Part shown: in pieces, positions 1-64,000 of the stretch
How positions within the stretch are numbered: position 1 is the stretch's first letter
Layout: each line of letters starts with the position of its first letter
Source: Jatrophihabitans cynanchi
Lineage (GTDB): Bacteria; Actinomycetota; Actinomycetes; Mycobacteriales; Jatrophihabitantaceae
Direction: 5' to 3'
Assembly (NCBI RefSeq): GCF_027247405.1
Contig: NZ_CP097463.1
Coordinates: 2,232,001-2,296,000, forward strand
Length of the DNA: 64,000 nucleotides
Notes under the pieces: generated by a model
Database searches by the model: none
What the model was told of the DNA's origin: nothing
Seen by the model: the letters and a program-made list of their open reading frames with translations, nothing else
Program-made: the position numbers and the translations under genes

Positions 1-714
1 GTGATCGTGACAGGCGGCAGCCGCGGTCTCGGCGCCGGCATCGTCGCGTCCTACCTGCGCTCCGGCGACAAGGTTGCCACCTGTGCCCGCGCCGCCACCC
101 AACAGGTCGACTCGTGGATCACCGAAAGCGGCGAACGGTTCCTGTTCCAGCCGGCCGACCTGTCCCGCGCGGACGACGCCAAGGCCTTCGTCGACGCGGT
201 GATCGCCCGATGGGGGCGGGTCGACGTGCTGGTGAACAACGCGGGCGTCGCGCGGGACGGGGTGCTCGGGCTGGCCAGCGACGAGGATATCGACGTGGTC
301 ATCGACCTGAACCTCAAGGGCACGATCTACATGACGCGGTTGGTCAGCAGGCGCATGCTCGCGAACCGCAGCGGCAGCATCGTCAACATCTCCTCGATCG
401 TCGGCCGCTCCGGCTATCGCGGTCTCGCCGTGTACAGCGCCACCAAGGCCGCGCTCGACGGCTTCACCAGGGCGATGGCGCGCGAGCTCGGATCGCGCGG
501 CATCACCGTGAACTCGGTCGCACCCGGCTACCTGCGCACCGAGTTGAGTCACGGGCTGGACGAGCAGCAGTTGGAGCAGATCGTGCGGCGCACCCCGGCC
601 GGACGCCTCGGTGAGCCCGAGGACATCGCGCGCACAGTGCAGTTCCTCACCGACCCGGCGAACAGCTATCTGACCGGCCAGGTTCTGGTCGTCGACGGCG
701 GGCTCACCGGCTGA
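1..714 (+). CDS. SDR-family 3-oxoacyl-ACP reductase-like oxidoreductase (5' partial)
   Basis: This is a Rossmann-fold short-chain dehydrogenase/reductase, 237 residues visible. The TGGSRGLG nucleotide-binding motif lies almost at the first residue, then NNAG near residue 79, and the catalytic Ser / Tyr-x-x-x-Lys set (SS near 131, YSATK near 145). Family members have several residues before the glycine motif, so the real start probably lies upstream of the window. The fold is FabG-like and likely NADP(H)-dependent. Because it precedes glycan genes in the same direction, it may act on a sugar or lipid precursor, but the substrate cannot be read from the sequence. Confidence 0.85.
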
Positions 715-758
715 GCGTTCGCGTGGCGAGGTCCGCCGGGCTGGGAGAGGATTGCCCG

Positions 759-1865
759 GTGCCGATGACCGTGCTCGTCGAGCCGCACCCCAGTGGGCAC
801 CGCTTCCAGGCGGTCGCCAACGTCGCGCTGCTCGCGGCCCGCACGAGCGACGTGCTGCTGCTGACCTCGGTGGGCGCGACAGCGAGCGAGGAGTTCGCGG
901 CGTACCTCTCCGACGTCCCGATCAAGGTCGAGGAGCGGTTCGCGGCCATCCTGCCGTCGACCCGCGAGCAGGCTCGCGCGATCGCGCAGGCGTGCCGCGC
1001 CGGCGACGTCGCGACCGTGGTGCTGATGGACGCCGACCAGGCGCTCAAGCGGTGGTGGTTCGTCGCCCCACGTGTATTGCGCCGGCTGCCCCGCCGGCCG
1101 CGGGTCGTGTTCATGCTGACCCGCTACCCCGCGCGCCTGTCGCTCACCGACCGCACCGGCTGGAAACTGCGGCTCAGCAAGGCGATCCTCGTGCTCGCCG
1201 CGATGGCGACCGGCAGCCTGCACCGCGTGGCCGGGTTCGCCGGCCGCGACGATCTGACGCGGGGCCGGCTGGTGAAGCGGGCGCGCGATCCCGCCGTCTG
1301 CCTTGCGCACTCGCGCGATCGCGCCCGGCTGCGCGCCGAACTCGGGCTGCCGGGGAACCGAAGCCTGGTCGGCATCTTCGGCGTGCTCACCGACCGCAAG
1401 CACGCACCGCTGGTGCTCGGGGCGATCGGCGCATCCGGTTGCGACGCCGACCTGCTGCTCGCCGGCCGGGTCAAGCCGGACGTTGCGGCGTGGCTGGACG
1501 CGTTGCCGGATGCCTTACGCAGCAGGGTGATCGTGCGCGACGGGTTCCTGGCCAACGCCACACTCGATGCACTGGTCGCATCGGTCGACGTGGTGGCGAT
1601 CGCGATGACCAACAACGGCCCGAGCGGCATCATGGGCAAGGCACTCGCCGCCGGCGTCCCGGTGGTGTCGGCCGGCTCGACGGTGCGCGCCCGGGAACTG
1701 GCGGCAACCGGCAACGGCGAGGCTGCCGAGTTGACCGCCGCCGGCCTGGGCGCGGCACTGGGCCGAATCCTCTGCCGCGGCGGGGCGCCGGTACGTCCGC
1801 CGCGCGTCCCACCGGCGACCGGCGAGAGCTTCGCGGCAACCCTGCTCGGCCTGGACGGATCGTGA
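759..1865 (+). CDS. GT-B glycosyltransferase family protein
   Basis: A 368-residue predicted cytoplasmic glycosyltransferase. The C-terminal half looks like a GT-B nucleotide-sugar domain: a LVGIFGVLTDRKH strand-loop, then a SGIMGKALAAGVPVV segment that resembles the donor-binding region. I chose the GTG at 759 because a GAGAGG Shine-Dalgarno sits 8 bases upstream; an in-frame GTG at 723 lacks one. The end overlaps the flippase start by GTGA, so the two are probably translationally coupled. Sugar donor and acceptor are unknown; the genomic context points to surface polysaccharide. Confidence 0.75.
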   Translation: MPMTVLVEPHPSGHRFQAVANVALLAARTSDVLLLTSVGATASEEFAAYLSDVPIKVEERFAAILPSTREQARAIAQACRAGDVATVVLMDADQALKRWWFVAPRVLRRLPRRPRVVFMLTRYPARLSLTDRTGWKLRLSKAILVLAAMATGSLHRVAGFAGRDDLTRGRLVKRARDPAVCLAHSRDRARLRAELGLPGNRSLVGIFGVLTDRKHAPLVLGAIGASGCDADLLLAGRVKPDVAAWLDALPDALRSRVIVRDGFLANATLDALVASVDVVAIAMTNNGPSGIMGKALAAGVPVVSAGSTVRARELAATGNGEAAELTAAGLGAALGRILCRGGAPVRPPRVPPATGESFAATLLGLDGS

Positions 1866-3226
1866 GCACCGCGGCGGGCAGCGGCGCCGGCGGGCTGAAT
1901 GCGGTGGCCCGCAGCGCGCTCGCGCGGCTCGCCTCGTTCCTGCCGACCGCGGTCGCCACGCTGCTGACCAGCCGGCTGATCATCTCCCGGTTCGGCATCG
2001 ACTCCTTCGACGCCTTCATCCTGATCCTGACCCTGATCAGCCTGGTGCCGTTGAACAATCTCGGGGTGGGCGCCGCGGTGACGTCGGCTTACGCGGCCGA
2101 CGGGCCGGCGTCCGAGCGGTCGCGGCGGGTCACCCTGACCGCGGCGCGGGTGCTCACGCTGTCCACGCTGGGCACCGCCACCGCGGCGCTGCTGCTGAGC
2201 GCTGCCGGCGCCTGGCCGCGGCTGCTGGGCGCGTCGTCCGGACCGAACCTGTACTGCGGCATGGCGATGGCGATCTACGCGGTGAGCTTCCTGCCCGGCC
2301 TCGGCCAGAGCATGCTGCTCGGCGTGCACCGCAACCACGTCACGGTGCTGGTGCAGACCTTCTTCACGCCGACGATCCTGGTCGGCACCGGCGCGATCGT
2401 GCTGCTCGGCGTGGGCGGTGACGCGGCCATGCTCGTGCCACCCGCGGCGCTGGTCGTGAACAACACGGTGACCTTCGTGCTGGCCGCGCGCACGACCGGC
2501 CTGTCGTGGACGTGGCTGCTGCGCTCGCTACCGCTGCGCTCACGCGAGCCGGGAGCCTCGATCAGGGCGATGTCCGGGCCGGTGCTGGTGATCACGCTGG
2601 CCACGCCGATCGCGCTGCAGAGCGACCGGATCGTGCTCAGTCACGTGGCGAGCAAGCAGGCCGTCGCCAACTACTCGGTGCTGTTCCAGATCATCGCGCC
2701 GGCGATCGCGCTGATCGCGGCGTCGGCCCAACCGCTGTGGCCGGTGTTCGCCGAGGCACGGGCACAGGGCCGCGCCGGACCTTCGCTGACGCGGTTGACG
2801 GTGCTGTTCTGCGGCGCCGGCACGCTGCTCGGGGCGGTGCTCGCTGCGATCGCGAACCCGGTAGCCGAACTCATCGGCGGCGACGCGATCTCACTCGGCG
2901 TGCTGCTGCCGGTCAGTGGCGGCCTGGCGATCGTCACCGCCGCCGCGTCGTACCCGGTGGCGATGAGCCTGATGGACCCGGACCGGGTGCGGTTCGGCGC
3001 GTTCCTCACGGTGCTGGCGCTGCCGCTGAACATCGGCCTGTCGATCTGGCTGGCCGGGCTCGTCGGCGCGTCGGGCCCGCTGCTCGCCACGGTGGCGGTC
3101 GGCATCGGGGTGCAGGCCGTGCCGGGCCTGATCTACAGCCACACCTGGCGCGCGCCCGGCCGACACCGTCCGGCCACTGTGCCCGATCCGCAGCTGCTCG
3201 CTTCAGCGCGCGCGGTCAGCTGCTGA
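1862..3226 (+). CDS. Wzx-like polysaccharide flippase (MOP superfamily)
   Basis: A 454-residue, highly hydrophobic protein with about a dozen predicted membrane segments, typical of O-antigen/teichoic-type lipid-linked oligosaccharide flippases. It would translocate undecaprenyl-linked repeat units across the membrane. It starts with GTG overlapping the preceding stop codon by four bases. Between a glycosyltransferase and a methyltransferase, it fits the export step of a Wzx/Wzy-type pathway, although no obvious polymerase is seen in the window. Assignment rests on topology and context rather than a specific motif. Confidence 0.75.
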   Translation: MSTAAGSGAGGLNAVARSALARLASFLPTAVATLLTSRLIISRFGIDSFDAFILILTLISLVPLNNLGVGAAVTSAYAADGPASERSRRVTLTAARVLTLSTLGTATAALLLSAAGAWPRLLGASSGPNLYCGMAMAIYAVSFLPGLGQSMLLGVHRNHVTVLVQTFFTPTILVGTGAIVLLGVGGDAAMLVPPAALVVNNTVTFVLAARTTGLSWTWLLRSLPLRSREPGASIRAMSGPVLVITLATPIALQSDRIVLSHVASKQAVANYSVLFQIIAPAIALIAASAQPLWPVFAEARAQGRAGPSLTRLTVLFCGAGTLLGAVLAAIANPVAELIGGDAISLGVLLPVSGGLAIVTAAASYPVAMSLMDPDRVRFGAFLTVLALPLNIGLSIWLAGLVGASGPLLATVAVGIGVQAVPGLIYSHTWRAPGRHRPATVPDPQLLASARAVSC

Positions 3227-3234
3227 CAGGTAGC

Positions 3235-3897
3235 GTGCACGGGGTGAATCCTGCCGTTCGCGCCGTGGCACGCGGCGCGGTGCGCACCGCCAACACCCCG
3301 ATCGCGAAAGCCCGAACGGCCCGCGCGCTGGCCGCCGCACCGCGGCCGCTGAAGCTGGAGATCGGCGGACTGACACCCCGCCCCGGCTGGTTCGTGACCA
3401 ACGTCAGCGCTCTGGCGCGCAACTACCTGGACGCGACCAGGCGCTGGCCGCTCGAGGACGGCTCACTCGAGTTCGTGTACGCCGACAACGTGATCGAGCA
3501 CATCACGCTGCCCGCCGCGCGCGTGATGCTCGCCGAGGCGTACCGGTGTCTCGAACCGGGCGGCGTCATCCGTCTGGTCACGCCGGACATCCGCGCCCAC
3601 GTCGAGCTGTACCTGGCCGGCGCCGGCTCGTTGGACACGCCGGCCGCCGCGCACTATCGCGACATGGGGCTGACCGTCGAGCACCCGATCGACCTGGTGC
3701 GCATCCCGATCGGCTCGTTCGGCCACCACGCCGGCTACGTCTACGACCTGGACACGCTGGACCAGGAGTTCAAGCGGGCCGGCTTCCACTCGACGCTCCG
3801 CTGCCGGCCGGGTGCGAGCGAGCACCCGGCGCTCATCGGCCTGGACCAGCGCGGCCACGAGGGCGGCGCCCAACTCGCGGTGGAAGCAACCCGCTGA
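3235..3897 (+). CDS. Class I SAM-dependent methyltransferase
   Basis: A 220-residue protein of the Methyltransf_11-like type. Residues around YADNVIEHI (post-motif I acidic loop) and YRCLEPGGVIRLVTPD (motif near strand 5) are characteristic of proteins annotated as SAM methyltransferases in glycan clusters. The canonical glycine-rich motif I is replaced by KLEIGGLTP, as in many predicted-SAM proteins of this subfamily. GTG 3235 has an ACAGG four bases upstream; GTG 3244 is an alternative start. It probably modifies a sugar or lipid intermediate; substrate unknown. Confidence 0.7.
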   Translation: MHGVNPAVRAVARGAVRTANTPIAKARTARALAAAPRPLKLEIGGLTPRPGWFVTNVSALARNYLDATRRWPLEDGSLEFVYADNVIEHITLPAARVMLAEAYRCLEPGGVIRLVTPDIRAHVELYLAGAGSLDTPAAAHYRDMGLTVEHPIDLVRIPIGSFGHHAGYVYDLDTLDQEFKRAGFHSTLRCRPGASEHPALIGLDQRGHEGGAQLAVEATR

Positions 3898-4028
3898 CGG
3901 GACCGCAGGAACAGCCGCACGGTGTGGTGCAAACCGGGATTCACGCGAGCCGGCACCGAGGCCCGTGCCGCCAGCTGTGAGCGCCGTGCATCCGATCATT
4001 CGTCCCGGTGTCGCCGTGGCTCCAGCGG

Positions 4029-4200
4029 CGCGCGTCCCCCACCGGCCGACGCCGTCTCGCGCTTCCCCCGGCCGACGCCGTCACACGCGCTTCCCCCACC
4101 GGCCGACGCCGTCTCGCGCGCTTCCCCCAGCCTCCGCCGGCGGCGCGCTTCCCCCACCGGCTGACGAAGTCGCGCGCGCTTCCCCCATCCAGCGGCGAGA
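4029..4200. repeat. Imperfect tandem repeat array 1 (CTTCCCCCACCGGC units)
   Basis: About six imperfect units of 26-32 bases share the core GCGCTTCCCCCACCGGC followed by variants of CGACGCCGTCTC. No credible gene covers the interval: open frames there are low-complexity Arg/Pro/Ser. The core is the reverse complement of the GGTGGGGGAAGCG core in the array downstream, so the two arrays face one another. Function unknown. Confidence 0.85.
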
Positions 4201-4237
4201 TTTCGGCTCGCGATCTCGTCGCTGGGTGGGGGAAGCG
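4177..4237. terminator. 25-bp hairpin at the centre of the two repeat arrays
   Basis: The left arm 4177-4201 and right arm 4213-4237 are complementary over 25 positions with two mismatches (G-T type), separated by an 11-base loop TTCGGCTCGCG. It lies between convergent genes (methyltransferase ending 3897 on plus, methyltransferase ending 4398 on minus), so a bidirectional terminator is a reasonable guess, but there is no T tract and it is embedded in repeats. Confidence 0.6.
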
Positions 4238-4374
4238 GATCAGAGTTCGTCGCTGGGTGGGGGGAAGCGGATCAGAGTTCGTCGCTGGGTGGGGGAAGCG
4301 GATCAGAGTTCGTAACTGGGTGGGGGGAGCGACACGGATCAGAGTTCGTCGCTGGGTGGGGGGAGCGGATCAGA
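4218..4374. repeat. Tandem repeat array 2 (GTCGCTGGGTGGGGGAAGCG units)
   Basis: Five units begin at about 4218, 4249, 4281, 4312 and 4348, with spacings of 31, 32, 31 and 36 bases. Each unit reads GTCGCTGGGTGGGGGAAGCG followed by GATCAGAGTTC. Units 1-3 are nearly identical, unit 4 has GTAACTGGG and a short insertion, and unit 5 is cut at the end. The near-identity suggests recent amplification. The remaining bases between 3898 and 4397 hold no gene I can support. Confidence 0.9.
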
Positions 4375-4397
4375 CCCGGCCAGGTCGGCTGCGGGCG

Positions 4398-5411
4398 CTA
4401 GGTGTGATCACCAGGGTCGACGCGGCGCAGCCAGAGCGAGGACGCCGGGTTCTTCTCCCGAGGCAGCGGCAGGTAGTCGTCGAACCGCTCGATCAGGAAC
4501 CGCTCGTCGCCGTGGCGGATCAGCGGGGTGGACAGCATGATCTCGAACGCGGGATTGAACGCGAGGAACGCCTGCACCAGCATCGCCTCGTTCCAGTACA
4601 CCGGCCAGCGCTCGCCGAAGAGCCAGGTGTCCGCCGGGTACGGGGTGTTGTACGGGAACGGAACGTCGTGGATGTGCACGAGCACACCGGGCGCGAGCCG
4701 GGGCAGTACCTCCAGGAACAGGTACGCCACGTCGCTGTCGATCTTCAGCGCGTGCGACGAGTCGATGAACAGCACGTCGCCGTCCTGCAGCCGTTCGAAC
4801 CGTGCCAGCGGCACGTCCTGCACGAAGGCCTGCACCAGCTCGACGTCCGGCAAGGTGCGCAGCGCGGGGAACGGGTATGGCTCGATGCAGGTGATCTGCA
4901 GCGGCGCACCGTCGGCGACGTTGCGCGCGCCCGCGAGAGTCGCGTAGTACGTCGACAGCCCGGACCCGACCTCCAGGTAGCGGGCCGGCCGATGCTCGCG
5001 CAGCAGGTAGTACAGCGTTCGCGCGTCGCCCTTCGGGTAGCCGGGCCCGAAACCTGCACGCTGGTTGGCCGCGTAGTCGCCGGTCGCGGCCCGGAACTCC
5101 TCCTCCCAACGGTCGGCGAGTTCGCCCAGCAGCTTGGTCATGCCCGGCACGTCGACGTCCAGCCCGGCGAGCGGGCTGGGCCGGTCCCAGCGTGACCGGG
5201 TCGCCTCGATCTCGCGCAGCACCGGCAGCGTCGAGTAGTAGTCGGCCTTCTTGACGACGTTGAGGCCGAACAGCGCGAAGAACCCTTGCACAGCGCGGAT
5301 CCCGCGCCGCCGCAGCCCGAACGCCATATGGTCCAGGAGCTGCACCATCGGAGCGGGAAGCACGCGCCGCAACCGCTGCTTGAAGCCCACTGCGGCGTGT
5401 TCACCGGACAC
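4398..5411 (-). CDS. Class I SAM-dependent methyltransferase (Methyltransf_24-like)
   Basis: A 337-residue protein with an N-terminal extension, then motif I ARYLEVGSGLST (about residue 140), an acidic ITCIEPYPFP motif II region, and DVLFIDSSHALKIDSDV, a hallmark of the Methyltransf_24/cephalosporin-hydroxylase-like fold. GTG 5411 has a GGAG six bases upstream and overlaps the preceding methyltransferase by 11 bases. With the two following genes it forms a co-directional methyltransferase set (4398-7070) that likely decorates the glycan or its lipid carrier. Acceptor unknown. Confidence 0.8.
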   Translation of the reverse strand: MSGEHAAVGFKQRLRRVLPAPMVQLLDHMAFGLRRRGIRAVQGFFALFGLNVVKKADYYSTLPVLREIEATRSRWDRPSPLAGLDVDVPGMTKLLGELADRWEEEFRAATGDYAANQRAGFGPGYPKGDARTLYYLLREHRPARYLEVGSGLSTYYATLAGARNVADGAPLQITCIEPYPFPALRTLPDVELVQAFVQDVPLARFERLQDGDVLFIDSSHALKIDSDVAYLFLEVLPRLAPGVLVHIHDVPFPYNTPYPADTWLFGERWPVYWNEAMLVQAFLAFNPAFEIMLSTPLIRHGDERFLIERFDDYLPLPREKNPASSLWLRRVDPGDHT

Positions 5412-6333
5412 GGTCGGCTCCTTCGCTGCGGACGGGAGTCAGCGCGAACACGCTCGAGTGCGCCGAGCTGCCCGCCGAACGGCGCAGCATCAGCGCACGG
5501 AAGGCCGCGAACGCGCCGGGAATGTGCAGGATCGCCGCCTTCACCGCGTCGCGCAGCCCGGACCGGCCCTTGGAACGCAGCGACTCGCGGCTGTACAGCA
5601 GGTCCGGGAACCAGGCGCGCTCGTGGTGGGCGACCGTGAAGCCGAGCCGCTCGGCGTAGCACGTGATGGTGCGATCACCCAGGAAATGCAGGTGATCGCC
5701 AAGGTTCCAGTTCGGCATGTCCGCCTTGTCGACGGTGCCGCTCAGCTCGCCGGTGGCCATGATCAGCACACCGTCCGGCTTGAGGATGCGGCGCAGCTCG
5801 CGCAGCGTGGCGGCCGGGCTGACCAGGTGCGAGAACACGTTGATCAGGCTGATCACGTCGAACGTCCGGTCCGGGTAGCCGAGCTCCTCGACCGGCCGGC
5901 CGTGGATGTCCAGCCCGGTGACCTGCGCGGCCGCGGCGCGCCGGTCGGCGTTCAGCTCGATGCCCGCGCCGGTGTAGCCCGCCTCCTGCGCGAGGGTCAG
6001 CAGTAGCCCGGCACCGCAGCCGATGTCCAGCCAGGTGCCGCTGCGCACGAACGCGCCGGCCAGCTCGACGTACCCACGGAACCGGTCGGCGAGCACCTGC
6101 TCGGCGGCCAACTGCTTGCCCGCGTCGAGCACCTTGTGCGTTCCTGCGTAGTGGCCGGCCTCCAGTTCGGTCATCCGCCCGGCCGGGACGTCCGCGATCG
6201 AGAGCAGGTCGCACACCGCGCACTGGCCCAGCGCGATGCCGTTCTCGCGGAACAGTTCGGTGCGCTCGGTCGATCCGCAGCAGTCGCACGGCACCGCGGT
6301 GTGCGTGCCGAGCCGGGTACGCGACGCGCTCAT
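5401..6333 (-). CDS. Class I SAM methyltransferase with N-terminal zinc ribbon
   Basis: A 310-residue protein. The N-terminus carries two CxxC-type knuckles (PCDCCG at 16-19 and CAVC at 38-41), a zinc-binding element seen in sugar C-methyltransferases and related enzymes. Motif I WLDIGCGAGLLL follows, then ELNADRRAAA and the ILKPDGVLIMATGE strand. ATG 6333 overlaps the FkbM stop by ATGA; the longer open frame upstream lacks support. The zinc ribbon hints at an NDP-sugar or glycan substrate, but that is inference from family resemblance. Confidence 0.8.
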   Translation of the reverse strand: MSASRTRLGTHTAVPCDCCGSTERTELFRENGIALGQCAVCDLLSIADVPAGRMTELEAGHYAGTHKVLDAGKQLAAEQVLADRFRGYVELAGAFVRSGTWLDIGCGAGLLLTLAQEAGYTGAGIELNADRRAAAAQVTGLDIHGRPVEELGYPDRTFDVISLINVFSHLVSPAATLRELRRILKPDGVLIMATGELSGTVDKADMPNWNLGDHLHFLGDRTITCYAERLGFTVAHHERAWFPDLLYSRESLRSKGRSGLRDAVKAAILHIPGAFAAFRALMLRRSAGSSAHSSVFALTPVRSEGADRVR

Positions 6334-7070
6334 GCCGGTTCGCGGCGCAGGAACACGCCGTCCAGTTGCAGCAGCCGACGGGTGCCCGGCTCGGTGAACC
6401 CCGGTTCGAGGAACCACAGCTCGAACCCCCGCCCGGTGAGTGCCTCGAGGAGTTCCGGCATCAGCACCTGCCCCTCGTACAGCGCCACCAGTGACATCTC
6501 GGTGCGGATCGCGGCGAACCGATCCAGCGTCTTGGCCGCGCCGGCGAAGACCGCCTGCTCGTAACCCTGGACGTCGACCTTCAGCAGCGTGCGGTCCGGA
6601 TCCAGCCGCTGCGCAACGACCAGGTCGTCGACCGTCGTGGCCGTGACGTGCTCCGTCGCGATGTAGCGGGTCTGCGGCGCGGCGGCCACGCTGCGCTCGA
6701 GGATCGGCAACGCCGACGAGGACACCGAGTTCTGCGAGACGTTCATCGTCAGCGTCCCGGGCGCGTCCGAGACCGCGGCGCGCTCAACCGTCCACCGCCG
6801 GTCGCGGCCGGCCGTGCGCTGCAGCCCGGCGAACGCCGACGCCAGCGGCTCGACCGAGTGGATCCGGTCGCGGTACCCGGCCCGGCGCAGCTGCCTGCCG
6901 AACTGACCGGTGTTGGCGCCGATGTCGAGCACGGTGTCGACGCCGCGGCCGGAAAGCGCGTGCAGGAAGCGGTACCTGAAGCGCTCGCGGGTGACGTCGA
7001 CCCCGAACCGGTTCGCCAGTAGCACGGCCTGCTCCACGGCGCGCCCGGCAAGGCCGCGACTGTTCGCCAT
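6330..7070 (-). CDS. FkbM-family methyltransferase
   Basis: A 246-residue SAM methyltransferase. VLDIGANTGQFG is motif I, HSVEPLASAF carries the acidic ribose-binding residue, and LLKVDVQGYEQAVFAGA is the typical FkbM K-x-D-x-(Q/E)-G-x-E signature. FkbM proteins O-methylate sugars or polyketides. ATG 7070 overlaps the stop of the upstream secreted-protein gene (ATGA), and the stop overlaps the next methyltransferase, so the group is translationally coupled. Confidence 0.88.
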   Translation of the reverse strand: MANSRGLAGRAVEQAVLLANRFGVDVTRERFRYRFLHALSGRGVDTVLDIGANTGQFGRQLRRAGYRDRIHSVEPLASAFAGLQRTAGRDRRWTVERAAVSDAPGTLTMNVSQNSVSSSALPILERSVAAAPQTRYIATEHVTATTVDDLVVAQRLDPDRTLLKVDVQGYEQAVFAGAAKTLDRFAAIRTEMSLVALYEGQVLMPELLEALTGRGFELWFLEPGFTEPGTRRLLQLDGVFLRREPA

Positions 7071-7639
7071 CAGCCGACACACACCTGGCGGCCGTACGCG
7101 CCGCTCGTGCTCTTGCGGCTGAGCACCTTTCCGTCGAGCGTGATGCTGCAGGTGATCGGCGTCCCGTCGGCGCCGGCCTGGACGAACACGAGCGCGTAGT
7201 AGGGGCTGCCGGTCACGGTGGTGTGCACGGCCCACTGCCGGCCCACGTGCTTGACGTCGCCGGACGGGTGGTCCGGGCTGGTCGGTGCGAGATAGCCGAC
7301 CCGTCCGATCGCGTGCCTCGACGACGCGGCGAGCACGATCCGGTGCTCGGCGGGCGTGGCGAAGGCGAACCCGGGCGCTGCGGGAGGTGTGATCGTGTAC
7401 GGCGGCAGGCTGAGAGCGTTCGGGTCGAAGGCGTTGGCCCGTGCCGCGCCGGCAGCCGCGGACGGCGACGGCGACGGCGACGGGGTGGCCGGCGCGGCGC
7501 TGCCGGTGGGACCGGCAGCCTCGTCATGCGACGGCCCGGCCTGCTGGTAGGCGCGCACGAACAGCCCGACACAGGTGAGCACTGCGAGCACGGCCGCCAC
7601 CGCGCTCACGCGCTTGACGTTCCGTCGCGGCCTGCCCAT
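7070..7639 (-). CDS. Membrane-anchored extracytoplasmic protein with Ser/Pro-rich linker
   Basis: A 189-residue protein of unknown function. Basic residues precede one hydrophobic helix at about 11-28 (signal anchor), then a low-complexity A/P/S/T linker at about 40-62, then a globular domain. The C-terminus ITCSITLDGKVLSRKSTSG...QVCVG recalls the small beta domain of MmpS-like proteins, with two cysteines that could pair outside the cell. It heads the coupled methyltransferase run, so it may be expressed with the polysaccharide genes. The MmpS resemblance is weak. Confidence 0.65.
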   Translation of the reverse strand: MGRPRRNVKRVSAVAAVLAVLTCVGLFVRAYQQAGPSHDEAAGPTGSAAPATPSPSPSPSAAAGAARANAFDPNALSLPPYTITPPAAPGFAFATPAEHRIVLAASSRHAIGRVGYLAPTSPDHPSGDVKHVGRQWAVHTTVTGSPYYALVFVQAGADGTPITCSITLDGKVLSRKSTSGAYGRQVCVG

Positions 7640-7692
7640 ACCGGATCAACGAGCCGGGCAGCGCGGCGTAACGCCGCCACCGCCTGCCGCGG

Positions 7693-9210
7693 TCAGTACG
7701 CGCCGCGCGAGCGGATGACCGCCCAGACGGTCCGCGCGATGATCGCCAGGTCGAGGGTGAGCGACCAGTTCTCGACGTAGTACAGGTCCAGCCGCACCGT
7801 CTCGTCCCAGGACAGGTCGCTGCGCCCGCTCACCTGCCACAGCCCGGTCATGCCCGGCTTGACGAGCAGCCTGCGGTGCACGTGCGGGTTGTACCGCTCG
7901 ACCTCGTCCGGCAGCGGCGGGCGCGGCCCGACCAGCGACATAGAGCCGCCGAGCACGTTGCCCAGCTGCGGCAGTTCGTCCAGCGAGAACTTGCGGATCA
8001 ACCGGCCGACGGGCGTCACTCGCGGATCGCGGCGCAGCTTGAACAGCATGCCGCCGTCGGCCTCGTTGTAGGCGAGCAGGTCGGCGCGGCGGGCGTCGGC
8101 GTCGGCGTCGGCGTACATGGAGCGGAACTTGTAGACCTTGATCGGCCACCCGTCCTGCCCGGTGCGGGTGGCGACGTACAGCGCCGGGCCACGGCTGGTC
8201 AGCCGGACGGCGAGTGCGATGAGCAGCAGGACCGGCGCGGCCAACGCCAGCAGGACGGCGGCACCGACCACGTCGACGGCACGCTTGACGACGCGGCGTA
8301 GCCCGGTGAACTGCGGCTGGTCCACCCACATCAGCGGCAGCCCCTCGACCGGGCTGACGTGCACGCGAGGGCCGGCGACCTCGGTCAGCCCCGGCGCCAT
8401 CACCATCGCGCAACCGGTGCCCTCGAGCGCCCAACCCAGCTCGCGGATCCGCCGCGGCCCGAGTCCGGCGCCGGCCACCGCGACCACGTCGACGCCGAGG
8501 CGCGCCGCGGCAGCCGCGGCCTGGCCGACGTCACCGACCACCGGCACGCCCGGCGCGAGTTCCTCGCCCACCGCGAGATCCTCCACGCACGCACCGACGA
8601 CGACCAGGCCCGCGGCCGGGTTGCGGCCGGTCACCTGCGCCAGGTGCCGCACCGACTCGCTGGTGCCGACCGCGAGGATCGAACTGGTCCACTCGCCACG
8701 AATCCGCAGCCGGTAGACGAACTTCCGGCCGGCGTACCGCGCCAACACCATGAGCAGCGCACCGGTCGGGATGACGACGGCGAGAAAGGTCCGCGCGATC
8801 CCGATCCCGGTCAGGTACCCGCCGATCGCCACGCCACCGGCCATGTTCATCCCGGCCCACAGGACCCGCTGGTACTCGCGGGCGCCGGTGCTGAGCCGGC
8901 GCACCTCGTACCCGTCCACGGCCTGGACGCACACCAGCCAGCCCAGCGTGAGCACGCCGCTCCAGAGCAGGTAGTCCAGCACCGCCGAGCGCTCGATGCG
9001 CAGCCCGCCGGCCAGCACGATCCAGCCGATCGCGATGGCCACGCTCATGCACAGCGCGTCGGAGAGCACCAGCCGTGCGGCGAACCGCCGCGACCATCGG
9101 GCGACGGGCGTGCGCGGTGCGACGCGGGTCTGCGGGCGCGCGACCGCGAGCGCGGGCGCGAGCACAGGCGCGAGCGTCGCCTCGCCGGGCCGCTCGACCG
9201 CGCGGGTCAC
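7693..9210 (-). CDS. Polyprenyl-phosphate sugar-1-phosphate transferase (initiating glycosyltransferase)
   Basis: A 505-residue WbaP/CpsE-type protein. Several N-terminal membrane helices and a CoA-binding-like middle domain precede the catalytic bacterial sugar transferase domain, seen as RTGQDGWPIKVYKFRSM, KFSLDELPQLGNVL, SLVGPRPPLPDEVERY and KPGMTGLWQVSGRS. It transfers a sugar-1-phosphate from a UDP-sugar to undecaprenyl phosphate, the first committed step of exopolysaccharide synthesis. The GTG at 9210 overlaps the upstream glycosyltransferase stop; an 80-residue Arg-rich extension in the longer frame is not credible. Confidence 0.9.
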   Translation of the reverse strand: MTRAVERPGEATLAPVLAPALAVARPQTRVAPRTPVARWSRRFAARLVLSDALCMSVAIAIGWIVLAGGLRIERSAVLDYLLWSGVLTLGWLVCVQAVDGYEVRRLSTGAREYQRVLWAGMNMAGGVAIGGYLTGIGIARTFLAVVIPTGALLMVLARYAGRKFVYRLRIRGEWTSSILAVGTSESVRHLAQVTGRNPAAGLVVVGACVEDLAVGEELAPGVPVVGDVGQAAAAAARLGVDVVAVAGAGLGPRRIRELGWALEGTGCAMVMAPGLTEVAGPRVHVSPVEGLPLMWVDQPQFTGLRRVVKRAVDVVGAAVLLALAAPVLLLIALAVRLTSRGPALYVATRTGQDGWPIKVYKFRSMYADADADARRADLLAYNEADGGMLFKLRRDPRVTPVGRLIRKFSLDELPQLGNVLGGSMSLVGPRPPLPDEVERYNPHVHRRLLVKPGMTGLWQVSGRSDLSWDETVRLDLYYVENWSLTLDLAIIARTVWAVIRSRGAY

Positions 9211-10469
9211 AGCCGGATCCCCCCGGCCGATGCCAGTGCCAGCACCGGTTCCCTGGCGTGCTCGGCGATCCGGACGGCGTCGTGCAGCACCGCATCGAAC
9301 TCGGCGCCGATCCGCGCGATGTCGAACTGCTCCTCGGCCAGCGCGCGTGCCCGCTTGCCCAGCACCTGCAGGCCGGCCGGGTCGCGAGTGACCTCCGCGA
9401 TCCAGGACGCGGCCTCGTGCGCCCCGGCGACATCGGGTGTCGCCACGCAACCGCCGGCGCCGGCGACGTCCCGCGCCGCCGGGTTGCCCGCGGGCACCAG
9501 CGCCACGATCGGCCGCCCGGCGGACAGGTAGCTGTGCACCTTGCTCGGGACGGAGAACTGGGCCGCATCGGGTTCGAGCAGCGCGATCACGGCGTCGGCG
9601 CTGGCCAGCACGTCGGGCAGGTCGGCAGCCGGCTGATAGCCCATCAGCCGCACGTCGGCACGTCCCCGCGCCGCGACCGCCAGATCATCGGCGCCGACCC
9701 CCTCGGACACCACGGTCAGCACCGCGTCCACGCCGCGTGCGCGCACCGCGTCCAGCAGTTCCAGCAGCAGCAGCGGGTTGTGCTTGCGCCCCAGGGTGCC
9801 GGCGTACAGCAGCCGGACCGGCTCGACCGGAAGCCCGTTGCGCACCGACCACGCGTTCTCGCGCTCGCCCGGCACCAGGTGATCGACCGGCGCCCAGTTC
9901 GGGATCACCCGCACGTGCCCGGTCGGCACCCCCCAGCGCCGGTACTGCTCGAGGAACCCGTCACCGATGGCGACCACCGAGTCGGCCGCGCGCACCTGCG
10001 CCTGTTCGGCCCGCTGCACCGCGGACGCGATCACCCCGGCCACCGGGCCCGGCAGCCTGCGGCGCGCCTCAGCGGCGACGCCCAGGCTGTAGACGTCCTG
10101 GTGCCACAGCACCCACGGCTGGCGGCGGCGCGCGAAGTAGCGCCGCATCCGGGCCAGCGCGAACAGCGGGACGTTGCAGGCCACGACCACGTCGAAGTGC
10201 TCGCCCTCCAGCGCGCGCTGCCAGGCGCGCGCGTAGCTCAGCTCGAAGCGGGTGCGCCCGACCGGGGAGTACTTGACGAGCGGCTCGCCGGCACTGGTCG
10301 GAGCGAACGCGAGCGTGCGCGGGTCGTCCGATGTCCGCTCCAGCAGTCCGCGCCCGGTGACGTACTGCGCGCAGTAGCCGTGCAGCACGTGATGGCCGCG
10401 CGCCGCCAGGTCCCGGGAGAGCTGCGCCTGGAAGGGGTGGCCGCTGTAGTCATGGAGGTTCACCCGCAC
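9207..10469 (-). CDS. GT4-like glycosyltransferase (WcaI-type)
   Basis: A 420-residue GT-B enzyme. The N-terminus (DYSGHPFQAQLSRDLAARGH) is the acceptor domain. The C-terminal domain has RLLYAGTLGRKHNPLLLLE and a PSKVHSYLSAGRPIVALVP donor-binding helix, the pattern of WcaI-like group 1 glycosyltransferases. It is coupled to the initiating transferase by a four-base overlap and probably adds an early sugar to the lipid-linked intermediate. It is divergent from the tyrosine phosphatase gene, with a promoter region between 10470 and 10522. Confidence 0.85.
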   Translation of the reverse strand: MRVNLHDYSGHPFQAQLSRDLAARGHHVLHGYCAQYVTGRGLLERTSDDPRTLAFAPTSAGEPLVKYSPVGRTRFELSYARAWQRALEGEHFDVVVACNVPLFALARMRRYFARRRQPWVLWHQDVYSLGVAAEARRRLPGPVAGVIASAVQRAEQAQVRAADSVVAIGDGFLEQYRRWGVPTGHVRVIPNWAPVDHLVPGERENAWSVRNGLPVEPVRLLYAGTLGRKHNPLLLLELLDAVRARGVDAVLTVVSEGVGADDLAVAARGRADVRLMGYQPAADLPDVLASADAVIALLEPDAAQFSVPSKVHSYLSAGRPIVALVPAGNPAARDVAGAGGCVATPDVAGAHEAASWIAEVTRDPAGLQVLGKRARALAEEQFDIARIGAEFDAVLHDAVRIAEHAREPVLALASAGGIRL

Positions 10470-10522
10470 GCCCGTCCAACGAGAGAACGTGTTCTGGGTT
10501 GCGCTCGGAGATACTGGCAGGC

Positions 10523-11104
10523 GTGTCGTTCCGCATCCTGGCCGTCTGCACCGGAAACGTGTGCCGCTCGCCGATGGCCGAACTGCTGCTGCGCGACTGG
10601 GCGGATCCGCGCGCCGGGCTGCAGGTGTCCAGCGCCGGCACCCAGGCGCTGGTCGGCCGCACCGTCGACGGCGGCACGGCCGCCGTGCTCCGCCGATGGG
10701 GGCTGGATCCGACCCGGCACCGCGCCCGGCAGCTGACCTCGGCGATGGCCGCGGAGGCCGACCTGATCCTCACCGCCGAACGCGCGCACCGCGACCAGCT
10801 CATCCACGACCTGCCCAGCGCGTTCAAGCGGACGTTCACCATGGCCGAGTTCGCCCGGCTGGCCGAACGGCTGCGCACCAGCGACTCGCCGGCCGCGGCA
10901 GTGGCGGCAGTGGCCGCCGTCGCCGCGGCGCGCGCCGGCGCCGGACCCGTCCCGCCGGACGACGACGACCTGCCCGATCCGTTCGGCTGGACGGCATCGC
11001 GCACCCGGCCGGTGGCCGAGCGGCTCACCGGCATCGTCCAGCTCACCCTGGACGCGCTGAACTTCTCACCGCGGCGCATCCACCGGCTGTCGTCCGGGAC
11101 GTGA
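10523..11104 (+). CDS. Low-molecular-weight protein tyrosine phosphatase
   Basis: A 193-residue protein with the CTGNVCRSPMAE phosphate-binding loop (C-x5-R-S) near the N-terminus and the DPFGW acidic loop (general acid Asp) near the C-terminus. Such phosphatases (Wzb/EpsP type) dephosphorylate bacterial tyrosine kinases controlling exopolysaccharide assembly, which fits the location beside the glycan genes. No tyrosine kinase is visible. GTG 10523 is preferred to TTG 10499. An Ala-rich stretch at about residues 128-142 is an insertion relative to compact family members. Confidence 0.88.
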   Translation: MSFRILAVCTGNVCRSPMAELLLRDWADPRAGLQVSSAGTQALVGRTVDGGTAAVLRRWGLDPTRHRARQLTSAMAAEADLILTAERAHRDQLIHDLPSAFKRTFTMAEFARLAERLRTSDSPAAAVAAVAAVAAARAGAGPVPPDDDDLPDPFGWTASRTRPVAERLTGIVQLTLDALNFSPRRIHRLSSGT

Positions 11105-11137
11105 TCGGCCCACCCGCGCCGGATAGGCTCGCCATTC

Positions 11138-11659
11138 GTGACAGGAGATGCTCGCAAGATCACCGTGGTCGGGGACCCGGTGCTGCACACGCCGACCCGT
11201 GCGGTGACCGAGTTCGGCCCGGAGCTGGACCGGCTGATCGAGGACATGTTCGCCTCCCTCGCGGTCGCGCAGGGCGTGGGGCTGGCCGCCCCGCAGGTCG
11301 GTGTCGACCTGGCCGTGTTCGTCTACGACTGCCCGGACGACGAGGGTGAGCGGCACGTCGGCCACGTGGTGAACCCGACCATCACGACGAGCGGGCCGCC
11401 TGTCGTGCACGAGGAGGGCTGCCTGTCGGTGCCCGGCCCGTACCACGATCTCGCGCGCGCGGCCGAGGCAACCGTGCGCGGGGTCGACAGCACGGGCGCC
11501 CCCGTCGAGGTCAGCGGCACCGGCTACTTCGCCCGCTGCCTGCAGCACGAGACCGACCACCTCAAGGGCGTGCTGTTCATCGACCACCTGCCCCGCAACC
11601 GCCGGCGCCGCGTGCTGCGCGAGATGGAGCCGTTCGAGTGGAACGCGCCGGTGCCGTGA
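11138..11659 (+). CDS. def: Peptide deformylase
   Basis: A 173-residue Fe2+/Zn2+ hydrolase that removes the formyl group from nascent proteins. All three signature motifs are present: GVGLAAPQVG, EGCLSVPG (metal Cys) and HETDHLKG (two metal His and catalytic Glu). Length is normal. Its stop overlaps the start of the acetyltransferase gene by GTGA, suggesting co-translation. Confidence 0.95.
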   Translation: MTGDARKITVVGDPVLHTPTRAVTEFGPELDRLIEDMFASLAVAQGVGLAAPQVGVDLAVFVYDCPDDEGERHVGHVVNPTITTSGPPVVHEEGCLSVPGPYHDLARAAEATVRGVDSTGAPVEVSGTGYFARCLQHETDHLKGVLFIDHLPRNRRRRVLREMEPFEWNAPVP

Positions 11660-12198
11660 GCTCGCTGCTGCGGCTCGTCCGCGCCGACATCGAGGCGAGC
11701 ACGCACCCGAACTTCCGGCTCTACGGCGACGCGGTGTTCTGGCGCCGCGCGCTCGGCAAGCTGGCGCTGAGCCCGAACGTGCGCGCGGTCGTGACGTTCC
11801 GGATCGCGCACGCGCTCGCCGAACGCGGCCTGCTGCCGGTGGCGCTGTGGCTGCGCGCCCGGGCGCTGCGGCGCAGCGGCGCGGAGCTTCACCCGGCCGC
11901 GACCATCGGCCCCGGACTGCTGCTGGTGCACTCGGCCGGGGTGGTGATCGGGCCCGAGGTGGTGATCGGTGCGCGGGCCCGGATCCACCAGGGCGTCACG
12001 CTCGGTGAGCCGGTGCCCGTCGGCGACGGGCGGTGGGCGGCGCCGCGGGTGGGCGACGACGTCGTGCTCGGCGCGCACGCGGTGCTGCTCGGTGACATCA
12101 CGGTGGGCGACGGCGCGCGCGTGGGCGCGAACGCGGTGGTCACCCGCGACGTCCCGGCCGGCGCGACCGTGGCCGGCGTCCCCGCCCGCCCGATCTGA
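11656..12198 (+). CDS. Serine O-acetyltransferase-like hexapeptide transferase
   Basis: A 180-residue left-handed beta-helix protein. N-terminal helices (RADIEASTHPNFRLYG) precede hexapeptide repeats with HPAATIGPGLLLVHSAGVVIG and a final NAVVTRDVPAGATVAGVPARP, as in CysE/SAT. It would acetylate serine for cysteine synthesis. No cysK lies next to it, and its position after surface-glycan genes means another acceptor, such as a sugar, is possible. GTG 11656 gives the normal N-terminus. Confidence 0.8.
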   Translation: MSSLLRLVRADIEASTHPNFRLYGDAVFWRRALGKLALSPNVRAVVTFRIAHALAERGLLPVALWLRARALRRSGAELHPAATIGPGLLLVHSAGVVIGPEVVIGARARIHQGVTLGEPVPVGDGRWAAPRVGDDVVLGAHAVLLGDITVGDGARVGANAVVTRDVPAGATVAGVPARPI

Positions 12199-12247
12199 CC
12201 GATCGTGCAGGCCGCGATCGCGCAACCCGCGCGCCGTGCCGAGCCGC

Positions 12248-14529
<2,282 letters not shown>

Positions 14530-14580
14530 GGAACTCCCCAATCCATCACTGCGGGCGGAGGTTCCAGGATACCGGCAGGC

Positions 14581-15657
14581 TCAGCGGCGGTTTCCCGCAC
14601 GCTTGCGCACTTGGCGCTCCAGCTCCTCGTGCAGGTTGCGCGCCCAGATCTGCGGCGAGAGGCGGCTGCCCAGCGCGCGGCTGCCGTCGGACATCTCGCC
14701 CAGCCGTTTCGCACCGAGCGCGCTCATCCGGGCCATCGCCTCGGCCAGTTCGTCCACGTCGCCCGCCGGCACCGTCCAGCCGTTGAAGTTGTCCTGCAGC
14801 AGGTGCGGCACCGCGCCGACGCCGTCGGAACAGATCAGCGGCAGCCCGGCGGCGGCAGCCTCGTGCACCACGACGCCGTACCACTCGATGTGCGAGGGAA
14901 GGATCAGGCAGGACGAGGTGTGCATCAGCTCGGCGAGCTGCTCGGGCTGCACGAACCCCAGCAGCCGCACCCCGTCGATGCCCTCGAACGCGCCGGCGAG
15001 CGGGCCGCCGCCGGCCACGTCCAGGCCCCAGGGCTGCTCGGTGGTCGCGCGGTAGCGCCGGTACGCCTCGGCCAGCTCGGCAGGCGCCTTGTGCCAGATC
15101 AGCCGCCCGGTGAACAGGAACCGGCGCCGCTCGGCGAGCTCGTCCGCATCGCGCGGTCCGCGGTCGAACAGCTCGGTGTCGGCGGAGTTCGCGCCCCGGA
15201 TGATGTCCCCGCCGCCGAAGCCGATCCGGCGCGCGAACCGCTCGGCGCGCTCGCCGGGCACCCACGCGCACTCGAACAGCGGGTCGACGTAGACGTGGTG
15301 CGCGAGCAGGCCGGCCCACTGCTTGGCGCTGCCGTGCCAGAAGTTGCTGGTGAACATCACCCGCAACGCGCGATCGCGTTGGGACCGCATGACCGCGCGG
15401 TACCCCTTGCCGTCCCACGACCACATGATCACGACGTCCGGCGCGAACCGCTCGACCAACGGCTGCAGCACCTCGGGGCCCGGCATCGTCGCCCAGACGT
15501 GCCGCTGCAGCGAGTGGGCGAACCGGCTCTTGTCGAACGGCGCGTAGGCCATCGAGTCCGGGTGCACGAGCAGCAGCTCGTCACCCAGGTCGCTGAGCGC
15601 CCGGAAGCAGGTGTCCTGGTAGGCCGTCAGACCGGTCATCAGCACCGCGATGCGCAC
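14581..15657 (-). CDS. GT4-family glycosyltransferase
   Basis: A 358-residue GT-B protein with FLFTGRLIWHKAPAELAEAY (donor-domain entry) and the E-x7-E type motif in ILPSHIEWYGVVVHEAAAAGLPLI, the signature of group 1 glycosyltransferases. It sits alone between ask and gabT, away from the main glycan cluster, and could serve the same or another glycoconjugate. Donor and acceptor are unknown. Confidence 0.85.
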   Translation of the reverse strand: MRIAVLMTGLTAYQDTCFRALSDLGDELLLVHPDSMAYAPFDKSRFAHSLQRHVWATMPGPEVLQPLVERFAPDVVIMWSWDGKGYRAVMRSQRDRALRVMFTSNFWHGSAKQWAGLLAHHVYVDPLFECAWVPGERAERFARRIGFGGGDIIRGANSADTELFDRGPRDADELAERRRFLFTGRLIWHKAPAELAEAYRRYRATTEQPWGLDVAGGGPLAGAFEGIDGVRLLGFVQPEQLAELMHTSSCLILPSHIEWYGVVVHEAAAAGLPLICSDGVGAVPHLLQDNFNGWTVPAGDVDELAEAMARMSALGAKRLGEMSDGSRALGSRLSPQIWARNLHEELERQVRKRAGNRR

Positions 15658-15717
15658 GCCGATTCCCCTTCCGCCGCCGGCGTCGCGACGATAGCCCGAC
15701 CGCGCGGGGTGCGCATC

Positions 15718-17049
15718 TCAGACGGACGCGGCGAACGCCTCCTCCAGCACGCCCAGGCCCTCGCCGAGCAGGCCGTCGCCGATCACCAGCGGCGGCAGGA
15801 AGCGCAGCACGTTGCCGAACGTTCCGCACGTCAGCGTGATCAGCCCGCGCTGGTGGCACGCGGCCGACACCGCGGCGGTCAGCGCCGGGTTGGGGGCGTG
15901 CGAGCCGCCGCCGTCGACGAGTTCGACGGCGAGCATGGCCCCGCGCCCACGCACCTCGCCGATCACGTCGAACTTCTCGGCCAGCGCGGCCAGCCGCGGG
16001 CGCATGATCGCCTCGATCCGCCGCGCGGCGCCGCACAGGTCCTCGGCCGCCATCGTCTCGATCGCCGCCAGCGCCGCCGCGCACGCGACCGGGTTGCCGC
16101 CGTACGTGCCGCCGAGGCCGCCGGCATGCACCGCGTCCATCAGCTCGGCCCGGCCGGTCACCGCGGCAAGCGGCAGGCCGCCGGCGATGCCCTTCGCGGT
16201 GGTGATCAGGTCCGGCACCACGCCCTCGAACTCGCAGGCGAACCAGTCGCCGGTGCGGCAGAAGCCGGACTGGATCTCGTCGGCGATGAACACGATCCCG
16301 TGCTCGGTGCACCACTGCGCGACCCGGGCCAGGAAGCCCGGCGCCGGAACGATGAAGCCGCCCTCACCCTGGATCGGCTCGATCAGCACCGCGGCCGTGT
16401 TCTGCTCGCCGACCTGCGCGTGCACCAGTTCGGCGAACTCGGCGAACGCCTCGTCGCTGCAGTGTTCCGGACCGGTCGGCCAGCGGTACGGGTACGCCAT
16501 CGGCACCCGGTAGATCTCGGACGCGAACGGCCCGAAGCCTTGCTTGTACGGCATGTTCTTCGCGGTCAGCGCCATCGTCAGGTTGGTGCGCCCGTGGTAG
16601 GCGTGATCGAACGCGACGACCGCCTGCCTGCCGGTCGCGTGCCGTGCGACCTTGACGGCGTTCTCCACGGCCTCGGCGCCGGAGTTGAACAGCGCCGAGC
16701 GCTTCTCGTGGCTGCCGGGCGTCAGCTCGTTCAGCTTCTCGGCCACGGCCACGTACTCCTCGTACGGGGTGACCATGAAGCAGGTGTGCGTGAAGTCGGC
16801 GACCTGCTCCCGCACCGCCTCGACGACCCGTGGCGCGGAGTTGCCCACCGAGGTGACCGCGATGCCGGAACCGAAGTCGATCAGCTGGTTCCCGTCGACG
16901 TCGACCACGATGCCGCCGCCGGCCCGCTCGACGTACACCGGCAGTGTGGTGCCCACTCCGCTCGCCACGGACGCGCTCTTGCGCGCGTGCAGCTCGAGCG
17001 AACGAGGCCCCGGGATCGCCGACTTCAGCAACCGCTTCTGCTCAACCAC
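15718..17049 (-). CDS. gabT: 4-aminobutyrate aminotransferase
   Basis: A 443-residue class III PLP aminotransferase moving the amino group from GABA to 2-oxoglutarate. LFNSGAEAVENAVKVAR (phosphate site), FDHAYHGRTNLTMALT, IADEIQSGFCRTGDWF (PLP-contacting Asp) and the Lys in TTAKGIAGGLPLAAV are in order. GTG 17049 follows GAGAAGG with 9-base spacing; GTG 17067 overlaps the biotinyl gene stop. The downstream aldehyde dehydrogenase and the small biotinyl gene suggest a GABA or polyamine catabolic unit. Confidence 0.92.
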   Translation of the reverse strand: MVEQKRLLKSAIPGPRSLELHARKSASVASGVGTTLPVYVERAGGGIVVDVDGNQLIDFGSGIAVTSVGNSAPRVVEAVREQVADFTHTCFMVTPYEEYVAVAEKLNELTPGSHEKRSALFNSGAEAVENAVKVARHATGRQAVVAFDHAYHGRTNLTMALTAKNMPYKQGFGPFASEIYRVPMAYPYRWPTGPEHCSDEAFAEFAELVHAQVGEQNTAAVLIEPIQGEGGFIVPAPGFLARVAQWCTEHGIVFIADEIQSGFCRTGDWFACEFEGVVPDLITTAKGIAGGLPLAAVTGRAELMDAVHAGGLGGTYGGNPVACAAALAAIETMAAEDLCGAARRIEAIMRPRLAALAEKFDVIGEVRGRGAMLAVELVDGGGSHAPNPALTAAVSAACHQRGLITLTCGTFGNVLRFLPPLVIGDGLLGEGLGVLEEAFAASV

Positions 17050-17063
17050 GTCGCCAACCCTTC

Positions 17064-17288
17064 TCACCCGGTGTCGATCACCGCGATGACATCGCCCTCA
17101 CCGATCGCGTCGCCCGCGCGCACCGCGACCTCGCGGACCACGCCGGTGACCTCGGCCAGCACCGGGATCTCCATCTTCATCGACTCGAGGATCACCAGCG
17201 TGTCGGCCGGCTCCACCCGGTCACCGACCCCGACGGCGACCGACCCGATGGTGGCGACGAGCTCCGCGGTGATCTCATGGCTTCGCAC
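17064..17288 (-). CDS. Free-standing biotinyl/lipoyl attachment domain protein
   Basis: A 74-residue protein that is essentially one biotinyl domain, with the attachment motif ESMKMEIP (Lys is the biotinylation site) and GDRVEPADTLVILE before it. Free-standing BCCP-like proteins are known in actinobacteria. It lies directly before gabT on the same strand, with no carboxylase subunit nearby, so it would have to serve a partner encoded elsewhere. Confidence 0.85.
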   Translation of the reverse strand: MRSHEITAELVATIGSVAVGVGDRVEPADTLVILESMKMEIPVLAEVTGVVREVAVRAGDAIGEGDVIAVIDTG

Positions 17289-17331
17289 TGCTGCAGGTTA
17301 GGGCCGCGAGCCGCCGAACCGTCTCGAGGCC

Positions 17332-18762
17332 CTAGAACTCGATGTTGTGCATGACGTGCTTGATGCGGGTGTAGTCCTCCAGGCCGTACACCGACAGGTC
17401 CTTGCCGTAGCCGGAGTGCTTGAACCCGCCGTGCGGCATCTCGGCGACGATCGGGATGTGCGCGTTGACCCAGACGCAGCCGAAGTCGAGCCGCCGCGAG
17501 ACGCGCATCGCGCGGCCGTGGTCCTTCGTCCAGACCGAGGACGCCAGGCCGTACTCGATGTCGTTCGCCCAGCGCACCGCCTCGTCCTCGTCGGTGAACT
17601 TCTGCACGGTGATGACCGGACCGAAGATCTCGTTCTGCACGGCGTCGTCATCCTGCTTCATGCCGGCCAGCACGGTGGGCTGCCAGAAGAACCCCCGCTC
17701 CCCCTGGCGCGCACCACCGGCGAGCAGCTGCGCATGGTCGGGCAGCCGCTGGAAGAAGCCGCCGACCCGCTCCAGCTGGTTGGCGTTGTTCAGCGGCCCG
17801 TACAGCACGTCGGCGTCGTCGGGCATGCCGGTCTTGGTGTTCTTCGCCTGCTCGGCAAGGGCGTCTGCCAGGTCGGACGCGATGCCGGGACCGGCGAGCA
17901 CCCGGGTGGCCGCGGTGCAGTCCTGGCCGGCGTTGAAGTAGCCGGCGATCGCGATGTTCTCCGCCGCGTACTCGATGTCCGCGTCGTCGAACACGATCAC
18001 CGGAGCCTTTCCGCCGAGCTCCAGGTGGGTGCGCTTGAGGTCCTTGGCCGCCGCCTCGGCCACCTCGTACCCGGCTCGCGTGGAGCCGGTGATCGACACC
18101 ATCGCGGGCGTCTTGTGGCTGACGAGTGCCCGACCGGTGTCACGGTCGCCGCACACCACGTTGAAGATGCCGGGCGGGAAGAACTCGGCAGCGATCTCGG
18201 CCATCAGCGTGGACGAGACCGGGGTGGTGTCCGAGGGCTTGAGCACCACGCAGTTGCCGGCGGCCAGGGCGGGCGCGATCTTCCAGACCGCCATCATCAT
18301 CGGGTAGTTCCACGGCGCGACCTGGCCGACGACGCCGACCGGCTCGCGCCGGATGTAGGAGGTGTGCCCGGCCAGGTACTCGCCGGCGCTGCGGCCCTCG
18401 AGCAGCCGCGCGGCACCGGCGAAGAACCGGAGCTGGTCGATCGCGGGCGGCACCTCTTCGGTGCGGGTCAGCTCGATCGGCTTGCCGGTGTTCTCGCACT
18501 CCGCCGCGATGATCTCCTCGGCGCGCTCCTCCATCGCGTCGGCGAACTTCAGCAGCGCCCGTTGCCGCTCGGACGGGGTGACGTCGCGCCACGACTCGAA
18601 CGCGGTTGCGGCGGCGCGATACGCGGCGTCGACGTCCTCCGGGCCGGACAGCGGCGCCGAGCCGAACACCTCTCCGGTGGCCGGGTTGACCAGGTCGGTG
18701 CGCCGGCCGGCCGCTGCCTCGGCCGGCTTGCCGTCGATGAAGTTCTGCACGTTACGAGCCAT
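17332..18762 (-). CDS. Aldehyde dehydrogenase (gamma-aminobutyraldehyde dehydrogenase-like)
   Basis: A 476-residue NAD(P)-dependent aldehyde dehydrogenase. [20 protein letters not shown] is the cofactor region, LELGGKAP carries the catalytic Glu and [10 protein letters not shown] the catalytic Cys. The pattern resembles aminobutyraldehyde/betaine aldehyde dehydrogenases; with gabT it could oxidise 4-aminobutanal from putrescine to GABA. ATG 18762 has GAGG seven bases upstream; an upstream N-terminal extension of about 100 residues is unsupported. It is divergent from leuA. Confidence 0.9.
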
Positions 18763-18885
18763 TACCAACCTCATAGCTGCCTGTGGCGACGGATTCAGCA
18801 TTGTTCTACCCGTTGGACAACGAAAAGGGAAGGTTAGCCGCCTGCCCGACCCAACGGCGAGCGATCCTGATACGCTGCAGCCACC

Positions 18886-20758
<1,873 letters not shown>

Positions 20759-20766
20759 GGACCTGG

Positions 20767-21744
20767 TCAGCTCAGCCGGGCGACCGGCGGTTCGGTGGAG
20801 AAGTCGATCGTGGCACTCACCGGGGCCGCGACGGCGCTCTTGCGCGACACGATGTGCCGTCCCGCCGTGGCCCGGTACTCGAGGCTGAAGGTGAGCCGGC
20901 CGGATGCGTGCACCAGATCGGCATGGCGGTCATCGACGGTGTAGCTGAGCGCGCCGTACCCGGCCGGCTGCTGCCAGCGCGCCGTCCCGGTCCGCAGGCC
21001 GGGCAGCGCGCTGCGCGGGATCCGCTGCGGGCAGTCCGCGGGCGCCAGCGAGCGGGAGCTCACGCAGCGGCCGAGCGCGCTCTGCAGCGCGGCGGTGGCG
21101 GCCGACCGGCCGTCCGGGGTCAGCACGGCCTGCGGGCTCACCATCGCCGGCGCGTCCGGGTCGGTGAACACCGCGGTGCTCGGCGTCAGCGCGAAGTCGC
21201 TTTGGGTCGAGCCGAAGGTGAGCACGCCGGGGAACATCCACACCTCGCCGGTGTCCGCCAGCGGGACGCCGAGCGCGGTCGGTGCAGGCAGGTAGCTGGC
21301 CCCGCTGACCTCGACGTTGACGGCGACACTCGGCAGCGCCCAGCCGGTGCCACGCCGGATGACGTTGATCTCGTCGTCGACCGGCGTCTGCCCGAGCAGG
21401 TACTTCACCCGCACCACCGCGCCGTAGTCGCCCGAACGCGAGTCGACGACGGTGATGTCGTGGATCGGCGCCAACTCCTGCTGGCTGTGCAGCACCTGCG
21501 GGGTGAGCCGGCTGCGGTCCGCGGGCGCGGTGCCCATCGCCAGCGCGGCGGCCGCGTCGCTGCGCGCCAGGGCGCGCAGGTACGAGACGACGATCGAGGT
21601 CGCGCTCGGACCTCGGTTGCTCGCCCCGTACACGAGATAGCCGGAGGCCACCAGCACCGCGATCAGGGCGACGGCACCGCTGAACACGTAGAGCCGGCGG
21701 CGGGTCGCGGCCGGGACGGCGGGTGCGGGTGGTGGTGCGCTCAT
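20767..21744 (-). CDS. Membrane-anchored protein downstream of mycosin (paralogue of 23063-24025)
   Basis: A 325-residue protein with one N-terminal transmembrane helix (about 17-40) and a large extracytoplasmic part. After the helix comes an SYLRALARSDAAAALAMG segment; the paralogue upstream of mycosin has GYLAALADSDAPAALAFG at the same place, followed by a matching QQELAPIHDITVVD / QQRIAPIRRVQVVS stretch. ATG 21744 overlaps the protease stop by ATGA. I do not recognise the domain; membrane anchoring and coupling to a secreted protease suggest a joint envelope function. Confidence 0.75.
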   Translation of the reverse strand: MSAPPPAPAVPAATRRRLYVFSGAVALIAVLVASGYLVYGASNRGPSATSIVVSYLRALARSDAAAALAMGTAPADRSRLTPQVLHSQQELAPIHDITVVDSRSGDYGAVVRVKYLLGQTPVDDEINVIRRGTGWALPSVAVNVEVSGASYLPAPTALGVPLADTGEVWMFPGVLTFGSTQSDFALTPSTAVFTDPDAPAMVSPQAVLTPDGRSAATAALQSALGRCVSSRSLAPADCPQRIPRSALPGLRTGTARWQQPAGYGALSYTVDDRHADLVHASGRLTFSLEYRATAGRHIVSRKSAVAAPVSATIDFSTEPPVARLS

Positions 21745-23066
21745 TCCGGGGCCGTCCGCTCGATGATCGCGTGCCACTGCACGCCGTCGTCGTCGACCTG
21801 TACCCGCGGTCCGGCCGGGGTCGGCGGAACCGGCGGCTCGGCCGGCCGGCGGCGCAGCAGGGCCACGACGGCGAGCGCGATCAGGGCGAGCAGCCCGGCC
21901 AGCGCGACCGCGAGCGCACCGAGCACGCGGGGCACCAGCAGCCGCGGCGAGCTCCCGATCCGGAACTCGCCTGTCGAGCCGATCTGCTTGGCCGCCGGCG
22001 CCGGGGGCTTGACCCGCGCGGCCTTCGCGAACGCATTCGCCCGGGCCGCGAACGGTGCTGCGGCGGCATAGATCGGGTTGGGCGCGCCGGCCGGCACCGT
22101 GGCCGTCACCGCCCGGTAGCCGTCGAGCTGCCCCCAGCCGTAGGCCGGATCGGGCTTGCTGCGCCGCCCGTCCAGGGTGGCCAGCACGCGGGCGATCACC
22201 TGCTGCCCGGTGAGCTTGGGATGCTTGGACCACACCAGGGCGACGACGGCCGAGGCGATCGCGGTGGCCTGGCTGGTCCCGTTGCCGGCGTAGGCGAGCC
22301 CGGCGACCCGGCTCAGCGACGGGACGTTCACGCCCGGCGCGGTGAACGCGACATACGGGTGTCGCGAGGAGAAGGGCGCGTGCTCGCCGCTGCGGTCGGT
22401 CGCACCGACGGCCACCACGCCGAGACAGACGCCCGGCTCCTCGACGGCGTTGTCGCCCTTGCCGCGGTTGCCGGCCGCGGCGAGTACCACGGCCCCCTTG
22501 CGCAGCGCGTAGAAGACGGCGGCCTGCTCGTCCGCCGCGCACGGCTCGCTGTCGCTGGACGGGTCGCGACGCCCGCCGAGCGACATGCTGATCACGTCGG
22601 CGCCGTGGTCAGCGGCCCACCGGATCGCCGCGCCGAGATGGTCGTCGCTGGAGGCGTCCGACGTGCCGCTGAGCGGGACCGCGATCGGCAGCACGCGCGC
22701 GTCCGGGGCGATGCCGGTGATCCCGAGCGTGCCCGGCCTGCCCACCATGATCGAGGCCATCGCGGTGCCGTGCCCGAACTCGTCCTGTTGCCGGTCGGTG
22801 CGTCCGTCACCGCTTCGGCCGAAGTCGGTGCCGGCCAGCACCCGGCCGCGCAGTTCGGGCAGCGCGGCGTTGACGCCGGTGTCGATCTCGGCGATCCGGA
22901 TGCCCTGCCCGCGCGCGCCCTGCGACCACAATCGCGGGATCTGCCAGGTGTCGAACCAGTATTCGGGAGCATCGGGCGGTCCGGGTGCCGCCACCGCCGG
23001 CACGGTACCGAGCAGCAGCCCGGCGGCGAGCGCCACCGCGGCCAGCCGCCGCCCGCCGCGGCTCAT
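21741..23066 (-). CDS. S8 subtilisin-like serine protease, mycosin type
   Basis: A 441-residue exported protease. A signal peptide (about 1-27), the catalytic triad in IAEIDTGVN (Asp62), EFGHGTAMAS (His99) and GNGTSQATA (Ser265), and a C-terminal transmembrane helix (about 387-412) with a short cytoplasmic tail match the mycosin (MycP) layout of type VII secretion. No ESX genes (EccB-E, WXG100) are in the window. It overlaps genes on both sides by ATGA, all following recR, an unusual placement. Confidence 0.9.
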   Translation of the reverse strand: MSRGGRRLAAVALAAGLLLGTVPAVAAPGPPDAPEYWFDTWQIPRLWSQGARGQGIRIAEIDTGVNAALPELRGRVLAGTDFGRSGDGRTDRQQDEFGHGTAMASIMVGRPGTLGITGIAPDARVLPIAVPLSGTSDASSDDHLGAAIRWAADHGADVISMSLGGRRDPSSDSEPCAADEQAAVFYALRKGAVVLAAAGNRGKGDNAVEEPGVCLGVVAVGATDRSGEHAPFSSRHPYVAFTAPGVNVPSLSRVAGLAYAGNGTSQATAIASAVVALVWSKHPKLTGQQVIARVLATLDGRRSKPDPAYGWGQLDGYRAVTATVPAGAPNPIYAAAAPFAARANAFAKAARVKPPAPAAKQIGSTGEFRIGSSPRLLVPRVLGALAVALAGLLALIALAVVALLRRRPAEPPVPPTPAGPRVQVDDDGVQWHAIIERTAPE

Positions 23067-24025
23067 GTGCCGGCCTTCCAGCGGATCACGATCGGTGACA
23101 CGGGGTACGCGGCCGACGCGAGCGGCAGTTGCAGCGTGCCCTGCTTGTGCACGTCGAGGTTGTCGAAGGTCAGCTCGCGGTAGCTGCCCGTGAACGGGAC
23201 GCTGCCGGTGATCTCGATGGCACCGGCGGCCGCGTCCTCGACGTCCAGGTTCATCGACCCCGCGGCGCTGCCGGTGATCCGGCCGGACAGGCTGCCGGGC
23301 ACGAACCGATCGGACGGCAGCGGGCAGACCGGATCGGCTGCCTTGCCCGCGGCGAGGCAGCCGCGCAGCGCCTTCTCGAGTGCTGCGCCCACCGCCTTGC
23401 GACCGGCCTCGCTGACCTCGACCCGGCCCTGCCCCGCGTTCGGCCGGGCGAAGCTCACGCTCGCCGACTGCGGGACGAGCTGCAGGTAGGGCGTGTCGAA
23501 CCGGATCGGGACCGCGCCCGGGAACGCCAGCACCGTCCCGTCCGGAACCGCCGCACCCAGCACGGTCGCGCGGTCCGCCGCCTGGGCGAGGTGCAGGTCG
23601 GTCGCGACCGCGGTGCGGTCCAGCCGCCAGGCGTGGCCGCGCCGGTGCACAGCGACGGTGTCGTTGACGATCTGGACGCCGGTGGCGAACTCGAGCCGGT
23701 AACGCACCGCCACCTGAGCCTGGTTCCCGGCCTGGTCCACGGACACGACCTGGACGCGGCGGATCGGGGCGATGCGCTGCTGTTCGCGCAGCACGGCGTC
23801 GGTCAGCAGGGTGTGCGGGCCGGCGGGCAGGTCGCCGAAGGCCAGCGCGGCGGGTGCGTCGGAGTCGGCGAGCGCGGCGAGGTAGCCCCGGACCGCACCG
23901 TCCGGGCCGGCCGTCGACCGGTATGCCTGGTAGGCCACCGCGGTGCCCCCACCGAGTGCGAGTACGGACAGCAGCACGGCCGCCCAGAACGCGCCGCGAT
24001 GCCGGCGCACCCGGTGCGCGACCAC
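23063..24025 (-). CDS. Membrane-anchored protein upstream of mycosin
   Basis: A 320-residue protein with a single N-terminal helix (about 13-33) and an extracytoplasmic region containing GYLAALADSDAPAALAFG, which it shares in position and pattern with the protein on the other side of the mycosin gene. Two cysteines (ALRGCLAAG, PVCPLPSD) could form a disulfide outside the cell; the paralogue has an equivalent pair (LGRCVSS, ADCPQRI). GTG 24025 overlaps the recR stop. Function unknown; the symmetry around the protease suggests a substrate, regulator or complex partner. Confidence 0.75.
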   Translation of the reverse strand: MVAHRVRRHRGAFWAAVLLSVLALGGGTAVAYQAYRSTAGPDGAVRGYLAALADSDAPAALAFGDLPAGPHTLLTDAVLREQQRIAPIRRVQVVSVDQAGNQAQVAVRYRLEFATGVQIVNDTVAVHRRGHAWRLDRTAVATDLHLAQAADRATVLGAAVPDGTVLAFPGAVPIRFDTPYLQLVPQSASVSFARPNAGQGRVEVSEAGRKAVGAALEKALRGCLAAGKAADPVCPLPSDRFVPGSLSGRITGSAAGSMNLDVEDAAAGAIEITGSVPFTGSYRELTFDNLDVHKQGTLQLPLASAAYPVSPIVIRWKAGT

Positions 24026-24621
24026 TACTCCACCCGCCGCCGGCCGGAGAAGGCGCGGCCGAGCGTCACCTCGTCGGCATATTCCAGGTCACCGCCCACC
24101 GGCAGACCGCTCGCCAGCCGGGTGACCGTCAACCCCATCGGGCTGATCATCCGGGCCAGGTAGGTGGCGGTCGCCTCGCCCTCGAGGTTCGGGTCGGTCG
24201 CCAGGATGATCTCGGTGACGGCGCCGTCGCGCAGCCGGGCCAGCAGCTCGCGGATGCGCAGGTCGTCCGGCCCGACGCCGTCGATGGGGCTGATCGCTCC
24301 GCCCAGCACGTGGTAGCGGCCGCGGAACTCGCGGGTGCGCTCGATCGCCACGACGTCCTTCGGCTCCTCGACCACGCAGATGATGCTCTGGTCCCGGCGC
24401 GCGTCGCTGCAGATGCGGCACACGTCCGACTCGGCGACATTGCCGCACACGGTGCAGAAGCGGACCTCGTTCTTGACCCGGATGAGCGTGGCGGCGAGCC
24501 GTTCGACATCGGCCGGCTCGGTGGCGAGCAGGTGAAAGGCGATCCGCTGCGCGCTCTTCGGGCCGACCCCGGGCAGCCGGCCCAGCTCGTCGATCAGGTC
24601 CTGGACGGCACCTTCGTACAT
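24025..24621 (-). CDS. recR: Recombination protein RecR
   Basis: A 198-residue RecFOR-pathway protein. The N-terminal helix-hairpin-helix ([21 protein letters not shown]), the four-cysteine zinc finger ([16 protein letters not shown]) and the Toprim domain ([29 protein letters not shown]) are complete. ATG 24621 gives the standard length. It follows ybaB, as in most actinobacteria, and overlaps the downstream membrane-protein gene. Confidence 0.97.
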
Positions 24622-24631
24622 CACACCCACG

Positions 24632-24685
24632 GTCCGGTCACGGGCTCCGTCATTGCCCCCGTCGTTGATCCGGTCATTGACCCGG
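24632..24685. repeat. Short direct repeats between recR and ybaB
   Basis: The 64-base gap between recR and ybaB contains GTCATTGCCCCCGTC, GTTGATCCG and GTCATTGACCCGGTCAC in succession, an imperfect tandem of about 15 bases. It lies inside the operon and carries the recR ribosome-binding region; no further function is apparent. Confidence 0.5.
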
Positions 24686-25051
24686 TCACAGGCCCGGCAG
24701 GCCGAGGCCGCCGAGACCGGCGCCACCGAGCCCGCTGGTGAGCGGGCCCATCTTGTCCGCGGTCAGCTCGGACGCGGCGCGGCTGGCGTCACGCACCGCG
24801 GCGACGATCAGGTCCTGCAGCGTCTCGACGTCGTCCGGGTCGACGACCTTGGGATCGATCGACAGGGCCTGCAACTCACCGGACGCGAGCAGTGTCGCCG
24901 TCACCAGCCCACCTCCGGCGCTGCCCTGCACCTCGGTGCTGGCGAGCTCGGCCTGGGCGGCCTCCAGTTGCTGCTGCATCCGCTGCGCCTGCTTCATCAG
25001 CTGCTGAATGTTCGGCTGCTGCCCGCCGATCCCACCACCGCGCCCGGCCAC
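24686..25051 (-). CDS. YbaB/EbfC-family nucleoid-associated protein
   Basis: A 121-residue small DNA-binding protein. The typical [20 protein letters not shown] helix, [15 protein letters not shown] strand and [19 protein letters not shown] segment match YbaB. GTG 25051 is fixed by AAGGAG with 5-base spacing. It sits between dnaX and recR, the conserved location. The C-terminus is a Gly/Leu-rich tail ([15 protein letters not shown]). Confidence 0.93.
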
Positions 25052-25170
25052 CAGGAGCTCCTTCGTCTCGGGGAGTTCAGGGTAGCCGCCGGGGCCGATA
25101 AGTTCGCGCCACGGCGCACGTACAGCGCGGGCGCAGCGGGCGTGGCGCACCGTGTGCGAGGGTGGACGGC

Positions 25171-26109
25171 GTGCTCGCCCGCCTCGCCGCCGCCGTCGTG
25201 CTCGCGTGCGCGCTGGCCGGGTGCGCGACCGGCCACGCCGGACCGTCGCCCGGCCGGTCGCCGAGTGCGGCCGGCACACCGAGCAGCGCGATGAGCCCGC
25301 AACCGGCGCCGCCACCCCGGCCGACGGTGAGTGCCCACAGCACGGCGTCGCGGACCACCGCCGCAGCGCGCTCGAGCGCACCGACGTCCGCACACGCGGC
25401 GCATCCGGCAAGCACCCACCCGCCGTTGCCGCCGGTGAACTTCCCGCCGGGCGACGGGCCGCTGGTCGTGCTCGACCCGGGGCACAACGGTGGCAACGCC
25501 GCGCACCCGGCCGAGGTGAACAAGCAGGTGTACGCCGGGTTCGGCCGGTACAAGGCGTGCAACACCACCGGCACGAGCACCAACGCCGGCTACCCCGAGC
25601 ACGCGTTCACCTTCGACGTCGCGAAGCGGGTGCGCGCGATCCTGCAGGCGCACGGCGTGAGGGTGATCATGACGCGCACGAACGACACCGGTGTCGGCCC
25701 GTGTGTCGACCGCCGCGCCGCCATCCAGAGCACGAAGGGGGTGCGGGCGGCGGTGAGCATCCACGCCGACGGCGCGCCGTCGTCCGGGCACGGCTTCCAC
25801 GTCAACGAGTGCAGCCGGCGGCCCGAGGGTGCGACCGCCGCGACGGTGGCGAAGTCCGAGGCGCTCGGCCGGGCCGAGCACGACGCGCTGGCGCACGGCT
25901 CCGGTCTGGTGCCCTCGACCTACATCGGCACCGACGGGTTCGTGCACCGCTCGGACTTCGCCGGCCTCAACCTGTCGACGGCGCCGACGACGTTCCTCGA
26001 GGTCGGCAACATGCGCAACGGCGGCGACGCGGCGCTGCAGTCGTCGCGGTCCGGACGCCAGCGCATCGCCGAGGCGATCGCCGCCGGGATCCTGGCCTTC
26101 CTGGCCTGA
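25171..26109 (+). CDS. Lipoprotein N-acetylmuramoyl-L-alanine amidase (Amidase_3)
   Basis: A 312-residue exported cell-wall hydrolase. A signal peptide ends in a lipobox LAGC (Cys18), followed by a Ser/Thr/Pro-rich linker of about 75 residues and the zinc amidase domain: [36 protein letters not shown] and [11 protein letters not shown] (catalytic Glu). It is the positional equivalent of mycobacterial Rv3717 beside ybaB-recR. GTG 25171 is favoured because GAGG is about 9 bases upstream; GTG 25162 is possible. It converges on dnaX. Confidence 0.9.
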
Positions 26110-26115
26110 GGGCTC

Positions 26116-27939
26116 TCAGGTCCCGTCGATCGGACGGGCGCCCAGTTCGTCCTGCAGCAGCCTGACCGCCTCGGTCTCCGGATCGGCCGCGGCAGGTGCG
26201 GCTCCGGCCGGCTCGTAATCGGCGTCGTCGCGCGGATCGGGTTCCGGCTCGCGGGTCGGGGCGGGCGCGTCCGGCATGCGGGGCGCGGCGCGCCCGGACG
26301 CTGCGGCACCCTCGGCCTCGACGAGCACCCGCCACGAACCGCCGACAGCCTCGGTGAGCGCGGCTTGCAGGATCGTGGTGTTGCTGTCGTCGGCGATCAT
26401 GCGGGCCAGTGCCGCCGGTGCACTCAGCGTGACCTGCTCGCCGTCCACCGCGGTGATCTGCGCGTTGTCCAGCAGTGCCCTGGCCCGGCGGGAGCTCTGC
26501 TTGACGATCTCCAGCACCTCCGGCCACAGGCGGCGCAGCGCGGTCGCGTCCAGGCCACCGGAGGACGCGGCCGGGACGGGTGCTGGTGCTGCCGCGAGTG
26601 CTGGTGCTGCCGCGGGTACAGGCGCAGGAACGGGTACAGGCGCAGGAACGGGAGCAGGGGCTGACGCGCTGGTCTCGGCAGCAGCAGGCAGCTGGGCAGC
26701 AGCGGGCGGCTGCGCGGCTGCGGGCGGCTGCGCGACCGGCGCCTGCACCGATTGCGGCGAGGTCTCGGCGATCAGCGAGGCGCGGCGTTCGAGCCGCTCC
26801 AGCCGCTGCAGCAGCGCCGCGGAGTCGGTGGCGGCGTCCGGCAGCTGCATCCGCGCGCACAGCAGCTCGAGCACCAGGCGTGGCGCGGTCGTCCCGCGCA
26901 TCTCGAGCAGCGCGGTGTGCACGATCTCGGCGTAGCGGGTCAGCGTGGCACCGCCGAGCCGGACCGCCTGATCCGTCATCTGGGTCAGCTGGTCCTGCGG
27001 CACGTCGATCAGCCCGCGCGCGGCGGCGTCGGGCACCGCGTCGAGCACGATCAGATCCCGGAACCGCTCGAGCAGGTCGGCCGCGAAGCGGCGCGGGTCA
27101 TGGCCGGCCTCGACCACGCGATCGACGGTGCCGTACACCCCCGCGGCGTCGCCCGCGGCGAGCGCGTCGACCATGTCGTCCAGCAGCGCGCCGTCGGTCA
27201 CGCCGAGCAGCCCGACGGCCCGCGCGTAGGTGACCCCGTCAGCACCGGCACCGGCGAGCAACTGGTCCAGGATGGACAGCGAGTCGCGGGCCGATCCGCC
27301 GCCGGCGCGGACGACGAGCGGCAGCACGCTGGGTTCGACCGAGATGCGCTCGGCCGTGCAGATCGTCTCGAGATGCGCGCGCAACGCCTGCGGCGGGATC
27401 AGCCGGAACGGGTAGTGGTGGGTGCGCGAGCGGATCGTCGTGAGCACCTTGTCCGGCTCGGTGGTCGCGAACACGAACACGAGGAAGTCGGGCGGTTCCT
27501 CGACGAGCTTGAGCAGGGCGTTGAAGCCCTGCGTCGTGACCATGTGCGCCTCGTCGATGATGTAGACCTTGTACCGGTCGCGCACCGGTGCGAAGAACGC
27601 CCGCTCGCGCAGGTCCCGGGCATCGTCGACGCCGCCGTGGCTCGCCGCGTCGATCTCGATGACGTCGATGGAGCCGGGCCCGTTCGGTGCCAGCTCGCGG
27701 CACGAGTCGCACTCACCGCACGGGTCCGGCGTCGGGCCCTTCGCGCAGTTCAGCGAACGGGCCAGGATCCGGGCGCTGGACGTCTTGCCGCAGCCGCGGG
27801 GTCCGCTGAACAGATAGGCATGGTTGATCCGGCCGGCCGTGAGCGCCGCGCGCAGCGGCTCGGTGACGTGCTCCTGACCGATGACCTGCGCGAACGTCGC
27901 GGATCGGTACTTGCGATACAGCGCCAGATGGTCGGCCAC
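26116..27939 (-). CDS. dnaX: DNA polymerase III subunits gamma/tau
   Basis: A 607-residue clamp-loader ATPase. Walker A GPRGCGKTS (about 46-54), the zinc module with Cys65, 74, 77 and 80, IDEAHMVT Walker B and the sensor region are all present. Beyond the AAA+ and collar domains there is a low-complexity Pro/Ala/Val linker (about residues 420-485) and a tau-like C-terminus. GTG 27939 begins VADHLALYRKYR, the conserved N-terminus. No programmed frameshift site was looked for in detail. Confidence 0.96.
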   Translation of the reverse strand: MADHLALYRKYRSATFAQVIGQEHVTEPLRAALTAGRINHAYLFSGPRGCGKTSSARILARSLNCAKGPTPDPCGECDSCRELAPNGPGSIDVIEIDAASHGGVDDARDLRERAFFAPVRDRYKVYIIDEAHMVTTQGFNALLKLVEEPPDFLVFVFATTEPDKVLTTIRSRTHHYPFRLIPPQALRAHLETICTAERISVEPSVLPLVVRAGGGSARDSLSILDQLLAGAGADGVTYARAVGLLGVTDGALLDDMVDALAAGDAAGVYGTVDRVVEAGHDPRRFAADLLERFRDLIVLDAVPDAAARGLIDVPQDQLTQMTDQAVRLGGATLTRYAEIVHTALLEMRGTTAPRLVLELLCARMQLPDAATDSAALLQRLERLERRASLIAETSPQSVQAPVAQPPAAAQPPAAAQLPAAAETSASAPAPVPAPVPVPAPVPAAAPALAAAPAPVPAASSGGLDATALRRLWPEVLEIVKQSSRRARALLDNAQITAVDGEQVTLSAPAALARMIADDSNTTILQAALTEAVGGSWRVLVEAEGAAASGRAAPRMPDAPAPTREPEPDPRDDADYEPAGAAPAAADPETEAVRLLQDELGARPIDGT

Positions 27940-28082
27940 AGCACGACAGTAGCCAGCCACTGCGACGACGCCACCGTCCGGGGAGCAGCGGGGCGCGCTG
28001 CGCGGTTCGGCCTCACCGGCGGTCACTGCTTCGCGATCACCGTGCCGTCGTCGGGACGGGCGCTTCGGGCTGAGGTGCAAGG

Positions 28083-28170
28083 GACCCCCCGCGCACCCGA
28101 CAGAGCCTGCTTATCCTTGCTGCCTTCCGGCCCTGGGGAGGTTCGCAGGATGAACGCCGCACGGGGGGTC
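28083..28170 (-). ncRNA. ffs: Signal recognition particle RNA (4.5S type)
   Basis: On the minus strand the apical core GGCCGGAAGGCAGCAAGGA, the conserved SRP domain IV, is flanked by long complementary arms, with the ends closing as GACCCCCCG and CGGGGGGUC. This is the small bacterial SRP RNA lacking the Alu domain. It lies between dnaX and tRNA-Ser, the usual actinobacterial place. The boundaries are those of the terminal stem and could extend a few bases. Confidence 0.93.
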
Positions 28171-28234
28171 GAGCGTGAAGTCTACGCAGAGGGCGGCTGC
28201 GCCCGTACGCCCCGCGCTGCGTATCCTCAACCGC

Positions 28235-28322
28235 GGAGGATTCGCCTAGTGGCCTAGGGCGCACGATTGGAAATCGTGTTGGGAGCAATCCCTCAGGGGT
28301 TCAAATCCCCTATCCTCCGCCA
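28235..28322 (+). tRNA. tRNA-Ser(GGA)
   Basis: An 88-base class II tRNA. The acceptor arms GGAGGAT/ATCCTCC pair, the anticodon stem CACGA/TCGTG closes loop TTGGAAA (anticodon GGA), a long variable arm follows, and the T-arm has GGTTCAAAT. The CCA end is encoded (28320-28322). Confidence 0.97.
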
Positions 28323-28325
28323 GCA

Positions 28326-28368
28326 GACGCAGACCTCGGTGGGCGACCAGTCCGCCGGGGTCTGCGTC
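28326..28368 (+). terminator. Hairpin after tRNA-Ser
   Basis: GACGCAGACC (28326-28335) and GGTCTGCGTC (28359-28368) form a perfect 10-bp stem with additional inner pairing, 3 bases after the tRNA CCA. No U-run follows, as is common for actinobacterial terminators. Confidence 0.6.
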
Positions 28369-28480
28369 GGTTCCGGCCCGGCCCGCTACGCCGCCGGGTC
28401 GCCGTCCGTTGCTGGTCTGCATCCACTGCGGCCGTGCTCGTTCTGTCGGGACCTGCCGATAGCACAAGGCAAAAGTCGGT

Positions 28481-28502
28481 CCTGACGGGTAGACCCGTCA
28501 GG
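28481..28502 (-). terminator. Perfect 9-bp hairpin downstream of the MFS gene
   Basis: CCTGACGGG and CCCGTCAGG flank a TAGA tetraloop, about 57 bases beyond the MFS stop codon. Compact and GC-rich, it is a plausible intrinsic terminator for that gene. Confidence 0.55.
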
Positions 28503-28558
28503 GCCGTGCTGTAGAGCCGAACGCATGGGCGAATCTGCTCAGATCACGGTCGACGGGA

Positions 28559-29740
28559 TCAGGCCGCCACCGCCTCGAGTCGCTCGGCCCGAACGGGCGT
28601 GGTGGCGATCGCTGCCAACGGCGCGAGCGCGACCAGGCCGAACGCGAGCGCATAGCGCGAGTCGCCGATGATCGCCGCCAGCATCGGGGCGGAAGCGACC
28701 GCGACCAGGTTCTGCGCGGTGTTCTGGATGCCGAGCGCGCGTCCGGACCATTCGGATCCGGCAAGTTCTGCGACCGAGGTGTAGGCCAGCCCGTTGTCGG
28801 CGACCGTCACGACTGCGGCGAGGCCGAACAGCACCACGATCCAGCCGGCGTGCCAGTGGGCGCCGAGCGCGAGCCCGAGCATGAGCGCCGTGGCAGCGAC
28901 GGCGAGTTGGCGCATCGGACGCAGCCGGCTGCGCACCCGGTCCGACCAGATGCCGGCCACGATCCGGCCGGCCGCGCCGACGACCTGGAAGCCGAAGACG
29001 ACGCGACCGGCCGTGGACGGATCCCAGCCCCGCTCGCCGACCAGGTACACCAGGGTGAAGGTCGCCACAGCGAACTGCGGCAGCACGAGCAACGAACTGC
29101 TCAAGTGCACGCGCGCCAACTGCCAGGACCCGCGGTACGGCGAAGGCACACCGGGCTCACCCGCCGACCGCGGCGCACGCGGCGGATCGGCGACGAACGC
29201 CCACACGGCGAGCGCCGCGAGCCCGCACAACCCGGCAGGCAGCCACAGCGCGGCACGCGGCCCGATCGCGTCGGCCAGCGGCGGCAGCGTGAGCGCAGCG
29301 ATCGCCACGCCGAGCGGCTGTGCGGTCTGCCGCGTGCCCATCGCCAGACCGCGCTCCTGCACCGGGAACCAGCCCATCACCATGCGTCCGCTGGCAGCAT
29401 TCACCGACGCCCCCGCCGCACCCGCGGCCAGCAGCAGAACAGCGGTAGCCGCGACCGTAGGAACGAGAGCCGCAGCAGCGAGGCACACCGCGGCGGCACC
29501 GACACCCGAGCCGATCACGACGCGCTCGCCGTGCCGGTCCGCCGCGGCACCCCACGCGATCAGCGTGAGCAGCAGCCCGACCATCGGCGCCGAGACCAGC
29601 ACGCTGCCGCCGAGTAGGCTCAGCCCGTCGTCACGCCGCAGCGCCGGCAACAGCATCGCGATGCCGTACAGGAACGAACACGTCGCTGCCTGGGTCAGCG
29701 TGCCGACCGCGAGGATCGTCCAGCGCCGACCGTCAACCAT
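28559..29740 (-). CDS. Major facilitator superfamily transporter
   Basis: A 393-residue membrane protein with about 12 hydrophobic segments. The loop 2/3 signature GAAADRHGERVVIGSG matches the MFS G-x-x-x-D-R-x-G-R-R/K pattern. It most resembles monocarboxylate/oxalate-type (OFA or CynX-like) carriers in layout, but the substrate is not identifiable. It stands alone, with its own terminator and a possible operator-like inverted repeat (TGAGA/TCTCA, 29771-29786) upstream. Confidence 0.85.
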   Translation of the reverse strand: MVDGRRWTILAVGTLTQAATCSFLYGIAMLLPALRRDDGLSLLGGSVLVSAPMVGLLLTLIAWGAAADRHGERVVIGSGVGAAAVCLAAAALVPTVAATAVLLLAAGAAGASVNAASGRMVMGWFPVQERGLAMGTRQTAQPLGVAIAALTLPPLADAIGPRAALWLPAGLCGLAALAVWAFVADPPRAPRSAGEPGVPSPYRGSWQLARVHLSSSLLVLPQFAVATFTLVYLVGERGWDPSTAGRVVFGFQVVGAAGRIVAGIWSDRVRSRLRPMRQLAVAATALMLGLALGAHWHAGWIVVLFGLAAVVTVADNGLAYTSVAELAGSEWSGRALGIQNTAQNLVAVASAPMLAAIIGDSRYALAFGLVALAPLAAIATTPVRAERLEAVAA

Positions 29741-29783
29741 GCCGACACGCTATCGCATCGTCCTATTCAATGAGAATGTCGTC

Positions 29784-30650
29784 TCACATGTCAAGACGCA
29801 TGGTTGCGTCCACGAATCGCGACACCGCGTCGGCGAACGCCTGGGCGTGCCGCCGGTGCGGCTCGTGGCCGCCGCCGGGAAACACGACGAGCGTGCAGGC
29901 GGGCAGGTACTCGCGGGTGGCGTGCGCATGCGCCACCGGGATCACCCCGTCCCCCTCGGACCACACCACAAGAGTCGGCACCTGCTCGGCCAGGTAGCGC
30001 ATCTCCAGGAACGAGCCGCGCTGTCCGGACGGTTGGATGACCGCACGCAATGCCGCGAAGAAGGCCGAGCGACCTGCTTCGTCACCGAGTGCGCGGCCGG
30101 CACGGGCGAGGTTGACCAGGTTGTCCGGGGTCAGGTGCAGCAAGCGGTGCAGCCGCGGGTTGCGGTACACCGACTGCATCCGCGGCCGCATCGCCCAGCC
30201 GAGCACCCGCGGCGCCACCGGCAGCGCCGCCGCGCGCAGCACCGGGTGCACCTCGCGTCCGAGCCCACCCGCGGACACCAGCACCAGCCGGCGCACCCGC
30301 TCGGGATGGTGGTAGGCGAAGTGCACCGCGATCGCCCCGCCCAGGGAATGCCCGCACAGCGTCGCACTCCGCAGCCCGAGCACCTCGAACAGCTCGTCCA
30401 GTTGCGCGGCGAAGTCGTCCAGCGTGTAGCCAGCGCGAGGCTTGTCCGATCGGCCGTGCCCGAGCAGGTCGATCGCGAGCACCCGCAACCCGTGCGCGGC
30501 GAGCGGGGCGACTGCCTTGTCCCAGGTATCGCTGTCGGACGCGAGGCCGTGCAGCAGCACGATCGGCTCGCCGTCGGGCGGGCCGGCCTCCTGCAGGGCG
30601 AGCGTGTAGCCGCCCACCCGCACCGTCCGCCGAACCGTCGCACCCGCCAC
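29784..30650 (-). CDS. Alpha/beta-fold hydrolase
   Basis: A 288-residue cytoplasmic hydrolase. VLLHGLASDSDTW supplies the oxyanion HG motif, CGHSLGGAIA the nucleophile elbow (G-H-S-L-G-G), VVWSEGDGVIP the acid region and GGGHEPHRRH the catalytic His. It has a cap segment between the nucleophile and acid. Family members include esterases, epoxide hydrolases and haloperoxidase-like enzymes; the substrate cannot be told. Confidence 0.88.
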   Translation of the reverse strand: MAGATVRRTVRVGGYTLALQEAGPPDGEPIVLLHGLASDSDTWDKAVAPLAAHGLRVLAIDLLGHGRSDKPRAGYTLDDFAAQLDELFEVLGLRSATLCGHSLGGAIAVHFAYHHPERVRRLVLVSAGGLGREVHPVLRAAALPVAPRVLGWAMRPRMQSVYRNPRLHRLLHLTPDNLVNLARAGRALGDEAGRSAFFAALRAVIQPSGQRGSFLEMRYLAEQVPTLVVWSEGDGVIPVAHAHATREYLPACTLVVFPGGGHEPHRRHAQAFADAVSRFVDATMRLDM

Positions 30651-30715
30651 GAGCCAGCACGTTACAAGCCGCCGGCGGGCGACTCAGCGCACCGGCCTGA
30701 TCCGTCCCGCGAGGC

Positions 30716-30970
30716 TCAGGCCGCGGCGGCGCGACGGCGCCGCGCCCGGCGCTCCGGCCTGTCGGCGCGCGCGGCGACCACGTCGTCGTCGAGACCGAGA
30801 ATGGACAGCAGCATTCTGCAGTCCGAGGTGTCCTGCGCGGACGCGGCGACCACCCGGACGGCGCGGCGGCGCCACTGCGCGTGCAGTTCATCCTCGGCCT
30901 GCATCCGGGCCATGTCGGCGTCCGAGACGGGCGTGCCGTCCATGGCCATCCCCGCAATTCGTCCAGTCAT
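30716..30970 (-). CDS. Small hypothetical protein
   Basis: An 84-residue protein of unknown function, MTGRIAGMAMDGTPVSDAD at the N-terminus and an Arg/Ala-rich C-terminal tail. The middle has a charged helix (MARMQAEDELHAQWRRR) and ILGLDDDVVAARADR. It lies between an alpha/beta hydrolase and a response regulator on the same strand. Coding looks plausible but no family is recognised. Confidence 0.45.
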   Translation of the reverse strand: MTGRIAGMAMDGTPVSDADMARMQAEDELHAQWRRRAVRVVAASAQDTSDCRMLLSILGLDDDVVAARADRPERRARRRRAAAA

Positions 30971-31028
30971 GCCGCGACCATTCCCCGCGCAGGTGTCGCA
31001 CAAACCAACTCGGCACGGCGCCCGGTGA

Positions 31029-31478
31029 TCAGTCCGGGGGTAGCTGCGCCACCTTGCCGAAGAACTCGTCGATCTTCTTCACCACCCGGGCGAACGCGTT
31101 GAAGTCGACGGGCTTGGACACGTAGACGTTGGCGTGCAGGTCGTAGCTCTTGGTGATGTCCTCGGCGGCGGCGGACGTGGTGAGCACGACGACCGGGATC
31201 CTGCGCAGTTCCGGGTCGGACTTCACCTCGGCCAGCACCTCGTGCCCGGACATGCCGGGCAGGTTCAGGTCGAGCAGGATCAGGTCCGGGCGCGCCGCCT
31301 CGGCGTGCTCACCCGTGCGGCGCAGGTACGCCATCGCCTCGGAGCCGTCGCTCACCACCGTGAGCCGGGTGTGCAGCTTGGCCGCGTCCAGCGCTTCGCG
31401 CGCGATCACGACGTCTCCGGGGTCGTCCTCGACCAGCAGCACCCGCAGGGGCTGTTGCGGTGCCGGGGATGTGCTCAC
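31029..31478 (-). CDS. Response regulator receiver protein (Rcp1-like, no output domain)
   Basis: A 149-residue single receiver domain. The acidic pocket LLVEDDPGD (Asp18/19), phospho-acceptor LILLDLNLPG (Asp70), VVLTTSAA (Thr) and YVSKPVDF (Lys) are intact. Stand-alone receivers of this subtype pair with CHASE3 or phytochrome-like kinases. Its GTG start abuts the kinase TAG by one base, so it is co-transcribed with the kinase as its likely phosphorylation target. Confidence 0.92.
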   Translation of the reverse strand: MSTSPAPQQPLRVLLVEDDPGDVVIAREALDAAKLHTRLTVVSDGSEAMAYLRRTGEHAEAARPDLILLDLNLPGMSGHEVLAEVKSDPELRRIPVVVLTTSAAAEDITKSYDLHANVYVSKPVDFNAFARVVKKIDEFFGKVAQLPPD

Positions 31479-33010
31479 TAAGACGCCCTTTCCGGAAGTG
31501 TGAACCGGAAGGTAGCACCCGATGTGGCGGACGTATCGAGCCAGATCCGGCCGCCGTGGAACTCGACTATCCGGCGGCACAGGGCGAGCCCGATGCCGGT
31601 TCCGGCGTACTCGCCGCGCAGGTGCAGGCGCTGGAAGATGGCGAACACCCGGTCGGCATACTGCGGCTCGATCCCGATGCCGTTGTCCTTGACCGCGAAC
31701 GTCCAGGTGTGCGTCTGCCGGTTGGACACGGCGGTGACCACGACGAGCGGCGGCTGCTCGGAGCGGTACTTGATCGCGTTACCGACCAGGTTCTCGAACA
31801 GCGACACGAGCAGCGTCGGATCGCCCATGACGATCGGCAGGTCGCTGTGCCCGACGCCGCCGCCGGCCTCGACGATCTTCTCGTCCAGGTTGCTCATCGC
31901 GCGCCGAAGGGCAAGGTTGGTGTCCACCGGCACGAACGCGTCCGTGGAGCGGCCCACCCGCGACAGCGCGAGCAGGTCGGCGATCAGCGCCTGCATCCGC
32001 TTGGCGCCGTCCACCGCGAAAGCGATGTACTCGCGCGCCCGGTCGTCGAGCTGCTCGCCGTACTGGCGTTCGAGCAGTTGGCAGAAGTTCGCGACCTTGC
32101 GCAGCGGCTCGGACAGGTCGTGCGAGGCGACGTAGGCGAACTGCTCCAGGTCGGCGTTCGAGCGGGCCAGGTCCTCGCTCGTCTGCTCGACGCGGGCCAA
32201 CTCCTCCGCGATCCGGCGCCGCATCGTCTCCACGTCGCCGCCGAGGTCGATGAACTCCGGCGGGCCGGTGGGCACGATACGGCGCTCGCCCGTCCCCTCA
32301 GCGACATCGCGAGCCTGCAGCGCGAGTCCCTCGACGGGCGCCAGCACCCACCGGTGCAGCCCGCGCCAGGCCAGCAGGCCGACCGCGACGAAGAGCAGCA
32401 CGGAGACGCTCAGCGCGATGAGCAAGGCGCGCAGCGCGTTGGAGCGATCGTGCAGTGCGGTCCGGCTCACCCCGTTGACCGCTGATGACAGGGTGGCTGC
32501 CGCCTTGCGGACCAGGTCGAAGCGGGTCTTGCCGTCGGGGTCGTCGACCAGGCTCGACGCCGACGGCTCGTGCGAGTTCACCAGCGAGATCAGCGGTATC
32601 GCGGTTTCGTCGCGCCATTGCTTCGCGACGGCCTGCAGTGTCGCCAGGTTGGCGTCGAGCACCGGGTAGCGCCCGACCAGTTCGTGCAGCCGCCGTTCGT
32701 CCACCGCCTGCTTGTCGCTGTACTGCTCGAACGGCTGCAGGAACGTGCGATTCATGCTGAGGACGAAGCCGCGGACGCCGGTCTCCTGGTTCACCAGGTC
32801 GGCGAACAGATCCTGCGTGGCGGCCGCCGCCGGCTCCCACCGGTTGACGACCTCGTTGCCCTTGCGGACGAAGTCGACGAGCGAGATGACGGTGGCGGTC
32901 ATGAGCACCGCGAACAGCGCGGTGAACGCACCGAACCCGACCACCACGCGCCGGCGCAGGCTCCAGCCCCGCGCCCGCAACCGCAGGCGGCGCCGGGACG
33001 GCTTACTCAT
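31478..33010 (-). CDS. CHASE3-domain sensor histidine kinase
   Basis: A 510-residue membrane kinase: TM1 about 23-46, an extracytoplasmic CHASE3 domain (NQETGVRGFVLS at 74-85), TM2 about 193-214, HAMP, then HisKA with SHDLSEPLRKV (phospho-His297) and HATPase with ENLVGNAIKY, DNGIGI and GTGIGLAL. It autophosphorylates and would donate to the adjacent receiver. The ATG overlaps the upstream PP2C gene (ATGA). The sensed signal is unknown. Confidence 0.93.
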   Translation of the reverse strand: MSKPSRRRLRLRARGWSLRRRVVVGFGAFTALFAVLMTATVISLVDFVRKGNEVVNRWEPAAAATQDLFADLVNQETGVRGFVLSMNRTFLQPFEQYSDKQAVDERRLHELVGRYPVLDANLATLQAVAKQWRDETAIPLISLVNSHEPSASSLVDDPDGKTRFDLVRKAAATLSSAVNGVSRTALHDRSNALRALLIALSVSVLLFVAVGLLAWRGLHRWVLAPVEGLALQARDVAEGTGERRIVPTGPPEFIDLGGDVETMRRRIAEELARVEQTSEDLARSNADLEQFAYVASHDLSEPLRKVANFCQLLERQYGEQLDDRAREYIAFAVDGAKRMQALIADLLALSRVGRSTDAFVPVDTNLALRRAMSNLDEKIVEAGGGVGHSDLPIVMGDPTLLVSLFENLVGNAIKYRSEQPPLVVVTAVSNRQTHTWTFAVKDNGIGIEPQYADRVFAIFQRLHLRGEYAGTGIGLALCRRIVEFHGGRIWLDTSATSGATFRFTLPERAS

Positions 33011-34200
33011 CGCGTGGAGGACGGGCCCGTGGTGATCACCACCACGGCCGTGTCGTCCACCACCGACTGGTTGGGCGCGCCGTTGAGCAGAGCCGGGATC
33101 CACGAGGCGACGGTGCCCTCGCCGGACGCGCAGCCGTCGACGGCCGCCACGAACTCCTCGATCCCGAGGCTGCCGCCGTCGGCGGTGTTCGCGAACGCGT
33201 CGAGCAGCCCGTCGGTGTAGACGATCAGCGAGGACTCCGGCTCCAGCAGCGCGTGCGTCTGCGGCCAGCCACCGGTCCGGATCCAGCCCGGCCGCATCCG
33301 AACCACGGACTCCATGCCCAGCGGCGGCCCGACCTCGACGTCCAGGTAGGTCGTCTTCCCGTGGGTGCACAACAGCGGGGCGGGATGCCCGGCCACCCGC
33401 AGGGTCGTGGTCAGGTCGGGGTTGATCGTGATGTCGCACGCGGTCACGAAGCCGAAGTTGCCGCCCGTCTCGGCCGCCAGCAGCGTGGCCAGCGTCGGCA
33501 GGATCTGGACGTCCGGCGTGCCGGCCAGCACCAGGGTGCGCCACGCGACGCGCAGGTGCACCCCGATGGCGGCCTGGTCCGGCCCGTGCCCCATCACGTC
33601 GCCGATGACCACCCGGATGCGGTGATCGGGCGTCTCGATGACGTCGAAGAAGTCACCGCCGAGCACCGCGTGATCCGGGCCGGGCCGGTAGTAGGTCGAG
33701 CATCGAACCCGGTGGCTGCGCAGCAGCGGCGTCGGCAACAGGCCTCGCTCGAGGCGGGACTTCTCGGCCGAACTCAACTGCGCCTCGCGCAGTTGCTGGC
33801 CGATGCGCTGCGCCCGCTTGCGCTCCATCGCGTAGCGGATCGATCGCTCGAGCAGGTCGCTGGTGATGTCGTCCTTGACGAGGTAGTCCTGCGCGCCGAG
33901 CGCCAGCGCCTCGGTACCGCCCTCGCCGTGGCGTCCGGTCAGGACGATGATCGGCGACGCAGGGGAGGCTTCGACAGCACCGAGCAGCGCGGACATCCCG
34001 TCGGCATCGGGCAACCCGAGGTCGAGCAGGACGCAGCGCGGTTGCCGCCTGATCGCGACCACGCCGTCGGCGAGCGTGCGGCACCATTCGATCTCGGTAT
34101 CGCCGATGCCGGCCTCGGACAGGCAGGCACGCACGAGGAGAGCGTCGCCCTCGTCGTCCTCGATCAGCAGGATGTGCGGACCGGTTTCGCCGTACCTCAT
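33007..34200 (-). CDS. Receiver domain - PP2C (RsbU/SpoIIE-type) serine phosphatase
   Basis: A 397-residue protein with a receiver domain (LLIEDDEGD, Asp60 in LLDLGLPD), a helical linker of about 60 residues, and a PP2C-type phosphatase with LGGDFFDVIE, VVIGDVMGHG and IVYTDGLLDA metal-binding aspartates. Such response-regulator phosphatases act on anti-anti-sigma factors in partner-switching control of stress sigma factors. It leads a coupled three-gene operon with the CHASE3 kinase and the lone receiver. No anti-sigma gene is adjacent. Confidence 0.93.
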   Translation of the reverse strand: MRYGETGPHILLIEDDEGDALLVRACLSEAGIGDTEIEWCRTLADGVVAIRRQPRCVLLDLGLPDADGMSALLGAVEASPASPIIVLTGRHGEGGTEALALGAQDYLVKDDITSDLLERSIRYAMERKRAQRIGQQLREAQLSSAEKSRLERGLLPTPLLRSHRVRCSTYYRPGPDHAVLGGDFFDVIETPDHRIRVVIGDVMGHGPDQAAIGVHLRVAWRTLVLAGTPDVQILPTLATLLAAETGGNFGFVTACDITINPDLTTTLRVAGHPAPLLCTHGKTTYLDVEVGPPLGMESVVRMRPGWIRTGGWPQTHALLEPESSLIVYTDGLLDAFANTADGGSLGIEEFVAAVDGCASGEGTVASWIPALLNGAPNQSVVDDTAVVVITTGPSSTR

Positions 34201-34295
34201 CACGCGTCCATGTCCACTCCCAGCGACCGGATTCGCCCAGACCGGAACCCTACCGCCGTCCGCGCCTGCGTGACGGGGCTCACCGGCAGAAGTTG

Positions 34296-34342
34296 TTGAC
34301 ACATCATGAAAGCGGGTACATTGTTGGTTGAGCAATCAACTA
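34296..34342 (+). promoter_or_regulatory. yceI promoter with palindromic operator
   Basis: TTGACA (34296-34301) and TACATT (34317-34322) form a sigma-70-like pair with a short 15-base spacer. Immediately after, TGGTTGA-GCAA-TCAACTA (34325-34342) is a palindrome overlapping the start region, resembling MarR-family operators. A MarR regulator is encoded 1.8 kb away (36098-36532), but its own operators differ in sequence. Confidence 0.55.
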
Positions 34343-34362
34343 CAGACCGGAAGAGGCTCCAC

Positions 34363-34926
34363 ATGACCACCAGCACCCCCACCACCTTCAGCACCCTGAC
34401 CGGCGACTACACCTTCGACACCGCCCACTCGCGGCTCGGCTTCGTCGCCCGCCACGCGATGGTCACCAAGGTTCGCGGCTCGTTCAACGAGTTCGAAGGC
34501 ACGGCCAAGATCGACGGCGACAACCCGGCGAACTCCGTCGTCGCCCTGACCATCCAGGTCGCGAGCGTCGACACCCGCAACGAGCAGCGCGACGGGCACC
34601 TGCGCACCAACGACTTCCTGGACATCGAGAAGTTCCCGACCATCACCTTCACCTCGACCGAGATCAAGCATCTCGGCGGGAACGACTTCGAGGTCACCGG
34701 CGACCTGACGATCAAGGACGTGACCAAGCCGGTGACGCTGCCGCTGGAGTTCCAGGGCGCAGCCACCGACCCGTTCGGCAACCAGCGGATCGGTTTCGAG
34801 GGCTCGACCACGATCGTCCGCAGCGACTTCGGCGTGAGCTACAACGCCGTGCTGGAGACCGGCGGCGTGCTGGTCAGCGACAAGATCACCCTCGAGTTCG
34901 AGATCTCGGCCATCAAGGCCGCCTGA
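34363..34926 (+). CDS. YceI-family polyisoprenoid-binding-like protein
   Basis: A 187-residue lipocalin-like beta-barrel protein. GDYTFDTAHSRLGFVARHAMVTKVRG at the N-terminus, HLRTNDFLDIEKFPTITF in the middle and the DFGVSYN C-terminal region are characteristic. No signal peptide is present, so it appears cytoplasmic, unlike E. coli YceI. The family binds polyprenyl lipids; its role here is unknown. A promoter with a palindrome lies just upstream. Confidence 0.9.
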   Translation: MTTSTPTTFSTLTGDYTFDTAHSRLGFVARHAMVTKVRGSFNEFEGTAKIDGDNPANSVVALTIQVASVDTRNEQRDGHLRTNDFLDIEKFPTITFTSTEIKHLGGNDFEVTGDLTIKDVTKPVTLPLEFQGAATDPFGNQRIGFEGSTTIVRSDFGVSYNAVLETGGVLVSDKITLEFEISAIKAA

Positions 34927-34945
34927 CGCTCCCCTCGCTCGGTGA

Positions 34946-34980
34946 ACCGGCCCCGCGACCGCGCAGGTTGCGGGGCCGGT
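34946..34980. terminator. Bidirectional terminator hairpin
   Basis: ACCGGCCCCGCGACC (34946-34960) pairs with GGTTGCGGGGCCGGT (34966-34980) across a 5-base loop, 15 positions with one G-T. It lies between the convergent yceI and VOC genes and can serve both. Confidence 0.75.
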
Positions 34981-34993
34981 CGGCGTCCCGAGG

Positions 34994-35353
34994 TCAGTCC
35001 ACGCAGAGACAGAACGGGTGGCCGGCCGGGTCGAGGAAGACCCGGAACGTCGTTCCCGGCTGGTGCGCTGCCTTGGAGGCGCCGAGCTCGAGGACGGCCG
35101 CCTCACCCGCGTCGAGCTCCTCCACGATCACGTCCAGGTGCATCTGCTGGGGCACCGTCTGAGCGGGCCACTGCGGTGCGCGGTAGTCGGCAACCTGCTG
35201 GAACGAGATGCAGTCCCCGCCGTCGGCCGGGCGGATCTCGGCCCAGTCGCCGTCCACCTTCGCGGTCCAGCCGAGCAACGCGCCGTAGAAGCGTGCCAGG
35301 GCGGCTGCGTCGGGGCAGTCGATGACGAATCCGGGAAAGCGTGCGATAGCCAT
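34994..35353 (-). CDS. VOC-family (glyoxalase-like) protein
   Basis: A 119-residue vicinal-oxygen-chelate fold protein: FVIDCPDAAALARFYGALLGW at the start, QMHLDVIVEELDAGEAAVLELGA in the middle and FLDPAGHPFCLC at the end, the typical Glyoxalase_6 layout. Members include resistance and dioxygenase-like proteins; substrate unknown. It is convergent with yceI across a strong hairpin. Confidence 0.88.
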   Translation of the reverse strand: MAIARFPGFVIDCPDAAALARFYGALLGWTAKVDGDWAEIRPADGGDCISFQQVADYRAPQWPAQTVPQQMHLDVIVEELDAGEAAVLELGASKAAHQPGTTFRVFLDPAGHPFCLCVD

Positions 35354-35419
35354 GGGCGGACGCTACGACCGGCGTATGACACAGGTCCACGGCCGGCGCT
35401 GACGAGTTCCCATCTCGGG

Positions 35420-35953
35420 TCAGCGCGCAGGCACCGGGCAGCTCTGCTCCTGCAGGCCGGCGAGCATCGAGAAGCGGCCGACCAGGCAGAAGACGCACAG
35501 CAGCGCCAGTTCGACCACCTGCTGCGGGTCGAAGTGCTCACGCAGCGCCGCGGTCTGCTCGTCGGTGATCGACAGGTGGTCGGTGGCGAAGCGCTGCGCG
35601 AATGCCACCGCGGCCGCCTCGGCTTCGGTCATGCATCGCCGCTCGCCGCCGATCTCGCCGACCAGTTCCTCGGTGAGGCCCGCCGACACCGCCGCCCCGT
35701 GCCGGCCGGCCATGCACACCGGACAGCGCGTCGTCTGGGCCACTGCGATGCGGACCAGTTCGGTGAGCCGGACGCCGAGGTGGTTGTCGAAGCGCGCCGA
35801 CGCGTAGGCGGCGTTGAACAGCCGGAACTGCTCGGGAGCATGCGCCATCAACCGCAGGAAGTCACGCAGTCCCTCACGCTCGGTGGCATCCCACTGGCGG
35901 CGCAGATCCTCGGGCAACTCCTCCGGCTCGACCAGCGGCATGAATTCAGCCAT
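35420..35953 (-). CDS. Carboxymuconolactone decarboxylase/AhpD-like protein
   Basis: A 177-residue AhpD-fold protein. RCPVCMAGRHG (C-x-x-C-x6-H family pattern) supplies redox cysteines, with RLTELVRIAVAQTT before it. Such proteins are alkylhydroperoxidase-like or decarboxylases. Genes of this family and NmrA-like epimerases are frequent partners of ECF41 sigma factors, and one of those lies about 5 kb downstream. Confidence 0.85.
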   Translation of the reverse strand: MAEFMPLVEPEELPEDLRRQWDATEREGLRDFLRLMAHAPEQFRLFNAAYASARFDNHLGVRLTELVRIAVAQTTRCPVCMAGRHGAAVSAGLTEELVGEIGGERRCMTEAEAAAVAFAQRFATDHLSITDEQTAALREHFDPQQVVELALLCVFCLVGRFSMLAGLQEQSCPVPAR

Positions 35954-36097
35954 TCCGCTTTATAGCACTGCGGGCGTGCAAATGTGACGGGCAGTCAGCT
36001 TCGTTTCCGGCTCACTCGACATCGCCGGGCCGTCCCAGGTGGACCTGCAGCACCGCGGGTACGAAGGCGGAGCTGAGGGGTGGCCTCGGTGCGCCCT

Positions 36098-36532
36098 TCA
36101 GGGTGCCGATGGTGAGGACAGCTCCGCGGCGGCTTGACGAAGCTTCTCCAGGAGCCGGTGGAGCTGCGACACATCGCGCGGACCTAGGTCACGCAGCAGG
36201 GCCTCCTCGACCTCGCGTCGTGCGCGCTCGACGGGTTGCTGAAGTGCCTTCCCCGCATCGGTCAGCCACAGCCGCACCAGCCGGTTGTCCGCTGGGTCTC
36301 GCCGGCGCACCAGGAGTCCGGCCTTCTCCAGCACGGTCGCGCCCTTCGTCACCGCCGGGGTGCTGACCCCCATGCGCGCTGCCGCCTCGCCAGGCGTACG
36401 CCCGTCCTCGTCCCACAACTGCGCCAGGAGGTGATCTTGTCCAAGTCGCAGGCCGTGGCGCCGTAACGCGGCGTCGGTCGCAGCACGGACCACCTTGGTG
36501 GTGCGGCCGTACAGATCGAGCAGCTCGGTCAT
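36098..36532 (-). CDS. MarR-family transcriptional regulator
   Basis: A 144-residue winged-helix repressor. GRTPGEAAARMGVSTPAVTKGATVLEKAGLLVRRRDPADNRLVRLWLTDAG covers the recognition helix and wing (D-x-R motif). It is divergent from an NAD(P)-binding oxidoreductase gene; two direct copies of a TTAACGGG-containing site lie between them, a standard arrangement for autoregulation and control of the neighbour. Confidence 0.92.
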   Translation of the reverse strand: MTELLDLYGRTTKVVRAATDAALRRHGLRLGQDHLLAQLWDEDGRTPGEAAARMGVSTPAVTKGATVLEKAGLLVRRRDPADNRLVRLWLTDAGKALQQPVERARREVEEALLRDLGPRDVSQLHRLLEKLRQAAAELSSPSAP

Positions 36533-36556
36533 CGTCTCCCTCTTGCCGTCCGATCA

Positions 36557-36593
36557 TTAACCCGTTAACGTTCTAGTCGTTTACCCGTTAACG
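36557..36593. promoter_or_regulatory. Paired operators between marR and the NmrA-family gene
   Basis: TTAACCCGTTAACG (36557-36570) recurs as TTTACCCGTTAACG (36580-36593), 23 bases apart, roughly two helical turns. Each contains the palindrome CGTTAACG. They lie in the 75-base divergent intergenic region and probably bind the MarR protein, silencing both genes. Confidence 0.7.
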
Positions 36594-36607
36594 ATAAGGA
36601 CGAAGTG

Positions 36608-37471
36608 ATGATACTGATCACGGGAGCGAGCGGCCACGTCGGCAGGGAGCTGGTCGCGCAGCTGGCCCACAGCGGCGAACCGATCAGGGCGCTGGTGCGC
36701 GATCCTGCTCGCGCCGAGAACCTGCCGCGCGCGGCCGAGCTCGTGGTCGGAGACCTCTCGGACCCGGCGACACTGCCGCCCGCACTCGAGGGGGTCGACC
36801 GGCTCTTCGTGCTCTTCCCGGGCATCGATCATGCGCCGGTCGGCCACCTGCTCACCGCGGCGCGGACTGCGGGAGTCGAGCGCTTGACCTACCTGTCCAG
36901 CTACGCGGTGGGCATCGAGCCGCTCCCGGCAATGGGCCGCTTCCACCACGAGCGTGAGCAGCTGATCGCGTCCCATGACATCCCTGCCACCGTCCTGCGC
37001 CCCGCCGGGTTCATGACCAACACGCTCGACTGGCTCGCCACCCTGCGCTCGGACGGTTTCGTCCTCGATCCGGTCGGCCCTGGCCGCGCCGCTCTCATCG
37101 ACCCTGCCGACATCGCCGCCGTGGCCGCCGCAACGTTGCTGGACGGGCGGCATGTCGGCGCGACGTACACGCTGACCGGCGACGAGCCGCTGACCGTTCG
37201 CGAACAAGCGCACATTCTCGAGCAAGCCGTCGGCCGGCCGATTCCGGTACGCGAGGTGGCCTCGCCCGAGGAGGCCGTCCGGTTCCGCTACCCCGACGGT
37301 GCGCCGCCGGCTCTTGCGGCGGCCATCGTCCAGGGCCTGCGGCAAATGCGCGCGGACACCGAAGGCTTCCTCACGCACGACGTCGAACGGCTACTCGGCC
37401 GTGCGCCCCGTTCGTTCGCCGACTGGTGCCGACGTCACGCCGACGCGTTCCGCGACGGTCTTGACCGCTGA
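36608..37471 (+). CDS. NmrA/QOR2-like NAD(P)-binding oxidoreductase
   Basis: A 287-residue atypical SDR. ILITGASGHVGRELVAQLA is the dinucleotide-binding motif; PATVLRPAGFMTNTL and the GDEPLTVREQAHILEQAVGR segment are typical of the NmrA-like group that reduces quinones or senses NADP(H). ATG 36608 has AAGGA 7 bases upstream; GTG 36605 is a less likely start. The gene is divergent from marR with shared operators, so it is probably induced by a phenolic or quinone-type ligand. Confidence 0.88.
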   Translation: MILITGASGHVGRELVAQLAHSGEPIRALVRDPARAENLPRAAELVVGDLSDPATLPPALEGVDRLFVLFPGIDHAPVGHLLTAARTAGVERLTYLSSYAVGIEPLPAMGRFHHEREQLIASHDIPATVLRPAGFMTNTLDWLATLRSDGFVLDPVGPGRAALIDPADIAAVAAATLLDGRHVGATYTLTGDEPLTVREQAHILEQAVGRPIPVREVASPEEAVRFRYPDGAPPALAAAIVQGLRQMRADTEGFLTHDVERLLGRAPRSFADWCRRHADAFRDGLDR

Positions 37472-37550
37472 GGTGACCTCGGCGTTCCGGTCACCGGGAA
37501 TCTGCGGCCATCGCCGCGGGCTGCCGGGGACGGCGACGAGCAGGCTCCGG

Positions 37551-37576
37551 GTTTAGCGCGGCGCGCTAACGGGGAA
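37551..37576 (+). promoter_or_regulatory. Stress sigma factor (SigF/SigB-like) promoter candidate
   Basis: GTTT (37551-37554), a 16-base spacer and GGGGAA (37571-37576) resemble the GTTT-N15-17-GGGTA promoters used by SigF-type factors in actinobacteria. It precedes a PRC-barrel gene and a small membrane protein, both common in general stress regulons. Confidence 0.45.
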
Positions 37577-37604
37577 TGCTGCCAGCAGGCGGGACGGAGT
37601 GCAT

Positions 37605-37961
37605 GTGTTCGAAGCAGAAGACATCCGGGACTGGCGTGGTCACGACGTCGTGGATCCTGCCGGCTCGAAGATCGGCTCGCTCGAGGCCGTGTACTTCGAC
37701 ACGGCGACCGGGCAGCCCACCTTCGCCACGGTCAAGGTAGGCATGGTGGGCCGCCACCGACTCGTGTTCGTCCCGCTGTTCGAAGCGAGGGTGTCGCCGG
37801 ACCACATCCGCGTCCGCGCAGAGAAGAAGCTGGTCAAGAACGCACCGTCCATCGACACCGACGGCGAGCTCATCGACACCGAAGAACCACGGATCTTCGA
37901 GCATTACGGCCTGCGTTACGAACCAGGTGCATCGGGCGAGCGTCGGCTGGGGCGGCGGTAA
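37605..37961 (+). CDS. PRC-barrel domain protein
   Basis: A 118-residue protein. VFEAEDIRDWRGHDVVDPAGSKIGSLEAVYFD is a PRC-barrel N-terminus, with GMVGRHRLVFVPL completing the fold. GTG 37605 is 5 bases after GGAG; GTG 37599 is possible. PRC-barrel proteins of this type often accompany stress genes. It is followed after two bases by a 56-residue membrane peptide, likely co-expressed. Confidence 0.82.
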   Translation: MFEAEDIRDWRGHDVVDPAGSKIGSLEAVYFDTATGQPTFATVKVGMVGRHRLVFVPLFEARVSPDHIRVRAEKKLVKNAPSIDTDGELIDTEEPRIFEHYGLRYEPGASGERRLGRR

Positions 37962-37963
37962 TC

Positions 37964-38134
37964 ATGCTCGCCGTACTTCTGGCCCTGATCATCGTATGGA
38001 TCGTGCTGGGCATCATCGGCTTCGTGGTGCACGGCCTCATCTGGCTGTTCGTGATCGCCTGCGTGTTGTTCGTGGCTACCCTCCTGGCCGGCGCATTCCG
38101 GCGCGGACGACGAACCGCCGGCCGGAGCCGATAG
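37964..38134 (+). CDS. 56-aa hydrophobic membrane peptide
   Basis: MLAVLLALIIVWIVLGIIG begins a protein with two adjacent hydrophobic helices (about 1-20 and 23-43) and a basic Arg-rich tail (FRRGRRTAGRSR). It starts two bases after the PRC-barrel stop. It resembles small stress-associated membrane proteins; no specific family assigned. Confidence 0.65.
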   Translation: MLAVLLALIIVWIVLGIIGFVVHGLIWLFVIACVLFVATLLAGAFRRGRRTAGRSR

Positions 38135-38400
38135 TCGCCTCGTTGACTCGACATCGAGCCACGGCGCGCCGGCCGAGCTTCATCAGGCCGCGTAGACTGG
38201 AGCTTGCCAAGTCCTCGTGCACGCCGGCCATTCGATTCCGGCTACAGGCTCTGGTGATCGCCAACTGGTCGCAATCCGATCAGATCGGGGCCCACGATGG
38301 CCTTCCCACTCTCGATGAACCTCGACTCCGTGCAGGAACCCGGATTCCAGGAATGTCACGGTAAGCGCGCGTCGAGACAAGGCACCGGGACGCTGACCGG

Positions 38401-38895
38401 ATGACCACGACGACCGTTCCACGGAGGTCGACCCTGCTCGCTCCGCCTGCACAGCAGCCGGTGACGCGTCCGCCTACCGCGCTGGCCGCACGCGTGTCAT
38501 TTCGCCAGCCGGTGACTTCTGCACCGCACGTGGACGCCGCGTGGTGGCCCCGCTCCCGCGATCTCACGGCGGAGCTGCCCGGCCTGCTCGAGGTGCTCTG
38601 GACCGCCGCTCGTGACGTGGACCGGGTGTCCTATCCGGTCGGTTCCTGGTTGCCGGTGACGCGCCGCCTGGATATCGACGGCCGTCGGGTCCGGCTCGGC
38701 GGATTCACCCATCAGGACCCGTCGATGATCTCTCTGCACGACGCGTGGGGTGCCGAGCGGATCGACATTCTGGTCATCCCGCCGGACGCAGAACCGGGGC
38801 TCGCCGCTGCCGTGATGGTCCTGGCGAACCGCAGCGGTCCGAACGAGCGCGCCTCCCGCATGCTCGAACTGGCCCGCACGACCGCCACGCGGTAG
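38401..38895 (+). CDS. DUF5994-family protein
   Basis: A 164-residue actinobacterial protein of unknown function. HVDAAWWPRSRDLTAELPGLLEVLW, YPVGSWLPVTRRL and the DPSMISLHDAWG strand are characteristic of the DUF5994 group. Cytoplasmic, with no signal peptide. The 265 bases upstream hold nothing else I can support. Confidence 0.8.
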   Translation: MTTTTVPRRSTLLAPPAQQPVTRPPTALAARVSFRQPVTSAPHVDAAWWPRSRDLTAELPGLLEVLWTAARDVDRVSYPVGSWLPVTRRLDIDGRRVRLGGFTHQDPSMISLHDAWGAERIDILVIPPDAEPGLAAAVMVLANRSGPNERASRMLELARTTATR

Positions 38896-38961
38896 CCACT
38901 TCGCCTGCCGCTGACGCCGGATTCCGTCGATGACCGACAGGATCAGGCGCATGGCCGATCG

Positions 38962-40023
38962 TCAGAGCCCCGCGATGGCCGGCTTCGCTGCCGTCGATTC
39001 GGCGCGAAGCGGTGCTCCCATCGCATTGAGGTGGGTCAGGGCCACCCGGTAGGACCCGAGCAACGAGGTCTCGCAGTACGGCAGCCCGAGGGCTTCGCAG
39101 TGCGCGCGGACGAGGGGCTGCGCGTGGCGCAGCGAAGCGCGCGGCATGTTCGGGAACAGGTGGTGCTCGATCTGGTAGTTCAGTCCGCCGAGTGCGAAAT
39201 CGGTGATCAGGCCGCCACGCACGTTGCGCGATGTCAGCACCTGGCGCCGTAGGAAGTCGAGAGTGTCCCCGCGCGCGATGATCGCCATTCCCTTGTGGTT
39301 GGGGGCGAAGGTGCAGCCCATGTAGACGCCCCACACCGCCTGGTGGACGGCGGCGAACGCGACCGCCTTCTCCGGTGACATCACCAGCAGTAGGAACGTG
39401 ACGTAGAGCATCGCGTGCAGGATCAAGCCGATGGCCTCGTAGCGGCGGCTGCCACCGCGTGCGCTGCGGAACTTGCCGGTCTGCACGGCGACGGCGCTGT
39501 CGACGTGCAAGCTGATGCCCTCCAGGGTGAGCAGGGGGAAGAAGAGCCAGGCCTGGCGGCGGGCGATGAACCTGCTGACCGCGCCGGTGCGTCTGGCGGC
39601 TTGAGCGGCCGTGAACGCCAGCACCCCGTCGCCGATGTCAGGGTCGCGGTCCTCGTGGTTCGGGTTCGCGTGATGGCGGTTGTGGGTGTCCACCCACCAG
39701 CCGTAGCTCAGCCCGACCAGGAAGTTGCCGAGCGTACGACCGAGCGCGTCGTTCGACCGCCGACTGGTGAAGATGGCCTGGTGTCCGGCGTCGTGGCCGA
39801 GGAACGCGATCTGCCCCCACGCCAGGCCGAAGACGGCCGCATTGATCAACTGGTACCAGGAGTCGCCCACCCACACGACGGCGAGGCAGGTGGCCGCGTA
39901 CAGGCCGAGCGTGAGCAGGCCGCGGATCGCGTAGGACGGCAGGCGGCGCTCGAGCAGACCCGCGTCGCGAACGGTCTTGATCAGCGCCGCGTAGTCGCTG
40001 CCGCGGGCCGCGGTGGCCGTCAC
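38962..40023 (-). CDS. Acyl-lipid fatty acid desaturase
   Basis: A 353-residue membrane desaturase with four or more hydrophobic segments and the three di-iron histidine boxes: HDAGHQ, DTHNRHH and QIEHHLFP. The last box with Gln is that of front-end/acyl-lipid desaturases (linoleoyl-CoA type). It introduces double bonds in membrane acyl chains. GTG 40023 is the likely start. It is downstream of the ECF sigma gene on the same strand, separated by about 220 bases. Confidence 0.9.
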   Translation of the reverse strand: MTATAARGSDYAALIKTVRDAGLLERRLPSYAIRGLLTLGLYAATCLAVVWVGDSWYQLINAAVFGLAWGQIAFLGHDAGHQAIFTSRRSNDALGRTLGNFLVGLSYGWWVDTHNRHHANPNHEDRDPDIGDGVLAFTAAQAARRTGAVSRFIARRQAWLFFPLLTLEGISLHVDSAVAVQTGKFRSARGGSRRYEAIGLILHAMLYVTFLLLVMSPEKAVAFAAVHQAVWGVYMGCTFAPNHKGMAIIARGDTLDFLRRQVLTSRNVRGGLITDFALGGLNYQIEHHLFPNMPRASLRHAQPLVRAHCEALGLPYCETSLLGSYRVALTHLNAMGAPLRAESTAAKPAIAGL

Positions 40024-40246
40024 GGCGTCACCGTTGCGGAGGTACGGAGCAAGAAGAGGAGAAAGAGCATGAGAGGCACCCTCAGAGAAGGCCGCCGATC
40101 GTGCCCGGCTACGAGCTGACGCTCACGGCAGCTTGTCGGGCTGCCGGCCCGGGCTGGCTAGGTCCCAGCCCTCGCAAGTCTACGCGCCTGGACGCGACGG
40201 GCCGCATGGTGGCGGACGGCCATCGAATGTGCGCGCGGTCCTTAGG

Positions 40247-41119
40247 TCACAGCCGCACGTCGAGGCTGGCGAATTCGTCCGGGTCGAGGATCAGGTCGAT
40301 CTCGGCGATGCGATCATCGGCAAGGGTCAGCCGGACGACGCCAATCGGTCCGCGGCTGCCGCGGACGAGGATGCCAGCAGCTCCGTTGACCAGGGCCGGG
40401 TGGCACAGCGTGGCGAAGCGGGGTCCCTGGCTGGCAGCCTGGCGCGCCACGGCGTCGGCGCCGATGAGTAGAGGCGCGACCGCCCGGCGGCCGCCGCGGT
40501 CGACGTCAAAGACGACGTGTGGATCGAGGATGTGCAGGAGTTTGTCGAAGTCTCCTGCTCTGGCGGCTGCCAGGAAGGCATCGACGACGTGGCGCTGCCT
40601 GGTCAGATCGGGATTCGGAACGGCTGGTGCGCCTTGTACCCGGCGTCGTGCGCGGCTGGCGAGTTGCCGAGCGGCTTCGGGCGTGCGATCGAGCATCGGC
40701 GCGATCTGGTCGAACGGTACGTCGAACATGTCGTGTAGGACGAACGCGAGTCGTTCAGCCGGGGTGAGTGTTTCAAGCACGACGAGCAGCGCGAGGCCGA
40801 CGGAGTCGGCGATGAGGGATTGTTGCTCGGGATCGTTCGCGTCCTCGCTCTGGACGACCAGTTCGGGCAGCCAGGTCCCCGGAAAGTCCTCACGCCGCGC
40901 GCGGCGGGCGCGCAGCATGTCCAGGCAGACCCGTCCGACGACGGTGGTCAGCCAGCCGGCCAGGTTGTCGATGGCGGCGCCGGAACGGTTCAGCCGCATC
41001 CATGCTTCCTGGACCGCGTCGTCGGCCTCGCTGACCGAGCCGAGCATTCGATAGGCGACTGCGCGCAGGCGCGCGCGGTCGTTCTCGAACTGCTCGGCCA
41101 GCCGCATCTCGTCGTCCAC
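40247..41119 (-). CDS. ECF41-type (SigJ-like) sigma factor
   Basis: A 290-residue sigma factor. Sigma region 2 (RAVAYRMLGSVSEADDAVQEAWMRL), the short WLPEL linker and region 4 (LTPAERLAFVLHDMFDVPFDQIAPML) are followed by a C-terminal SnoaL-like domain (DFDKLLHILDPHVVFDVD), the architecture of ECF41, in which the fused domain regulates activity instead of a separate anti-sigma. GTG 41119 has AAGGG about 9 bases upstream. It is divergent from an MFS transporter that may belong to its regulon. Confidence 0.92.
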   Translation of the reverse strand: MDDEMRLAEQFENDRARLRAVAYRMLGSVSEADDAVQEAWMRLNRSGAAIDNLAGWLTTVVGRVCLDMLRARRARREDFPGTWLPELVVQSEDANDPEQQSLIADSVGLALLVVLETLTPAERLAFVLHDMFDVPFDQIAPMLDRTPEAARQLASRARRRVQGAPAVPNPDLTRQRHVVDAFLAAARAGDFDKLLHILDPHVVFDVDRGGRRAVAPLLIGADAVARQAASQGPRFATLCHPALVNGAAGILVRGSRGPIGVVRLTLADDRIAEIDLILDPDEFASLDVRL

Positions 41120-41273
41120 GCTCGCGCCCTTCACCAAGTTGTCGGTCCTACCCGCATGACGAAACGGGTGCGCTCGATGTGACCGCCCCCGAACCTGATC
41201 ACATCCGGTCACGAGCGCACCGGTCGTCGACGACATCTCTGCAGGCACCACCCGTCGAGACCGGAGGTTTTCC

Positions 41274-42749
41274 ATGGCAGCACCCACCGCTGCACCGTCG
41301 TTCCTCGCAACGCGCCGCGGCAGACTCACCCTGGCGCTGTTGTGCGCGATCGCATTCCTCGACTTCATCGACGCGTCGATCGTGAATATTGCGCTGCCCC
41401 ACATTCGCACGGACCTGCACTTTTCAGTGCAGAACCTTCAGTGGGTGCTTTCCGGCTACCTGCTCACCTACGGCGGTTTCATGCTGCTCGGCGGACGAAC
41501 CGGTGACCTACTAGGCCGCCGCCGCGTCCTGATTGCCGGGACTGTCTTGTTCGCTGCCTCTTCCCTACTCGGTGGACTCGCGCAAAACGCCGGCACCTTG
41601 GTTGGCGCCCGCCTCGCGCAGGGCCTGGGAGCGGCGCTCATGCTGCCCGCCGCACTATCGTTTCTGACCACGCTGTTCCCGGAGGGCAAGGACCGGCACA
41701 CCGCGCTGGGCGTGTGGGGCGGCGTGGCCGGCCTGGCCTCCGCCGCCGGAGTGTTCCTCGGTGGCGTACTGACCGAGGGCCCGGGGTGGCGGTGGGTGCT
41801 CTTCGTCAATCCGCCGATCGCCGTACTCCTGCTCGTCGCCGTTGCTGTACTACTGCCCGGTGCGCGGCGCAGTGCACCGCTGGCCAACTTCGACTTGACC
41901 GGCACCGTGCTAGGGACCGGCGGCATGCTGCTGCTGGTCTACGCGCTGGTGAAGGCGCCTGATCAGCAGTGGGGTTCGGCCAAGACGATCGGCGAACTCG
42001 CCGGCGCGGCGGTGCTCCTGGGCGCGTTCCTGCTCGCCGAGGCGCGCAGCGGCAATCCGCTCGTCCCGCTGTCGATCTTCCGCGTGCGCGGGCTGGCCGC
42101 CGCGAACGTGACGCAGCTGATCGCGCTCGCAGGGTTCTTGTCGATGTTCTTCTTTCTCACCCTCTACATGGAGTCCGTGCTGGACTACTCGCCGCTGCGG
42201 ACCGGGGCCGCCTACCTGCCGCTGTGCGTGGGAGTCGGCTTCTCGGCGGGCATCTGCTCTCAGCTACTGGCCCGGATCGGCACTCGCCCGATCATCACCG
42301 CCGGCGCCGTCATCGCCGCCGGCGGCCTGTACTACCTGTCTCGGGTGCCCGTCGACGGCTCTTACATGACGGACTTGTTCCCAGGGCTGATGATCGTCTC
42401 CTTCGGGTTGGGCGGCGTCTTCGTAGCGGTCACCACCGCCGCGAACGCCGGCGTACCCGCCGACCAGGCCGGGCTTGCCGCCGCGCTGCTCAACGCCTCG
42501 CAACAGGTCGGCGGCGCGCTCGGCCTGGCGATCCTGTCGGCGATCGCGACCGCCCGCACCAATCACCTGCTGATCAAGCACGCCAGCGCCGCCCACGCGC
42601 TGACCTCCGGATTCCACCGAGCCCTGCTAACCGGCGCCGCCTTCGTCCTCGCCACCGCGGTCATCGCCCTGCGCACCACGAACAGCCGCGGCGAGCAACT
42701 CGAACCGCAGGTCACAAGTCCGGTGCTCGAGCCAGCTACGACGCCGTAG
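41274..42749 (+). CDS. DHA2-family MFS multidrug efflux transporter
   Basis: A 491-residue protein with about 14 membrane segments (EmrB/QacA type). FIDASIVNIALPHIRTDL (motif D1), GGRTGDLLGRRRVL (motif A) and GLGAALMLPAALSFL are clear. It exports drugs using proton motive force. ATG 41274 has GGAGG upstream. It is the last intact core gene before the island boundary. Confidence 0.92.
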   Translation: MAAPTAAPSFLATRRGRLTLALLCAIAFLDFIDASIVNIALPHIRTDLHFSVQNLQWVLSGYLLTYGGFMLLGGRTGDLLGRRRVLIAGTVLFAASSLLGGLAQNAGTLVGARLAQGLGAALMLPAALSFLTTLFPEGKDRHTALGVWGGVAGLASAAGVFLGGVLTEGPGWRWVLFVNPPIAVLLLVAVAVLLPGARRSAPLANFDLTGTVLGTGGMLLLVYALVKAPDQQWGSAKTIGELAGAAVLLGAFLLAEARSGNPLVPLSIFRVRGLAAANVTQLIALAGFLSMFFFLTLYMESVLDYSPLRTGAAYLPLCVGVGFSAGICSQLLARIGTRPIITAGAVIAAGGLYYLSRVPVDGSYMTDLFPGLMIVSFGLGGVFVAVTTAANAGVPADQAGLAAALLNASQQVGGALGLAILSAIATARTNHLLIKHASAAHALTSGFHRALLTGAAFVLATAVIALRTTNSRGEQLEPQVTSPVLEPATTP

Positions 42750-42812
42750 CCCTCAGGCACGTCAGCTTCGACCTACCTACTCACCTCAGTCAGGTCGATC
42801 GAAGCAGAGATC

Positions 42813-42896
42813 ATGCGCATCACCGTCATCGGCGCCAACGGACCACCGGACGCCTGCTCACCGAGCAGGCGCTGGCAGCTCGGCACCGTCCACCCC
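42813..42896 (+). pseudogene. Truncated, frameshifted NmrA-like NAD(P)-binding gene remnant
   Basis: MRITVIGAN starts a Rossmann motif; skipping one base at about 42840 gives TTGRLLTEQALAARH in the next frame, restoring the G-A-N-G-x-T-G-R-L-L pattern of NmrA-like proteins. The homology stops abruptly at the tRNA-derived repeat at 42897. So an NAD(P)-binding gene was cut after about 28 codons and also carries a one-base deletion. Confidence 0.7.
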
Positions 42897-43053
42897 TCGA
42901 ACCCACGGTGGCCATTAGCCACACACGCTTTCGAGTCTGAGTGGCGGGGACCGCGCGGGATCGTAGGCCGGCGTTTCCGCCGGGGCGGCTGCTTCGCGGC
43001 CCTGCGCGATACCTCACGACATCGGGTGAAACTGAAACTGAAACTGGTACGAC
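42897..43053. repeat. Island repeat copy A (tRNA-Ser-derived left part)
   Basis: The segment begins TCGAACCCACGGTGG and contains CACACACGCTTTCGAG, i.e. the minus-strand T-arm and anticodon-loop bases of a tRNA-Ser(CGA) 3' half. It runs on through a GC-rich part to tandem AAACTG steps at about 43028-43045. It aligns over its whole length with copy B at 44865-45021. The acceptor-end bases are degenerate here. It abuts the NmrA remnant on the left and the mazEF-1 region on the right. Confidence 0.75.
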
Positions 43054-43114
43054 GGACCGCATGGTGGCGGCCGGCCATCGGAGGTCCGCGAGGTCTGTTC
43101 GCAGCCGATTGACG

Positions 43115-43453
43115 CTAGAGGTCGAAGATCAGCGCCAGCGTCTCGCGCAGCTGCCGCAGGCTCACCACGCCGACGTTGCCGAGGCGGGCACCAACCCGTC
43201 CGGTAGCGATCGCGCGCACATGCTGGCACTGCGCGGCCGAGCGCAGCGCCAGGCCGCTACCCGCGGCGGGCTCGATGACGACCTCGCTCGCGCTGGACCG
43301 GATCGTGCGTGTCAACGGGACCACCTGGACGACGTTCGGGCCGCCACGCAGGATCCGGTCCGCCGTCACCACCACGGCCGGGCGTACCAGGCCGACCTCG
43401 GAACCCTCGGGAAACCCGAGGTCCAGCTCGACGACGTCACCCCCCGTCAGCAC
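43115..43453 (-). CDS. MazF-family endoribonuclease toxin (copy 1)
   Basis: A 112-residue PemK/MazF-fold toxin: GDVVELDLG, RPAVVVTADR, VVQVVPLTRTIRS and QCQHVRAIATGRVG (the conserved RAI segment) are present. MazF toxins cut mRNA at short motifs. The GTG at 43453 aligns with the ATG of copy 2 and overlaps the antitoxin by 17 bases. By eye it is about 90% identical to copy 2 (11 differences in 112). Confidence 0.88.
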   Translation of the reverse strand: MLTGGDVVELDLGFPEGSEVGLVRPAVVVTADRILRGGPNVVQVVPLTRTIRSSASEVVIEPAAGSGLALRSAAQCQHVRAIATGRVGARLGNVGVVSLRQLRETLALIFDL

Positions 43454-43634
43454 CAAGCCAAGCCGTCTCGTCGGTGGTCAACGGCGCCGCGAGGTCACGG
43501 CCGATCTGCTCCTGCTCGAGTAGCCGTACCGCTCGCGATGCAGCCTGGGCGACGGTGATGTGACGCTCGCGCGCCAGTCGGTTCAGGTGATCCCGGGTCG
43601 ACCGGTCGACCCGGATCGTCGTCGTCTCGGCCAT
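43437..43634 (-). CDS. MazE-like ribbon-helix-helix antitoxin (copy 1)
   Basis: A 65-residue antitoxin. TTIRVDRSTRDHLNRLARERH is an RHH DNA-binding N-terminus, and the acidic tail (PLTTDETAW) would wrap the toxin. It differs from copy 2 at three residues. A perfect 8-bp inverted repeat just upstream is the likely autoregulatory operator. Confidence 0.85.
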   Translation of the reverse strand: MAETTTIRVDRSTRDHLNRLARERHITVAQAASRAVRLLEQEQIGRDLAAPLTTDETAWLGADGG

Positions 43635-43650
43635 GGCATCAACGGTAGGC

Positions 43651-43674
43651 GATGTAGACGAATCCATCTACATC
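43651..43674. promoter_or_regulatory. mazEF-1 operator
   Basis: GATGTAGA and TCTACATC are perfect 8-bp inverted repeats flanking CGAATCCA, 17 bases upstream of the antitoxin start. The same core occurs upstream of copy 2. Confidence 0.7.
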
Positions 43675-43853
43675 GCTACCGTCCGCGTCGTCATCACGCA
43701 CGGGCAGGATGCCGGGGCGGTGCAGGGGGCGACACGCCAGAGGGAGGCGAGAGCGCGATGTACAAGGACGAACCCCCCGCCATCACGAGATCTCGGCCTC
43801 CCAGTTCGCTCATGAGCGCGCCGGTCTCGACCAGCTCCGAGAGCTCCTCCCCG

Positions 43854-44381
43854 TCATCCGCCAGTGCGACGGGAAGCCTCCGACGCGGCCTGCGACAGGC
43901 GGGCAACCTCGAGCCTGAGGAGCAGTTGCATCGACGCAATCGGCGGGGGCACAAACCCGGAGCGGAGGTAGAAGTTGCGTGCGGCGTCGTCGATCGCGTC
44001 GACCAACATCGCCCGGGCCCCGATGACCTCTAAGGACGCGGTGGCAGACCTTATCGCTTCACGAAGCAGGTCGGGCCCCCAGCCCTGGCCCTGATAGGCG
44101 CGATCAATGGCAAAGCGTCCCATGCGGATCACGGGCACGGGGTCAGCCGCCCGTCGCGCGATCTCGGCTGGGGCGTCTTGCCGACTGACCGATCCAGCCG
44201 ACAAGCAGTAATAGCCGGCAATCACATCATCGTCCAGCAACAAGTGCGTCACTGCGGCGCGCGAGTCCATACTCTGGCGGGCTTGAGTGGTCAGCCAGCG
44301 GTTGAGGCTGTCATGACCACAGTCGAACGCCTTGCGTTGCTCTCCCGACGGGTTGACCTCGTCATAGCGACGCAGCCGCAT
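43854..44381 (-). CDS. GNAT-family acetyltransferase toxin (TacT/AtaT-like)
   Basis: A 175-residue GNAT enzyme. FDCGHDSLNRWLTTQARQS at the start, VIAGYYCLSAGSV in the middle, the acetyl-CoA motif AYQGQGWGPDLLREAI and FYLRSGFVPP at the end are the signature of tRNA-acetylating toxins. It follows a DUF1778 antitoxin by 11 bases, the standard TacAT order. It would acetylate charged tRNA and block translation. Confidence 0.9.
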   Translation of the reverse strand: MRLRRYDEVNPSGEQRKAFDCGHDSLNRWLTTQARQSMDSRAAVTHLLLDDDVIAGYYCLSAGSVSRQDAPAEIARRAADPVPVIRMGRFAIDRAYQGQGWGPDLLREAIRSATASLEVIGARAMLVDAIDDAARNFYLRSGFVPPPIASMQLLLRLEVARLSQAASEASRRTGG

Positions 44382-44392
44382 ACCGCGAGCAG

Positions 44393-44665
44393 TCAGCGTT
44401 CGATCCGCGAGGGCCGCGAGAACAGCGACACCAAGGCCGGGTCAGGCTCGGCAGGCTCATCAAGGATGGCCACGAACCTGTTCCACGTCTCGACGTCGAG
44501 GTCGAAGTGACGCTGGTCAGCGAGCACGTCGTGAGCGCGCTCCACAGCCGAGCTGGTCAGGAACTCACTCACTGACTGCCCCAACGCCGCCGCCGCCTGC
44601 CGCAGGAGCGCATCGTCGTCGGCGTTGAGCCGCAGGTTCAAACGCGCACTCTTCGTGGCAGGCAT
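44393..44665 (-). CDS. DUF1778 (TacA-like) antitoxin
   Basis: A 90-residue RHH antitoxin. KSARLNLRLNADDDALLRQAAAALGQSVSEFL is the DNA-binding region and VETWNRFVAILDEPAEP the C-terminal toxin-binding part. Start at ATG 44665. Operon with the GNAT toxin. An upstream palindrome (44705-44723) is a candidate operator. Confidence 0.9.
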   Translation of the reverse strand: MPATKSARLNLRLNADDDALLRQAAAALGQSVSEFLTSSAVERAHDVLADQRHFDLDVETWNRFVAILDEPAEPDPALVSLFSRPSRIER

Positions 44666-44704
44666 GACAACTCCTTGAACGAACGGCCGCACCCTGGCAG
44701 TCGT

Positions 44705-44723
44705 GTACAGACACTGTATGTAC
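44705..44723. promoter_or_regulatory. Candidate operator of the GNAT/DUF1778 pair
   Basis: GTACA (44705-44709) and TGTAC (44719-44723) form an inverted repeat centred about 50 bases upstream of the antitoxin start, in the region expected for its promoter. Confidence 0.5.
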
Positions 44724-44820
44724 GCCTATCTTGGATGTCAAGCGTTCCTGGCGCGTGGTAGCCGGCTGCACGCTCGACCAACCCGACTCGACGACTTCTG
44801 TGGTCGAGCGGAGGAAGGCA

Positions 44821-44845
44821 GAAACCCTTATGCGATAAGGGTTTC
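44821..44845 (-). terminator. Perfect 11-bp hairpin after the tRNA-Ser remnant
   Basis: GAAACCCTTAT and ATAAGGGTTTC flank GCG. It lies 4 bases beyond the 3' end of the tRNA-Ser fragment on the minus strand, as a tRNA terminator would. Confidence 0.7.
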
Positions 44846-44849
44846 AGGG

Positions 44850-44904
44850 CGGTGGCGGTGGGATTCGAACCCACGGTGGTGTTACCCACACACGCTTTCG
44901 AGTT
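44850..44904 (-). pseudogene. 3' fragment of tRNA-Ser(CGA), candidate attachment site
   Basis: On the minus strand, CTCGAAA (anticodon loop, CGA), a variable arm, the intact T-arm GTGGG-TTCGAAT-CCCAC and the acceptor arm CGCCACC followed by G are present. The 5' half is missing: upstream bases cannot form the acceptor or anticodon stems. A 3' tRNA half is what an integrating element carries or leaves as an att site. Confidence 0.7.
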
Positions 44905-45021
44905 CTGAGTGGCGGGTGTCGCGCGGCATCGTGGGCCAGCGTTTACGGGGGCTCGGCTACTGGGCGAGCCGCGGCGGCACCCCGCGATGCCGAGCGAACT
45001 GAGACTGAAACTGAGACGACG
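44865..45021. repeat. Island repeat copy B
   Basis: It aligns with copy A from TCGAACCCACGGTGG through CACACACGCTTTCGAG and CTGAGTGGCGGG to the GAACTGAGACTGAAACTGAG tail. By eye the copies share most positions, with a few indels. This copy retains the complete tRNA 3' end. It separates the GNAT/DUF1778 module from the TIR-like gene. Confidence 0.75.
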
Positions 45022-45097
45022 CGCGCCGAATGTGCGTGGCCATTTTTGCCGCGCTAGTCGCTGGAAGTACCAGCTGGACGAGTTCAGTCGTGCATCG

Positions 45098-45931
45098 CTA
45101 CGGCGCCGACGCCAGGCTCATCAGCCGCTCGGTCAGCCGCTGCTTGAGGCCGTCTCGACCCTCGCCGTTGTTCAGGTACGTCAACGTCCGAATGGCGCGT
45201 AGGTCGAAGGGAACGTCGTCCATGGACTGCGTGATCTGGATGACCTCCCGACCGAGGCTGTGCGCGATGCCCGTCTCGTAGAAGACGTTCGGGTTCTTGC
45301 CGCTGAGGTCGGCGATTACGATGCGTGAACGCCAGATCAGGTTGATCACGTCATCCATGATGTGGGCGTTCACCCATATGTCGTCCGCGCGGAAGCACCG
45401 CATACGCGCTGCGGCGACCGCCTCCTGAAGCGAGGTGTACACGGTGGCAAAATCAGTGGCGAATGGCATCATCACCGCGACGAGGTCAGGCTCTGTTGGA
45501 AGTTCCGTCGGTAGCCGGAAGACCTTCGGCCCTAGCGTGGGCCCGAGTATCGATTCGTGGACGACCGCATAAAGGTCGACGTCTTTGACGGCCCAGTGGG
45601 TGCGATTGAACTCCCATCTGTCGATTTGAAGCGCTTGAGCCAAGTCCTCGATTCGAGATGTGTCGATCTCCGGGAGCCCAGGAGTGGGAACGAACCGAAA
45701 GCGGTAGAGACCTCCGGTCAGCGTCAGATCTTCTACATGTCCCACGCGCGCCACCTGGCGCGAGCCGCCGTCCTGTACCTCTGGCATCAGTAACGTCGGC
45801 AAGTTGCGAAGGCGCGCAGGATCGACCGCGCCGGACGGCGCGATGTACTGGAGTATCGCGTTGTCGGTGTACTCGACGACGCGGTCCGGCGACGCCTGGC
45901 CACTGGTGAAGCCGACAATCAAGTTGTACAT
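45098..45931 (-). CDS. TIR-like / nucleoside deoxyribosyltransferase-like putative defence protein
   Basis: A 277-residue cytoplasmic protein. The C-terminal half (about 148-256) has DLVAVMMPFATDFATVY, CFRADDIWVNAHIMDDVI and IVIADLSGKNPNVFYETGIAH, with Glu219 as a candidate catalytic residue; this Rossmann-like fold is shared by TIR-like and nucleoside 2-deoxyribosyltransferase-like proteins often found in defence loci. The N-terminal half (about 1-135; FRFVPTPGLPEI, WEFNRTHWAVKDVDLY) is a separate domain I do not recognise, perhaps a sensor. Function is inferred from fold and island context only. Confidence 0.65.
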   Translation of the reverse strand: MYNLIVGFTSGQASPDRVVEYTDNAILQYIAPSGAVDPARLRNLPTLLMPEVQDGGSRQVARVGHVEDLTLTGGLYRFRFVPTPGLPEIDTSRIEDLAQALQIDRWEFNRTHWAVKDVDLYAVVHESILGPTLGPKVFRLPTELPTEPDLVAVMMPFATDFATVYTSLQEAVAAARMRCFRADDIWVNAHIMDDVINLIWRSRIVIADLSGKNPNVFYETGIAHSLGREVIQITQSMDDVPFDLRAIRTLTYLNNGEGRDGLKQRLTERLMSLASAP

Positions 45932-46162
45932 GGGCTTGAACCTCCCATGATCATGAGACTCCGCGAACCTACATCAAGAGTTCGGCCGTAGCACTGAACT
46001 GCGCACTTCCTGTCGGGCCGACGGCCGGCTCAGCGAGTTCGGTCCCCAGCGCCGCGCCGTGACCGTCGCAGCAGCCGAACTCACCGTCTATCGTCGTCGG
46101 CAACATCGGCTATCGGCGCCGACCCCTGAGCATCCGTGTGATCGATATGCGCGGAGGAAAAA
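45932..46162. other. Intergenic region without recognised features
   Basis: No supported gene or RNA was found. It should hold the promoter of the minus-strand TIR-like gene and possibly that of the small plus-strand ORF at 46163. Base composition is somewhat lower in GC than the core region. Confidence 0.5.
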
Positions 46163-46303
46163 GTGTCTGGGCACCTCGATCACATCGCGGGCGCGGATCA
46201 GATCGCTTCGCTCCACCGTGACCCGGCCTCGTCTGTGACAGAAGAGGGGTCAGCAGCGTGGAGCACGCGCGTTCAGTGGCTTCTACCTCTCCTCGTCGGT
46301 TAG
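46163..46303 (+). CDS. Possible 46-aa small protein
   Basis: A GTG-initiated ORF (VSGHLDHIAGADQIASLHRD...) follows a strong GGAGG Shine-Dalgarno with 5-base spacing, in an otherwise empty stretch between two minus-strand genes. The C-terminus is short and hydrophobic (WLLPLLVG). The ribosome-binding site is the main support; no homology is recognised. Confidence 0.3.
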   Translation: MSGHLDHIAGADQIASLHRDPASSVTEEGSAAWSTRVQWLLPLLVG

Positions 46304-46399
46304 CGTCGCTCGATCGCCTACCGGCTGGTTGCAGCCCGTTTGAGTCGCCGGTGTCCGGAGCCTGACAGATTGGCCTTGGGGCAGCGGCGTGATCAACGA

Positions 46400-47146
46400 T
46401 CAGCCACCTTCAGCAGGCGTCGGGATGTCTGCCCTCCGGTACACCACGAGCACCGCCTCACACCACGACCCCGGCGGTAGTTGCCCGCCCTTGATGACCA
46501 ACTGGCGTCGAGCGCCGAAGACGACGAGACCGATTCGATGCAAGCCATCGAGCCCATCTTGAAGTGAGCGTTTTGCCTGACGTACGGCTGTCATGCCTTG
46601 GTCGATGACGTCATCGCTAATCTCACCCCAGTCTCGCGCCAGGTCGAGGAAGGTGTCGGCTTGGTCGATCTCCTCATCCGAGCCGTCCTCCGGTGATCGG
46701 AGCCGGTAGGCCTGTGAGTTGGCCACGACGTCCCAGATCGCGGCACCGTTGGCAAGAGGCGCCAATTCGATGGCGCCCCCGTCGGACGGATCGACGATCC
46801 GAATCGGTTCAGGCTCGGATGCCCCGAACTTGTCTGCAGCCCATCGCTCGTGTTCCGCCTTGATCGCGCGCAGCCGTTCGGCGGTGTACTCCTGCGGCTG
46901 GTCGTCGACGCGTTTGTGGTCAACTTTGCAGAGCAGGATGAGATTGTCGTAGCTATCGGTCATGTCAGCGGCGAGCACGCCCCCGCGCGGGCCAATGGTG
47001 GATCGGGCGGCGATGTGGGCTTCGTCACCGACGATCGATTCGCGGTCGGTAGTTGTGCTGTCCGCAATGAGGATGCGCTTGCAGATGGCGCACGAGTTAT
47101 GCGCGCGAGCCCAGAGCACCTTGCGGTCGTGATCGCTGATCGCCAC
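46400..47146 (-). CDS. HNH endonuclease domain protein
   Basis: A 248-residue protein. The N-terminal HNH module has CAIC (Cys19, Cys22), GDEAHI (His44), YDNLILLC (Asn68, Cys73) and DHKRVD (His77). The rest (about 100-248) is an unrecognised domain with IWDVVANSQAYRL and an acidic helix. Such HNH fusions are frequent in anti-phage islands. Start ATG 47146. It lies between the TIR-like gene and a membrane protein, all minus strand, but gaps of about 160-470 bases argue against one operon. Confidence 0.8.
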   Translation of the reverse strand: MAISDHDRKVLWARAHNSCAICKRILIADSTTTDRESIVGDEAHIAARSTIGPRGGVLAADMTDSYDNLILLCKVDHKRVDDQPQEYTAERLRAIKAEHERWAADKFGASEPEPIRIVDPSDGGAIELAPLANGAAIWDVVANSQAYRLRSPEDGSDEEIDQADTFLDLARDWGEISDDVIDQGMTAVRQAKRSLQDGLDGLHRIGLVVFGARRQLVIKGGQLPPGSWCEAVLVVYRRADIPTPAEGG

Positions 47147-47303
47147 TCGACAATTGTCCTCGACCGTGCTGACAGGCCCATAATCGATGCTCGACGCGTT
47201 GGCCCCCGAATGCGGTTACGCGTTGCGAGGCACAGACCGTTCGCTGTCGCCTGACTCGCGCCGCTAGTGCGTACTGCGACGCCCCGGAAGTGTGACCGGC
47301 GAT

Positions 47304-48206
47304 CTACGCGCCATACAGACGGCGGGCGAACGCCAGGGCCGCGCCCGCGTCATACCAACCCTTGTTGCGAAGGTGGTTCTCCCAATCCATCTCGTCGAGC
47401 CGTGAAATGGCGATCTGGTAACCGAGGTCTTCCGGTGGCAGCACATGGGTTTCGGTGAAGTACCAGCCATCGCGTCGCTCGATGATCCGCCGCAGGGTCC
47501 CGCGATACCCCATCAGCTCTTGTGCGCGGAGCCGAGTGACGTCCACAAGCATCCCCGCGAGCTGTTCAACCGATTCGGTCGGGTCGTTGAGACCGACCCC
47601 AAGGTCGCCGCCGGCGTTGCGCACGGCTTGGACCAACTGCTGGAAGAACTCCGCGGTCGGGGTGCCGGCGCTCCAGGGGTGCATCGAGATGATCGTGCCG
47701 TCGTCTTGTTCCAGCTGAACAGTCACATCGTAGTCGCGGGTACCGAGTACGAACCGGTAGTGCAGATCCGTCTCCCACACCGGGACACGCACACCCGCGG
47801 GGGTAAGGACGTCGACGTCGGTAGCGTGCCGCAAGGCGATGAACAGCGATTCACGTGTCGGCGCGGTCACCAGCCTTCGGTACAAATCGAGCTCGTCCTC
47901 ATGTTCGGCTTGCTGGCGTGCCAAGAGGGTCTGTCGGATCTGTTCCAGTGACTGCTGAGTGCGTTCCGCTGTATCCATCGCCGCCTGTGATGTAGCACGA
48001 GCTTCGTCAACTCCGCGCTCTATACGAGCAAATCCGGAACGCAGGCGGGTCAATGCGAACTCGCCCGGGATCAGCAGCAGTATCACGACACCAACGTTGT
48101 CCAGGGTTGCCGACAACCACGGCGCAGAAGAGCTGACAAGCCAGGAACAAAGCAGCATCGCGCCGCCCAGGGCTAGCACCCCGACAACGAACGCGCGACG
48201 GCTCAC
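47304..48206 (-). CDS. Hypothetical membrane protein with coiled coil and cytoplasmic domain
   Basis: A 300-residue protein with two N-terminal transmembrane helices (about 5-22 and 32-52), a coiled-coil stretch (SQAAMDTAERTQQSLEQIRQ, about 72-91) and a large soluble domain containing VWETDLHYRFVLGTRDYDV and a C-terminal NHLRNKGWYDAGAALAFARRLYGA. No family recognised. Start GTG 48206. In the island context a membrane-associated defence role is possible but unproven. Confidence 0.65.
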   Translation of the reverse strand: MSRRAFVVGVLALGGAMLLCSWLVSSSAPWLSATLDNVGVVILLLIPGEFALTRLRSGFARIERGVDEARATSQAAMDTAERTQQSLEQIRQTLLARQQAEHEDELDLYRRLVTAPTRESLFIALRHATDVDVLTPAGVRVPVWETDLHYRFVLGTRDYDVTVQLEQDDGTIISMHPWSAGTPTAEFFQQLVQAVRNAGGDLGVGLNDPTESVEQLAGMLVDVTRLRAQELMGYRGTLRRIIERRDGWYFTETHVLPPEDLGYQIAISRLDEMDWENHLRNKGWYDAGAALAFARRLYGA

Positions 48207-48422
48207 CCGCTCATTCTCCCGTCCGCATTGGACAGGCAATGACGCGCGGTTTGACGTGCGGGTCGGGTGAGGGTTACCTCGACGGCTCGACGCCATCGAA
48301 CGGATTCCGTGGTCTCCCGGAAGCAACGCGGGCGAGTTGGGTACTAGGCAAAGGCTCGTGCTCGGGCGTCACCATCCGTGCGTCGTGGTTGGCACCGCAC
48401 AACAGAGGATCTCGCGGCAACT

Positions 48423-48508
48423 GGCCCGCGGTTATACGCGTTCGGCCACTCCGCGATATCCGGCGGCAGCCCGACGATGCCATGCGAACTGAGGCTGAGG
48501 TGACGGAC
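48423..48508. repeat. Island repeat copy C (right part only)
   Basis: GGCCCGCGGTTATACGCG ... GCGAACTGAGGCTGAGGTG aligns with the right part of copies A and B (GGCCAGCGTTTACG ... GCGAACTGAGACTGAAACTG). The tRNA-like left part is absent. It precedes mazEF-2 at about the same distance at which copy A precedes mazEF-1, and the bases between also match (GTTCGCGCAGCCGAT versus GTTCGCAGCCGAT). The rest of 48207-48554 holds no supported gene. Confidence 0.6.
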
Positions 48509-48554
48509 GCTGCTGGCGTGGCCAGCAATCCGACGTTCGCGCAGCCGATCGAGG

Positions 48555-48893
48555 CTACAGATCGAAGATCAGGGCCAGCGTCTCGCGCAGCTGCCGCAGG
48601 CTCACCGCTCCGACGTTGCCGAGGTGGGCACCGACCCTTCCGGTGGCGATCGCTCGCACATGCTGGCACTGCGCGGCCGAACGCGCTGACAGGCCGTTAC
48701 CTTCGGCGGGCTCGATGACGACCTCGCTTGCGCTGGATCGGATCGTGCGTGTCAACGGGACCACCTGGACGACGTTCGGACCACCCCGCAAGATCCGGTC
48801 CGCGGTCACCACGACGGCGGGGCGCACCAGGCCGGCCTCCGAACCCTCGGGAAGCCCGAGATCCAGCTCGACGACGTCACCCGCCCTCAGCAT
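48555..48893 (-). CDS. MazF-family endoribonuclease toxin (copy 2)
   Basis: A 112-residue toxin with the same motifs as copy 1 and 11 differing residues, mostly in the segment after VVIEPA and near the N-terminus. ATG 48893 overlaps the antitoxin by 17 bases. Keeping two near-identical intact copies in one island suggests a duplicated cassette. Confidence 0.88.
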   Translation of the reverse strand: MLRAGDVVELDLGLPEGSEAGLVRPAVVVTADRILRGGPNVVQVVPLTRTIRSSASEVVIEPAEGNGLSARSAAQCQHVRAIATGRVGAHLGNVGAVSLRQLRETLALIFDL

Positions 48894-49074
48894 CGAGCCA
48901 AGCCGTCTCGTCAGTCGTCAACGGGGCCTCAAGGTCGCGGCCGATTTGTTCCTGCTCGAGGAGCCGTACCGCTCGCGATGCAGCCTGCGCGACGGTGATG
49001 TGACGCTCGCGCGCCAGCCGGTTCAGGTGATCCCGGGTCGATCGGTCGACCCGAATCGTGGTCGTCTCGGCCAT
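48877..49074 (-). CDS. MazE-like ribbon-helix-helix antitoxin (copy 2)
   Basis: A 65-residue RHH antitoxin, 62 of 65 residues the same as copy 1. Because the two antitoxins are so alike, cross-neutralisation of both toxins is likely. An upstream inverted repeat matches the copy 1 operator. Confidence 0.85.
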   Translation of the reverse strand: MAETTTIRVDRSTRDHLNRLARERHITVAQAASRAVRLLEQEQIGRDLEAPLTTDETAWLDAEGG

Positions 49075-49091
49075 GCCGCCAAGGATAGCTG

Positions 49092-49113
49092 TTGTAGACG
49101 AATCCATCTACAA
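49092..49113. promoter_or_regulatory. mazEF-2 operator
   Basis: TTGTAGA and TCTACAA form a perfect 7-bp inverted repeat around CGAATCCA, the same core and spacing as upstream of mazEF-1. Confidence 0.7.
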
Positions 49114-49238
49114 GGCTGCGGGGGCGCGGACCACGGGACAGGCGTAGTTCTCTCCGCGGAGTGTGCGGCATCCCAAGCCGCCGACCGCCACAGAATAGGC
49201 TCCGAGCGAATCGAGACAACCACCTCCAGGAGGAGCTT

Positions 49239-49285
49239 GTGACCGCCTTGACGGGTGCGGAACCTCGCGGAGAGGTCGGAGACTG

Positions 49286-49286
<1 letters not shown>
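49239..49286 (+). CDS. 15-codon leader ORF coupled to hsdM
   Basis: GTG 49239 starts VTALTGAEPRGEVGD and ends TGA at 49284-49286, overlapping the hsdM ATG as TGATG. A near-perfect AGGAGG lies 5 bases upstream, whereas hsdM itself has only a weak GGAG-like site inside the leader. The arrangement predicts translational coupling of hsdM to the leader. Confidence 0.55.
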
Positions 49287-50891
<1,605 letters not shown>

Positions 50892-50899
<8 letters not shown>

Positions 50900-52058
50900 G
50901 TGGGCCGAAACAACGCTCGGGGCCGTCTGCGGCAAACCTCAGTACGGGGCGATAGCCAGTGGCTCAGATGATCCTGTCGGCCCACTCTTCATCCGCCAGA
51001 CCGACATCACCAGCGGCCGGGTGGATTGGTCAACCGTGCCCTACTGCGATCTTGCGCCCGATGAGTTCGATAAGTACGCAGTGGCACGAGGCGACATTCT
51101 CATCTCCCGACTGGGTGCGGGCGTTGGTAACGCCGCAACTGTGCGAGAGCCTCAGGACGCTGTGTTTGCTGGCTACCTGGTCCGATTCAGGGTCGACCCA
51201 GCGCAAGCCGTTGGTGAATACGTTGGCTATCTACTCCAGAGCGCGGCCTGGAAAGAGCATGTCGAGGGCTTTCGATCCGGGGCAGCACAGCCAACCCTAA
51301 ATGCGAAGCAGATGGCGGCATTCTCGTTTCGACTCCCTTCTTTGAGTGAGCAGCGGCGGATTGCGGGGGTGCTCGGCGCGTTCGACGACCTCATCGAAAC
51401 CAACCGCAGCCTGATGCGGCTCTTGTCGGCGGCGATGGGCGCCGCCTACAACGGTGCTTCGTCACGGGCGAAGGAGAGCGGTGAACTCCGTGAGTTCGTC
51501 GCGAGCGTCTCGCGTGGCATCGGACCGATGTACTCGGACGCGGCGGGTTGTGTGGAAGTCCTCAACCAGAAGTGCATCCGGGATGGCCGCGTGAGTCTTC
51601 ATGCTGCCCGCAGAATGACGCCACGCAGCGTTCGAGCAGAGAAGATCGCCGAGCCGGGCGATACTTTGGTGAACTCGACTGGTGTCGGAACGCTCGGCAG
51701 AGCCGCAAGGTGGATGGGCGAAGCGCCGATGCACGTAGATTCACACGTCTCGGTCGTCAAGGCTTACCGACAATCCGAATCAGGATGGGTTGCTCGAGCC
51801 TTGATCGAGAGCCAAGAAGTGATCGAGGGACTCGGATCGGGCTCAACTGGACAGACTGAACTGTCGTCCGAGCGGCTCCTGTCGCTGCGCCTCCCGATAC
51901 CCAGTGCAGGTACACGATCAAGGCTAGGAGGCTCGTTCGACACGATCGATGGATCCGTCGAGTCCCTGCAAGGAGAGATCGCGAATCTGACCCGGGTGCG
52001 TGATGAGCTGCTGCCGTTGTTGATGTCCGGCAGGGTGCGGGTGAGGGAGGTGGCGTAG
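50892..52058 (+). CDS. hsdS: Type I restriction-modification specificity subunit
   Basis: A 388-residue protein with two target-recognition domains. WAETTLGAVCGKPQYG opens TRD1, SLSEQRRIAGVLGAFDDLIETNRSLM is the first conserved helix, and the C-terminal helix (FDTIDGSVESLQGEIANLTRVRDELLPLLMSGRV) closes TRD2. Lower GC and different codon use than hsdM and hsdR are typical of rapidly exchanged specificity genes. Target sequence unknown. Confidence 0.94.
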
Positions 52059-55247
<3,189 letters not shown>

Positions 55248-55260
55248 GCGCCGGCGCCGA

Positions 55261-56299
55261 CTAGATGACCAATTCCAAGGGGTCAGTGGTCGTATGCGGT
55301 CAGGGATCGTTTGACGGGTGCGCCGATCGTGTCGTTGTGCCAGATGGCGGCGGTGAGGGCGAGTACGCGTTGCCAGATGCGGACGATGACGCCGGTGGGG
55401 GTGTGTCCGCCGTGGGCTTCGAGGTCGAGTTGGCCTTTGAAGGTGTCGTTGATCGACTCGATGATCTGCCGCAGGGGTTTGAAGAATCGTGCGCCGGGTC
55501 GTTCGGTCTCGCCCTTGCGGGCCGGGCGGAGCAGCTCGATGCCGGTAGCGGCCAGGGTGGCCTCGAACTCTCGGCCGTAGTAGTTCTTGTCCGCGATGAG
55601 CGTCTGCCCGGGCCGGTGGCCGGCCAGCGTGGGGTCGGTGAGGATGTCGAGCAGCACCAGGCGTTCGTCGGCTTTGGCGCCGGTCAGTGCGGCCCCGACC
55701 GGCAGCCCGCCCAGGGTGCACAGCAGGTGCAGCCGCAGGCCCCAGAAGTAGCGGGTATGGCTGGGGCAGTAGCCGTATTCGGCGAAGCCGGCCAGCGCCG
55801 AGCGTTTGGCGGTCTCGCGGGAACGGCCGCATTCCACCGGCGTCGAGTCCGCGATCCACACGTCGTCGGTGAACACGCTCACCTCGCGGCCCAGCACTCC
55901 GATCAGCCAGCTGATCGTGCCGACCAGCTTGCGCAGCCGTTTGTTGTAGCCGGGCTGCTGCGGCAGGTACGGGAACAGCGGACGCAGATGAGCGCGGGCA
56001 TAACGCAGCCAGCGGGCCTCGCTGGTGAACCCGAGCAGCGCCTGCATCACGGCCAGGGTGACCAGTTCCGCGTCCACCAGCTTGGGTGCGATCCCGACCC
56101 GCGGACGGGGTGGAACCTGTTCCGGGAAGGTCTTCAGCAGATCATCCACGCGCACGTAGAGTGCGGTCGCGAGGGTGTCCAGATCGGCGTCCACGATGAG
56201 CCTCCTGCTCGACGTTGGGTCTCAACGCCGATCCTGGACACCCTCGCCCCCAAATCACACACGCCACACCAGTCACACGGCTTGGAATTGGTCATCTAG
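55261..56299. mobile_element. IS982-family insertion sequence
   Basis: CTAGATGACCAATTCCAAG at 55261-55279 is perfectly inverted at 56281-56299, giving 19-bp terminal repeats. The 1039-base element holds one transposase gene. No target duplication is evident beside the ends, though CTAG at each end could hide a short one. It landed between hsdR and the 3' end of the gene at 56296, supplying that gene's stop codon. Confidence 0.88.
55283..56194 (-). CDS. IS982-family transposase
   Basis: A 303-residue DDE transposase, intact. TLAVMQALLGFTSEARWLRYA and YLPQQPGYNKRLRKL in the N-terminal part, then DDVWIADSTPVECGRSR (first Asp), LIADKNYYGREFE (second Asp) and ESINDTFKGQLDLE (Glu) form the catalytic core. 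There is no frameshift, so the element may be active. Confidence 0.9.
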   Translation of the reverse strand: MDADLDTLATALYVRVDDLLKTFPEQVPPRPRVGIAPKLVDAELVTLAVMQALLGFTSEARWLRYARAHLRPLFPYLPQQPGYNKRLRKLVGTISWLIGVLGREVSVFTDDVWIADSTPVECGRSRETAKRSALAGFAEYGYCPSHTRYFWGLRLHLLCTLGGLPVGAALTGAKADERLVLLDILTDPTLAGHRPGQTLIADKNYYGREFEATLAATGIELLRPARKGETERPGARFFKPLRQIIESINDTFKGQLDLEAHGGHTPTGVIVRIWQRVLALTAAIWHNDTIGAPVKRSLTAYDH

Positions 56300-56880
56300 C
56301 CTTTCAGGACCTCCATGAGGTGCGCGGGCTGCGCACGGAGCGCGGCGAGCGCGGGGTGATCCAGAAGCGCGTACGGACCGTGGCAGCACCCGATGGCGGC
56401 GACCGCGACGGGCGCAATGGCGGGTCCTCGCAGTTCGCCGTGATAGCCGTCGGCTCCGTCGAGCACGACCACTTCTGCCGTGAGATCGATGCCGACGGCT
56501 TCGATCGCCGTCCAGTAGATGGAGATCACTTCACCGGTGGGTTCGCGGGCAACGAGGCGCTGGTTGGTGATGAGCCATTCGAGGGTTCCAGCGCAGTTCA
56601 GAACGGGGCGGCGAATATTGGTAAGAGTGCTCCTACCGCCGTTGTAGCTGGTGCGTTGTTCGGTCCATGTTTGCTGGCCGCGCCACCAGTAGTCGGCCGG
56701 GGTGCGCTGCCACACGACCTCGCCCTCGCCAAGCACGATCCCGAAGTCATAGATCCGAAGTGCAGGCTGGTCGGCGCCGACGATGGCCACGGCGAGTGCG
56801 CGGGCGTTGTCGTACGCCAGGGCGCGGGTGTGATCGCACCACGCGCGGTACTGCCCGAGCCGCTTGCGCTTGCTCGTCAT
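56296..56880 (-). CDS. Hypothetical protein coupled to relaxase, 3' end at the IS
   Basis: A 194-residue cytoplasmic protein of unknown function. TLEWLITNQRLVAREPTGEVISIYW resembles a bacterial PH-like strand pair. It starts by ATGA overlap with the relaxase gene, so it was originally part of that operon. Its stop TAG (56298-56296) lies inside the IS terminal repeat, so the natural C-terminus may have been replaced. Confidence 0.65.
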   Translation of the reverse strand: MTSKRKRLGQYRAWCDHTRALAYDNARALAVAIVGADQPALRIYDFGIVLGEGEVVWQRTPADYWWRGQQTWTEQRTSYNGGRSTLTNIRRPVLNCAGTLEWLITNQRLVAREPTGEVISIYWTAIEAVGIDLTAEVVVLDGADGYHGELRGPAIAPVAVAAIGCCHGPYALLDHPALAALRAQPAHLMEVLKG

Positions 56881-59800
56881 CGCTGCACTCCGATCTGCTC
56901 GACGACGGGTTCGGTCACCGTTGATGCTGTACCGGGGGTCTGACGGTTTGTGATGGCTCGAGCGCGTTCGATGGCCGCGAGCGCGGCGCGGGCATCGCCG
57001 GCCTCAGTCGCGGTATGCGCGTTCTCGACGGACACGGCTGTCGTTGCGTGGAGCTCGCGGAACGCCGCGACGGTGCGGGCTTCGCGCAGCCACTGCGCCC
57101 GTGGCGCGGGTTCGGTCGGCGGTGTGCCGAGGGCAGCGATCCACGGCTCGCGCCGCTCGATCGCCCGGCTGACGAGCTGGGCCGCGCGGTGTTCCATCGC
57201 GGCGGCTCGCTCGTCGAGGGCTCGCGCCATGTCCGGGTCGCCGACGTGGGCAGCCCGCGGGACGAGGCCGACGATGCTGCGATCCCGGGCCCTCGCCCGT
57301 CCCGTCCTAGCGGAGGAGACCCACCGATCGACGCGACCGTGCAGGACGGCGGCGACGTCCTCGGCGTCGGCCAGGGGCCGAGCCTGGACGAGCATCGGCA
57401 GCGCAGTCGCGATGTCCAGGCCTCGGGCTTCCGCAGTACGCAGGGCCGCGACGAGCGGTCCGTACGCCTCGGAGGCGAGCACCTCCACTACCTGATCATT
57501 GCCGACGCCGCAGCCTTCGATGAGGCTCTGCCAGTGATCGGCCTCAGCGGTCTTCGCAATCGTGGAGTACTCCTGCGCCAGCCGGACCAGCGAGTTCGCC
57601 TCGCGCTGCGCCTGCTCGGCAGTGGTGTGCGCGGCGAGATCGGTGCCGCGGTTGGCGAGCACCCGGGCCAGCACGTGAGCGACCGGGGTTTCGGGGACGG
57701 GCCCGTGGCTGGTGTCGTGGTCGGGGTCGTGGAACGTGTCGACGTAGATCCGGTTCATCTCCCGGCCGCGGGTGGCGGCGACGTAGAGGACCTCGCGAGG
57801 CGTCGTGACGGTGATCAGGGCGTGGGCGGTGTCGACGGTGGCGCCTTGGGCGCGGTGGGCGGTGGTGGCGTAGGCGAGTTCGACGTGCTCGCGCACGTAC
57901 CCGGCGGGCAGCACGACCTCGCCGCCGCCGGTGGCGCGCTTCACCGTCATCGATCCGTCGGGGTGGGTGGCGGTGACGGTCCACCGGTCACCGTTCTTGA
58001 CCCACCGCCGCCCGGTGGCCAGGTGGCGGTTGTTCTCCCGGGTCACGACGAGGTCGCCGACCCCTGCGACCCCGCCGGCAGCGACCTCCAGGCCGGCGGG
58101 CTGCACGTGGCCGGTGGCGATGCGGTCGGTGCGGGCTCGCTGGTTGAGCTCGGCGACGGTGTGCGCGTCGGCGGCGATCATCAGCGACGACTGTCCACCG
58201 TCGGTGTCGGTCTTCCAGGCGGTGTAGAGGGCGTCGAGCATGTCCTCGCGGTTGCCGGAGCGGATCCGCTCGTGGTCGGTGTAGGTGTCGATCACGGACG
58301 GGTCGCCGACGCGGAGCCGGGTGGAGGCGGCCTTCTCCCACGGCTGGTGGAAGCGGCGCACGTCGGTCAGTTCGGGGACGCGGTGGCGGTCGTGGACGAG
58401 CATCGCGAACGCGCCGCCGGCCTCGACCGCGGACAGCTGGGCCCAGTCCCCGACCAGCAGCACCTTCGCTCCTGCGGCGCGGGCGTGGCTGACCAGTTCG
58501 TCGAGGGCGAAGGTTCCGGCGAGGCTGGCCTCGTCGATGATGACCAACTGTCCGGCCCGTAGCGTCCACCGGCCGCGTTCGGCACGCAACGCGGCGAGCC
58601 GAGCGAGCAGCTGAGTGTGGGCCCCGCTCACGTCCCCCTGCTGTGGCTGCACTCGGGCCAATCGCTGCTCCAAGCGCGTGATCTCGGCGAGCCGATCGGG
58701 CGTCCGACGGGCCTCGGTGAGCCACTTGGCTGTGTTCTCGGCCTCGACCCCGAGCTGATCGCCGAGCGCCTCGGCGGCGGCCGCAGACGGCGCGAGGCCG
58801 ACCACCGTCACGGGGCCGTGCGCCGCCTCCCACATGGCCCGCAGTCCGGCCATGCAGGTGGACTTCCCGGTCCCGGCCGGACCGACGAGCACGTCCAGTA
58901 CCCGGCCGGAGGTGGCGACCTGCTCGACCGCCAGCGCCTGGTCGGTCGACAGCCCGTAACCGCGTCCAGGCAGGGCCGCGTCCGCGACGCGGGCGACGAC
59001 ACCCACGTCGACACGCGGCCCTGCAATGTCGCGTCCGGCCGCAAGCAGCCGGTCCTCGGCGTCCAACAGTGCCCGGGTGGTGTAGACGGCGGTGCCGATG
59101 CCGCGAAGCTTCGAGACGCCGTCGGCCCGCCGGAACCGTTCCGGGACGTGGTGCCGTTCGGCCGGTGCCAGGTCCAGCACCTCAGCGACGGCGAGGTTCG
59201 CTGTGTGCTCCCCTACGGCGATCCGGTCCGCCGGGTCGGCGAACCGGGCCCCGTGCAGTTGGCGGTGGATCTCGGCCAGAATATTTGCGCGGGTGAACGT
59301 GGCCCGCTTGTCCGCGACCGTCCATACCGCCGACCGGGCGAGGTCGGCCAGGATCTCCTCGGCAAGGTCGTCGGCGCGCAGCGCGGGCAGGTCGTTACGG
59401 CCTGCCAGGGTCGCGAGCCACGCGACGGTGTCGTTGCCGACGTAAGGGCGGGCCCGGTCCCGCCACGTCTCGGTTTGCTCGGCCAGGCTGTGGTGCTGCT
59501 TGTCCGGGCGGGTCGCGAGGGTCGCGCGTTGGCGCATCCGCAGCACCTCGACGGCGGTCGGCTGGCGGCCATAGGCGGCAGTGAAACGAGCGATGTAGCT
59601 GTCCTTGGTCATCTCGATCTGTGCGCTGCGTTGGGAGAACTCGCGCATCAGCTCCTCGGCCACGCCGGCGACTTCCCATTTCGGGACCGGGCTGTGGCGG
59701 CGGGTTCGCGCGTCCCAGCCCCACCCGAGACAGGCGCTGAGCAGATCGTGCAGGATGCCCTGGTGCAGCTCGGAGAGAGTGACGACCTGCCGGTACAGCG

Positions 59801-60410
59801 CCCGCGAATCGAGGGTGCGCCACCGGCCATCGAGTGACTGGGCCCGGTTCTGGATGACCACGTGGGTGTGAAGTTGGGGGTCGCCGGCGCGGGAGTCCCG
59901 GTGGTCGAACCCGGCGGCGACCACCCCCCGGATCGGTTCCTGCACGATGCCCTGCCGACCCGAGCGGGAGAAGAACGAGTGCTGTTCGGCGTAGGCGATC
60001 GTGACGCGGATCGCTTCCTGATGGGCTCGGTAGATGACCGATTGGGTGCCCGCGTCGGCCAGCGCCCAAGCGGTGGAAATCGACTTGGGGACCGAGAACG
60101 TCAGGTCGAACCCGGCCACCGTGTTGGCGCCGGGCCGCCGGCCGATTGGACGTCCGGTCACGGGGTCGGCGCACAGGCCGAGCAGGTTGAACAACATTTC
60201 CTCGCTGCACACGGTCCCCTCGGCGACACCCTCGCCGTCATTGACGCCGGCCAGCCCAGCACCGAGGAACCGACCTGGCGGGGTCCCCGTCTCGGCGTAA
60301 TAGCGAGTCAATGGCGAGGAGCGGTCCGCCGCCCCGTCGCCGCGCGCGACCGACTCGATCAAGTACGCGTAGCCGGTGCCGAGTTTCATCGGCCGGATCG
60401 AGATCGTCAC
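56877..60410 (-). CDS. MobF-family conjugative relaxase/helicase (TrwC/TraA-like)
   Basis: A 1177-residue protein. The N-terminal TrwC relaxase domain has a paired tyrosine (RYYAE, 36-40) and the metal-binding His triad His170, His181, His183 (GDPQLHTHVVIQNR). The second part is a RecD-like helicase: VLVGPAGTGKSTCMAG Walker A, LVIIDEASLAG Walker B, and AYATTAHRAQGATVD motif VI. It nicks oriT and unwinds DNA for conjugative transfer. GTG 60410 starts the protein. The presence of a full relaxase means the island was conjugative or mobilisable. Confidence 0.93.
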   Translation of the reverse strand: MTISIRPMKLGTGYAYLIESVARGDGAADRSSPLTRYYAETGTPPGRFLGAGLAGVNDGEGVAEGTVCSEEMLFNLLGLCADPVTGRPIGRRPGANTVAGFDLTFSVPKSISTAWALADAGTQSVIYRAHQEAIRVTIAYAEQHSFFSRSGRQGIVQEPIRGVVAAGFDHRDSRAGDPQLHTHVVIQNRAQSLDGRWRTLDSRALYRQVVTLSELHQGILHDLLSACLGWGWDARTRRHSPVPKWEVAGVAEELMREFSQRSAQIEMTKDSYIARFTAAYGRQPTAVEVLRMRQRATLATRPDKQHHSLAEQTETWRDRARPYVGNDTVAWLATLAGRNDLPALRADDLAEEILADLARSAVWTVADKRATFTRANILAEIHRQLHGARFADPADRIAVGEHTANLAVAEVLDLAPAERHHVPERFRRADGVSKLRGIGTAVYTTRALLDAEDRLLAAGRDIAGPRVDVGVVARVADAALPGRGYGLSTDQALAVEQVATSGRVLDVLVGPAGTGKSTCMAGLRAMWEAAHGPVTVVGLAPSAAAAEALGDQLGVEAENTAKWLTEARRTPDRLAEITRLEQRLARVQPQQGDVSGAHTQLLARLAALRAERGRWTLRAGQLVIIDEASLAGTFALDELVSHARAAGAKVLLVGDWAQLSAVEAGGAFAMLVHDRHRVPELTDVRRFHQPWEKAASTRLRVGDPSVIDTYTDHERIRSGNREDMLDALYTAWKTDTDGGQSSLMIAADAHTVAELNQRARTDRIATGHVQPAGLEVAAGGVAGVGDLVVTRENNRHLATGRRWVKNGDRWTVTATHPDGSMTVKRATGGGEVVLPAGYVREHVELAYATTAHRAQGATVDTAHALITVTTPREVLYVAATRGREMNRIYVDTFHDPDHDTSHGPVPETPVAHVLARVLANRGTDLAAHTTAEQAQREANSLVRLAQEYSTIAKTAEADHWQSLIEGCGVGNDQVVEVLASEAYGPLVAALRTAEARGLDIATALPMLVQARPLADAEDVAAVLHGRVDRWVSSARTGRARARDRSIVGLVPRAAHVGDPDMARALDERAAAMEHRAAQLVSRAIERREPWIAALGTPPTEPAPRAQWLREARTVAAFRELHATTAVSVENAHTATEAGDARAALAAIERARAITNRQTPGTASTVTEPVVEQIGVQR

Positions 60411-60590
60411 GCCCTCGGCCGTGCAGGCGTAACCGTCTCACCACCGGACGGTTCCTCGAGTGCCAGACGTGTAGAGGTTTAGAGGTTTTGGGGGCGGTGA
60501 GCGGGGGCTGGTCGGTGGGTACATCTCGGGTGTCGGCGCCGGTGAGGTCGGCTGAGATGCGGTCGGTGGGTCGGGTCGGTCGCAGCGCTG
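60411..60590. other. Divergent intergenic region upstream of relaxase, possible oriT
   Basis: The 180-base gap between the minus-strand relaxase and plus-strand genes contains direct repeats AGAGGTTTAGAGGTTTTGG (about 60472-60490) and a GC-rich stretch. MobF relaxases often have oriT just upstream. No nic site can be assigned by eye. Confidence 0.3.
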
Positions 60591-61151
60591 ATGGGCGGGC
60601 GTGTCGCGGTCGACGTGCGTACTGTGCGGGCCGTGGATGACCCGGCCGATGTGCTGACCGTACGGCTGCGTCGTGCGCTGGGCATCGGCGATGACACGCC
60701 GTCCGGATCCGCCGACCAGGCGACCCGTCGTGAGCGGGAGGACGCGGCACTCGCCTCATGGGCCGCGGCCACCGCCGACTACGACCATGCAGTCCATGAC
60801 CGCGAGCGCGTCATCGATCGACTCATCCTCGCGGTCGGTCAAGCGATGCGTCCGCTCGAACGTAGCTACTACGAGCGCATCGAAGGCTGCCTCGCTGCTG
60901 AGGACTGGACAGCGCTGGCCAGGTTCGACGGTCGCAACATCGCGCGCGTGGCCGCAACACGGCAGGCGGTCGAGGCGACCCGGGCCCGGCTCACCGCCGC
61001 GGCCGCCGGCGCGGACGCGACGGTGGAATCCGCCCGTGGCGCACGCCGAGCTGCAACCGAGAACTTGATCTCGATATTCGGGCTCGGTCGAGCGGCAGAC
61101 ATCACCGGGATGGAACGTCGTCGCCTGTCCGCAGTCCGCGCTGGCCGCTAA
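60591..61151 (+). CDS. Hypothetical helical protein with C-terminal HTH-like segment
   Basis: A 186-residue, Ala/Arg-rich, largely helical protein. The middle part (about 45-165) looks coiled coil. The C-terminus LISIFGLGRAADITGMERRRLSAVR resembles a short helix-turn-helix. The next gene ends in a similar way (AALALGMSRAALRRSLAR). The true start could be a GTG a few codons later. Divergent from the relaxase; probably an accessory of the mobile element. Confidence 0.5.
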   Translation: MGGRVAVDVRTVRAVDDPADVLTVRLRRALGIGDDTPSGSADQATRREREDAALASWAAATADYDHAVHDRERVIDRLILAVGQAMRPLERSYYERIEGCLAAEDWTALARFDGRNIARVAATRQAVEATRARLTAAAAGADATVESARGARRAATENLISIFGLGRAADITGMERRRLSAVRAGR

Positions 61152-61311
61152 CGCGATCTACCGCGCGCCGCGCGTAGAAACACCAGGACGCACACAACGA
61201 CAGAGGGTGGTGCCGTGCCGCCCCGCCGATGGAGGCGGTGATACGCGCGCGCCTGGACGGCTTCTCCCTAGACGCCCTTCGCCATGGAGGGCCACGCGGG
61301 AGGCGGCCAGG

Positions 61312-61680
61312 ATGCCCCGATCACCACGGACCGACCCGGCGATGCTCGACCGGCTACGGCAAGCACGGGCCGCCGAGGATGCGGCGCTCGCCGCGATCAG
61401 CTCCGCACAGGCACATCTGGACGCGGCGGCGGCCAGGCGTGCCACGGTGCTCGCAGACCTCGACGCTGCCGTCGAGAGCGCCGCGGCGGAACTGGCGCAA
61501 GCCCGCGGCGGCCTTGTCGCGGCGGCCGGCCTCGACCGGGCCGCGCTCGCGCTCGGTATGAGCAGGGCGGCACTCCGTCGGTCACTTGCCCGGGACAGGA
61601 GTCCGCTCGGGCGAGCGACACCGGATCGAAGCGACACGAGCAGCGTGGCGGCGCCGTCACCAGCGGGCGGTGAGCGATGA
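61312..61680 (+). CDS. Hypothetical coiled-coil/HTH-like small protein
   Basis: A 122-residue protein. A long helical region (MLDRLRQARAAEDAALAAIS ... ARGGLVAAAGLDR) is followed by AALALGMSRAALRRSLARDR, which looks like a helix-turn-helix recognition unit. ATG 61312 has GGAGG upstream. Its stop overlaps the next gene (ATGA). Confidence 0.6.
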   Translation: MPRSPRTDPAMLDRLRQARAAEDAALAAISSAQAHLDAAAARRATVLADLDAAVESAAAELAQARGGLVAAAGLDRAALALGMSRAALRRSLARDRSPLGRATPDRSDTSSVAAPSPAGGER

Positions 61681-61862
61681 GGATCATCCCGGACCCCGAA
61701 CGAGTCCGCGCGGTCCTTCGCGCCGCGCTCATCGAGCACGCGCTCGAGCTCGGTCTCGACCCGGACACGGTGCGGTTCCCCCGGCCGAACGCGATCACGG
61801 CGGTCACCGGCCACGGTCAGGCACTGTCCGTCGACGTGGGCGTCTACGGGATGTCGCGATGA
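61677..61862 (+). CDS. Small hypothetical protein (61 aa)
   Basis: MRIIPDPERVRAVLRAALIE begins a 61-residue protein that overlaps both neighbours by ATGA. No family recognised. Coupling to both sides is good evidence that it is a real gene. Confidence 0.6.
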   Translation: MRIIPDPERVRAVLRAALIEHALELGLDPDTVRFPRPNAITAVTGHGQALSVDVGVYGMSR

Positions 61863-62077
61863 GGACCATGGCGAGCACCCCTGTTGCCGCCGAGATCGGA
61901 CGGTCGGCCGTCGAGCGCATTCAGATCATGCGAGCCAAGGGACGGTGCGCCGCGCAGATCGCCGACGGCCTCGGGCTGGACGTGTACGTCGTCGACGAGG
62001 TCTTCGCCTGGCATGACTGGCTGTGCGAGTGGAAGAAGTCAGAAGGCGGCATGGTTGCCACTCGTCCGCTGCACTGA
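61859..62077 (+). CDS. Small HTH-like protein (72 aa)
   Basis: A 72-residue protein. RIQIMRAKGRCAAQIADGLGLDVYVVDEV is consistent with a helix-turn-helix of the recombinase/sigma-70 region 4 type. It is the last gene of the tightly coupled trio 61312-62077. Confidence 0.6.
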   Translation: MRTMASTPVAAEIGRSAVERIQIMRAKGRCAAQIADGLGLDVYVVDEVFAWHDWLCEWKKSEGGMVATRPLH

Positions 62078-62253
62078 GCAGGCGGGCGAGGCGCGCGGAA
62101 TCGGTGTCGGCGACCGTCAGCGAGTTTCTATCCTCGCGCGACCTCGAGTCCGACACGGCCCGGCGCATGAAGCGGGACTGACGGCCCAGGGACGTACGCG
62201 ACGCGCCCTCGTGCCGGTTGCGACCATCACGGATCGCCTGTACGCATCGACTG

Positions 62254-62808
62254 GTGAGTAACGACGAATCGTGGGCGCAGGCGACGGCCCGACGGCTTCT
62301 GAGTGAGGTCGGAGGCCGGTACCCCCACAGCGCCTGCGTCGCCACGCGCGCTGCCGAGGCTGCATGCGTGCTGCTCTCAAGTTCGGACGCCGAGCTCGTG
62401 ACGGCGGCCGCATGGCTCCATGACGTTGGCTACTCGCCTGATCTGGTGCAGACGGGGTTTCATCCGTTGGACGGGGCCCGGTGGCTGCGCACCAAGGGCG
62501 TCGCGGAGTCGGTCTGCCGCCTGGTCGCGTGGCACACGTCGGCGTTCGCCGAGGCCACGGAGCGGGGCATGACCAACCTGCTCCTAGCCGAGTTCCCTCG
62601 CCCCGATGAGAAGTCGTTGCGGGTGCTCACTTGGGCGGACCTCACCTCCAGCGCCACCGGGCAGCCGTGCACCGTCGAGGAGCGTGTTGCCGAGATCCTG
62701 GCCCGCTACCCGTCCCACTCACCGGTCTACCGGACAATCACCGCCGCCCGCGCCGAGCTCACGAGGATCGGGTCCGAGGTCGGCCAGGCGATAAGGTCGA
62801 CCAAGTGA
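62254..62808 (+). CDS. HD-domain phosphohydrolase-like protein
   Basis: A 184-residue HD-superfamily protein. RYPHS supplies the first His, AAWLHDVGYSP the H-D doublet and LVAWHTSAF a further His, with a metal Asp in LTWADLTS. Such proteins hydrolyse nucleotides or phosphomonoesters. GTG 62254 start; the stop overlaps the IspF-like gene start (TGATG). Confidence 0.82.
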   Translation: MSNDESWAQATARRLLSEVGGRYPHSACVATRAAEAACVLLSSSDAELVTAAAWLHDVGYSPDLVQTGFHPLDGARWLRTKGVAESVCRLVAWHTSAFAEATERGMTNLLLAEFPRPDEKSLRVLTWADLTSSATGQPCTVEERVAEILARYPSHSPVYRTITAARAELTRIGSEVGQAIRSTK

Positions 62809-63293
62809 TGAGCTTCCGGACCGGCGTAGGACGCGACATCCACCGCCTCGTGCCCGGGCACCCGCTCGTCCTCGGCGGGGTCACGATCCCGGCCGACCGT
62901 GGCTTCGCGACGCACTCCGACGGGGACGTTCTATCCCACGCCCTGGTGGACGCCCTTGCCGGCGCGATCGCCGACGGCGACCTCGGCGTGCATTATCCGG
63001 AGGACGACCCGGACGCGCAGGACGCCCGGTCCCTGGACTTCGTGACCGAGTTTGGCGAACACGTCCGCAAGGCGGGCTACGCGATCGTGAACGTCGACTC
63101 GTTCGTCGTCCTCGGCCCGATCAAGCTGCGCCCGTATATCGAGCAGATGCGCTCCAATGTCGCCGGTGCGCTCAAGCTGCCGCTGGCTGACGTGTCGGTG
63201 AAGGCACGCTCGAACGACGGACTCGGCCTGGAGGGCGAGGGAGCTGCGTGTTCAGCGTGGGCCAGCGTGCTCGTCCGGCCGGTAGATCACTGA
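62808..63293 (+). CDS. Divergent 2-C-methyl-D-erythritol 2,4-cyclodiphosphate synthase-like protein
   Basis: A 161-residue IspF-fold protein of normal length. Metal ligands are kept: GVGRDIHR (Asp, His) and HSDGDVLSHALVDAL (His). The CMP-contacting segment, TTEKLGFTGRGEG in E. coli, reads SNDGLGLEGEGAA, so specificity may have changed. It is coupled to an HD-hydrolase gene, away from ispD. Its 3' end overlaps the convergent XRE-like gene by 42 bases. Confidence 0.8.
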   Translation: MSFRTGVGRDIHRLVPGHPLVLGGVTIPADRGFATHSDGDVLSHALVDALAGAIADGDLGVHYPEDDPDAQDARSLDFVTEFGEHVRKAGYAIVNVDSFVVLGPIKLRPYIEQMRSNVAGALKLPLADVSVKARSNDGLGLEGEGAACSAWASVLVRPVDH

Positions 63294-64000
63294 CGAGTCC
63301 CAGATCGAGTCGAACGCGGCCGCCAGCCGCGTGGCGATGCTCGCGCGGCCGTCTTCGGGGATCCGGAACTGGAACACCGGGGCGTCGGCGGCCGGCGTGC
63401 CGTAGATGTGCCAGTTGACCAACAGCTGTTCGTCAAACCGGAAGATCGACGAGTACAGCGTCGTCGCGTGCAACCGCAGCGTCCCCGGCACGGCGCGCAC
63501 GACCGGGGACGCGTAGCCGATCGCGAGCCTGCAGCGGCCGGTCATCGCCTCGCCGATCCCCTCCTCAGCACCGCGGGCTGCGACGGCGGCACTGTCCGGG
63601 TCGCCGAGACAGATGCGCACCTGGCAGCCGCGCTCGGCGGCATCGATGAGCCGGCCGGTGATGCCGGGCACCGTGTCCCACAACCAGGTCGCCGCGTAGG
63701 CGAGGACGTCCACATGACGCTCGGCGCCACGCAGCAAGGTCTCGATCTGGCCCGGTTGCAGCTCGCGGCGGCTGACATGCATATGCGCGAGTTCCTCGGG
63801 GATGTCACTGCGCAGTCCGAGGCCGGGCCACAAGATGCCGACCGGTACGCCGACCTCGGTCGCGACCGCCTGCGCCGTCGTGCGGTGCGGCTGCTGGCGG
63901 CCGGCGACCCATCGTTGAACCGTCTTCGGATCATCGACCGCGACGCGGCCGGCGAGCGCCGCCGGTGACAGGCCGGCGGCCTGCATCGCCGAAGCAAGGC
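63252..64000 (-). CDS. XRE-family regulator with DUF5919-like C-terminus (5' partial)
   Basis: An HTH (AALAGRVAVDDPKTVQRWVAGR) is followed by a domain with HVDVLAYAATWLWD, CQVRICLGDP and RLHATTLYSSIFRFDEQLLVNWHIYG, resembling PLD-like DUF5919 proteins. These occur beside HD or nucleotide hydrolases in actinomycetes. The reading frame stays open to the window edge before Met at 63986, so the start may lie outside. The C-terminal 14 codons overlap the IspF-like gene tail to tail. Confidence 0.75.
   Translation of the reverse strand, partial: LASAMQAAGLSPAALAGRVAVDDPKTVQRWVAGRQQPHRTTAQAVATEVGVPVGILWPGLGLRSDIPEELAHMHVSRRELQPGQIETLLRGAERHVDVLAYAATWLWDTVPGITGRLIDAAERGCQVRICLGDPDSAAVAARGAEEGIGEAMTGRCRLAIGYASPVVRAVPGTLRLHATTLYSSIFRFDEQLLVNWHIYGTPAADAPVFQFRIPEDGRASIATRLAAAFDSIWDSSVIYRPDEHAGPR

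Follow-up and report, generated by a model that had tools for sequence, protein, structure and literature searches.

The DNA analysed here (the window) is a stretch of 64,000 nucleotides from Jatrophihabitans cynanchi. It contains a gene for a two-domain protein, composed of an N-terminal domain (N-domain) and a TIR/deoxyribosyltransferase-like C-terminal domain (C-domain), together with the features listed in Table 1. A pattern search for att copies placed this gene about 200 bp inside the likely border of an island, marked by a 55-bp copy of the 3′ end of tRNA-Ser(CGA). Further downstream are a second copy of the tRNA 3′ end, at 47 kb, and the intact tRNA, at about 65 kb. All three share one orientation, and the arrangement is most simply read as a composite integrative island, the gene lying just within one of its borders. 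A degenerate copy of the same tRNA at approximately 42898–42939 suggests that an earlier insertion may have occurred farther to the left.

Together with its HNH neighbour, the gene is bracketed by the two MazF/PemK-like toxin genes. The HNH parts that this neighbour matches are those of CBASS SAVED-HNH and endonuclease effectors; the rest of the protein gave no match and no SAVED domain was seen. A reading made from the sequence alone had described the gene as flanked by island repeats, toxins, an HNH protein and restriction-modification (RM) genes, and all of these are present, the toxins including a TacA-GNAT pair and the RM genes being of type I.

Table 1. Positions in the window of the gene, its parts and the surrounding features
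Feature	Position	Strand	Remarks
MazF/PemK-like toxin genes (two)	43100-43399 and 48540-48839		90% identical over 300 nt
TacA-type antitoxin and GNAT toxin-like partner	43854-44692	-
55-bp copy of tRNA-Ser(CGA) 3′ end, likely att repeat	~44848..44902	+	near border of ~65-kb island
Two-domain protein, 277 aa	45098..45931	-	ATG start
C-terminal domain, predicted TIR/deoxyribosyltransferase/DNPH1-class N-glycosidase fold	45101..45496	-	residues 146-277
Codon of E219, candidate catalytic glutamate in NPNVFYE	45275..45277	-	kept in 57/58
N-terminal module, putative swappable sensor/adaptor	45533..45931	-	residues 1 to ~133
Signature RTHWAVKD	45581..45604	-	residues 110-117; H, W, A, K, D kept in all 110 sequences, some of the loci having been picked by this motif
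Likely ribosome-binding site GGGAGG	45941..45946	-	9 nt upstream of ATG; direct reading
HNH protein	46400-47146	-	first ~100 residues match HNH parts, PADLOC E 1e-24
340-aa protein with N-terminal hydrophobic stretch	47304-48326	-	no Pfam, NCBIfam or PADLOC match
Type I RM operon (methyltransferase, specificity and restriction subunits)	49286-55247	+

Architecture of the protein and its C-terminal domain

The fusion of the two domains was sought elsewhere and is present in many other genomes. Relatives carrying both domains are about 40% identical to the query on proteobacterial plasmids and up to 63% identical in Actinomycetota, and alignment of the query with 57 full-length relatives (58 proteins) showed conservation far above chance for an unused frame, indicating that the 277-aa open reading frame is real. 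The genome of the window holds one copy of the gene, as determined by a genome scan, and likewise a single copy of the N-domain. The whole protein was modelled by AlphaFold with a mean pLDDT of 93.3, and the domain limits taken from the model are 1 to about 130 for the N-domain, a linker to about 145, and 146–277 for the C-domain. The sequence-only reading had proposed a separate, unrecognised N-domain of residues 1–135; the separate domain was borne out, but its end was set too far by a few residues. The motifs MPF, RADD and ADLSGKNPNVFYE on which that reading relied were all found in the translated frame.

Several lines of evidence agree on the class of the C-domain, so the label TIR/deoxyribosyltransferase-like is accurate. 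The PADLOC model of a CBASS TIR effector matches residues 175–269 (E 1.9e-9). Foldseek returned nucleoside deoxyribosyltransferases and TIR domains intermixed (E ~1e-4 to 1e-3), and VIA-align gave Z 14.6 for DNPH1, 14.1 for TIR-STING, 13.8 for MilB and 13.6 for SPARTA TIR. Scores of Z 12.7–14.6 to both the TIR and the deoxyribosyltransferase branches indicate a Rossmann-like fold. Across the 58 aligned proteins, M154, P156, F157 and Y218 are kept in all, E219 in 57, and R181 and D183 in 54. In the profile, FYEAGIAHTLGR is paired with YELGRAVALGK of Rcl/DNPH1, so that E219 falls on the Glu of the Tyr-Glu pair, consistent with the glutamate expected in the TIR/deoxyribosyltransferase/SLOG class and with the earlier choice of E219 as the catalytic candidate.

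The resemblance to DNPH1/Rcl, MilB and the nucleoside 2-deoxyribosyltransferases (PF05014-like) thus lies in the fold and in a conserved Glu in the same motif. However, the C-domain scores 13.7 bits against Pfam Nuc_deoxyrib_tr (PF05014), below the curated cut-off of 28.8, and the query differs from these enzymes in its fused second domain and its island context. Assignment to a housekeeping deoxyribosyltransferase was rejected because the Pfam score is far under the cut-off and the context is mobile. The likeness to the CBASS TIR effector PDLC00733 concerns residues 175–269, whose counterpart in that 388-position model is its C-terminal TIR part; only about 95 C-terminal positions match, whereas the N-domain has no counterpart in PADLOC. 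Membership of CBASS was rejected, as no SMODS CD-NTase match occurs anywhere in the genome of the window.

Exchange of the N-terminal domain among effectors

The N-domain alone, modelled from 110 sequences, gave a compact fold of about 130 aa (AF2 pLDDT 92.6, pTM 0.87). Residues E51, H112, W113, A114, K116 and D117 are invariant across these sequences, R17, E20, T22, P45, G64, R110 and L120 are nearly so, and the motif takes the form HWA[VI]KD, although the invariance of HWAxKD in this set partly reflects the fact that loci were picked with a motif pattern. In a first alignment of 22 sequences gathered without the pattern, too divergent for a pattern search, R17, P45, E51 and W113 were invariant. 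Outside this small core the domain varies widely.

Searches of Pfam, NCBIfam and PADLOC returned no match to the N-domain, matches among PDB sequences were at chance level, and a fold search of BFVD gave nothing below E 0.03. The P2-phage family phrog_4962 includes it as the front part of an unnamed protein. In the literature covered, mostly outside subscription journals, searches for a sensor shared by FRG, TIR, SEFIR and caspase proteins turned up no description of this domain. Within the libraries compared, the N-domain and the architecture are new, as had been proposed, but the C-domain type is not, since PADLOC already lists it as a CBASS TIR effector.

A tblastn search with the N-domain alone matched proteins annotated as TIR, FRG, 'nucleotide-binding' or hypothetical. 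The C-termini of about 130 N-domain proteins clustered into eight groups, namely the C-domain type of the query (69), FRG (34), TIR (13), CAP12-type TIR (10), SEFIR (4), a toroid with a possible HEPN tail (2), caspase (1) and Abi_C (1); the proportions are biased, as the genome sample was picked by one motif pattern. FRG, TIR_2, CAP12-PCTIR_TIR, SEFIR, Peptidase_C14 and Abi_C were above the Pfam cut-off in the partner C-termini, and the toroid/HEPN assignment was below it. To avoid circularity, a hidden Markov model was trained solely on N-domains of the query architecture. The result showed that this model detects the N-domain in all seven other groups (best E 1.6e-40, worst 5.9e-17), with zero matches to reversed decoys. 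PADLOC matches of the swap partners (PDC-S15, PDC-S35, bSEFIR, caspase and AbiJ) were confined to their C-termini. The N-domain is an exchangeable module placed before immune effectors and is not bound to one of them. In a tree of 118 N-domains, parsimony gave 11 effector changes against a minimum of 7, a rough count given the few columns and many open forks of the tree; effector types clustered on this poorly resolved tree, and its starred branches, taken alone, are compatible with a single origin for most groups. A Pfam scan of the collected proteins showed no fusion of the N-domain to an NTPase or other sensor domain. The caspase fused to the N-domain in Asticcacaulis (locus L077, 2943–5009) is likened by NCBIfam to the EACC1-associated type.

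TIR and CAP12 domains are of the NADase class, and the fold of the C-domain also includes housekeeping nucleotide hydrolases. The FRG defence candidates PDC-S15 and phrog_4962, some of which bear the same N-domain, differ from the query in their effector, FRG, which has been assigned to the ART superfamily and is regarded as a possible NADase (PMC9503650). Most partner effectors thus probably act on NAD, which makes NAD(P)+ the leading candidate substrate of the C-domain; given the breadth of its fold, this is a guess drawn from the swap partners. The caspase and Abi_C partners show that the module is not restricted to NADases.

Distribution and neighbouring genes

With one degenerate motif, 213 relatives were recovered from the genome collection and 36 from viral contigs. 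From the 213 loci, 80 were kept, 59 from Pseudomonadota, 12 from Actinomycetota and the others from five further phyla plus one unassigned. A search of the viral contigs with a single protein found nothing, but an alignment-based search did find copies. The N-domain was present in none of 60 other genomes of the same family and order as the genome of the window and in one of the 395 further genomes sampled across the phylum. This near-absence in relatives suggests that the gene was most likely acquired horizontally, and it is not the pattern of a housekeeping family with a conserved non-island context, which was looked for.

Copies of the N-domain also lie on plasmids and in prophages. The N-domain-FRG version occurs in 59 of 5,426 Escherichia coli genomes. 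In the sole such region inspected (NZ_AP022173.1; locus L175, 5001–7424), it is located inside a P2-like prophage. One flank holds portal and terminase genes, with an IS21-type element between, and the other holds replication genes and a reverse transcriptase gene that is convergent with the N-domain-FRG gene. On a Lactococcus plasmid (locus L019, 2953–4405), a stand-alone N-domain protein of 188 aa directly follows an unknown 291-aa gene, and this pair is possibly a split version of the system.

Among the annotated plasmid neighbours of the relatives are AbiE pairs, RM genes of types I and II, Drt2, caspases and TIR proteins, and the PADLOC models matched among 119 neighbour open reading frames include those of Lamassu, SoFic, Pycsar cyclase, HmaB, PD-Lambda-3 and PARIS AriA; these defence genes are a raw count without a matched control. 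A constant partner gene was sought across 116 loci and none recurs beyond close orthologous contexts. An obligate operon partner was therefore rejected, and the gene can be regarded, as first proposed, as a stand-alone unit.

Proposed function and what the N-terminal domain may sense

The two domains with their predicted folds, the conserved catalytic-type residues, the placing of the N-domain before several effectors, and the mobile, defence-rich, partnerless context are best explained by a single-gene, horizontally acquired abortive-infection (antiphage) protein. We consider this explanation likely; the mode of activation, substrate and antiphage outcome proposed below are what we infer from it. 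Two domains in one protein without a recurring partner is the architecture of single-gene NADase-type abortive infection, and the exchange among effectors points to a sensing role for the N-domain. The N-domain would be a conserved, interchangeable input module that keeps the protein off until an infection-linked ligand is met. The C-domain would then be switched on, probably via altered packing or oligomerisation, and E219 would be used to cut the N-glycosidic bond of NAD(P)+ or another nucleotide, whose destruction would stop growth before the phage matures. On the whole, the observations of the sequence-only reading were confirmed; its interpretation was partly supported, the type of protein it proposed being the most likely one.

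As to the trigger, one possible if tentative reading is that the N-domain is a divergent PUA-like (EVE/YTH/ASCH) reader of base modifications in the DNA or RNA of a phage, coupled to a suicide enzyme in place of a nuclease. PUA-superfamily domains are known as modification sensors fused to nucleases in modification-dependent restriction (PMC7897488, PMC7641849). In VIA-align, the top match of the N-domain was the EVE structure 2hd9 (Z 6.0, rmsd 3.7, 106 aligned), accompanied by 2gbs, 1zce and 2eve and, further on, by YTH, THYN1 with 5mC DNA, EVE-HNH VcaM4I, ASCH and the McrB N-domain, aligned end to end. The leading Foldseek rows were all YTH domains, and by eye the strand order agrees, the final strand-helix RTHWAVKDxDLxxVL corresponding to RLSVQPVxxxEWxxIL in EVE. 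However, Z is below 8, Foldseek E values are 0.05 or worse, the structures compared by VIA-align were drawn only from Foldseek candidates, mostly YTH chains, and HHalign against the EVE and ASCH profiles gave a probability of <1%. Structure comparison thus weakly suggests a PUA-like fold, as a lead. The possible likeness in fold to the EVE-HNH and McrBC systems (Z 5–6) finds no sequence support in the EVE and ASCH profiles, and the effector of the query, unlike theirs, is not a nuclease.

Equally plausible, and held just as tentatively, is that the N-domain recognises a protein rather than nucleic acid, either one made by the phage, such as a structural protein, or a host factor altered by infection. 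A precedent is the single-gene TIR defence SpbK of B. subtilis (PMC12847820), which is reported to be triggered by the phage protein YonE and, similar to the query, joins an N-terminal part to a C-terminal TIR-class NADase, but the matches of the N-domain profile to PDB sequences included no SpbK chain. Wide variation outside the invariant core is expected of a direct sensor. On the other hand, R17, E51, H112, W113, K116 and D117 are kept across phyla and effectors, and such a polar and aromatic core would be easier to reconcile with a conserved ligand or a structural function than with a protein interface that changes rapidly.

That the N-domain is instead a homotypic adaptor, like effector-associated domains, recruiting effectors to a separate genomic sensor, would accord with one domain type carrying many effectors and with the stand-alone Lactococcus copy; it is unlikely, and less plausible than either the reader or the phage-protein sensor because the proteins stand alone, with no constant partner, no sensor or NTPase fusion and one N-domain copy in the genome of the window. 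A housekeeping role, as a hydrolase of nucleotides or nucleosides that has gained a binding domain and takes no part in defence, is very improbable despite the DNPH1 and MilB-type hydrolases among the closest folds, given the patchy distribution, the plasmid, prophage and island locations and the fact that caspase, FRG, TIR or Abi_C can stand in place of the C-domain.

The fullest form of the PUA-like proposal, in which the N-domain would be a hitherto undescribed immune input module, shared widely, that reads modified phage nucleic acid and plugs into eight effector types, is rather doubtful; if true, it would define a 'modification-triggered suicide' class distinct from modification-triggered restriction. 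The unnamed domain itself is found at more than 200 genome loci by one pattern and precedes eight C-terminal kinds, mostly known or candidate immune effectors. Its trigger, once identified, would explain a set of orphan single-gene defences, including FRG in E. coli P2-like prophages, and its exchange among effectors offers a direct test case for sensor-effector modularity in bacterial immunity.
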